Assembly (NCBI GenBank): GCA_009929795.1 | Contig: RZZR01000015.1 | Location: 1 to 32,833, forward strand | DNA from: Deltaproteobacteria bacterium | Lineage (GTDB): Bacteria > Desulfobacterota > Desulfovibrionia > Desulfovibrionales > Desulfomicrobiaceae | Direction: 5' to 3' | Length of the DNA stretch: 32,833 nt | Shown: one piece after another, positions 1 to 32,833 of the stretch | Layout of the letters: each line of letters begins with the position of its first letter | Position numbering within the stretch: position 1 is the first letter of the stretch | Notes under the pieces: model-generated | Database searches by the model: none | Told to the model about the DNA's origin: nothing | The model's input: the letters and a program-made list of their open reading frames with translations, nothing else | Position numbers and translations under genes: made by a program

Positions 1-235
1 TGGCCACGGAACCGCCCGAAGTCTGGGCCACGGCAATGAGCCCCCGGGCCTCGGCCGTCCGGCCCATGCACTCGGCCAGGGCCTTGCCCACCGGATAGTA
101 GACACCGAGGAGCCCGCCGGTGCCGATGCGCAGCAAGGAGATATCTCCAGCCCGACACTGACCTGACGGCCAGGCCGTGGCCACGACGGCCAGAGCCACG
201 CCGAGTACCATCCACCGAGAAAAACGTACGCTCAT
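1..235 (-). CDS. TAXI-family TRAP transporter solute-binding protein (5' part only)
   Basis: This is the start of a periplasmic receptor of the TAXI (TRAP-associated extracytoplasmic immunogenic) family, which passes a small organic substrate to a fused TRAP permease. The first 78 codons are visible and the rest lies beyond the window edge. Residues 1-30 form a signal peptide with a basic start and a hydrophobic stretch rich in Val, Ala and Leu. The mature protein opens with LRIGTGGLLGVYYPVGKALA, the usual TAXI N-terminal pattern in which a GTGG turn is followed by a YYP(V/I)G loop. The ATG at 235 is preceded by a strong GGAGG ribosome site at about 242-246. The substrate cannot be told from this fragment. 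The family call is secure because both the leader and the first conserved block fit. Confidence 0.85.
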   Translation of the reverse strand, partial: MSVRFSRWMVLGVALAVVATAWPSGQCRAGDISLLRIGTGGLLGVYYPVGKALAECMGRTAEARGLIAVAQTSGGSVA

Positions 236-258
236 AATTCCTCCGTATTCTGTGCACG

Positions 259-295
259 GTCCGCCGTCTATCCACGCCGAACCTGTCCGGCGGAC
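259..295. repeat. 8-bp inverted repeat upstream of the TAXI receptor gene
   Basis: GTCCGCCG at 259-266 is repeated as CGGCGGAC at 288-295, separated by 21 nt. The right arm also sits in a shorter palindrome, GTCCG-G-CGGAC (285-295). It lies 24-60 nt upstream of the TAXI start codon, so it could be an operator or a leader hairpin. In GC-rich DNA an 8-bp repeat can occur by chance, and no regulator is identified. Confidence 0.3.
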
Positions 296-391
296 AAATC
301 CCGGATCAGAAAACCAAGGACAATGGATGTTCCCTTGCCCGGCCTCATCTGTCAAGGACATCCCGGGGTTGGAACCGCCCATCCCCGCTCC

Positions 392-420
392 TTGACCTCC
401 CGACCGGCCCTGCATACCCT
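392..420 (+). promoter_or_regulatory. Candidate sigma-70 promoter for the CaCA antiporter
   Basis: TTGACC (392-397) is five of six matches to the -35 consensus. It is followed after 17 nt by TACCCT (415-420), a weak -10 with three of six matches. The expected transcript start is about 50 nt before the ATG at 480. The spacing is ideal but the -10 is poor. I saw nothing else in the 244-nt gap 236-479 apart from the inverted repeat at 259-295. Confidence 0.3.
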
Positions 421-479
421 CCCATCTCCGGTCACGTTCCGGCCCCTGTTCCAAAGCCTTTCCGACTCCAAGGAACCCG

Positions 480-1448
480 ATGCTTCTCGCCTCCCTAGCC
501 CTCGCCTTCGGCCTGGCCCTCCTCGTCTGGAGCGCCGACCGCTTTGTTGAAGGTTCGGCATGCACCGCCCGCCACCTGGGAGTTCCGCCCCTTTTGATCG
601 GCATGGTCATCGTTGGTTTCGGCACCTCGGCCCCGGAAATGGTCGTTTCCGCTCTGGCCGCCTTGCAGGGAAACCCAGGCATCGCCCTCGGCAACGCCTA
701 CGGATCCAATATCGCCAATATCGGGCTCATTTTGGGGCTGACCGCCCTGATCAGCCCCATCACCGTTCAATCGAGGATCTTGCGCAAGGAGTTGCCGGTT
801 CTGGCCCTGGTCACGGCCCTGGCCATCTGGCAGATATGGGATGAAAGGATCACCCATTTCGAGGCCCTGAGTCTGCTGGGCGTCTTCTTCGGACTCATGG
901 GTTGGACCATTCATCAAGGCTTGAAAAAAACGACCGACCCCCTTGGCGACATGGTCACCAAGAAACTCCAGATCCAGGCCATGCCCCTGTCCTGGGCCAT
1001 TTTTTGGCTAATCCTGGGCCTGATTCTCCTAGTCGCAAGCTCCCGTATCCTGGTCTGGGGAGCGGTCGAAATCGCTAGGGGCTTCGGAGTCAGTGATCTG
1101 ATCATCGGGCTGACAGTCGTCGCCCTGGGCACCTCCCTGCCGGAACTGGCCTCATCCCTGGTCGCCACCCGCAAAGGGGAACACGACATCGCCATCGGCA
1201 ATGTCCTCGGCTCCAACCTTTTCAATACCCTGGCCGTGGTCGGCATCGCCGGAGCCATCCACCCGATGTCTGTCGGACCGGAAGTCCTTTCCCGGGACAT
1301 TCCGGTCATGACCGTCCTGACCCTCTCACTGTTCGTCATCGGTTTTCGGATCGGCCGGCCAGGCCGCATCAATCGATTGGAGGGTGCAGTCCTGCTGGCC
1401 TGCTATATCGGCTACACGGCCTATCTGGCCAGCACCCTGTTCAGCTGA
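480..1448 (+). CDS. Calcium/sodium antiporter, CaCA family (YrbG-like)
   Basis: This is an inner-membrane cation/Ca2+ exchanger of 322 residues, the usual size for YrbG-type proteins with ten membrane helices. The two inverted alpha-repeats that form the ion site are both visible: VGFGTSAPEMVVS near residues 45-57 and VALGTSLPELASS near residues 219-231. Each is followed by a GNxxGSNxxN element (GNAYGSNIANIG near 78 and GNVLGSNLFNT near 240). The acidic residues of the two TS(A/L)PE motifs are intact, so it should be functional. The ATG follows AAGGAA at about 469-474. It converges on the MATE gene with a 22-nt gap. Calcium as substrate is assumed from the family; other cations are possible. 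Confidence 0.92.
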   Translation: MLLASLALAFGLALLVWSADRFVEGSACTARHLGVPPLLIGMVIVGFGTSAPEMVVSALAALQGNPGIALGNAYGSNIANIGLILGLTALISPITVQSRILRKELPVLALVTALAIWQIWDERITHFEALSLLGVFFGLMGWTIHQGLKKTTDPLGDMVTKKLQIQAMPLSWAIFWLILGLILLVASSRILVWGAVEIARGFGVSDLIIGLTVVALGTSLPELASSLVATRKGEHDIAIGNVLGSNLFNTLAVVGIAGAIHPMSVGPEVLSRDIPVMTVLTLSLFVIGFRIGRPGRINRLEGAVLLACYIGYTAYLASTLFS

Positions 1449-1470
1449 TGACGAATGCACCAGCCATCGC

Positions 1471-2817
1471 TCAGGGCCGAGGCTCCTCCGCTCTGAGAAC
1501 CTTGATCCTTCTCCACTCCCCGCTCTGAAAACGAAACATCCACAGGGCCGCTGTGGCGAACACGAATCCCGTGGCCAGGATCCATTCGGCCGTCAGGCTG
1601 GGCATGGTCTGATCAACCAGCCACAGCACGGCCATGAACACCGCCGTGCAGAGGGCAAAGGCCCTGGCGATCCAGCCGGTGTCGCCGGTGGCTGAGAGCA
1701 CATAGCTGATCATGACGTTGGCCGCGTCGAAAAGACAATACACGGCCACGAACTTCAGCACCAGGACACCACTTTCGACGATTTGTCCGCTGTCCGGGCC
1801 GGTCCCGGCAAAAATCGTCATGAGCGGTTCCGGAACCGTCACAAAGAGCACGGCCATGGCCAGCATCCATATCTCGCAAACGAACAGGGACTGCCAGGTG
1901 ATGATCGGAACCTCGTCGTCGTTTCCTGCTCCTCGGGCGTGGCCGATCAATATGCCCGCGGCCTGGCCCAGTCCCAAGGCCGGGAAAAAAGCCAGCCCGT
2001 TGATTCTGAAGGCGATGCTCGAGGCGGCCAATTCCACGGTCCCAAGGCGGCCGACAATCACGAGGAAGACGGTCCAGGCCACGACCTCCCCGCTGATCCG
2101 CAAGCCCATGGGCAAGGCCATGAGCAGAAAACGGCGGAACTCTCTCCACTGAAGTCTTCGTGCTTCGGCATCGGCGAATCCCTCGTTCCTGGCGAACAGG
2201 GCCACAAAAAGGATGGCGGCCACCATCTGGGAAATCACCGTCCCCAAGGCTGCCCCGGCCATGCCCATCCGGGGAAATCCCCATGCCCCGAGAACCAGCA
2301 CCCAGGTCAGGACGACGTTCAGGGCGAACGAGACAAAGGTCACCCAGGTGATTGTCAAGGTTCGCCCAATGCCGGCCAACCACCCGGACAGGGCCGCACC
2401 CAGAACGGGAAAGAACGACCCTGCCATGCAGATGGAAAAATAGACCATTTCATCGTCGGCCACCTGGGGGGAATGGCCGACCAGGCCAAAGATCTGGGCC
2501 AGGGGCCAGGCCAAGGCCAGGGCCAGCATTCCGGATACGGCGGCGGTATGGATGCCCAGCCAGGCCGAAGACCGCACGCCGTGAAAGTCCCCCCGCCCGT
2601 AGCTGTGGGCGACGAAGATGCCGGCATATCCGGCGGTGCCGAACAACAGGGCCTGAAAGACGATCACGGCCATGCTCGATGGTCCCATGGCCGCCACGGC
2701 CTCGCTGGAATGACGGGACAAGACCAGGGCGTCGACGACCTGCATAAGGGCGACCGTCGAGAACGACAGGACCAGCGGCCCGGCGAGCTTGAGCAGACGG
2801 GGGACGTATCGGAGCAT
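1471..2817 (-). CDS. MATE-family efflux transporter
   Basis: This encodes a 448-residue multidrug and toxic compound extrusion protein of the MatE/NorM type, an inner-membrane antiporter that expels cationic compounds using Na+ or H+. It has about twelve hydrophobic segments in two MatE halves. The opening (PLVLSFSTVALMQVVDALVLSR) carries the usual V(D)xxxLSR pattern of the first two helices, and the second half begins near residue 235 (ALPMGLRISGEVVAWTVFLV). The start at 2817 is preceded on the minus strand by AAGGA a few nt upstream. Its promoter must lie between 2818 and 3114, facing away from the zinc operon. The substrate is unknown; the family assignment is firm. Confidence 0.9.
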   Translation of the reverse strand: MLRYVPRLLKLAGPLVLSFSTVALMQVVDALVLSRHSSEAVAAMGPSSMAVIVFQALLFGTAGYAGIFVAHSYGRGDFHGVRSSAWLGIHTAAVSGMLALALAWPLAQIFGLVGHSPQVADDEMVYFSICMAGSFFPVLGAALSGWLAGIGRTLTITWVTFVSFALNVVLTWVLVLGAWGFPRMGMAGAALGTVISQMVAAILFVALFARNEGFADAEARRLQWREFRRFLLMALPMGLRISGEVVAWTVFLVIVGRLGTVELAASSIAFRINGLAFFPALGLGQAAGILIGHARGAGNDDEVPIITWQSLFVCEIWMLAMAVLFVTVPEPLMTIFAGTGPDSGQIVESGVLVLKFVAVYCLFDAANVMISYVLSATGDTGWIARAFALCTAVFMAVLWLVDQTMPSLTAEWILATGFVFATAALWMFRFQSGEWRRIKVLRAEEPRP

Positions 2818-2858
2818 CGGGTTCCTTGAGATGAACGGTTAGGGATTCGATCCAATAC

Positions 2859-2873
2859 CGGACACCTTGTCCG
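2859..2873. promoter_or_regulatory. Short palindrome in the divergent MATE/zinc-operon gap
   Basis: CGGACA-CCT-TGTCCG is a perfect 6-3-6 palindrome lying 42-56 nt before the MATE start codon, a common place for a repressor site. No repressor gene is adjacent and no second copy was found. The 285-nt gap between the two start codons also contains TTGACA at 3023-3028 on the plus strand, a possible -35 for the zinc operon, without a convincing -10. Confidence 0.3.
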
Positions 2874-3114
2874 TTGAGACAGGGAGACCATTGAGAGCCT
2901 GTCGTTTCAGGTCCGGCCGGATACTGATTTCCAGATAGAGAGGCAACCACAAAACGGAGTTAAAAACCTGTCGCCGGGGCTCTGGTTGTCCAAAGCTCAT
3001 TGCCAAATACGACGGACCGCAGTTGACAAGGCTCGGGCCATTGGGACATTCCTTTACCCACCAGACCGTTTTGGTTCAACAATCCACGCCTTTCAGACCG
3101 GGAGAAAACAGACC

Positions 3115-4014
3115 ATGCCCCATGCCCCTTTGTGTCGAGCCATTTTTTCCGCATGGGCGTCGGCCATCCTGTGTTTTGCCGTGGTGGCTCCGGTCCAGGC
3201 CCAGCCACTGACCATCGTCACCAGCATCGTCCCCCAGGAATACTTTGTCGAGCGGATCGCCGGGCCCGACGTCCGAATCATGGCCATGGTTCAACCAGGA
3301 GCCAGTCCGGCCTCCTACGAGCCCACTCCGGAACAGATGGCCGCCCTGTCCAAAGCCTCGGTCTTTTTTACCATCGGCGTCCCCTTCGAAAAAGGCTGGG
3401 TTCCGAGGATGCGGACCGCCAACCCGGATCTGCTCTTCGTTGACATGGGACAAGGCCTCGAACGACGACCCATCACCGGGCATAGACAGGATCACGGGCC
3501 TGGACACGTTCACGAAGGAGAAATTTTGGATCCTCATGTCTGGCTCTCTCCTCCGCTGGTCCGGATCATGGCCCAGACTATCCGGGATGTCCTGCAGGAA
3601 CTGAATCCCGGCCAGGCCCATGTCTACGCCGCCAACTATCAAGATTTTGTTCGGGAAATCGACCGGCTGGATCTGAAGATCATCGACATTTTCGGCCATG
3701 TCCCTGAGCAACGCCGCCGATTCATGGTCTTTCACCCCTCATGGGGCTATTTCGCCCATGCCTACGGACTCGAACAGATGGCCATCGAGCGACACGGCAA
3801 GGAACCGGGCCCTAGAGATATGGCCGAAATCTTGTCCGAAGCCAAAAAACGGGGAATTGAGGTCATCTTTGTTCAACCGGAATTCTCCACTCGGAACGCC
3901 GAAACCCTGGCCAGGGACATTGGGGCCAATGTGGTTACGGTCAACCCCCTGACCCGTGACTGGTCGAAAAATCTGCTCCAGGCCGCCCGAGCCTTTGCCG
4001 GTCTCGATCGATGA
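3115..4014 (+). CDS. znuA: Zinc-type metal ABC transporter substrate-binding protein (ZnuA-like)
   Basis: This is the periplasmic receptor (299 residues) of a cluster A-I metal importer. The chosen ATG follows GGGAG at 3100-3104 and gives a normal signal peptide ending VQA-Q near residue 30; upstream in-frame codons would ruin that leader. Zinc-family features are DPHVWLSP (His141), a histidine-rich loop at 123-133 (His123, 127, 131, 133), FHPSWGYFA (His207) and QPEFSTRNAETLA (Glu256). The usual first ligand motif PGA(D/S)PH is here PGASPAS, so Ala66 replaces the first metal-binding His. That may mark a subfamily or altered metal preference. It overlaps the ATPase gene by ATGA. Zinc is the best guess; manganese or iron cannot be excluded. 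Confidence 0.85.
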   Translation: MPHAPLCRAIFSAWASAILCFAVVAPVQAQPLTIVTSIVPQEYFVERIAGPDVRIMAMVQPGASPASYEPTPEQMAALSKASVFFTIGVPFEKGWVPRMRTANPDLLFVDMGQGLERRPITGHRQDHGPGHVHEGEILDPHVWLSPPLVRIMAQTIRDVLQELNPGQAHVYAANYQDFVREIDRLDLKIIDIFGHVPEQRRRFMVFHPSWGYFAHAYGLEQMAIERHGKEPGPRDMAEILSEAKKRGIEVIFVQPEFSTRNAETLARDIGANVVTVNPLTRDWSKNLLQAARAFAGLDR

Positions 4015-4814
4015 TCTCCGCCTCACCCGCGCCTCCAGTCCTCGTTCTGAACGACGTTTGCTTTTCCTATAGCCGAAACGCTATTCTCGAGCATGTCGAT
4101 CTGACCCTCCGCCAGGGTGATTTTCTGGCCGTGCTCGGACCCAACGGCGGCGGCAAGACCACCCTGGTCAAGCTGATTCTAGGATTGATCCGTCCGGTTA
4201 CCGGACGGATCGAAGTCTTTGGCCTTCCTCCAGGCAAGGCGGCCTGCCGTGTGGGCTATGTTCCTCAAAAAATACACGCCGGACGCGGTTTTCCGGTCAC
4301 GGCCCTGGACGCCACCCTCATGGGTCTGATTGGTGCGCCTTCCAGGAAATCTCGACGCAAGGACAAGGATTTGGCCATGAACGCCCTGGCCCGGGTGGGT
4401 ATGGAAAACCAGGCCGGAAATCGAATGGACCGATTATCCGGGGGGCAGATCCAACGTGTCCTGGTGGCCCGGGCCTTGATCTCGGACCCCGATTTCCTTG
4501 TTTTCGACGAGCCCACCGCCAGCATCGACCCCCTTGGCAAGCACTGCATCTACGAGATGCTCTCCGACATCGCCCAAGGGGTGACCGTCATGGTCGTCAG
4601 CCATGATCTGGTCATGGTCTCCATGGCCTCGGCCCGCATCACCTGCGTGGCCGCCGTCAACCGCAGGCTCATCTTCAACCGGGGAACGATCATGGGAGAG
4701 GATATGCTCACCCTGATCTACGGAGAGCACGGCCACGCCTGCCCCATGGAAAACGCCATCCAGGACATGCACGCCATGTTCGCCGGCCGCGCCGCTCCGG
4801 AGACCCGGCCATGA
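4011..4814 (+). CDS. znuC: Metal ABC transporter ATP-binding protein (ZnuC-like)
   Basis: This is the cytoplasmic ATPase (267 residues) that drives the importer formed with the genes on either side. All nucleotide-binding motifs are present: Walker A GPNGGGKTT (residues 43-51), signature LSGGQ (about 142), Walker B with FDEPTASID (about 165) and the switch VSHDL. The C-terminal tail has several Cys and His residues (HGHACP), common in zinc-type ATPases. Its ATG lies inside the receptor gene's stop (ATGA, 4011-4014), and its own stop overlaps the permease start in the same way, so the three are translationally coupled. Confidence 0.92.
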   Translation: MISASPAPPVLVLNDVCFSYSRNAILEHVDLTLRQGDFLAVLGPNGGGKTTLVKLILGLIRPVTGRIEVFGLPPGKAACRVGYVPQKIHAGRGFPVTALDATLMGLIGAPSRKSRRKDKDLAMNALARVGMENQAGNRMDRLSGGQIQRVLVARALISDPDFLVFDEPTASIDPLGKHCIYEMLSDIAQGVTVMVVSHDLVMVSMASARITCVAAVNRRLIFNRGTIMGEDMLTLIYGEHGHACPMENAIQDMHAMFAGRAAPETRP

Positions 4815-5656
4815 CCGAAATCCTGTCCCTGACCTTCATGCAGAATGCCCTGTTGGCTGGTCTGCTGGCCAGTGTCGTCTGCGGGACCATCGGCTCACTG
4901 GTCGTCGTCAACCGTCAGGTCTTTTTGGCCGGTGGTGTAGCCCACAGCGCATACGGCGGTGTCGGCTTGGCCTTTTTCCTCGGCCTGCCGGTTTTGCCGA
5001 CGACCATTGCCTTCACCCTGGCCGTGGCCCTAATCATGGGAACCGTGGCCCTGCGCCGAGGTGAACGGACCGACACCATCATCGGGGTCATGTGGGCCTC
5101 GGGCATGGCTCTTGGCGTCCTGCTCATGGACATCACCCCCGGCTACAACGTGGACCTGATGAGCTACCTCTTCGGCAGCATCCTGGCCGTTTCCCGAGCC
5201 GATCTTTTGGTCATGGCCGGACTGGATGCCGTTGTGGTCGTCGTCGTCCTGCTCGCCTACCGCCATCTGCTGGCCTTCAGCTTCGACCGAGACTTCGCCC
5301 AGAGCCGGGGTCTGCCCGTGGCCGGGCTCCACTTTCTCGTTCTCGTGCTCACGGCCTTGTCCGTGGTCATGATCATCAGGATCGTGGGACTCATCCTGGT
5401 CATCGCCCTCCTGACCATCCCTTCGGCCATGGCCGAACAAAGGGCTCACTCGCTGGCGGGAATGATGGTCCGGTCCTGTCTCTGGAGCGCCATTTTCTGC
5501 ACCGTTGGCCTTGTGGTCTCCTATGGTCTGAACCTTACCTCCGGAGCCTCCATCATTGCGGTGGCCTCCTTGAGCTTTTTCGCCAACTTTCTCCGCAAAA
5601 CCATCACCAGGGCTCTGCCCTCCACTATCGAACCTCATCAGGAAGCAGAAACATGA
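4811..5656 (+). CDS. znuB: Metal ABC transporter permease (ZnuB-like, ABC-3 family)
   Basis: This is the inner-membrane subunit (281 residues) of the metal importer, with about eight hydrophobic helices and the ABC-3 family layout. Recognisable segments are GTIGSLVVVNRQVFLAGGVAHSAYGGVG early on (the conserved R-Q-x-F-x-x-x-x-x-x-H-x-x-x-x-G pattern) and RIVGLILVIALLTIPSAMAEQ near residues 195-215, the coupling helix region that contacts the ATPase. It begins at an ATGA overlap with znuC and ends at an ATGA overlap with the PIN-like gene. The metal specificity follows from the receptor, not from this protein. Confidence 0.9.
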   Translation: MTEILSLTFMQNALLAGLLASVVCGTIGSLVVVNRQVFLAGGVAHSAYGGVGLAFFLGLPVLPTTIAFTLAVALIMGTVALRRGERTDTIIGVMWASGMALGVLLMDITPGYNVDLMSYLFGSILAVSRADLLVMAGLDAVVVVVVLLAYRHLLAFSFDRDFAQSRGLPVAGLHFLVLVLTALSVVMIIRIVGLILVIALLTIPSAMAEQRAHSLAGMMVRSCLWSAIFCTVGLVVSYGLNLTSGASIIAVASLSFFANFLRKTITRALPSTIEPHQEAET

Positions 5657-6258
5657 CACCAACGAACAGCGCCCCTTCTCAGAACTATCTGCTCATCGAC
5701 TACGAAAACATCCAGAAGGTCGACCTGTCCGAACTCCCCCCCAACTACCTGGTCAAAATCTTCGTCGGTTTCTCCCAGAAAAACATCCCCTTTGACCTTG
5801 TCCAGCAGGCCCAGGAACTCGGCAACAGGCTGGAATGGATAAAAATTGACGGCCAGGGCAACAATGCCCTGGACTTCCACATCGCCTTCTACATGGGCAA
5901 GTATCTGTCCGAACACGAAAAGGCCGGGTTCACGATCCTATCCAAGGACAAGGGCTTCGACCCCCTGATCAAGCATATCGGCCGGCTCAATCGGATCTGC
6001 CGCCGGATCAACTCTCTTCTGGAATTGACGGAAAAGACCGAGGACCATCCCCGGAACAAAAATCTGGAACGGGTCATCGAACTCCTCTCAAAGATCGACA
6101 AGAACCGGCGACCACGAAAAAGACGGACCCTGACCCAGCAGATCGCCTCCTATTTTCCCAAGAAGCTGCCCGAGGGTGAACTCGAGCGAATCGTCGACTA
6201 TCTCTTCATAGAAAATCTCGTCTCTGAGACCGACAACCGGTTGCAATACGAATTCTGA
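5653..6258 (+). CDS. PIN-like domain protein, putative RNase
   Basis: This 201-residue protein starts within the permease stop codon (ATGA, 5653-5656). Its N-terminal 120 residues look like a PIN/NYN-type nuclease fold. LLIDYENIQ opens the domain with acidic Asp16 and Glu18, NALDFH supplies Asp74 and LSKDKGFDPL supplies Asp99 and Asp103, the spacing expected for a metal-dependent acidic active site. Basic residues (KNRRPRKRR, about 150-158) link to a C-terminal 45-residue segment that resembles a winged helix. The reading frame continues open far upstream inside znuB, but that part is a frame shadow. Substrate and role are unknown. Its placement as fourth gene of a metal-uptake operon suggests shared expression but proves no link. 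Confidence 0.75.
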   Translation: MTPTNSAPSQNYLLIDYENIQKVDLSELPPNYLVKIFVGFSQKNIPFDLVQQAQELGNRLEWIKIDGQGNNALDFHIAFYMGKYLSEHEKAGFTILSKDKGFDPLIKHIGRLNRICRRINSLLELTEKTEDHPRNKNLERVIELLSKIDKNRRPRKRRTLTQQIASYFPKKLPEGELERIVDYLFIENLVSETDNRLQYEF

Positions 6259-6271
6259 ACCCGCCATTCGT

Positions 6272-6297
6272 ATTCCCGGCACCCCGGGCCGAGGAAT
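6272..6297 (+). terminator. Hairpin 13 nt after the znu-PIN operon
   Basis: ATTCCCGGC (6272-6280) pairs with GCCG-A-GGAAT (6288-6297), giving nine base pairs with one bulged A and a 7-nt loop. It starts 13 nt after the last stop codon, where a transcript end is expected. No U-tract follows, so it may be only an RNA 3'-end stabiliser or a Rho-linked end. Confidence 0.35.
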
Positions 6298-6392
6298 CAC
6301 GAAAGCCCGTCTTCATCGGCACCTACGATCGTGACATGCTCGCGATCCGTCTCGTTATTCTAGACGATGGGCACACCGTGGCCCCCTGACAT

Positions 6393-6423
6393 TTGGAATT
6401 TTTAACATCAACAATCGGATAAT
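6393..6423 (+). promoter_or_regulatory. Candidate promoter for the MFS gene, possibly leaderless
   Basis: GATAAT (6418-6423) is a good -10 with five of six matches, lying in the only AT-rich stretch of this gap. TTGGAA (6393-6398) could be the -35, but the spacer is 19 nt. The predicted transcript start falls at or next to the GTG at 6430, and no ribosome site precedes that codon, so the mRNA may be leaderless. Confidence 0.35.
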
Positions 6424-6429
6424 CGCCTC

Positions 6430-7896
6430 GTGACCGACATCCCCGGCCCTTCCTGCATGGACCCAAAATGCGTCATTCGGGCCATGCTCGGTGTCAACCT
6501 GATGGTCTTCATGGCCACTCTTGACATGAGCATCGTCAACGTCTCTCTACCGACTCTGGTGGAACAGCTGAACACGGATTTTGCCATCATCCAATGGGTT
6601 GTCCTCAGCTACATCCTGGTCGTCGCCTCTCTGCTCCTGCTCGTCTCCAGACTGGGCGACATCAAGGGTAAGAAGGCCATCTTCACTTGGGGGATGGTTA
6701 TCTTCACCGCCGGGTCCCTGCTCTGTGGACTGGCCCCAAACGTCTCCTGGCTCATCGCCTTCCGGGCCGTCCAAGGCGTGGGCGCGGCCATGAGCCAGGC
6801 CCTGGGCATCGCCATAGTCACCGAAATCGCCACTCCCGGAACCCGTGGTCGAGCCATCGGGTTCATCGGAGCCACGGTTTCCCTGGGCCTGGCCCTGGGC
6901 CCCTCCATAGGCGGAATCATGATCGGTGTTCTGGGCTGGCGGTCCATCTTTCTGATCAACGTCCCCATCGGCCTCTTTGCCTTTCATTTTGTCCACAGCA
7001 ATCTGCCGACCCTTCCTCCCGTGCGCGAAGGACAGCGTTTCGATCCTGCCGGGGCTGTCATTTCGGCCCTGACCCTGGCCGCCTACTCCCTGGGCATGAC
7101 CTGGGGCCAGAAACAGGGGTTCGATCACGGTGCCGCCCTGGCCCTTCTGGGCGTCGCCGCCCTGGGTCTCGGCCTTTTCATCATCGTTGAGCAACGAGTC
7201 CCGGAACCAATGATCGATCTCGGGCTCTTCGCCAACAGGCTCTTCACCCTGAACCTGATCATGGCCGTTCTGGCGTTCATTTCCCTGGCCGGGGTCTTCA
7301 TCATGCCCTTTTTCCTCCAGATGGCCCAAGGATACTCCATCCAGCAGGTCGGGCTGATGATGATGGTTATTCCCTTGGCCATGGGCATCACCGCCCCGGT
7401 GGCCGGTTCCCTTTCGGACGCCTTCGGCAGTCGGGGGATTTCCGTCGTCGGCCTCCTGATCATGGCCGGGGGCTGCTTTGCCGTCTCCACCCTGACGATG
7501 GACACCCCCTGGTGGGGATACGTCCTGCGGGCCGTTCCCCTCGGACTCGGGGTGGGCATCTTTCAGGCTCCCAACAACAGCGCCATCATGGGTGCCGTGC
7601 CCACCGAACGCCTCGGCGTGGCCTCGGGCCTGCTGAACTATTCACGGGTCTTCGGACAAAGCACCGGCATTCCCCTGGTGGGAGCCATCTTCACCACCGT
7701 GGTTCTCTCCATCGCCGACCTCCCCGAACGTACGGACTTCTCCCTGGCTCCGCCCGAAGCTCTGGCCGCCGGGGTGACCGGCGCCTATCGCATCCAGGGA
7801 ATCATCATCCTTCTGGCCGTGCTCCTGGCCGTCTACTCCTGGCGGCTGGCCAAAAAACAGGCGGCTCGATCGCCTTGGAAACGTCCGCCCGGATAG
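6430..7896 (+). CDS. MFS transporter, DHA2 (14-helix) drug exporter family
   Basis: This is an inner-membrane proton-coupled exporter of 488 residues, the normal size for the EmrB/QacA-type DHA2 family with fourteen helices. It shows the family's first-helix motif LDMSIVNVSLPTL, motif A as SRLGDIKGKK between helices 2 and 3, and motif C-like glycines in GATVSLGLALGPSIGG. The start is GTG at 6430; ATG at 6457 is an alternative but also lacks a ribosome site. No membrane-fusion (EmrA-like) partner is adjacent, so it probably works alone. The substrate cannot be predicted. Confidence 0.88.
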   Translation: MTDIPGPSCMDPKCVIRAMLGVNLMVFMATLDMSIVNVSLPTLVEQLNTDFAIIQWVVLSYILVVASLLLLVSRLGDIKGKKAIFTWGMVIFTAGSLLCGLAPNVSWLIAFRAVQGVGAAMSQALGIAIVTEIATPGTRGRAIGFIGATVSLGLALGPSIGGIMIGVLGWRSIFLINVPIGLFAFHFVHSNLPTLPPVREGQRFDPAGAVISALTLAAYSLGMTWGQKQGFDHGAALALLGVAALGLGLFIIVEQRVPEPMIDLGLFANRLFTLNLIMAVLAFISLAGVFIMPFFLQMAQGYSIQQVGLMMMVIPLAMGITAPVAGSLSDAFGSRGISVVGLLIMAGGCFAVSTLTMDTPWWGYVLRAVPLGLGVGIFQAPNNSAIMGAVPTERLGVASGLLNYSRVFGQSTGIPLVGAIFTTVVLSIADLPERTDFSLAPPEALAAGVTGAYRIQGIIILLAVLLAVYSWRLAKKQAARSPWKRPPG

Positions 7897-8000
7897 TCGA
7901 CGCATGCACCAATTTGCCAGATCGGTCCTTGCCAACCGGCCTCCCTGAAGACTATCCTCGACCCAGGACCGTTTTTGAACATCAACGCGGAGAATCCAGC

Positions 8001-8270
8001 ATGAAAAAAAATCTGCTCCTCGTCGTCTCGGCCCTGGCCGTTCTGGGATTTCTGTTCATCACTCCAGCCGTTTCCTCAGACTTGAACGGCGAAACTCTGG
8101 CCAAGGGACGCTGTTCCACCTGCCACGGTTTCGGCCGGGTCGAAAAGGCCAAGTCGAGCAAGGACCGTTTGGCCTGGGAAGCAACAGTTGACCGCATGAT
8201 CGGTAAACGGCAGGGGCTTTTGAACCCAGACGAACGCCTGGCTGTGCTCTTCTATCTGTCCGGTGAGTAA
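8001..8270 (+). CDS. Small monohaem c-type cytochrome
   Basis: This is an 89-residue exported protein with a signal peptide (residues 1-26, KKN start and a long hydrophobic core, likely cut after VSS). A single haem attachment motif, CSTCH, lies at residues 38-42. The only methionine of the mature part, Met66, sits 24 residues later in a position suited to be the second haem ligand. The mature protein is only about 63 residues, shorter than class I cytochromes such as c553, and ends in LAVLFYLSGE, a typical last helix of that fold. It should carry electrons in the periplasm; partner enzymes are not evident. The ATG was chosen because it gives an intact leader. Confidence 0.8.
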   Translation: MKKNLLLVVSALAVLGFLFITPAVSSDLNGETLAKGRCSTCHGFGRVEKAKSSKDRLAWEATVDRMIGKRQGLLNPDERLAVLFYLSGE

Positions 8271-8372
8271 TCAAAAAACACCACCTGAGGCGACACGCCG
8301 GAACCCGGGCCGCAAGAATGCCCAAAGATGTCCTCCCGGCCTTGCACCTCAGCCAACCAATGGAGGCTTTCC

Positions 8373-8651
8373 ATGGTCAACGCCATTGTCCTCATCAACG
8401 CCGAACCAAAAAAAATCAACGACTTGGCCCAGGATCTGGTCAAGATCGACGCCATCACCGAAGTCTTTTCCGTGGGCGGAAGGTATGATCTGGCGGCCAT
8501 CATCCGGGTCAAGTCCAATGAGGAACTCTCCGACACGGTCACCGGCAAGCTCCTGTCCATGGACGGCATCATCTCCACCGAAACCCTGATCGCCTTCCGG
8601 GTCTACTCCCAGCACGACCTCGAGCGTCTCTTTTCCATCGGCATGGAATAG
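8373..8651 (+). CDS. Stand-alone Lrp/AsnC-type ligand-binding (RAM) domain protein
   Basis: This is a 92-residue protein that consists only of the effector-binding domain of Lrp/AsnC regulators, with no helix-turn-helix part. The beta-alpha-beta pattern is clear: AIVLINAEPKKINDLAQDL, then TEVFSVGGRYDLAAIIRV (the G(R/E)YD core at the ligand pocket) and ISTETLIAFRVYS. The start at 8373 is supported by GGAGG at 8362-8366. Such proteins usually form ring oligomers that bind amino acids, but their targets are mostly unknown. It is followed by the strong terminator at 8703-8735. Any link to the cytochrome gene 102 nt upstream is only positional. Confidence 0.85.
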   Translation: MVNAIVLINAEPKKINDLAQDLVKIDAITEVFSVGGRYDLAAIIRVKSNEELSDTVTGKLLSMDGIISTETLIAFRVYSQHDLERLFSIGME

Positions 8652-8702
8652 CCCTTTTCCACCGATTTGGATTTGATACGGCCCGAACCTTGTATATCCA
8701 GA

Positions 8703-8735
8703 AAATCCCGGCCTCGGAAACCGAGGCCGGGATTT
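8703..8735 (+). terminator. Strong intrinsic terminator
   Basis: A perfect 15-bp stem (8703-8717 with 8721-8735) closes a tight AAA loop. The GC-rich core is flanked by A residues on the left and T residues on the right, followed by AATTATTG. It lies 52 nt after the RAM-domain gene and separates it from the Ktr operon. Near symmetry means it could work in both directions. Confidence 0.85.
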
Positions 8736-8887
8736 AATTATTGTCCGTTCACGACTTGATTCCTTCAGCCTTCCAAGCCCTCACGCCTCTTGCCTCGCCT
8801 CCCCCCTTGGTCTACCTCCCCCTTCATGGCCGACATCAAAACCTTCATTGATCGCTGGGCCGTTTCGGGCGGAGCTGAGATGTATCC

Positions 8888-10252
8888 GTGAAAATTCAGC
8901 GCATTTTTCTGTCCCCCTTTGCGCTCCCAATCATATTCTTCGCCCTGTGCATCATGGCCGGCGCCTCTTTGCTCGTGCATTCGGTCACTCTCGACGGCAA
9001 GGAACTGAATTTTCTAGATGCGGTGTTCACGGCGACCTCGGCCACATGCGTCACGGGATTGGTTGTGGTAGACACGGGCAGTTTTTTTTCGCGCTACGGC
9101 CAGACAATCATCCTTGTGCTCATGCAGATCGGCGGTCTGGGCGTGATGACCTTCACTTCCCTCGGGTTCTATCTCCTGACCAAACGAGTTTCACTAACCG
9201 ACCGGCTAGCCGTAAGCCAATCCCTGCTCCACGAACCCACCTTCCATCTTGGCCGTTTTCTGGGACAGATCGTGCTGGCGGCGTTCGGCATCGAAATCAT
9301 CGGAGCAATATGCCTTTTTGCGATTGATCCTCAAACATTCCATCCCTTTTCAGCCATTTTTCACACCGTTTCCGCTTTTTGCAATGCAGGGTTCTCACTT
9401 TTTCCCGACAGCCTCATGGCTTGGCAAGACAACTTGGCCGTGAACGGCATATTCATGGCCCTCATTATTCTGGGTGGATTGGGGTTTTTTGTTCTTCTCG
9501 ATCTGGCGGGAAAGAGATGGATTCAACTTGGAAACAATGGAAAAAATCAAACCCGATCATTGACTTGGCAGTCCAGAATTGTCCTTGTGACAACGGCTTG
9601 GTTGATCGTGTGCGGGGCCCTCGTTTTTTTTCTAGCCGAGCACTGGACCTCAAACGCCAACCGGGACGTGGGCGCTCAGTTTTTGACAGCCCTGTTCCAG
9701 TCGGTCACCAGCCGGACGGCGGGCTTCAACACCGTGGACATCGGTTCCATGACGAATATCTCCCTGGTCTTTCTCTGCCTGCTTATGTGGATTGGCGGAT
9801 CGCCCGGTTCCTGCGCCGGCGGCATCAAAACGACCACCTTCCGGGCCATGCTCTCATTCTCTTGGTCTCAAATTCGAGGCCGGAAACAAACCGTGGTCAG
9901 TGGGTTTGCTCTGGACCGGGGGACTATGCAAAAGGTTCTGGCCCTGGTCATCGTCTCTTCCCTGGTTCTTGCGCTGGCCACTCTAGTACTCGTGATTACC
10001 GAGGGCGGGGCTGTCTCGCATCTTGAAAGCCGCGGCCGATTTCTGGAGATTCTCTTCGAGGTCATCTCGGCTTTTGGGACGGTAGGGCTGAGTACCGGCT
10101 TGACGGCCTCCCTGTCTTCTCCAGGCAAAGCCGTGGTCATTCTGCTCATGTTCGTCGGTCGGCTGGGGCCAATTCTCTTCATCGCCTTGCTTCAGGATGT
10201 CCAGAAGAAAGAGTCGTTCGCCTGGCCGGAAAAAACCATTCTCGTCGGTTGA
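8888..10252 (+). CDS. ktrB: Potassium uptake channel subunit KtrB (TrkH/KtrB family)
   Basis: This is a 454-residue inner-membrane K+ transporter. It has the four pore-loop repeats of the Trk/Ktr/HKT superfamily: TCVTGL (about residue 53), FCNAGF (about 164), SRTAGFNT (about 275) and FGTVGLS (about 396), each with the filter glycine. Its length and lack of long extra N-terminal helices favour KtrB over TrkH. The start is GTG at 8888, with GGAG about 13 nt upstream. It is followed after 12 nt by the matching gating subunit gene. No clear promoter was seen in 8736-8887. Confidence 0.92.
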   Translation: MKIQRIFLSPFALPIIFFALCIMAGASLLVHSVTLDGKELNFLDAVFTATSATCVTGLVVVDTGSFFSRYGQTIILVLMQIGGLGVMTFTSLGFYLLTKRVSLTDRLAVSQSLLHEPTFHLGRFLGQIVLAAFGIEIIGAICLFAIDPQTFHPFSAIFHTVSAFCNAGFSLFPDSLMAWQDNLAVNGIFMALIILGGLGFFVLLDLAGKRWIQLGNNGKNQTRSLTWQSRIVLVTTAWLIVCGALVFFLAEHWTSNANRDVGAQFLTALFQSVTSRTAGFNTVDIGSMTNISLVFLCLLMWIGGSPGSCAGGIKTTTFRAMLSFSWSQIRGRKQTVVSGFALDRGTMQKVLALVIVSSLVLALATLVLVITEGGAVSHLESRGRFLEILFEVISAFGTVGLSTGLTASLSSPGKAVVILLMFVGRLGPILFIALLQDVQKKESFAWPEKTILVG

Positions 10253-10264
10253 GGAGGAGATTCG

Positions 10265-10918
10265 GTGAAAAAAAAAGAAGCGGCCATCATCGGCCTGGGA
10301 AAATTCGGACTCACCCTTGGGCAATCACTGGTTGGTCTCGGCCATCCGGTCGTTGGCGTTGACGCGTCCAAGGACAAGGTTCGCAACGCCCAGGACATCC
10401 TGACCCATGTTTTTGAAGCCGACGCGACCAATCCAGAAGTCATTCGACAACTGGGATTGGCCGAAATGCCTGTCGTGATCGTCAGCGTTGGCCAATCCCT
10501 TGAAAAAAGCGTTCTTATCGTCCTGCACCTCAAGGAAGCCGGAGTCGATCAGGTCTGGGTCAAGGCCATCAGCACCGACCACGAAAAGGTACTGCGCAAG
10601 ATCGGTGCGGATCACATCATTTTTCCAGAACGCTACGCTGCCGAGCAACTGGCCAGAAAGCTGGTCGTGCCAGGCTTGATCGACTATCTGCCTTTCGGCA
10701 AAAACGTGGTCCTGCAGGAGATAGAAGTAAAGAAAATCGCCGGGCAAAGCCTGCGGAGCCTGGATTTGACCAACCAGTTCGGTGTGCAGGTCGTGGCTGT
10801 CAAAACCGGGTCGGACGACGAATTCCGGTTTATCCCCAAGGCCGACGACATTCTTAAAAAAGGAGACATCCTTGTGGTCTTGGGCAAAGAAGAAAGCGTG
10901 GCCACACTTAATGCTTGA
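10265..10918 (+). CDS. ktrA: Ktr potassium system regulatory subunit KtrA (RCK domain)
   Basis: This is a 217-residue cytoplasmic ring-forming subunit that gates the KtrB channel in response to nucleotides (ATP/ADP or NAD(H) in this family). The N-terminal Rossmann domain starts with IIGLGKFG (GxGxFG) and has the acidic residue after beta-2 in VGVDASKD; a C-terminal TrkA_C domain covers roughly residues 135-215. The start is GTG at 10265, preceded by a very strong GGAGGAG site. A single RCK unit, not the double unit of TrkA, supports the KtrA name. Translation probably continues from ktrB, whose stop is 12 nt upstream. Confidence 0.92.
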   Translation: MKKKEAAIIGLGKFGLTLGQSLVGLGHPVVGVDASKDKVRNAQDILTHVFEADATNPEVIRQLGLAEMPVVIVSVGQSLEKSVLIVLHLKEAGVDQVWVKAISTDHEKVLRKIGADHIIFPERYAAEQLARKLVVPGLIDYLPFGKNVVLQEIEVKKIAGQSLRSLDLTNQFGVQVVAVKTGSDDEFRFIPKADDILKKGDILVVLGKEESVATLNA

Positions 10919-11048
10919 TTGATCCGAAGCATGGCAATCACTCCCCTCGGAAAGAACGCCCCTCGCCGTGGTTGATCATTGCTTCGCCTGCACGGCTGGT
11001 GCGGGATTCACATGAGGCGGCGCCATCGAGACCTGAGTTCGGGTCTTC

Positions 11049-11054
11049 TTGACA
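11049..11054 (+). promoter_or_regulatory. Possible -35 element for the oxidoreductase-ferredoxin pair
   Basis: A perfect TTGACA stands 60 nt before the ATG at 11115. The hexamer 17 nt downstream (CAAACA, 11072-11077) is a poor -10, so the call is tentative. The rest of the 196-nt gap 10919-11114 shows no other signal I could support. Confidence 0.25.
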
Positions 11055-11114
11055 ACCGGATTCCACCGCCTCAAACAGGAACGAGAACGCCAAAAAGCCG
11101 CGACAGGAGTTTCC

Positions 11115-12197
11115 ATGGACCCCATCAACTTTAATTTCCTCTGCTCCGAACCGGCCGTCCCCAACGGTCGCAGCGTGGGCATCATCGGGGCAGGGCCGTC
11201 GGGCTTGGCCGCCACCGGCTACCTGTCCTGTTTGGGATATCAGGTCGAGGTCTACGACAAGCTGCCCAAGCCCGGGGGCCTCATGCTCTTCGGCATTCCC
11301 GGGCACCGCATTCCCAAGGAACGTATCGATCTCGGGGTCCGCAATCTTGAACGCCTAGCCGGGGTCATCTTCCACACCCACACCAAGATCTGCTGCAGCG
11401 GCCCCCTTCATGACGAGGAGGGCGACCACTTCTGTCGGGAAATTCTGGGGTTTGGAGACATGGTCAAGAAGCACGACGCCATCATGATCTGCACCGGGTC
11501 GTGGCGGTCGAGGAAGCTGGGCATCCCCGGCGAGAACCTGCCTGGGGTCTTTTCGGGCCTGGAGTTTCTCTTCCCCATCCGGGCCGTCCAGTACTGCGCG
11601 CCCAACGTCAAGGTTCCCGAGGTTGCAGGCAAGGCCGTGGCCGTCATCGGAGCCGGGCACTCGGCCGTTGACGTGGCCCACAGCGCCGTCCATCTCGGGG
11701 CGGCCAAGGTCTTTCACCTCTACCGCCGGACTGCGCGCGAAGCGCCCTGCGGGGCCTTTGAAATCGAACAGCTTAGGGAAATGGGTGTCGAATGGGTCGA
11801 AAAGGCCACGCCTGTCCGGATCTTGGGAGAGAACGAGGTCAAAGGCCTGGAAATCTCAGTCTCAGGGCTGGACGGAATCGAAAACAGAACTCTGCCCGTG
11901 GCCCTGGTCGTGGCCGCCATCGGCGAGACGGCCACCCCGCCCTTTGCCAAGGAACTCGGGCTGGAAAACGTCCGCAAGGGCGAGGTCCGTTGGCTGCACA
12001 TGACGGCCATCGAGAACGTCTTTGTCGCCGGCGACGCCCTAAGCGGACCGAGCAAGATCGGCAAGGCCGTGTACAGCGGCCTGCGCTCAGCCAGATCCCT
12101 GGCCAACTGGCTGGACTTGAAGGCCCAGGACCGCCTCGACGCCTACGAGGACAATGATCTGGTGGCCAACGAGGCCGGGTTCAGGAGGGGGGCATGA
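11115..12197 (+). CDS. FAD/NAD(P)-dependent oxidoreductase, glutamate-synthase small-subunit type
   Basis: This is a 360-residue flavoprotein with two dinucleotide-binding folds. IIGAGPSGLAA (about residues 22-32) binds FAD, followed by the GltD-type stretch KLPKPGGLMLFGIPGHRIPK. VIGAGHSAVDVA (about 176-187) binds NAD(P)H, with RR in LYRRTAREAP suited to the 2'-phosphate of NADPH. VFVAGDALSGPSKIGKAV near 302 is the closing FAD contact. It lacks the N-terminal Fe-S domain of GltD; that role is probably filled by the next gene, which it overlaps by ATGA (12194-12197). The ATG at 11115 has CAGGAG just upstream. It likely moves electrons between ferredoxin clusters and NAD(P)H; the final partner is not in the window. 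Confidence 0.85.
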   Translation: MDPINFNFLCSEPAVPNGRSVGIIGAGPSGLAATGYLSCLGYQVEVYDKLPKPGGLMLFGIPGHRIPKERIDLGVRNLERLAGVIFHTHTKICCSGPLHDEEGDHFCREILGFGDMVKKHDAIMICTGSWRSRKLGIPGENLPGVFSGLEFLFPIRAVQYCAPNVKVPEVAGKAVAVIGAGHSAVDVAHSAVHLGAAKVFHLYRRTAREAPCGAFEIEQLREMGVEWVEKATPVRILGENEVKGLEISVSGLDGIENRTLPVALVVAAIGETATPPFAKELGLENVRKGEVRWLHMTAIENVFVAGDALSGPSKIGKAVYSGLRSARSLANWLDLKAQDRLDAYEDNDLVANEAGFRRGA

Positions 12198-12694
12198 GCG
12201 GACGGAAGACCCTGTATATCGACTACAGCCTGTGCATCGGCTGCGAGACCTGCGAATTCGTCTGTCGCTTTACCAACGACACCTCCCGCATCCACATGAC
12301 CCGGACGGCCGACGGGGTCATGGTCCCACTCTATTGCCGGCACTGCGACAATCCCAAATGCGCCAATGCCTGCCCCCGCGGGGCACTCAAACGCGATCGG
12401 GACGGGGCCGTCATCCTCCAACCCATGCTCTGCCGGGGCTGCCAGACCAAGAACTGCATCCTGGCCTGCCCCCACGCGGCCATGTTTGAAACCGATCGGG
12501 GAGTCATGATCGCCAAATGCGACCTTTGCGCCCAGCGCCGCCAGATGGGCATGGGACCGGCCTGCGTGGAGATGTGCCCATGCGGGGCGGTCATGTACGT
12601 GGATCGGGATGAAATTCCCAAATTGGAAACGGAGAAATCACGACTGGCACTGCAAAAGGTCCTTGATCACCTGAAGCTGCCGGGAAAAAATTGA
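12194..12694 (+). CDS. Four-cluster 4Fe-4S ferredoxin, CooF/HycB-like
   Basis: This is a 166-residue iron-sulfur electron carrier of the CooF/HycB/DmsB type. Four cysteine groups are visible: CIGCETCEFVC, CRHCDNPKCANACP, CRGCQTKNCILACP and CDLCAQ...ACVEMCPCG, enough for four 4Fe-4S clusters. There is no Tat or Sec leader, so it is cytoplasmic. Proteins of this type link CO dehydrogenase, hydrogenase or formate dehydrogenase to other carriers. Here the only neighbour is the flavoprotein it overlaps by 4 nt, so the two probably form a ferredoxin:NAD(P)H module. CooF identity is suggested by length and cluster pattern, not proven. Confidence 0.85.
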   Translation: MSGRKTLYIDYSLCIGCETCEFVCRFTNDTSRIHMTRTADGVMVPLYCRHCDNPKCANACPRGALKRDRDGAVILQPMLCRGCQTKNCILACPHAAMFETDRGVMIAKCDLCAQRRQMGMGPACVEMCPCGAVMYVDRDEIPKLETEKSRLALQKVLDHLKLPGKN

Positions 12695-12721
12695 TCGCCT
12701 CCCCATCTGCCAGAGGGGATG

Positions 12722-13708
12722 TCAAGAAATCATGACCCTCTTCTTGGCATAGATGAAAGAAATCATGATCAGCAGGGTTGCAATCCAGACGATGATGTAG
12801 ATGGCCATGGCCTTGCGGGCCTTTTCCTTTTCCAGCCAAGTCCGGGGCCGAATCGATTTGAGAAAGAAGACCACCTTGCTGGAAAGATTGACACTGACAA
12901 TGTTGACGCCAAGGAGGAGCCCCGCGCCAATGGCCGCTTCTGGCAATCCGGCCCCGAGCAGAAAACCCATGGTCGCAGCCGGAGGAAGCAGGGCCACGGC
13001 CACCATGACACCCACCAGAACACTGGAAAGGCCCGTGGTCATGGACAGGGCCGCGGCCGCACCCGAGGCCAGGGCCAAGGCCACCGAGTCGAGACCCGCC
13101 TCGGTCCGGGCGAGAAGTTCCGGGCTGGTCGCGCCCTCTTCCCAGATCATGCCCATGCCTGCGGACAGAAGCACGGCCAGGGCAATGCCCACGGCCAGGG
13201 TTTTCGCCGCCTGACGCATAAGGGAAAGGTCTCCCAGAGCCGTCCCCAGACTCAGGGCCAGATTCGGGCCGAGCAAAGGCGCGATAACCATGGCCCCTAT
13301 CAACACGGCCACGTTGCTCTCCACTAAACCAACCGCCGCGACAATGGTCGAGAGAACGATCAGCACGAGGTAGTCCAGCGTCAGTTGAGCACTTTTCTCG
13401 ACACTCTCGTACAAGGCTTCCCGGGCCGCCGTGGCCGAATCCTCCTGCTTCCGTTTTTCGTCATCAGGCTTGGGCAAAAAGGTTTCCACGGGGAGGACCG
13501 CGATCCTCGCGCTCGGCTGGGCTCCGAGGATGTTCTGCAAAAGATCCAAAGTCAATTGGACGTTGTCGTCCGACACCAGCAATCGCATCTGGCGAAGCCC
13601 GTCCTCGGATATCGCCGCAAGTCTGACGTCCTGGGCTTTGGCCTTTTCAGCCACCTTCACAATGGTGGCCGAACTGCTTGGGTCAGCCACGATCTCAACG
13701 TACTTCAT
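12722..13708 (-). CDS. DUF389 / TIGR00341-family membrane protein
   Basis: This is a 328-residue protein with an N-terminal soluble part (about residues 1-110) and a C-terminal membrane part of six or so helices. The glycine/proline-rich stretch VLIGAMVIAPLLGPNLALSLGTALGD is the hallmark of the DUF389 family. A late segment, GVMVAVALLPPAATMGFLLG, is equally typical. The function is unknown in the family. I prefer ATG at 13708; GTG at 13717 is in frame three codons earlier but has no ribosome site. It follows the bcp gene on the same strand by 48 nt and converges on the ferredoxin gene with a 27-nt gap. Confidence 0.85.
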   Translation of the reverse strand: MKYVEIVADPSSSATIVKVAEKAKAQDVRLAAISEDGLRQMRLLVSDDNVQLTLDLLQNILGAQPSARIAVLPVETFLPKPDDEKRKQEDSATAAREALYESVEKSAQLTLDYLVLIVLSTIVAAVGLVESNVAVLIGAMVIAPLLGPNLALSLGTALGDLSLMRQAAKTLAVGIALAVLLSAGMGMIWEEGATSPELLARTEAGLDSVALALASGAAAALSMTTGLSSVLVGVMVAVALLPPAATMGFLLGAGLPEAAIGAGLLLGVNIVSVNLSSKVVFFLKSIRPRTWLEKEKARKAMAIYIIVWIATLLIMISFIYAKKRVMIS

Positions 13709-13756
13709 GATATCCACTCACACACAGGGCCCGGCCGAAACCTTCCGTCTGTCCCG

Positions 13757-14251
13757 TCATTTTCCGCCCCGAAGCTCCTCCAAGCGCTTCCGAACCACGT
13801 CGCTGTGCAGGACCTCGCCGTCCTTGCGCGAGACCCGGACCTTCACGTTAGCCCATGAATCGGCGATCCGCCCCTCGGGATCGATGAGAAAGGTGGACCG
13901 GATCACCCCTTCGCTCTGCTTGCCGTAGAGTTTTTTCATGCCCCAGGCCTCGTAAAGTTTGTGGACCTTGGCCTTGGGGTCGGACAAGAGGACCAGATCC
14001 AAGGCATTCTTGGCCATGAATCCCTGATGCACGGCCGCGTTGTCCCGGCTCACGCCCACCACCACAGCATCGAGGGTCTCAAAGGCCGGTTTGGCAGCCG
14101 TGAAGTCACAGGCCTCGGTGGTGCAGCCCGGAGTGTTGTCCTTGGGATAGAAATAGAGCACCACCCAGGATCCACGAAAATCCGAAAGCGAAACATGTCT
14201 GCCGTTCTGATCCTCAAGGGTGAAATCCGTTGCTTCGTCTCCTGGTCGCAT
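13757..14251 (-). CDS. bcp: Thiol peroxidase Bcp (peroxiredoxin Q type)
   Basis: This is a 164-residue cytoplasmic peroxiredoxin that reduces hydrogen peroxide and organic peroxides using thioredoxin. YFYPKDNTPGCTTEACDF contains the peroxidatic Cys43 and the resolving Cys48 five residues later, the atypical 2-Cys arrangement of the BCP/PrxQ subgroup. Thr40 and Pro41 of the active-site loop are present, and RSTFLIDPEGRI is the conserved later strand. The ATG is preceded by GGGAGG. It begins 95 nt after cheA on the same strand, so it may be read partly from the chemosensory operon. It fits defence against oxygen exposure in an anaerobe. Confidence 0.95.
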   Translation of the reverse strand: MRPGDEATDFTLEDQNGRHVSLSDFRGSWVVLYFYPKDNTPGCTTEACDFTAAKPAFETLDAVVVGVSRDNAAVHQGFMAKNALDLVLLSDPKAKVHKLYEAWGMKKLYGKQSEGVIRSTFLIDPEGRIADSWANVKVRVSRKDGEVLHSDVVRKRLEELRGGK

Positions 14252-14346
14252 GAAACCTCCCGGTCTCCCGGCGCTAAAATGATGACCCTCGAAGCGGTTG
14301 TTTTGCGCTTCTCCCGGGCCGATTGCGTGAGATTCGACAGGAGTCG

Positions 14347-16443
14347 TCAGGAAACGCCGCCCCCGGCACCGAATTCCAACATGGATTCGTCGAAGTTCTC
14401 CCTGGCGAAACCCACCAACTGAGGAATGTCCAGAATCAGGGATATGCCTCCATCCCCGTTGATGGTCGTGCCCGAAATCCAGCGCAGGTCGTGGTAGTAG
14501 TCACTCAAAGGCTTGATGACCGCCTGTTGACGGCCGATGACCCTGTCCACCCCGAATCCGACCTCCACCCCGTCGTGGGAGCAGATGATGACCCGCTCGT
14601 ACCCCGGCTGCTCACCGGGAACTCCCAGAAGTCGCCTCAAACTCACACAGGGCACAAGATGTCCCCTTCGGGTGACGATGTCCACCGTTCGAACCCCTGA
14701 GCCGTTCACGAACCGCTCCTCGCAGGCCTCCACCGTGGTCAGGGGCATGATGAACGACTCTCCTCCCACAACCACGTTCAATCCGTCGATGATGGCCAGG
14801 GTCAGGGGCAGTCGGATGGTCAAGGTCGTGCCCAGCCCGGGCTTGGTGTCCAGATCGACCTTGCCCCGCAAGGCCTCGATGCCCCGCTTGACCACATCCA
14901 TGCCCACTCCCCGACCGGACACGTCCGAAACCTGCTTGGCCGTGGAAAACCCGGGCAAGAAAATGAGGTTGGCAATCTCCCTGGGACTCAGATCAGTGCC
15001 GGGCTCGATGAGTCCCTTGGCCACGGCCTTTTCGTGAATGGCGTCCAGATCCAGCCCGCCCCCGTCGTCGGCAACGGTGATGACCACCTCGCCGCTGGCG
15101 TGCTCGGCCCCCAGAATCACCAGCCCGGTCTCGTCCTTGCCCCGCCCCCTCCGGACCTCCGGCGGCTCGATGGCGTGATCGAGACAATTTCTCAGGGCGT
15201 GCATGAGGGGATCCTTCAACTGGTCGATGACGGTCTTGTCAAGCTCCGTGTCCTCGCCCTTGGTCGCCAGACGAACCTTCTTGCCCAACTGCACGGACAG
15301 GTCCCGGACCAGACGACGCAACCCACCCATCATGGTCCCAATGGGCAGCATGCGCAGGCTCAGGGCGTTGTCGCGCATCTCGTCCGTCAGGCGCTCCAGA
15401 TCCTCGGAAATCTGCCCGACGACGGACTCGTCCACACCCCCTCTGGCGGCCTGGGTCAGCCGGGACTGGATGATGACCAGTTCCCCGACCATGTTCACCA
15501 GCATGTCCAGCCGGTGGGAATCGACCCTGATGCTTTTGGACTGGACCGGGCCCTCGGCCTCGACCTCCTGAACCTTTGCCGCACGCCTTGGGGCGATGGT
15601 CTCCTGGACCAGGGCCTCCAGTTCCAGCCCGACCACCTGGCTCGACTGGTCCCATCGCTTGGCCAAGAATTCGATGAACAAGTCGAGGTCGGTCTCCCGG
15701 ACGCACTTGTTCGCCACCCTGCGGATCTCGGCCTCCCCGTCGTCGGCGTCCAGAAACACGAACACGTCCCGAATGGGGTCCTCGCCCTGGTCTGTGCACA
15801 GCAGCACATCCCACCAGCCGTACACGGCCTCGGCATCGTAGGCGTCCAGTTCGGGAATGTTCCGGGCCTCGAAACGCGTTCTGGACCGCCCCAGCTCAAC
15901 CAATTCCTGAATCAGGGAAAGGGGCCTGGTTCCGACGGCAAAGGCGTCGTGTTTGGGCCGAAAACGAACCCACCAGGTGGCCGCGTCCTTGGGAATCGAA
16001 CCCCGGCACGGACCGCCTGAAACCGGGGCCGATTCCGGGGTCGAATCTTGGGCATGGTCTACAGCTCCGGCCGCCTTTCTGAATTCCTCCATCAACAGGT
16101 TCGAGACCTGCCTGCAGGTTTCGTCTCCCTGGGGAGGACTTTCAAGAAGGCTGAAAATATGGTCCCTGGCCTTCAAGGCCAATCCCAGAAGCTCGGTGTC
16201 GACCTTCATCTCCCCGGAGCGGACCCGATCGAAGACCGTTTCCACCTCGTGGGTAAACCGGGCCACCTCCTCGAACCCGAACATGGCCCCGGAACCCTTG
16301 ATGGTGTGCATGGTCCGAAAAACCCTGGCCACCTGATCCATGTTTTCGGGATTCAACTCCAGTTCCAGGAGCAATTCTTCCAGTTCTCCAAGCAGTTCGC
16401 GGGCCTCGTCCAGAAAAAGCTGGGCGCCTTCGTTCATGGCCAT
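14347..16443 (-). CDS. cheA: Chemotaxis histidine kinase CheA
   Basis: This is a 698-residue sensor kinase that phosphorylates itself in response to receptor arrays. In order: an Hpt (P1) domain with the phospho-accepting His46 in RTMHTIKGSG; a middle domain (about 155-285) starting TWWVRFRP, which is not the classical CheY-binding P2; a dimerisation segment; the ATPase domain with N-box HALRNCLDHAIEPPEVR, ADDGGGLDLD and GRGVGMDVVK; and a C-terminal CheW-like (P5) domain from about residue 565. The start at 16443 has GGGAGG upstream; ATG at 16437 is an in-frame alternative. No CheY, CheB or CheR gene is adjacent, so its phosphate target is encoded elsewhere. Confidence 0.95.
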   Translation of the reverse strand: MAMNEGAQLFLDEARELLGELEELLLELELNPENMDQVARVFRTMHTIKGSGAMFGFEEVARFTHEVETVFDRVRSGEMKVDTELLGLALKARDHIFSLLESPPQGDETCRQVSNLLMEEFRKAAGAVDHAQDSTPESAPVSGGPCRGSIPKDAATWWVRFRPKHDAFAVGTRPLSLIQELVELGRSRTRFEARNIPELDAYDAEAVYGWWDVLLCTDQGEDPIRDVFVFLDADDGEAEIRRVANKCVRETDLDLFIEFLAKRWDQSSQVVGLELEALVQETIAPRRAAKVQEVEAEGPVQSKSIRVDSHRLDMLVNMVGELVIIQSRLTQAARGGVDESVVGQISEDLERLTDEMRDNALSLRMLPIGTMMGGLRRLVRDLSVQLGKKVRLATKGEDTELDKTVIDQLKDPLMHALRNCLDHAIEPPEVRRGRGKDETGLVILGAEHASGEVVITVADDGGGLDLDAIHEKAVAKGLIEPGTDLSPREIANLIFLPGFSTAKQVSDVSGRGVGMDVVKRGIEALRGKVDLDTKPGLGTTLTIRLPLTLAIIDGLNVVVGGESFIMPLTTVEACEERFVNGSGVRTVDIVTRRGHLVPCVSLRRLLGVPGEQPGYERVIICSHDGVEVGFGVDRVIGRQQAVIKPLSDYYHDLRWISGTTINGDGGISLILDIPQLVGFARENFDESMLEFGAGGGVS

Positions 16444-16492
16444 TGGTCATCCTCCCCGACGCCGTCATGACGCCCGGCCGGTATCCGGCCCT

Positions 16493-16756
16493 TCATGACC
16501 CCGATCCCCCGACCTTAAACCCGGTCAGACCGAGCTTTAGGCCTATGTCTTCGTTCCAGCCCGAGAGGATCGAGAACCGCTCGGGCTTGATCTGTCTTTG
16601 GACCGAATGCAAGAGCTGAAACATGGACAAATCCGCGTCGTCGACTCGGCTCAGATCCACCTCAAGTGGACCACCCTCCCGGGCCGCATTCACGAGAATG
16701 TGCCGAAGCTCTTCGGCCCGATCCACGTTGTATGTTCCCTCAAGATGGATTTTCAT
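16493..16756 (-). CDS. STAS-domain protein of the chemosensory operon
   Basis: This is an 87-residue single STAS (SpoIIAA-like) domain. The fold pattern is seen in MKIHLEGTYNVDRAEELRHIL, LEVDLSRVDDADLSMFQLLHSV and a C-terminal GLKLGLTGF. The usual DSSG phospho-loop is replaced by DADLSMFQLL, as in STAS proteins that sit in chemosensory operons, so phosphorylation by an anti-sigma kinase is doubtful. The start codon overlaps the cheW stop by 4 nt (ATGA) and the stop lies 49 nt before cheA, so it is part of the array operon. Its partner is unknown; a scaffold or localisation role is a guess. Confidence 0.8.
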   Translation of the reverse strand: MKIHLEGTYNVDRAEELRHILVNAAREGGPLEVDLSRVDDADLSMFQLLHSVQRQIKPERFSILSGWNEDIGLKLGLTGFKVGGSGS

Positions 16757-17250
16757 GACGGCTCCTGTCCTGATTCCGCGGTCATTTCCGGTCCAGGTTC
16801 GAAAACCATCTCCTCGGCGGAAAAAATCCGGGCGATGTCCAAAAGGACGACAAAGGCCTCGCCCGATCTAGCCACACCTCGGATGAAATCCGGCTTGACC
16901 CGCATGCCCATCCTCGGAGCCTCCTCAATGACCGAAGGATCGATTTCCAGCACCTCCCTGACCGAATCGGCCAGGGCCCCGACCAGGCCATCGTCATCGC
17001 CCTTGCGTCCCTCGACAATGGCGATTCGGGAATTGATGGTCCGCTGCGTGGGCCCCATCCCGAACTTTCGTTTCAAATCGACCACCGGCACGGCCGTGCC
17101 CCGCAGATTCATGACCCCGAGCATGAAGGGCGGGGTCTGGGGAATCCTGGTCGTCTCTACCGCATCCTGCACCTCCCGGACGCTTTCAATGGGTATGGCG
17201 AAAACCTGGGGGCCCAGCGTGAAGGTCAGGTACTTGTTCAACGTATCCAT
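16753..17250 (-). CDS. cheW: Chemotaxis coupling protein CheW
   Basis: This is a 165-residue adaptor that joins receptor tips to CheA. The CheW fold covers nearly the whole length: YLTFTLGPQVFAIPIESVREV at the start, FMLGVMNLRGTAVPVVDLKRKFG (the conserved NLRG-x-x-x-P-V-x-D core) near residues 42-64 and FIRGVARSGEAFVVLLDIARIF near 121-142. It ends in a short acidic tail. It is 20 nt downstream of the receptor gene, overlaps the STAS gene by ATGA and is read in the same direction as cheA. Confidence 0.95.
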   Translation of the reverse strand: MDTLNKYLTFTLGPQVFAIPIESVREVQDAVETTRIPQTPPFMLGVMNLRGTAVPVVDLKRKFGMGPTQRTINSRIAIVEGRKGDDDGLVGALADSVREVLEIDPSVIEEAPRMGMRVKPDFIRGVARSGEAFVVLLDIARIFSAEEMVFEPGPEMTAESGQEPS

Positions 17251-17270
17251 GTGCCCTCCCCGGCCAAGGC

Positions 17271-19397
17271 CTAGTATCTTTCAAAGTCGTCGTCACCGGA
17301 ATCGCTGCCTCCACCCATCTCCAGCATGAGCCCCTTGGCCTGCTTTTTGGTCTGGGTCACGGCCTTGGGGGTTCTGGACGAAGGCCGGCCTCCGGAATTC
17401 CTGCGCGTACGCCCCCGGTCGACTTCCAGCCTCGAACGACCAAGGTTATGAGACCCTTCCTTGATCTGGAAGAAGGAAACCGCCGACTGGAGCTGCTGGG
17501 CCTGGCTGGACAATTCCTCGGAGGTCGAGGCCATCTGTTCAGAGGCTGTGGAGTTTTGCTGGACCACGGAATCCAACTGCTGCAGTCCCTTGTTGACCTG
17601 CTCGGCACCTTCGCTCTGCTCTCGGCTGGCTGCGGCGATCTCCTGGACAAGCTCGGCCGTCCTCTGGATATCCGGCACCAGTCTGGCCAACATGCCCCCA
17701 GCCCGTTCGGCCACCTCGGTGCTCCGGCCTGAAAGCTCGGTGATCTCGGACGCGGCCCCGGAACTGCGCTCGGCCAGCTTGCGGACCTCGGCGGCCACGA
17801 CGGCGAAACCCTTGCCGTGTTCGCCAGCACGGGCGGCCTCAATGGCCGCGTTCAGGGCCAGGAGGTCGGTCTGACGGGCGATTTCCTGAATGATGGAAAT
17901 CCTCTCGGCGATATCCTTCATGGCCTGAACGGCCTCGGTCACAGCCGCGCCGCTCTGGCGGGCGTCATCGGCGGCGCCCAGGGCGATCTTCTCGGTCTGC
18001 TGGGCGTTGTCGGCGTTCTGCTGAATGGCTGAGGACATCTCTTCCATGGCCGAGGACGACTCCTCAACGGCCGCGGCCTGCTCGGACGCCCCCTGGGCCA
18101 GGGATTCGGCCGTGGCGCTCATCTCCTCGCTTCCGGCGGCCACGTGTTCGCTGCCCAACTGCACCTCGCCCATGACCTCGTTCAGACGCTCGATCATGGC
18201 CTCCAGGGCCTTCATCAAGGCGTCCTTGTCGGACCTGATCCGAACCTGGGCCCGCAAATCGCCTCCAGCCATCTGTTCGGCCAGACCGGCCACCTCCTTC
18301 TCGGCATCCACCAGCCGCTGCATGGCATCCAGAAGCTGGCCGATCTCGTCCTCGCTGTCCTTGACGATCTTGACGGACAAATCACCCACGGAAAGCGCCT
18401 CGGAAACATTGATGGCGCTGCGAAGGCCCTTCTGAATGGCCCGGATGATGTAGATGGCGAATGCCAGACCAAGGATCACGCTCAAGACGGCAAAACTCAC
18501 GACCAGGATGTTCGAGGACTTCACCTGATCCTGCATGGCCTGCTTCTGATAGACTAGGGCGTCGTTGGTGATGGCGCTGACCTTTTCGGCCGCTCCGGCC
18601 ATGCCCTTGACCATCTCGGCCTGTTCCTGGGCCAGGATGATGAAGGCATCAGACTTATTCCGATACTCGGTGGCCGCGGAGATAATCTCCCTGGCGCTGG
18701 CCATGCCGGCCTCGCTCTTGACCTCCTTGAGGAGATCGTTGCCGACACCAATAACCTCGGTCAAGATGTTCTTGGCGTTTTCCAGCCGGGCGATGTCCCC
18801 CCGCCAGAGATAATAGAGAACCTCAATCCTGGAGAGCAGAAACAGGGACTTGATCCGCTGCAGCATTTCAAGGGTGTCCACCTGAGTGGCCAAAACGGCG
18901 GTCTCTCTGGTCCGATCCTGGACCGAGGCCTGACTCAAACGGAATTGGAGATCGAACATGTCGTCTGAGGCCTTGCCCAGCCTGGTGGCCGCATCGACCA
19001 TCTCCTTGACTACCGTGTTCCTGGCCAGATCGGACTTGTAGTAGCCGTCAAAGGACCGGACATAATCCTCTGAAGAGGCCTCAATATCGACCATACGCTG
19101 AATGTTGACCGGGTTCTTGAACCAGGCCTTGGCCTCCTGGGCCCTGGACACGATGCCGTCGGTCCTCTTCTTGAAAGTGTCCAGACGTCCGACGTCGTTG
19201 AACTGCATGTAGTAGAGGACATCGAGACGGTTCTGGGTCACGCCCCCGAACATCTCATTGACCGTCTCCATCTTGTCGGAACGGTCAATGAGCTGTTCCT
19301 GGCTGTACCAGGCCACCACCGATGCCCCGATGGTGAACAGCAGAACGAGCCCGAAACCGATGGCCAGCTTGAAGCCGATGCGCAGATTCTTAAACAT
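17271..19397 (-). CDS. Methyl-accepting chemotaxis protein with large helical sensor domain
   Basis: This is a 708-residue membrane receptor. TM1 lies at about residues 10-30 and TM2 at about 299-320, enclosing some 265 periplasmic residues that look wholly helical. That size fits the helical bimodular (HBM) sensor family, known to bind organic acids in McpS, better than the shorter 4HB type. A HAMP domain follows (about 325-375), then the signalling domain with the hairpin tip near 500-545 ([20 protein letters not shown], then [18 protein letters not shown]). A Gly/Ser/Arg-rich linker ends in DFERY, which matches the aromatic pentapeptide docking signal for CheR/CheB. AGGAGGGG precedes the ATG. 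It is the first gene of the chemosensory operon. The ligand is unknown. Confidence 0.93.
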
Positions 19398-19462
19398 GAT
19401 CCCCTCCTGAACCGATGTCGGTGAATGCCGCCTTCCCTCCGGGCCCCACGGCCGGTTCGGGA

Positions 19463-19491
19463 ACTATACATGCTTTTTACATCTCAAAAAA
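19463..19491 (-). promoter_or_regulatory. Candidate promoter of the MCP-cheW-STAS-cheA operon
   Basis: Read on the minus strand, TATAGT (19468-19463) is a good -10 with five of six matches. TTTTTT (19491-19486) stands exactly 17 nt upstream as a weak -35. The transcript would start near 19456, leaving about a 60-nt leader. The minus strand also has TAAAAAGC near 19479-19472 with partial downstream agreement to a flagellar sigma-28 site (about half of GCCGATAA), so that option stays open. Confidence 0.4.
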
Positions 19492-19506
19492 ATGCACCCA
19501 AGTCCA

Positions 19507-19515
19507 CCCCCCCCC
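19507..19515. repeat. Run of nine C residues upstream of the MCP promoter
   Basis: An unbroken C9 tract lies 16 nt upstream of the proposed MCP -35. Tracts of this length can change by slippage in replication and alter promoter output, but one sequence cannot show whether this one varies. Confidence 0.6.
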
Positions 19516-19526
19516 ACAGATTTTTG

Positions 19527-19573
19527 TCCTCCCGGCCGGGACCAATAAAATGTCCAGGCCGGGAGGATTTTTT
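19527..19573 (+). terminator. Strong intrinsic terminator facing the plus strand
   Basis: TCCTCCCGGCC (19527-19537) pairs with GGCCGGGAGGA (19557-19567) over 11 bp. GGAC (19539-19542) pairs with GTCC (19552-19555) after one mismatch. Six T residues follow directly (19568-19573) on the plus strand. On the minus strand, where the flanking genes are read, the stem is followed by CAAAAATC and has no U-tract. It begins four nt beyond the stop codon of the minus-strand peptidase gene, so a hairpin-only role for that gene's 3' end is also possible. Confidence 0.7.
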
Positions 19574-19576
19574 GAT

Positions 19577-21313
19577 TTATCGGGTCTTGGATTTATATTC
19601 CAAAGGGCCGTTCTCGTACCCCACGGCCTTGAGCCACCAGTTGGGGTAAAACAAAGGCTGGGCGATGTTGTCCGGCTCGTTTAGGTACCCGTCATTGTAC
19701 TTGATGTAGAGGTCTTCAGAGAGTTTCCACCATGCCGCCAGGACATCGTCGGCCGCCTGTTGGGAATGATCGGCCAGAACCTTGGCCGCGCCGGACGTGT
19801 CTCCGGCCTTCCAGAGCTTCAGGGCCTGGGCCTCCACATCGGCCTGCCTGCCGAAAAATCGGGCCTCAAAGGCCTCACTTTGGGCCGTAATGTCCTTAAT
19901 CATGTATGAATATTTGAGTCCGGCGTAGTTGGCCACGTAGTTGAAGGCCGTCCACATACTGCCCCGGTCGAAGACCAGGGGGTTGCCGCGCTGAAGACTG
20001 TCGGGCAAATTCCCGGCCCCCGGGTAAAAGGGCATGAGCACACTGGTGGCCGGACGATCCGGGCCGAACCAAATCACCCCGCCGATGGCGTCGGGCAGAT
20101 CTTTTCGGGCTTGGCAGACATAGGCGTAGACGCAGCGATAGATGCTCAGAGGCCGTTCAAAGGCCCCGTTGACAGACGGCCCGCTCTGATCGCCCATGGT
20201 TGCCTCGGCCCCGCCCTCGAAGCGGACCGGATCGCTGAAGGGGCCCGCCGCCAAACCCTTGGACAGGTCGAACTCCGTGCCCTCGTAAACGTCGCGATGG
20301 ATGCGCATGACATCCCGCACGTCCAGCTTGTTGTCCGGCCGGATGGAAAAAGGATAGGCCTTGGTCAAGGCATCCTCGACCCAAGGCGAGAGCTTCAGGG
20401 ACGGAGCCACCAGGGACTGGGCCCGCCAGACCCGGCGCAGGGAATAATACGGATGATGGAACTCCCCGTCTCCGTAGACCGCGGTCCAGTCCAGGGGGCC
20501 GTCTTCAGACTTCCACCAGCCCTTGGCCTTGGCCACCTCGAAGATGTTGGGCGAATACATCATGTCCTCGGCGTCCTCTTTGACCTCTCGGATCCGGAAC
20601 TGGTTTGCGGCCACAAAAAACCCGTCGTCCGGGACACGCTGGGCCACCCAGACTCCGTCGGTTCCGTCCATGTCGTAGCCGCACATCTCCATGACCCATC
20701 CCTCGTCAGGGTCGCCCACCAGCAGGGTTTCACCCGTCCCGTAGTAGCCGTAGGTCATGATCAGCTCGCCCATGAGCTTGACCGCCTCCCGGGCCGTCTT
20801 GCACCTCTCCAAAGCCACCCGGGAAAGCTCTGAGGAGTAGAAGATCCGCTTGCCTTCCTCTGCTTCGGGATGGACCTTGGCCTTGTCCGTGCACTCGCCC
20901 ATGATCAGCTGATGCTCGTTCATGAGCCCGTAGTTGCCGTCGAAATAGGCATAGGTATGGGACACTTGGGGAATGGAGCCCAGGGGCTGGCTCGGTGGAA
21001 CCCCGGCCGGGGCCTTGTACCGAGGGCTGCGCTCGTCGATATTGAAACGGTGGACCGGGTCGGAGCCGAAGCGGGGCTCGTAGCCCAGGGCCACGTCCGA
21101 GTCGTAGACGTGCCGAACGCTCCCAGGCTCATGATCCTTGGCCGGAATATAGACCATGCGCGGGTCGCCCAGGCCGTCCTCGGAATGGGACACCAGCACC
21201 GATCCGTCGACCGAGGCTTGCTTGCCCACGATGATGGTCGTACACGACCAAGCGGGCCATGCCAAAAGAACCAAAACACATGCCGCCAACACCCTTTCCA
21301 ACACCCTTTTCAT
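19577..21313 (-). CDS. Secreted C69-family peptidase (dipeptidase)
   Basis: This is a 578-residue exported Ntn-hydrolase of peptidase family C69. A signal peptide (residues 1-23) ends exactly before Cys24, which begins CTTIIVGKQASVDGSVLVSHSED. In this family the new N-terminal Cys is the nucleophile, so leader removal probably also activates the enzyme. Later blocks common to the family are GLMNEHQLIMGE (about 129-140), ARE near the next helix and EGWVMEMCGYD. It is longer than the 470-residue PepD enzymes but normal for the exported group. Expected activity is cleavage of dipeptides or small peptides in the periplasm or outside the cell. The ATG has GGAGGG upstream. Confidence 0.88.
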   Translation of the reverse strand: MKRVLERVLAACVLVLLAWPAWSCTTIIVGKQASVDGSVLVSHSEDGLGDPRMVYIPAKDHEPGSVRHVYDSDVALGYEPRFGSDPVHRFNIDERSPRYKAPAGVPPSQPLGSIPQVSHTYAYFDGNYGLMNEHQLIMGECTDKAKVHPEAEEGKRIFYSSELSRVALERCKTAREAVKLMGELIMTYGYYGTGETLLVGDPDEGWVMEMCGYDMDGTDGVWVAQRVPDDGFFVAANQFRIREVKEDAEDMMYSPNIFEVAKAKGWWKSEDGPLDWTAVYGDGEFHHPYYSLRRVWRAQSLVAPSLKLSPWVEDALTKAYPFSIRPDNKLDVRDVMRIHRDVYEGTEFDLSKGLAAGPFSDPVRFEGGAEATMGDQSGPSVNGAFERPLSIYRCVYAYVCQARKDLPDAIGGVIWFGPDRPATSVLMPFYPGAGNLPDSLQRGNPLVFDRGSMWTAFNYVANYAGLKYSYMIKDITAQSEAFEARFFGRQADVEAQALKLWKAGDTSGAAKVLADHSQQAADDVLAAWWKLSEDLYIKYNDGYLNEPDNIAQPLFYPNWWLKAVGYENGPLEYKSKTR

Positions 21314-21627
21314 GAACGTTCCCTCCGGTAACTGGATCCCGGAGCCTATCGAGACGCGTCAGGCCTCCGGCTCCGTCGTTGTGAAAAACCCCGTCAACGA
21401 TCCGGTTTCCGACTTCATTTTTGGATAACCGGATTTTCTGAATCTTGATAGGCCTTCTTGCCATTCTTTGACAAGGCCGAACCAGATTCTCAAATCCCGG
21501 AATTGAAACAGACGAACCTGTCCGCCGACAGTCAACTTGACAAGAACAGGGCACTCAAGATAGGCAATCGCTCTTCCTTGCTCGGCCCTTTTGTCGTGGC
21601 CGGGCCAACAGACCACAAGGAGTTTTC
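21314..21627. promoter_or_regulatory. rpsF: Intergenic region between the C69 peptidase and rpsF, with promoter-like elements
   Basis: No gene is seen in these 314 nt. Two copies of TTGACAAG occur on the plus strand, at 21468-21475 and 21537-21544. The second has GATAGG (21559-21564) 16 nt after its hexamer, a modest -10, and would start the ribosomal operon about 55 nt before rpsF. The first lacks a clear -10. An 8-bp inverted repeat, ATCCGGTT (21400-21407) with AACCGGAT (21427-21434), is extended by TCC/GGA and followed by TTTCTG; it may be an operator or a weak plus-strand terminator. The peptidase promoter must also lie here but I could not place it. Confidence 0.4.
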
Positions 21628-21933
21628 ATGGAACAGTACAAGTACGAGACCCTGCTCCTGTTCAGTCCCGAACTGAACGTGGAGAACCGCAAGGAAATCC
21701 AGGACACCCTCACCGGCATCATCGTCCGTGACGGCGGGCAGATTCTGGAAGTCGACGAATGGGGAATGCGCGACCTGGCCTATCCGGTCAAGAAGGCGAC
21801 CCGCGGATTCTACACCCGGCTGGAATACTCATTGGCCCCTGAATTCGTGGCCGAACTGGAACGGAACATCAGGATCGCCGACGGCATCTTCAAATTCCTG
21901 ACCGTCAAACTCGCCGACAGCGACCAAGAGTAG
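21628..21933 (+). CDS. rpsF: 30S ribosomal protein S6
   Basis: This is a 101-residue small-subunit protein that binds 16S rRNA together with S18. The N-terminal strand [11 protein letters not shown], the middle [23 protein letters not shown] and the helix [19 protein letters not shown] are all characteristic. AAGGAG lies just before the ATG. It is the first gene of a plus-strand series with rpsR (10 nt later) and rplI, the common bacterial order. Confidence 0.97.
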
Positions 21934-21943
21934 GAGAAACGTC

Positions 21944-22204
21944 ATGGCTTTTCGCAAGAAGTTCACCCCCAGGAGAAAGTTCTGCCGCTTTTGCGACGAT
22001 CCCGAAACGCCCTTGAACTACAAGTCCCCGGACATCCTGCGGGACTTCGTCACTGATCGGGGCAAGATCATAGCCCGCCGTATCACCGGAACCTGCGCCA
22101 AGCACCAGCGCCAGTTGACGACGGAAATCAAGAAAGCCCGTCAGATGGCCCTGCTGTACTATACGGCCACCCACTCCACCGAAGTACAGAAAAAGACCAT
22201 CTAG
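21944..22204 (+). CDS. rpsR: 30S ribosomal protein S18, zinc-binding (C+) form
   Basis: This is an 86-residue S6 partner in the 30S platform. The core [31 protein letters not shown] region identifies it. Cys14 and Cys17 (CRFC), Cys51 and His54 (CAKH) are kept, giving a possible metal site; many bacteria have a cysteine-free version instead. It sits between rpsF and rplI with gaps of about 10 nt and has its own GGAG site. Confidence 0.97.
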
Positions 22205-22213
22205 GAGTCGAGC

Positions 22214-22684
22214 ATGAAAGTCATTCTTCGCGCCGATGTCGACAATCTGGGGCGCCTCGGCCAGATCAAACAGGTCCGCGACGGATACGGGCGCAACTTC
22301 CTCATCCCCCAGGGTCTGGCCATGCAGGCCACCCCGGCCAACCTGAAGCAATTTGAGCTCGAGCGGGCCAAGCTTCAGAAAAAAATGGACGCGGTCCGCA
22401 CTGACGCCCAGAGCCAGGCCGACAGGATTTCAGCCGTCCAAGTTGAGATCCCGGTCCGGGTCGGCGAGGGCGACAAGCTCTACGGTTCCGTGACCTCGGC
22501 CATGATCGCCGACGCCCTGGCCGAACAGGGGGTCGAAATCGACCGCCGCAAGATCGTTCTGGAAGAAGCCATCCGGTCCCTGGGCGAGTACGCCCTGGAA
22601 GTCAAAATTCATCCCGACGTCCGGGCCCACCTCAAGGTCTCGGTGATCAGGCATGACCTCCAGTCCGACGCGGAAAACCAGTAG
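22214..22684 (+). CDS. rplI: 50S ribosomal protein L9
   Basis: This is a 156-residue two-domain protein. The N-terminal rRNA-binding domain has [28 protein letters not shown], the L9 signature, followed by a long linker helix (residues 45-75) and a C-terminal domain with [19 protein letters not shown] precedes the ATG. Its last 32 nt are shared with the proposed start of dnaB in another frame. Confidence 0.96.
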
Positions 22685-24101
22685 CCGGAAAAGTCCCGCC
22701 ACCGAAAAATCATCCGAAGACGCTTTGACCCGGGCGTCTTCGGATCTTCTCCGCAGGGTCCCTCCTAGCGACCTCGAGGCCGAACAGGCCGTTCTGGGCG
22801 GCGTCTTCCTCCGCAACGACGCCTTCAACGCCGTGCTCGAACGGCTCGTATCCGAGGATTTCTACTCCCCGGCCCACCGGATACTCTTCAACGCCATGAC
22901 TGCGCTCTACGAGAAGTCGCAGCCCATGGATATCGTCACCGTGGCCGACCAGCTCCGCCACAGGGAGGAGCTCGACTCCGTCGGGGGTCCCCGCTACCTG
23001 GCATCCCTGGTCGAATCGGTCCCCACAGCAGCCAACATCGAGTTTCATGCCGACATCGTCAAGGAGAAGGCTATCCGCCGCCGGATGATCGACGCCGGCA
23101 GCCACATCCTGACCCAATGCTTTGACCCCTCTATCCCGGTGACCGATCTTCTGGACGAATCGGAACAGAGGATATTCTCCATCTCCGAAGCCTCGACCAA
23201 GCCGGTCTTTGCCAGCTCCCGACAGCTCGTAGACGAGATCTTCGTCCAGCTCAGCCAGCGGGTCGACCGCAAGGAACTGGTCACCGGCGTGCCCAGTGGT
23301 TACCACAAGTTCGATGAAATCACAGCCGGGTTCCAGGCATCGGACCTAATCATCATCGCCGGCCGCCCGGGCATGGGCAAGACGGCCTTCGCCCTGAACG
23401 TCGCTCTCCGGGCCGCCATCGGGGTCAATACCCGTACAGCCATCTTTTCGCTGGAGATGTCCAAGGAACAGCTCGTCCAACGCATGCTCTGCGTCTGGGG
23501 CAAGGTCGACCTAAAACGACTCCGGACCGGATTCATTGACGATCAGGACTGGGAGCGCCTCTACCAGGCTGGTGACTGCATCGCCAGTGCCCCCCTCTAC
23601 ATCGACGACACCCCAGCCCTGGCCACCATGGATCTCCGATCCCGGTGCCGCAAGCTCAAGGCGGAAAAAGGCTTGGACATGGTCGTGGTCGACTACCTCC
23701 AGCTCATGCGCAGCAGCAGGCGCATCGACTCCCGCGAGCAGGAAATCTCCGACATATCCAGGACCCTGAAGGCTCTGGCCAAAGAGCTGAACGTCCCGGT
23801 TGTGGCCCTGTCCCAGCTCAATCGCAAGGTCGAGGACCGGACTTCCAAGCGGCCCATGCTCTCGGATCTCCGGGAATCCGGAGCCATCGAGCAGGACGCC
23901 GACCTTATCGTCTTTCTCTACCGCGAGGACGCCTACGCCCGCTCCGAAGAGGGGGCTCCTGCTCCTTCCGCCGGCAAAGCCGAAGTCATTGTCGGCAAGC
24001 AGAGGAACGGCCCCTTGGGTACCGTTGAACTCGTCTATCTCAGTCAATACACGGCCTTTGAGAACGCGACCCACATGGCGGCCCCTTCGGAGCTCATGTA
24101 G
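22653..24101 (+). CDS. dnaB: Replicative DNA helicase DnaB
   Basis: This is a 482-residue hexameric helicase that unwinds DNA at replication forks. An N-terminal DnaB_N domain starts at about residue 37 ([14 protein letters not shown]). The RecA-like domain has Walker [12 protein letters not shown] (about 237-247), VVVDYLQLM (about 342-350), [11 protein letters not shown] and the arginine-finger region [22 protein letters not shown]. There is no intein. The first 36 residues are Ser/Thr/Lys-rich and not conserved. The ATG at 22653 lies inside rplI and has only a weak site; TTG at 22725 is a later in-frame option, so the true N-terminus is uncertain. Confidence 0.95.
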
Positions 24102-24137
24102 CCCTCCGGTCCGGCCGACCCAGCACAAGGACTGCTC

Positions 24138-25442
24138 ATGGAATGCTACAACCCCGCCGAGGCCATGGACCGTGCCCGGATTCTGGAACTCCAGGCCGTT
24201 CGCCTGAAAAACACCGTCTACCAGGCTACCAGGGCCCCTTTCTACAGGGAGCGTCTGGCCCGGGAGGGCATCAGGATCCAGGATGTGGCCACGGCCGAGG
24301 ATATCCGCAAGCTGCCCTTCACCACTAAGGAAGACCTCAGGGCCCAGTACCCCTACGGCCTGCTGGCCGTGCCCCTAAAGCACCTGGTCCGCCTCCACGC
24401 CTCGTCTGGAACCACCGGATCGCCCACTGTCATTTTCCACACCGCCGGAGACCTGAACACCTGGGCCGAACTCGTGGCCCGCTGCATGTTCATGGTCGGC
24501 ATACGGCCAAATGACGTCTTTCAAAATATGTCCGGATACGGCCTCTTCACCGGGGGGCTGGGCATCCATTACGGGGCCGAGCGTCTGGGATGCCTGACCA
24601 TTCCGGCCGGGGCCGGCAACAGCAAACGCCAGATCAAGCTCTTGCAGGACTTCCGGGTCACGGCCATCCATATTATCCCTTCCTATGCACTCCATCTGGG
24701 CACGGTCTTTACGTCTTTGGACTTCGATCCCAAACTTCTGTCCCTGCGCATCGCCCTCATCGGGGCCGAACCGCACACCGACGCCACCAGAAAAAGAATC
24801 GAGGACATCTACGGACTCAAGGCCTTCAATTCCTACGGCCTGTCGGAAATGAACGGACCCGGGGTGGCCTTCGAGTGCGGGGCCCAGAACGGTATGCACC
24901 TCTGGGAGGACTCATACCTGGCCGAGATCGTCGACCCCGAGACCCTGGAACCGGTCCCGGACGGCCAGATCGGGGAGCTGGTCCTGACCACCCTGACCCG
25001 GGAAGGCATGCCTATCATCAGGTACCGGACCAGGGATCTGACCCGGTTCCTGCCCGGGGAATGTCCCTGCGGAAGACAGCACCGGCGCATCGACCGCATC
25101 CTCGGCCGGGCCGACGACATGTTCATCGTAAAGGGTGTGAACATCTACCCCATGCAGATCGAGAACGTTCTCATGTCCATGCCCGAGGTCGGCCAAAACT
25201 ACCTTATTATCCTCGAAAAGAAGGGATTCCTGGACCAGGTTCGGGTCAAGGTCGAGATTCGCGAGGAGTTCTTTGTCGAAGACATGCGCGTTCTGTCCGC
25301 CCTCCAGGCCAAAATCGCATCCAGGCTCAGGGACGAGATCCTCATCACCCCCAAGGTCGATCTGGTAGAGCCCAACACCCTGCCCAGTTCCGAAGGCAAG
25401 GCCGTCCGGGTGGACGACCGCCGCGGTCTGAACGGTCAATAG
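24138..25442 (+). CDS. paaK: Phenylacetate-CoA ligase family AMP-forming enzyme
   Basis: This is a 434-residue adenylate-forming enzyme that joins an aryl acid to coenzyme A using ATP. The phosphate loop LHASSGTTGSPTV lies at about residues 86-98, the adenine/substrate region at NSYGLSEMNGPG (about 232) and the hinge and ribose contact at YRTRDLTRFL (about 296). The C-terminal domain opens with RILGRADDMFIVKGVNIYP. Length and motifs match PaaK well. AAGGA precedes the ATG. In a sulfate reducer it could activate phenylacetate or indoleacetate made by amino-acid oxidation, but no other paa gene or keto-acid oxidoreductase is adjacent, so the true acid is uncertain. Confidence 0.9.
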   Translation: MECYNPAEAMDRARILELQAVRLKNTVYQATRAPFYRERLAREGIRIQDVATAEDIRKLPFTTKEDLRAQYPYGLLAVPLKHLVRLHASSGTTGSPTVIFHTAGDLNTWAELVARCMFMVGIRPNDVFQNMSGYGLFTGGLGIHYGAERLGCLTIPAGAGNSKRQIKLLQDFRVTAIHIIPSYALHLGTVFTSLDFDPKLLSLRIALIGAEPHTDATRKRIEDIYGLKAFNSYGLSEMNGPGVAFECGAQNGMHLWEDSYLAEIVDPETLEPVPDGQIGELVLTTLTREGMPIIRYRTRDLTRFLPGECPCGRQHRRIDRILGRADDMFIVKGVNIYPMQIENVLMSMPEVGQNYLIILEKKGFLDQVRVKVEIREEFFVEDMRVLSALQAKIASRLRDEILITPKVDLVEPNTLPSSEGKAVRVDDRRGLNGQ

Positions 25443-25451
25443 CCGACCAAC

Positions 25452-25949
25452 ATGGACGCTGTCCTTGCCGTCCTGTTCATCGTCCTACTCCTCGCGAGCC
25501 TGATCCTCCACGTCTTCGGCCTTCCGGCCAACTGGCTCGTCCTGGCCCTGGCCGGCCTCTGGAAATGGTCGCATCCAGACATGGACGCCTCCGTCCCCTT
25601 CTTCATCGGCCTGTCCGTCCTGGCCCTGGCCGGAGAAGGCATCGAGTTCGCCGCCACGATCTGGGGAGGCCGCCGCTACGGCAGCACCGGCAGAGGAAAC
25701 CTCGGAGCCATTGTCGGGGCCATTGTCGGAGCCGTGTTCGGAGCCCCGTTTTTCTTCGGCCTCGGAGCGCTGGCCGGGGCCCTGCTCGGAGCCTACGGCG
25801 GCTGTCTTTTGGTGGAAATCCTTCACGGCCGGGACATGGAGTCAGCCCGACAGGCTGCCAAGGGGGCCATGTTCGGAAAATTTCTTGGCCTGGCGGCCAA
25901 GTTCGGCCTTGGCGTGACCATGGTCTGGATGATCGTTCCCAGGGTTTGA
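25452..25949 (+). CDS. DUF456 membrane protein
   Basis: This is a 165-residue inner-membrane protein with about four to five helices. It belongs to DUF456 by its opening (LLASLILHVFGLPANWLVLALAG) and its glycine-zipper stretch, where GxxxG repeats run from about residue 83 to 117 (LGAIVGAIVGAVFGAPFF and following). A short cytoplasmic loop with GGRRYGSTGRGN joins the two halves. The function is unknown. It begins 9 nt after the CoA ligase stop and ends 17 nt before the cinA-like gene, so it is probably in the same transcript. Confidence 0.85.
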   Translation: MDAVLAVLFIVLLLASLILHVFGLPANWLVLALAGLWKWSHPDMDASVPFFIGLSVLALAGEGIEFAATIWGGRRYGSTGRGNLGAIVGAIVGAVFGAPFFFGLGALAGALLGAYGGCLLVEILHGRDMESARQAAKGAMFGKFLGLAAKFGLGVTMVWMIVPRV

Positions 25950-25966
25950 GATTGAAGGAGACGGTC

Positions 25967-26473
25967 ATGGACACATCTATCCGGGATTTGTGCGAAGATC
26001 TGGGAAAGATGCTCGTTGCCCGTGGCGAATCCCTGGCCACGGCTGAATCGTGTACCGGAGGACTTTTGGGCAGTTGGCTGACCTCTATCCCTGGAAGCTC
26101 AGAGTGGTACCTGGGCGGAGTCGTGGCCTACGCCAACAGAATCAAGGAAGACATCCTGGGAGTACCGACAGGGGTGATCAACAAAGAAGGGGCCGTGAGC
26201 CGGCCCTGTGTGAAGGCCATGTGCGTCGGCCTGGAATCACGGTTCCAGGCCCATCTTGAGGTGGCCATATCGGGCATTGCCGGTCCCGGAGGAGGAAGTC
26301 CCTCCAAGCCGGTCGGCACTGTCTGGATCGGCTGGCGCCACCAGGGCCGCGGCTCGGAACGCATGACTGTTTTTCCCGGAAACAGGGAGGCCGTTCGCCA
26401 GGCCGCGGCCCGGGCCGCGCTTCAAGGTCTGGTCGATGTCCTCAAATCAGCGGGGAATAGTCCCCGCGGTTGA
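25967..26473 (+). CDS. pncC: NMN amidohydrolase, CinA C-terminal (PncC) family
   Basis: This is a 168-residue enzyme that removes the amide from nicotinamide mononucleotide in NAD recycling. It corresponds to the stand-alone C-terminal domain of CinA, as in E. coli PncC. ATAESCTGGLLGSWLT (about residues 23-38) holds the active-site Ser/Cys/Thr cluster; YLGGVVAYANRIKEDILGV and AISGIAGPGGGSPSKPVGTVWIG are the other conserved blocks. GAAGGAG precedes the ATG. An open frame extends far upstream in the CoA ligase and DUF456 region but is a shadow. Its last 32 nt overlap the convergent gene below. Confidence 0.9.
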   Translation: MDTSIRDLCEDLGKMLVARGESLATAESCTGGLLGSWLTSIPGSSEWYLGGVVAYANRIKEDILGVPTGVINKEGAVSRPCVKAMCVGLESRFQAHLEVAISGIAGPGGGSPSKPVGTVWIGWRHQGRGSERMTVFPGNREAVRQAAARAALQGLVDVLKSAGNSPRG

Positions 26474-26921
26474 TCCGAATTTCCTCGGTCACGGCCATGA
26501 TGTCCAGTTCCTCGACCATATCCTTGAGAACCGAGGGAGAGCCAGCCTCGGGCATGGCCTTCTTGACCTCCTGGACATTCTCGGCGATGGATTTCAGTTG
26601 GGCATAGGCGGACTTGAGATCCGGCCTAGGAGCCTGAAGCCCCTGGGCGTATCTGTCCCATTGATCGAGGAGGGAATCGACGCTGTTCATGACCTCCCGT
26701 CCCGAGGAAACGCCCTCCACGGCCTGGACCTCCCTGATATCAAGGAGCCCGGGTGCCAGTGGGGCGGATGGAACCGATGCCGGGTCGGGCCCGGCAGCCT
26801 TTTCACTTTTCGCAATCTTCTCGTTGAGGAGATCGGCGAACAGGTCATTCTCAGGCCGCCTGACCTTGCGATCGGCTTGGTGGTCCTGGACGCCTTGAAT
26901 GAGTTCGGGATGAATTTTCAT
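26442..26921 (-). CDS. Unrecognised 159-residue protein
   Basis: I do not recognise this family. The frame is probably a real gene because a good AGGAGA site stands 7 nt before the ATG and the codon use resembles its neighbours. The protein has no membrane segment or leader. It has an acidic/basic N-terminal region, a Pro/Ala-rich linker (about 45-60, DPASVPSAPLAPG), and a helical C-terminal half (REVMNSVDSLLDQWDRYAQG and LKSAYAQLKSIAENVQEVKKAM) with coiled-coil-like spacing. It ends NRGDYSPLI. It overlaps the 3' end of the pncC gene by 32 nt in convergent orientation. No function is proposed. Confidence 0.65.
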   Translation of the reverse strand: MKIHPELIQGVQDHQADRKVRRPENDLFADLLNEKIAKSEKAAGPDPASVPSAPLAPGLLDIREVQAVEGVSSGREVMNSVDSLLDQWDRYAQGLQAPRPDLKSAYAQLKSIAENVQEVKKAMPEAGSPSVLKDMVEELDIMAVTEEIRINRGDYSPLI

Positions 26922-26985
26922 GGCATTCTCCTGTTAGCAGTCGTTCTGCAAGGCCTCTGCCAACTCCGGAAAAAATACAACTAAC

Positions 26986-27010
26986 TGGAAAAATTGAATT
27001 TTATATTCCA
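26986..27010. promoter_or_regulatory. AT-rich palindrome in a divergent promoter region
   Basis: AAAATT-G-AATTTT (26990-27002) is enclosed by TGGAA (26986-26990) and TTCCA (27006-27010). TATATT (27002-27007) could be a -10 for the YrdC gene, though no -35 is evident. This is the most AT-rich spot between 20 and 32 kb and lies between two divergent genes, so promoter or operator use is plausible. Confidence 0.35.
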
Positions 27011-27053
27011 ATCCAAAACCTGAAGGAAAAAATTGCCGCCCGGAATCGACATT

Positions 27054-27659
27054 ATGAATATCCTTACCCCCCACGAAGCAGGCCTCGTCATCAAGGGTAT
27101 TTTTATCTACCCCACAGAAACCCTGTACGCAATCGGGGCAAATGTCGAGAATCCGCAGGCCATTATCCGCATTCAGGACCTGAAAGGCCGCCCTCTCGGA
27201 AAACCTCTCCCCCTGGTGACATCCCACGAGGGGCAGGCCAGGGAATGGTTCCAGCTCCAGGATCTGAGTCTGGAAGTGGCCTGGGCCTTCTGGCCGGGGC
27301 CCCTCTCCATCCTTCTTCGGCCCAGGCGGCATCTGCCCCCTGGAGTTTGCGGTCCCGACGGCATGGCCTGTGTTCGCATCCCGGCCCATCCTCTGGCCAG
27401 AGCCCTGGCCTCGTCCGTCAGGGCGCCCGTCGTCTCCACCAGCGCCAACTCTTCCGGGAATCCGGCCCCGGCCAGGGTCGAAGACATTGAACCGGCCATC
27501 AAGGACCATGTCGACTATGTCTTCACCGACCCTCCTTTTCCATACGGCGGGCCGCCCTCGACCATCGTGGCCGTTGTCGGCGACTCCCTGTCGGTGATTC
27601 GCGAAGGAGCCGTCTCCATCGCCGAAATCCAGGCCAAGGGATTTTGCGTCATGGTATAA
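27054..27659 (+). CDS. L-threonylcarbamoyladenylate synthase (YrdC/Sua5 domain)
   Basis: This is a 201-residue enzyme that makes the threonylcarbamoyl-AMP used for t6A modification of tRNAs reading ANN codons. The YrdC fold is clear: IFIYPTETLYAIGA at the start, KGRPLGKPLPLV for the KR(P/S)xxKP substrate loop, WPGPLSILLRPR, then VRIPAHPLARAL and STSANSSGNP, and finally PSTIVAVVGDSLSVIREGAVS. The C-terminal Sua5 domain is absent, as in TsaC. ATG at 27054 has only a weak site. TTG at 27033, seven codons earlier, has AAGGA at ideal spacing and may be the real start. Confidence 0.88.
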   Translation: MNILTPHEAGLVIKGIFIYPTETLYAIGANVENPQAIIRIQDLKGRPLGKPLPLVTSHEGQAREWFQLQDLSLEVAWAFWPGPLSILLRPRRHLPPGVCGPDGMACVRIPAHPLARALASSVRAPVVSTSANSSGNPAPARVEDIEPAIKDHVDYVFTDPPFPYGGPPSTIVAVVGDSLSVIREGAVSIAEIQAKGFCVMV

Positions 27660-27686
27660 TATCGTCCGGTACGTGTCATTTCCGGT

Positions 27687-27896
27687 TCATTCCTCGTCCT
27701 GATCGAAGTCTGAGACAAACCACTCGCAAACCCGCCTCTTCCAGTCCTCGATTTCATCCCGGTACTCGACCACCGGAACATCCGCCCCGCAAGACCTGCA
27801 GAGCACCCTGGCCTTGGCTCATCGTCCGATGATGTCCACCGACGCGCCGCACCTCAAACAATGGAGCTGTGGTTCGTTTTCGATATGTTCTGTCAT
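27687..27896 (-). CDS. Small zinc-ribbon protein with an in-frame UGA (candidate selenoprotein or nonsense-mutated gene)
   Basis: Sixty-nine codons read on the minus strand encode a compact protein except for UGA at codon 26 (27819-27821). Before it come HCLRCG (Cys13, Cys16) and VDIIGR; after it come AKARVLCRSCG (Cys33, Cys36) and a well-formed helix, YRDEIEDWKRRVCEWF, with an acidic end. The two CxxC pairs make a normal zinc ribbon only if the UGA is read through, so both sides belong to one gene. A SECIS-like hairpin follows the UGA (next entry). The ATG has no ribosome site but has TATCAT six nt upstream, so the mRNA may be leaderless. Reading as Sec, a recent CGA-to-TGA mutation and a sequencing error all remain open. 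No Sec-pathway genes are in the window. Confidence 0.5.
27785..27803 (-). promoter_or_regulatory. SECIS-like hairpin after the in-frame UGA
   Basis: In the minus-strand transcript, CUCUGCA pairs with UGCGGGG over seven positions (including G-U pairs) and presents a five-base loop, GGUCU. Fifteen nt separate the UGA from the stem, and 22 nt separate it from the loop. Known bacterial SECIS elements have the loop roughly 16-37 nt after the UGA with a G among its first two bases, and the E. coli fdhF element also shows GGUCU. The same bases encode the CRSC of the zinc ribbon, so the match could be incidental. Confidence 0.4.
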
Positions 27897-28213
27897 AACG
27901 ATATGATAAATCAGCGGTCACACCATTCGAAGCCAGGATGTTGATCTAGACTGTCCCGGGGCCGGGTCGTCAGGGCGGACCAACTCAACGCCCCAGAGGC
28001 CGGAATTCCTTCAGGCCGGATGTCATTTCTAACCGACGATCAATCAAAGGTCCTGGTCCAGACACGACCGTTCGCCGAACGCCTCGGCGTTGACCGTCCG
28101 ATTTCCCCCTCTCGGCGAATACTCATGTTCTTTCCGTCACAAGTCCTCATACTGCAGGCCGCAAAGCGTCTTTGTCCAGTCCCCGTCCACCCTCTGAATT
28201 TCAAGGAGCAGAC
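27897..28213. other. Gene-free stretch upstream of the acetate module
   Basis: No gene or RNA is recognised in these 317 nt. A nested palindrome, AACGCC-TC-GGCGTT (28078-28091), overlaps CGCCGA-ACGCC-TCGGCG (28073-28089) and runs into TTGACC (28090-28095), without a -10 at normal spacing. It could be an operator for the acetate operon. On the minus strand TTCGAA (27931-27926) and TATCAT (27908-27903) form a possible promoter with a 17-nt spacer for the zinc-ribbon gene. No sigma-54 site was seen. Confidence 0.35.
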
Positions 28214-28522
28214 ATGGAACACAAACACCCCGGACCCAAGATCGATCAGGCCCTCTTCCACAGGCTCGTGGTCGCAAAATGGAAGGTTTCCTTGACCCTG
28301 GCCGCAATCATGATGGTCGTCTACTACGGTTTTATTCTGGTTTTGGCCTTTGACAAGGAGCTTCTGTCCACCAAGATCGGGGAACATATGACCGTGGGCA
28401 TCCCCGTAGGACTTTTCCTTATCATCCTGGCCTGGCTCATCACCGGGGTCTATGTCTTCTGGGCCAACTCATCCTACGACCGGGCCGTGCAGGATGTCCT
28501 CAAAAGCATGAGGAGGCGCTAG
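28214..28522 (+). CDS. yjcH: DUF485 membrane protein, ActP partner
   Basis: This is a 102-residue inner-membrane protein with two hydrophobic helices (about residues 28-50 and 62-87). The DUF485 family nearly always sits directly upstream of an ActP-type acetate permease. The sequence [32 protein letters not shown] is typical. ATG at 28214 follows AAGGAG; an earlier in-frame TTG lacks such support. It ends one nt before actP. It may help assemble or regulate the permease; the mechanism is not established. Confidence 0.9.
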
Positions 28523-28523
28523 A

Positions 28524-30074
28524 ATGGACCCGAACTTCGTCTCCACCATCGGCCAACCCAACGCCACGTCCATCATCTTTTTTTTCGTCTTCATCACCGC
28601 CACGCTATTCATCACCTATTGGGCGGCCAAGAAAAGCCGTTCCCCCTCCCAGTTCTACGCCGCCGGCCGCAGCGTGACCGGCCTTCAGAACGGCTTGGCC
28701 CTGTCCGGGGACTACATGAGCGCGGCCTCCTTTCTGGGCATCGCCGGCCTGGTCTCCCTGAAGGGCTACGACGGCCTGATCTACTCCATCGGCTTCCTGG
28801 TCGGCTGGCCCATCATCATGTTCCTCATCGCCGAACCCCTGAGGAACCTCGGCAAGTTCACCTTTGCCGACGTTGTCGCCTACCGCCTGAAACAGAAACC
28901 CATCCGCATCGCGGCATCCCTGGGATCCCTGATGACCGTGGCCTTCTACCTCATCGCCCAGATGGTCGGATCAGGTTCCCTGGTCATGATGATCTTCGGC
29001 ATCCCCTATGAGTACGCCATCGTCGCCGTGGGCCTGGTCATGATCACCTATGTCCTTTTCGGCGGAATGCTGGCCACGACGTGGGTTCAGATCATCAAGG
29101 CCGTGCTCCTGCTGAGCGGGGCCACGGTCATGGTCGTCTTTGTCCTGGTCCATTTCGGATTCAGTTACGGGGAATTGTTCAAACAGGCCGCCGTGAAGTA
29201 CGGCGACGCCGTCCTTCAGCCCGGGGGCCTGGTCTCCAACCCCTGGGACGCCGTATCCCTGGGCATGGCCCTCATGTTCGGCACGGCCGGACTGCCCCAC
29301 ATTTTGATGCGCTTCTACACCGTGCCCGACGCCAAGACCGCCCGGACATCAGTATTCTACGCCACCGGATTCATCGGCTATTTCTACATTCTGACCTTCA
29401 CCATCGGCTTCGGGGCCATGGTCATCGTCGGCCAGGACGTCATCTCCGGCATGGACAAGGGCGGGAACATGGCCGCACTGCTCCTGGCCGAGGCCACCGG
29501 GGGGACGATGTTCTTGGGCTTTATCGCCGCCGTGGCCTTTGCCACCATCCTGGCCGTGGTCGCCGGCCTGACCCTGGCCGGAGCCAGTACCCTGTCCCAC
29601 GACCTCTACGTCAACGTATTCTGCACCGATGGAGCCACCGAGGAACAGGAGGTCAAGGTGGCCAAGCGGGCCACCCTGGCCCTGGGTGTTCTGGCCATCG
29701 TCCTGGGTCTGGCATTCAAGGGCCAGAACGTGGCCTTCATGGTCGGCCTGGCCTTTGCCATTGCCGCCAGCGCCAACTTCCCGGCCCTGCTCCTCTCCAT
29801 CCTGTGGCGGAACTTCTCCACCGTTGGAGCCACAGCCAGCATCTACACCGGAACCATTCTGGCCGTGGGCCTCATCGTCATCAGCCCCACGATCTGGATG
29901 GATGTCCTCCATAACCCGACGGCTATCTTTCCCTTGAAGAATCCGGCCATAATCTCCATGACCGGGGCCTTCATCGCCGGATACCTGGGATCGGTTCTCC
30001 GACCCGATCCCGACGCCTCAAAAAAATACGAGGACCAGAAGATCCGCAACTACCTCGGTGTCGGCGCCGAGTAA
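28524..30074 (+). CDS. actP: Cation/acetate symporter ActP (sodium:solute symporter family)
   Basis: This is a 516-residue permease with about thirteen helices that brings acetate or related short acids in with a cation. It has the family's signature region: [34 protein letters not shown] (residues about 40-75), and later [22 protein letters not shown] and [27 protein letters not shown]. The distribution of Ser and Gly in the pore helices is normal and no part is missing. The adjoining DUF485 gene supports acetate over proline or pantothenate. Together with the CBS-DUF294 gene it forms the acetate module; there is no acs gene here. Confidence 0.92.
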
Positions 30075-30095
30075 TCAGCCAGACACGCCTGTACA

Positions 30096-30131
30096 GCATC
30101 GGGGTTCCCGGAATCACCCGGGCCCCGATGC
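30096..30131 (+). terminator. Hairpin after actP
   Basis: GCATCGGGG (30096-30104) pairs perfectly with CCCCGATGC (30123-30131). Inside it CCCGG pairs with CCGGG around AATCAC, so the stem totals about 14 bp. No U-tract directly follows (TTTTTT occurs 19 nt later), so it may end only part of the transcripts, lowering expression of the next gene. Confidence 0.5.
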
Positions 30132-30203
30132 CGCTCTCGACATCCGGCGTTTTTTGACGGATGAAAAAGCGTCTTCTGGATCACAATAATCGAGACGGGA
30201 CGC

Positions 30204-31718
30204 ATGAAAACACCTGCCGGATCGACGCGGAATGAACACCAACCCAAGACCGGGCATCAAGGGCCAGGCAAAGGTTCGGACTCCAGGCTCGACCCCTATC
30301 TCTGCCTCAGCCTTGCCGATATCAGACTCAAGCCGCCGGTGGTCGTCCAGGCCGGGGCCACGGTTTTGGAGGCCGCCCGGGCCATGCTTCGGGAAGAGGC
30401 CGCGGCCTGTCTGGTTCTCCGAGACTCCGAAACCATAGGCATCCTGACCGAGCGGGACATTCTCCAGAAGGTCGTGGCCCCGGGCAAGGATCCAGCTGGT
30501 GTCCTGGCCGAGGAAATCATGGGCAGCCCGCTGATCACGATCCGCCGCAACGATCTGCTCTTCGAGGCCTTTTCGCGGATGATCCGCCATGTCATCCGCA
30601 AGCTGGTGGTCGTGGATGACGATCTGGTCCCGGTGGGCATCCTTGAGGAACGGGATCTGCTTTCGGCCAAGGGCGAGAACCCGGTCTATCTCATCGGGGA
30701 AATCGCGGCAGCCAAGGATGTCGCCACCCTGGGCCAGGTCTTTCGTCGTGTCGGAGACATGGCCGTGCGCTCCGTGGCCGAAGGGGTCGGCCCCTTCCAG
30801 GTCGGCCGGCTGATCAGCGACATGCACGACCATGTTCTGACCAGGGTCTGCGACCTGATCCTGAAAGAACTGGGGGAATCGCCGTCCGGATTCTCCCTCC
30901 TGACCCTGGGCAGCGAGGGCAGACGTGAACAATACCTGGCCACAGACCAGGACAACGCCATGATCCTGGCCGACGACCAAGACCGGGATATCCGGGACTT
31001 CTTCGGCCGTTTCGCCGGGCAGTTCGTCCAGGCTCTGCTCGACCTGGGTTTCCCCCCCTGCCCCCACCAGGTCATGGTTTCCAACCCGGACTGGCGCATG
31101 GCCCTGGACCGCTGGATGGACACCGTGGACACGGCCGTCGGCCGGGCCGACCTAAACGACATTCTGACCATCTCCATGCTGGTCGACATGCGGCTCGTGA
31201 CCGGGGATAGGGACCTATTCGATCGGCTCCGGGACTATCTCTTCAAAAAAATCAAGGACAACCCCTTTCTACTCAAATACATGGCCCGGGAGGCCCTGCG
31301 GTTCTCACCGCCCTTGGGGTTTTTCAACAATATCGTGGTGGAGAAGTCGGGCCCGCGCAAGGGCCTGACCGACATCAAGAAAGGCGGGGTGTTTCCGATC
31401 ACCCAGGGGGCGAGAACCCTGGCCGCCGAACACGTGGTGCTGGAGACCTCCACCGAGGACCGCGTCCTCCGATTGGCCGAGATGGGCGTCTTTTCCGAAA
31501 GCCTGGCCTCGGGCCTGCTCGAGGCCTGCGCCTTTTTCCAGACCCTGCGCCTGCGGTTTCAGACCGAACGGCTTCGGGCCGGAGAAAGCCCCGACAACCT
31601 CATCGCCCCCGGCCGCCTCTCGTCCCTGGAACAGGAAAAGCTCAAGGATTGCTTCAAGATCGTGGTCGAGTTCCAGGGCCTGCTGTCCAACAAGTACAAG
31701 CTTCATCTCTTGACCTGA
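30204..31718 (+). CDS. CBS-pair and DUF294 nucleotidyltransferase-like regulatory protein
   Basis: This is a 504-residue cytoplasmic protein. Two CBS domains (about residues 37-155) lie after a polar N-terminus; they include LVLRDSETIGILTERDIL and VVDDDLVPVGILEERDLL. A GlnD-like nucleotidyltransferase domain follows with TLGSEGRREQYLATDQDNAMI (about 234-254; the G-S and D-x-D motif is intact). A DUF294 C-terminal helical domain covers about 340-500. CBS pairs usually sense adenine nucleotides. This architecture is often found beside ActP, so a role in regulating acetate use is likely but indirect. The start codon has a weak GGGA site. Confidence 0.88.
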   Translation: MKTPAGSTRNEHQPKTGHQGPGKGSDSRLDPYLCLSLADIRLKPPVVVQAGATVLEAARAMLREEAAACLVLRDSETIGILTERDILQKVVAPGKDPAGVLAEEIMGSPLITIRRNDLLFEAFSRMIRHVIRKLVVVDDDLVPVGILEERDLLSAKGENPVYLIGEIAAAKDVATLGQVFRRVGDMAVRSVAEGVGPFQVGRLISDMHDHVLTRVCDLILKELGESPSGFSLLTLGSEGRREQYLATDQDNAMILADDQDRDIRDFFGRFAGQFVQALLDLGFPPCPHQVMVSNPDWRMALDRWMDTVDTAVGRADLNDILTISMLVDMRLVTGDRDLFDRLRDYLFKKIKDNPFLLKYMAREALRFSPPLGFFNNIVVEKSGPRKGLTDIKKGGVFPITQGARTLAAEHVVLETSTEDRVLRLAEMGVFSESLASGLLEACAFFQTLRLRFQTERLRAGESPDNLIAPGRLSSLEQEKLKDCFKIVVEFQGLLSNKYKLHLLT

Positions 31719-31886
31719 TCAATCATCCGAACAAGGGCCAACGACCCGATCCATCCTATCACGGACCAGCGGTCCGGGGGATCTATTCTGACTTCCGTCC
31801 AACATTTCCCTGATCTTTGCCAGATACTCGTTAATCTTGAAAGGCTTCCCAATAAACCCGGCACAGCCTTCGGCCAATGTACACAT
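31719..31886 (-). pseudogene. Receiver-domain tail remnant
   Basis: On the minus strand this frame encodes LAEGCAGFIGKPFKINEYLAKIREML, which is the end of a response-regulator receiver domain with the conserved Lys-Pro of its last active-site strand, followed by a short tail and a stop at 31719-31721. Everything before it (the phospho-acceptor Asp and the earlier strands) is gone: a stop codon stands directly upstream at codon -1. It directly abuts the stop of the CBS-DUF294 gene. It appears to be the surviving 3' end of a response regulator or hybrid kinase. Confidence 0.7.
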
Positions 31887-32139
31887 TCAACCCGTATCCA
31901 GAGTTACGCTCAATTTTGATTGACCCACTCCTGATATCTGCGCAATCATTGGGTGTCAGCCCCTGATCCCGGAAAAACCCCTGTTCATGGGCCACGAAAA
32001 CCGGGGCACTGCCGATGTACCTGGAAGCGGCCACGGTCAGGGAAACGGCCGGGGCCTTCGGCTTGGAGTCTCCGCAGGCCGTCAGCAAGAAAAAAAGGGC
32101 CAGAACAGCAATACCCCCCGCCCGGACTCCGGCCATCAC
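31831..32139 (-). pseudogene. Truncated lipoprotein ABC-type receptor (NMT1/SsuA-like) gene
   Basis: The frame starts as a normal substrate-binding lipoprotein: a leader with lipobox LTAC (Cys22), then SLTVAASRYIGSAPVFVAHEQGFFRDQGL, typical of NMT1/taurine-type receptors. After residue 61 the similarity stops abruptly and about 40 unrelated residues follow, ending in the wrong frame of the receiver tail. A normal receptor has over 300 residues, so about 80 per cent is missing. The ATG overlaps the kinase stop by ATGA (32136-32139), so it was once coupled to the kinase. It could also be the sensor part of a second hybrid kinase whose centre was deleted. Confidence 0.75.
31884..31955. other. 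Junction sequence, possible insertion-sequence scar
   Basis: These 72 nt lie between the receptor part and the receiver part and match neither. On the plus strand they contain CGCTCAATTTTGATTGACCC (31909-31928), a pattern that resembles the internal terminal repeats of IS21-family elements. No transposase gene or paired end is present, so the link is only by eye. Confidence 0.25.
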
Positions 32140-32833
32140 GAGCCTTCGCCCTCCGTTGGACCGAACCGGCCCAGGACCGCCTTGAGGTCCTCGATGCCCA
32201 CCGGCTTGGCCAAATAGTCGTCCAGGCCCGCATCCAAAAATCGCTCCCGGTCACCGGCCATGGCATGGGCCGTCAGGGCCACCACGGGAATCTTCGGATC
32301 ATAGACCGATCCGTCGTGGGAGCGAATCCTACGGGTGGTCTCAATCCCGTCCATGTCCGGAAGCTGAATGTCCATGAGAACCAGATCGAACCGCCGACGC
32401 TCCAGGGCCGCCAGGGCTTCTTTGCCGTCAAAGACCGCCTCCGGCCTGTGCCCGAGTTTTTCCAGAAGGCCGGTGACGGACAATTGGTTGATCTTGTCGT
32501 CCTCGACCAGGAGGATGGCCAGACCGGCCCCCTTGTCCTCTCCCTCCCTGATGTCGTCGTGCCTTTTCTCCTCGGCTCCTTCCCCCACGACACCCAAGGT
32601 CAGGACGAAATGCACGACGGTTCCCTCGTTCGGGGCGCTTTCCAATGACAGATTCCCGCCCATCAGGCCCACCAGTCGGCGGACGATGGCCAAACCCAGG
32701 CCCGCGCCCTGATGTCCCCGGGTCATGGACCCGTCCACCTGGACAAAGGGCTGGAATATATCTCTGATCTTGTCTTCGGGAATGCCCGTGCCCGTGTCCG
32801 ACACCGAGAACAGGACCCGGATCTCTCCAGAAG
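32136..32833 (-). CDS. Hybrid histidine kinase, C-terminal part (ATPase and receiver)
   Basis: The last 232 codons of a sensor kinase are visible; its sensor and phospho-His parts lie beyond the window. The ATPase domain shows VSDTGTGIPEDKIRDIFQPF (G1 and F boxes) and GAGLGLAIVRRLV (G2). After a linker the receiver domain has LLVEDDKINQ (acidic pair), LVLMDIQLPD (phospho-acceptor Asp), VALTAHA and DYLAKPV (conserved Thr and Lys), all intact. It ends with an ATGA overlap to the truncated receptor gene. The signal it senses is unknown; the remnant downstream suggests a sensor-receptor signalling locus. Confidence 0.9.
   Translation of the reverse strand, partial: SGEIRVLFSVSDTGTGIPEDKIRDIFQPFVQVDGSMTRGHQGAGLGLAIVRRLVGLMGGNLSLESAPNEGTVVHFVLTLGVVGEGAEEKRHDDIREGEDKGAGLAILLVEDDKINQLSVTGLLEKLGHRPEAVFDGKEALAALERRRFDLVLMDIQLPDMDGIETTRRIRSHDGSVYDPKIPVVALTAHAMAGDRERFLDAGLDDYLAKPVGIEDLKAVLGRFGPTEGEGS

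Follow-up and report, generated by a model that had tools for sequence, protein, structure and literature searches.

A predicted dual-CXXC selenoprotein of the GxU subfamily from the bacterial family that includes Desulfomicrobium

Small proteins in which two CxxC motifs flank a selenocysteine (Sec, U) or a cysteine are covered by the NCBIfam model NF041197, "dual CXXC motif small (seleno)protein". Table 1 of a 2026 review holds exactly two entries under this accession: OS_HP3, with the motif RxU and dated 2007, and hypothetical protein DW, with the motif GxU (PMC13188914). DW is a deep-Sep prediction of 2025 made in Desulfosarcina; its homologues carry either TGA or Cys, and a SECIS element accompanies it (PMC12013277). 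Two further kinds of protein come into the comparison: (i) the Lar restriction-alleviation family (PF14354 / TIGR03655), whose members, like the protein described here, are small zinc ribbons; and (ii) the two-knuckle zinc ribbons of the LysW and RNA-polymerase types, which gave its best, though weak, sequence and fold matches. OS_HP3 reportedly comes from Zhang and Gladyshev 2007. To our knowledge, Sec is not part of the LysW-type or RNA-polymerase-type zinc-ribbon families.

We analyzed a stretch of 32,833 nucleotides (the window, meaning the whole stretch) from a genome whose family includes Desulfomicrobium. A 69-residue GxU-type coding sequence lies on its minus strand (27687..27896), with the start ATG at 27896-27894 and the stop TGA at 27689-27687. 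Translated from 27896 to 27687 with TGA as U, it reads MTEHIENEPQLHCLRCGASVDIIGRUAKARVLCRSCGADVPVVEYRDEIEDWKRRVCEWFVSDFDQDEE-stop. The layout is CxxC-x9-UGA-x6-CxxC: a first knuckle, CLRC (C13 and C16, codons 13-16, 27849..27860); Sec26, encoded by UGA codon 26 (27819..27821); and a second knuckle, CRSC (C33 and C36, codons 33-36, 27789..27800). This translation confirms the 69-codon frame with a single UGA between two C-x2-C motifs that an earlier note on this DNA had described; the frame and its coherent zinc ribbon were borne out, and we add the strand, minus, which the note did not give. On both strands of the window, CxxC-x(4-14)-U-x(3-10)-CxxC has a single match. We put the probability that the UGA is decoded as Sec and that the gene is a GxU member of NF041197 at about 0.93. 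By every sequence test the locus reads as a true selenoprotein gene, and one that would be ordinary in kind because its family had already been predicted. We note that a standard ORF caller would end the gene at 25 residues; reading the raw sequence caught what appears to be a true Sec codon.

With C in place of U, the window protein scored 40.8 bits against NF041197, above the cut-off of 40, and a six-frame genome search with the UGA read through gave 31.6 bits for the same locus. Scores of the GxU members that were scored straddle this cut-off (29.7-42.6 bits, most just below it). The RxU core of the model scores 63-84 bits (50-74 in another search), as against 30-43 for GxU. All 23 members of our alignment A1 matched the model at E <= 0.001, and the CxxC motifs on either side of Sec or Cys are preserved throughout (C13, C16, C33, C36 and U/C26 invariant). 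Gly occupies U-2 in 71/71 GxU members and Arg in 22 of the 23 RxU paralogues; the window protein has Gly, not the Arg of OS_HP3. The OS_HP3 core resembles the window protein in its CxxC-x8/9-U-x6-CxxC spacing and its C-terminal Cys, but differs in having Arg for Gly at U-2 and in mostly ending PCDR[VLI]. A long branch with support of 100/100 divides the two subfamilies in a 53-column tree. DW shares with the window protein the NCBIfam model, the GxU motif, Sec with Cys homologues, a SECIS and the phylum (Desulfosarcina); the two were matched by accession and motif, not by direct sequence comparison. Because Gly at U-2 is invariant and NF041197 has an entry with the GxU motif, we file the gene as a probable new member of the GxU subfamily (hypothetical protein DW). 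The suggestion of an undescribed family therefore fails: NF041197 exists, and GxU was published in 2025 as hypothetical protein DW (PMC12013277; PMC13188914 Table 1). To a family predicted earlier by others we thus add a well-supported member, widespread in the phylum (Desulfomicrobium and relatives). New points are the wide distribution, the use of two different SECIS positions, the conservation of a C-terminal Cys, and the prediction that the zinc ribbon carries Sec at its tip. The Lar models fit less well: although 16/23 members matched PF14354 at E <= 0.01 (best 5.7e-6), the window protein reached 12 of the 28.6 bits set as the cut-off for PF14354, and 18.9 of 39.6 for TIGR03655. Sequence and fold searches of the PDB returned weak zinc-ribbon matches, none significant (Foldseek E >= 0.085).

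An AlphaFold2 model (mean pLDDT 82, pTM 0.58, 8 sequences) takes the form of a zinc ribbon with strands at residues 19-23 and 30-33, a turn at 24-29 that holds residue 26, and a C-terminal helix at residues 42-65 (27702..27773; mean pLDDT 82). Sec is carried by the modelled turn, in support of its proposed place in the loop between two metal knuckles. The four cysteines would most likely hold one structural zinc, and the working residue would be Sec, carried at the tip of the beta-hairpin that links the knuckles. Across the 71 members, the residues around Sec follow I-x-G-[RTKN]-U-A-x-A-[RK] (I-x-G-R-U-A-x-A-R in the window), with Ala at U+1 in 55/71, Ala at U+3 in 65/71 and Arg or Lys at U+4 in 63/71. 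By these counts the AKAR segment beside Sec, which had been thought unusual, is a signature of the family. A Cys follows the second knuckle in 61/71 GxU members, mostly 21-26 residues on and mostly in the helix region. Its counterpart in the C-terminal helix of the window protein is Cys57 (27726..27728), which the Cys counts among homologues mark as a candidate resolving or metal-binding thiol. The RxU paralogues carry a C-terminal Cys at a fixed place after the second knuckle (26 residues on) in 21/23 cases. In two RxU loci, L109 and L126, Sec has changed to Cys and the C-terminal Cys is gone (NTYADRI and NTYVDRI), whereas other Cys forms retain it. The joint loss in these two loci hints that the two residues may cooperate.

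We hypothesize that the protein functions in Sec-dependent redox or metal handling. Its selenol might be the nucleophile in thiol/selenol redox, or might handle soft metals or metalloids, with Cys57 as partner; we hold this proposal tentatively, at a little under even odds, and the Cys of the proposed pair is missing in 10/71 members. A second reading, which concerns function only and is compatible with Sec decoding, makes Sec a metal ligand or donor site and the protein a metal or metalloid chaperone. It draws on the lack of a CxxU or UxxC redox pair, on the position of Sec between two CxxC knuckles and on how common the C-terminal Cys is, but the modelled Sec sits at the hairpin tip, past both strands from the knuckles, and ligation of the ribbon zinc itself therefore looks unlikely in the model. 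On balance we judge the chaperone somewhat unlikely. We are more doubtful again that GxU proteins, with a tip-of-ribbon Sec, neither CxxU nor UxxC, and a Cys partner in the C-terminal helix, carry out a new selenol chemistry with a function distinct from that of RxU. Being conserved and 69 residues long, the protein would be an easy target for learning the role of Sec on a zinc ribbon.

If the UGA were instead a true stop, the conserved stretch would work as a switch in regulation or as a peptide of 25 residues. A UGA subject to Sec recoding can terminate under selenium shortage, the gene is tiny, and a clear Shine-Dalgarno sequence was not found upstream of the ATG. Against this, the protein after the UGA is conserved equally to the part before it (C33 and C36 invariant, and helix residues E50 and K53 nearly invariant, in alignment A1), and Cys homologues read straight through the site. 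Hence we consider termination as the normal fate of this codon very unlikely.

Decoding as Sec is also what the residue at this site in other genomes points to. We searched whole genomes for homologues, translating through stop codons. Matches were found in 31/61 relatives, nearly all with one TGA, and some of these matches are the RxU paralogue. A profile built from the 23 members of alignment A1 matched 59 of 395 phylum genomes, 50 with an in-frame TGA and nine without, again with the RxU paralogue among them. Two of the nine, L081 and L082, belong to the GxU subfamily and have Cys (TGC) at the site: CGGETFIQGKCDHSKVVC. The remaining seven match weakly (24-30 bits); L027, the one that was read, is an RxU paralogue with Cys. 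Our search patterns were centred on the CxxC motifs, so that members lacking a knuckle escape detection; members with a residue other than Sec or Cys at the site remained detectable by the profile searches (61 relatives; 395 genomes). In a scan of genome contigs, the window protein alone as query gave no matches and the mixed alignment was too diverse for use; a closer alignment found eight loci, one of them (L108) a chance-like match of 25 residues. Altogether, position 26 is U in 69, Cys in 2 and any other residue in 0 of 71 distinct GxU members, which come from many families of the window's phylum and one Acidobacteriota locus and include Desulfomicrobium, Thermodesulfatator autotrophicus and a Thermoanaerobaculales MAG. 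An ordinary zinc-ribbon gene that had acquired a nonsense mutation (e.g., CGA to TGA), the rival that the earlier note had raised, or that contained a sequencing error would look identical as a lone in-frame UGA in one genome, but this view is refuted by these homologues, by the absence of Arg from all of them and by the covariation of the SECIS, and its chances are negligible. In the 53-column tree the two Cys members are nested within Sec members, and the Cys state is therefore probably derived, a tentative placement given the few columns.

A hairpin on the minus strand at 27784..27804 is a predicted bacterial SECIS (bSECIS) of 8 bp. Read from 27804 to 27784, it is GCUCUGCA-GGUCU-UGCGGGGC, with a folding energy of -12.3 kcal/mol; dinucleotide shuffles of the 24-nt stretch put this at z -3.5. 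The stem begins 14 nt and the apical loop GGUCU (27792..27796) 22 nt past the UGA, close to the 7 bp and 16 nt that had first been estimated. The codons of the second CxxC knuckle also form the apex of this element. Its likeness to the loop of E. coli fdhF was correctly noticed, as fdhF has TGCAGGTCTGC past its UGA and the window TGCAGGTCTTGC. Published constraints on bSECIS elements are a loop of 3-9 nt with G in its first two positions, a stem of 4-16 bp, a distance of 16-37 nt from the UGA and an MFE <= -7.5 (PMC13188914). The window hairpin falls within all four of the published criteria (5-nt loop GGUCU, 8 bp, 22 nt, -12.3 kcal/mol), and the expectation of a SECIS 3' of the UGA was upheld both by the fold and by covariation across species. 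Against protein-preserving codon shuffles the same hairpin is borderline (p 0.085); a 50-nt context shows no excess stability (z +0.49), and another fold competes there. An Rfam search for SECIS or other RNA gave no matches. The hairpin of the window gene is not decisive by itself, whereas at the family level the alignments make it, in our reading, clearly decisive.

The family evidence is as follows. In a gap-free alignment of 54 sequences, the window-type stem is paired in 84.3% of cells, and shifting the partner by 1-3 columns leaves 31.7-54.9% paired. Both sides have changed in 55 cells (24.6 in shuffles), and covariation scores 0.337 for this stem and <=0.120 for slid structures. This set leaves out 13 sequences with a different stem, a split made after the sequences were seen. 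The 13 (L059, L060, L063, L064, L068, L072, L073, L076, L077, L079, L087, L088 and L097) share an alternative stem, GGUAAG-GUGU-CUUACC, which pairs at 100%, shows full compensation at one pair, lies about 5 nt nearer the UGA and uses different codons of the shared protein motif. They belong to families f34 and f70, the latter including Thermodesulfatator. Under protein-preserving codon shuffles, the hairpin reached p<=0.05 in 34/69 genes (mean z -1.8). The hairpin is degraded in both Cys members, L081 and L082, which retain 4-5 of 8 pairs, fold at -1.9 and -2.8 kcal/mol, and lack a G at either of the first two positions of the loop.

The window's own genome has the machinery for Sec insertion: tRNA-Sec (81 bits, anticodon TCA), SelA (602 bits), SelB (388 bits) and SelD (336 bits). 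The SelD gene has an in-frame UGA in the motif GUAAK; it is thus a selenoprotein itself (L047, contig C34:21880-22800, VKAAGUAAKISPGD). All of selA, selB, selC and selD, whose presence had been named as a check, are accounted for. A SelB match (E <= 4.5e-103) was found in 50/50 UGA-bearing phylum genomes; SelB is frequent in the phylum, with 353/395 genomes passing its cut-off, so this co-occurrence is consistent but weak support. Together, the conserved UGA or Cys, these genes and the covarying hairpin support the earlier note in its central claim that the UGA encodes Sec. We propose that SelB carrying Sec-tRNA would bind the hairpin, with its loop starting 22 nt downstream, so that UGA codon 26 is read as Sec. 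In the absence of this action of SelB and the hairpin, translation would end at 25 residues.

The gene stands alone in the window, convergent with 27033-27659 (+), which we take to be YciO/Sua5-like from its sequence, and divergent from a pair at 28172-30074 (+), presumably DUF485-like and acetate-permease-like. Plasmid and phage searches gave no matches. In six loci from Desulfomicrobium and relatives (L004, L101, L102, L103, L104 and L002), the upstream gene ends in VLEGIQQL or VVEGIQQLE and usually overlaps or adjoins the selenoprotein gene; this gene, by its appearance presumably Tim44-like, is absent from the window. Neighborhoods are otherwise variable among homologues and therefore lend no context support for a function, and we rejected them as a clue. 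Within the window's family, the RxU paralogue is usually retained in the same genomes as GxU. The paralogue in the window's genome (L084, contig C150:743-859, minus strand) has its own in-frame UGA and reads MIDRRFSLSRPSQPPTGPPCPACGRNLDLIRHURGVVLRCRSCRADYPLEAFGPELSLAVEEWLADMPCDRI.
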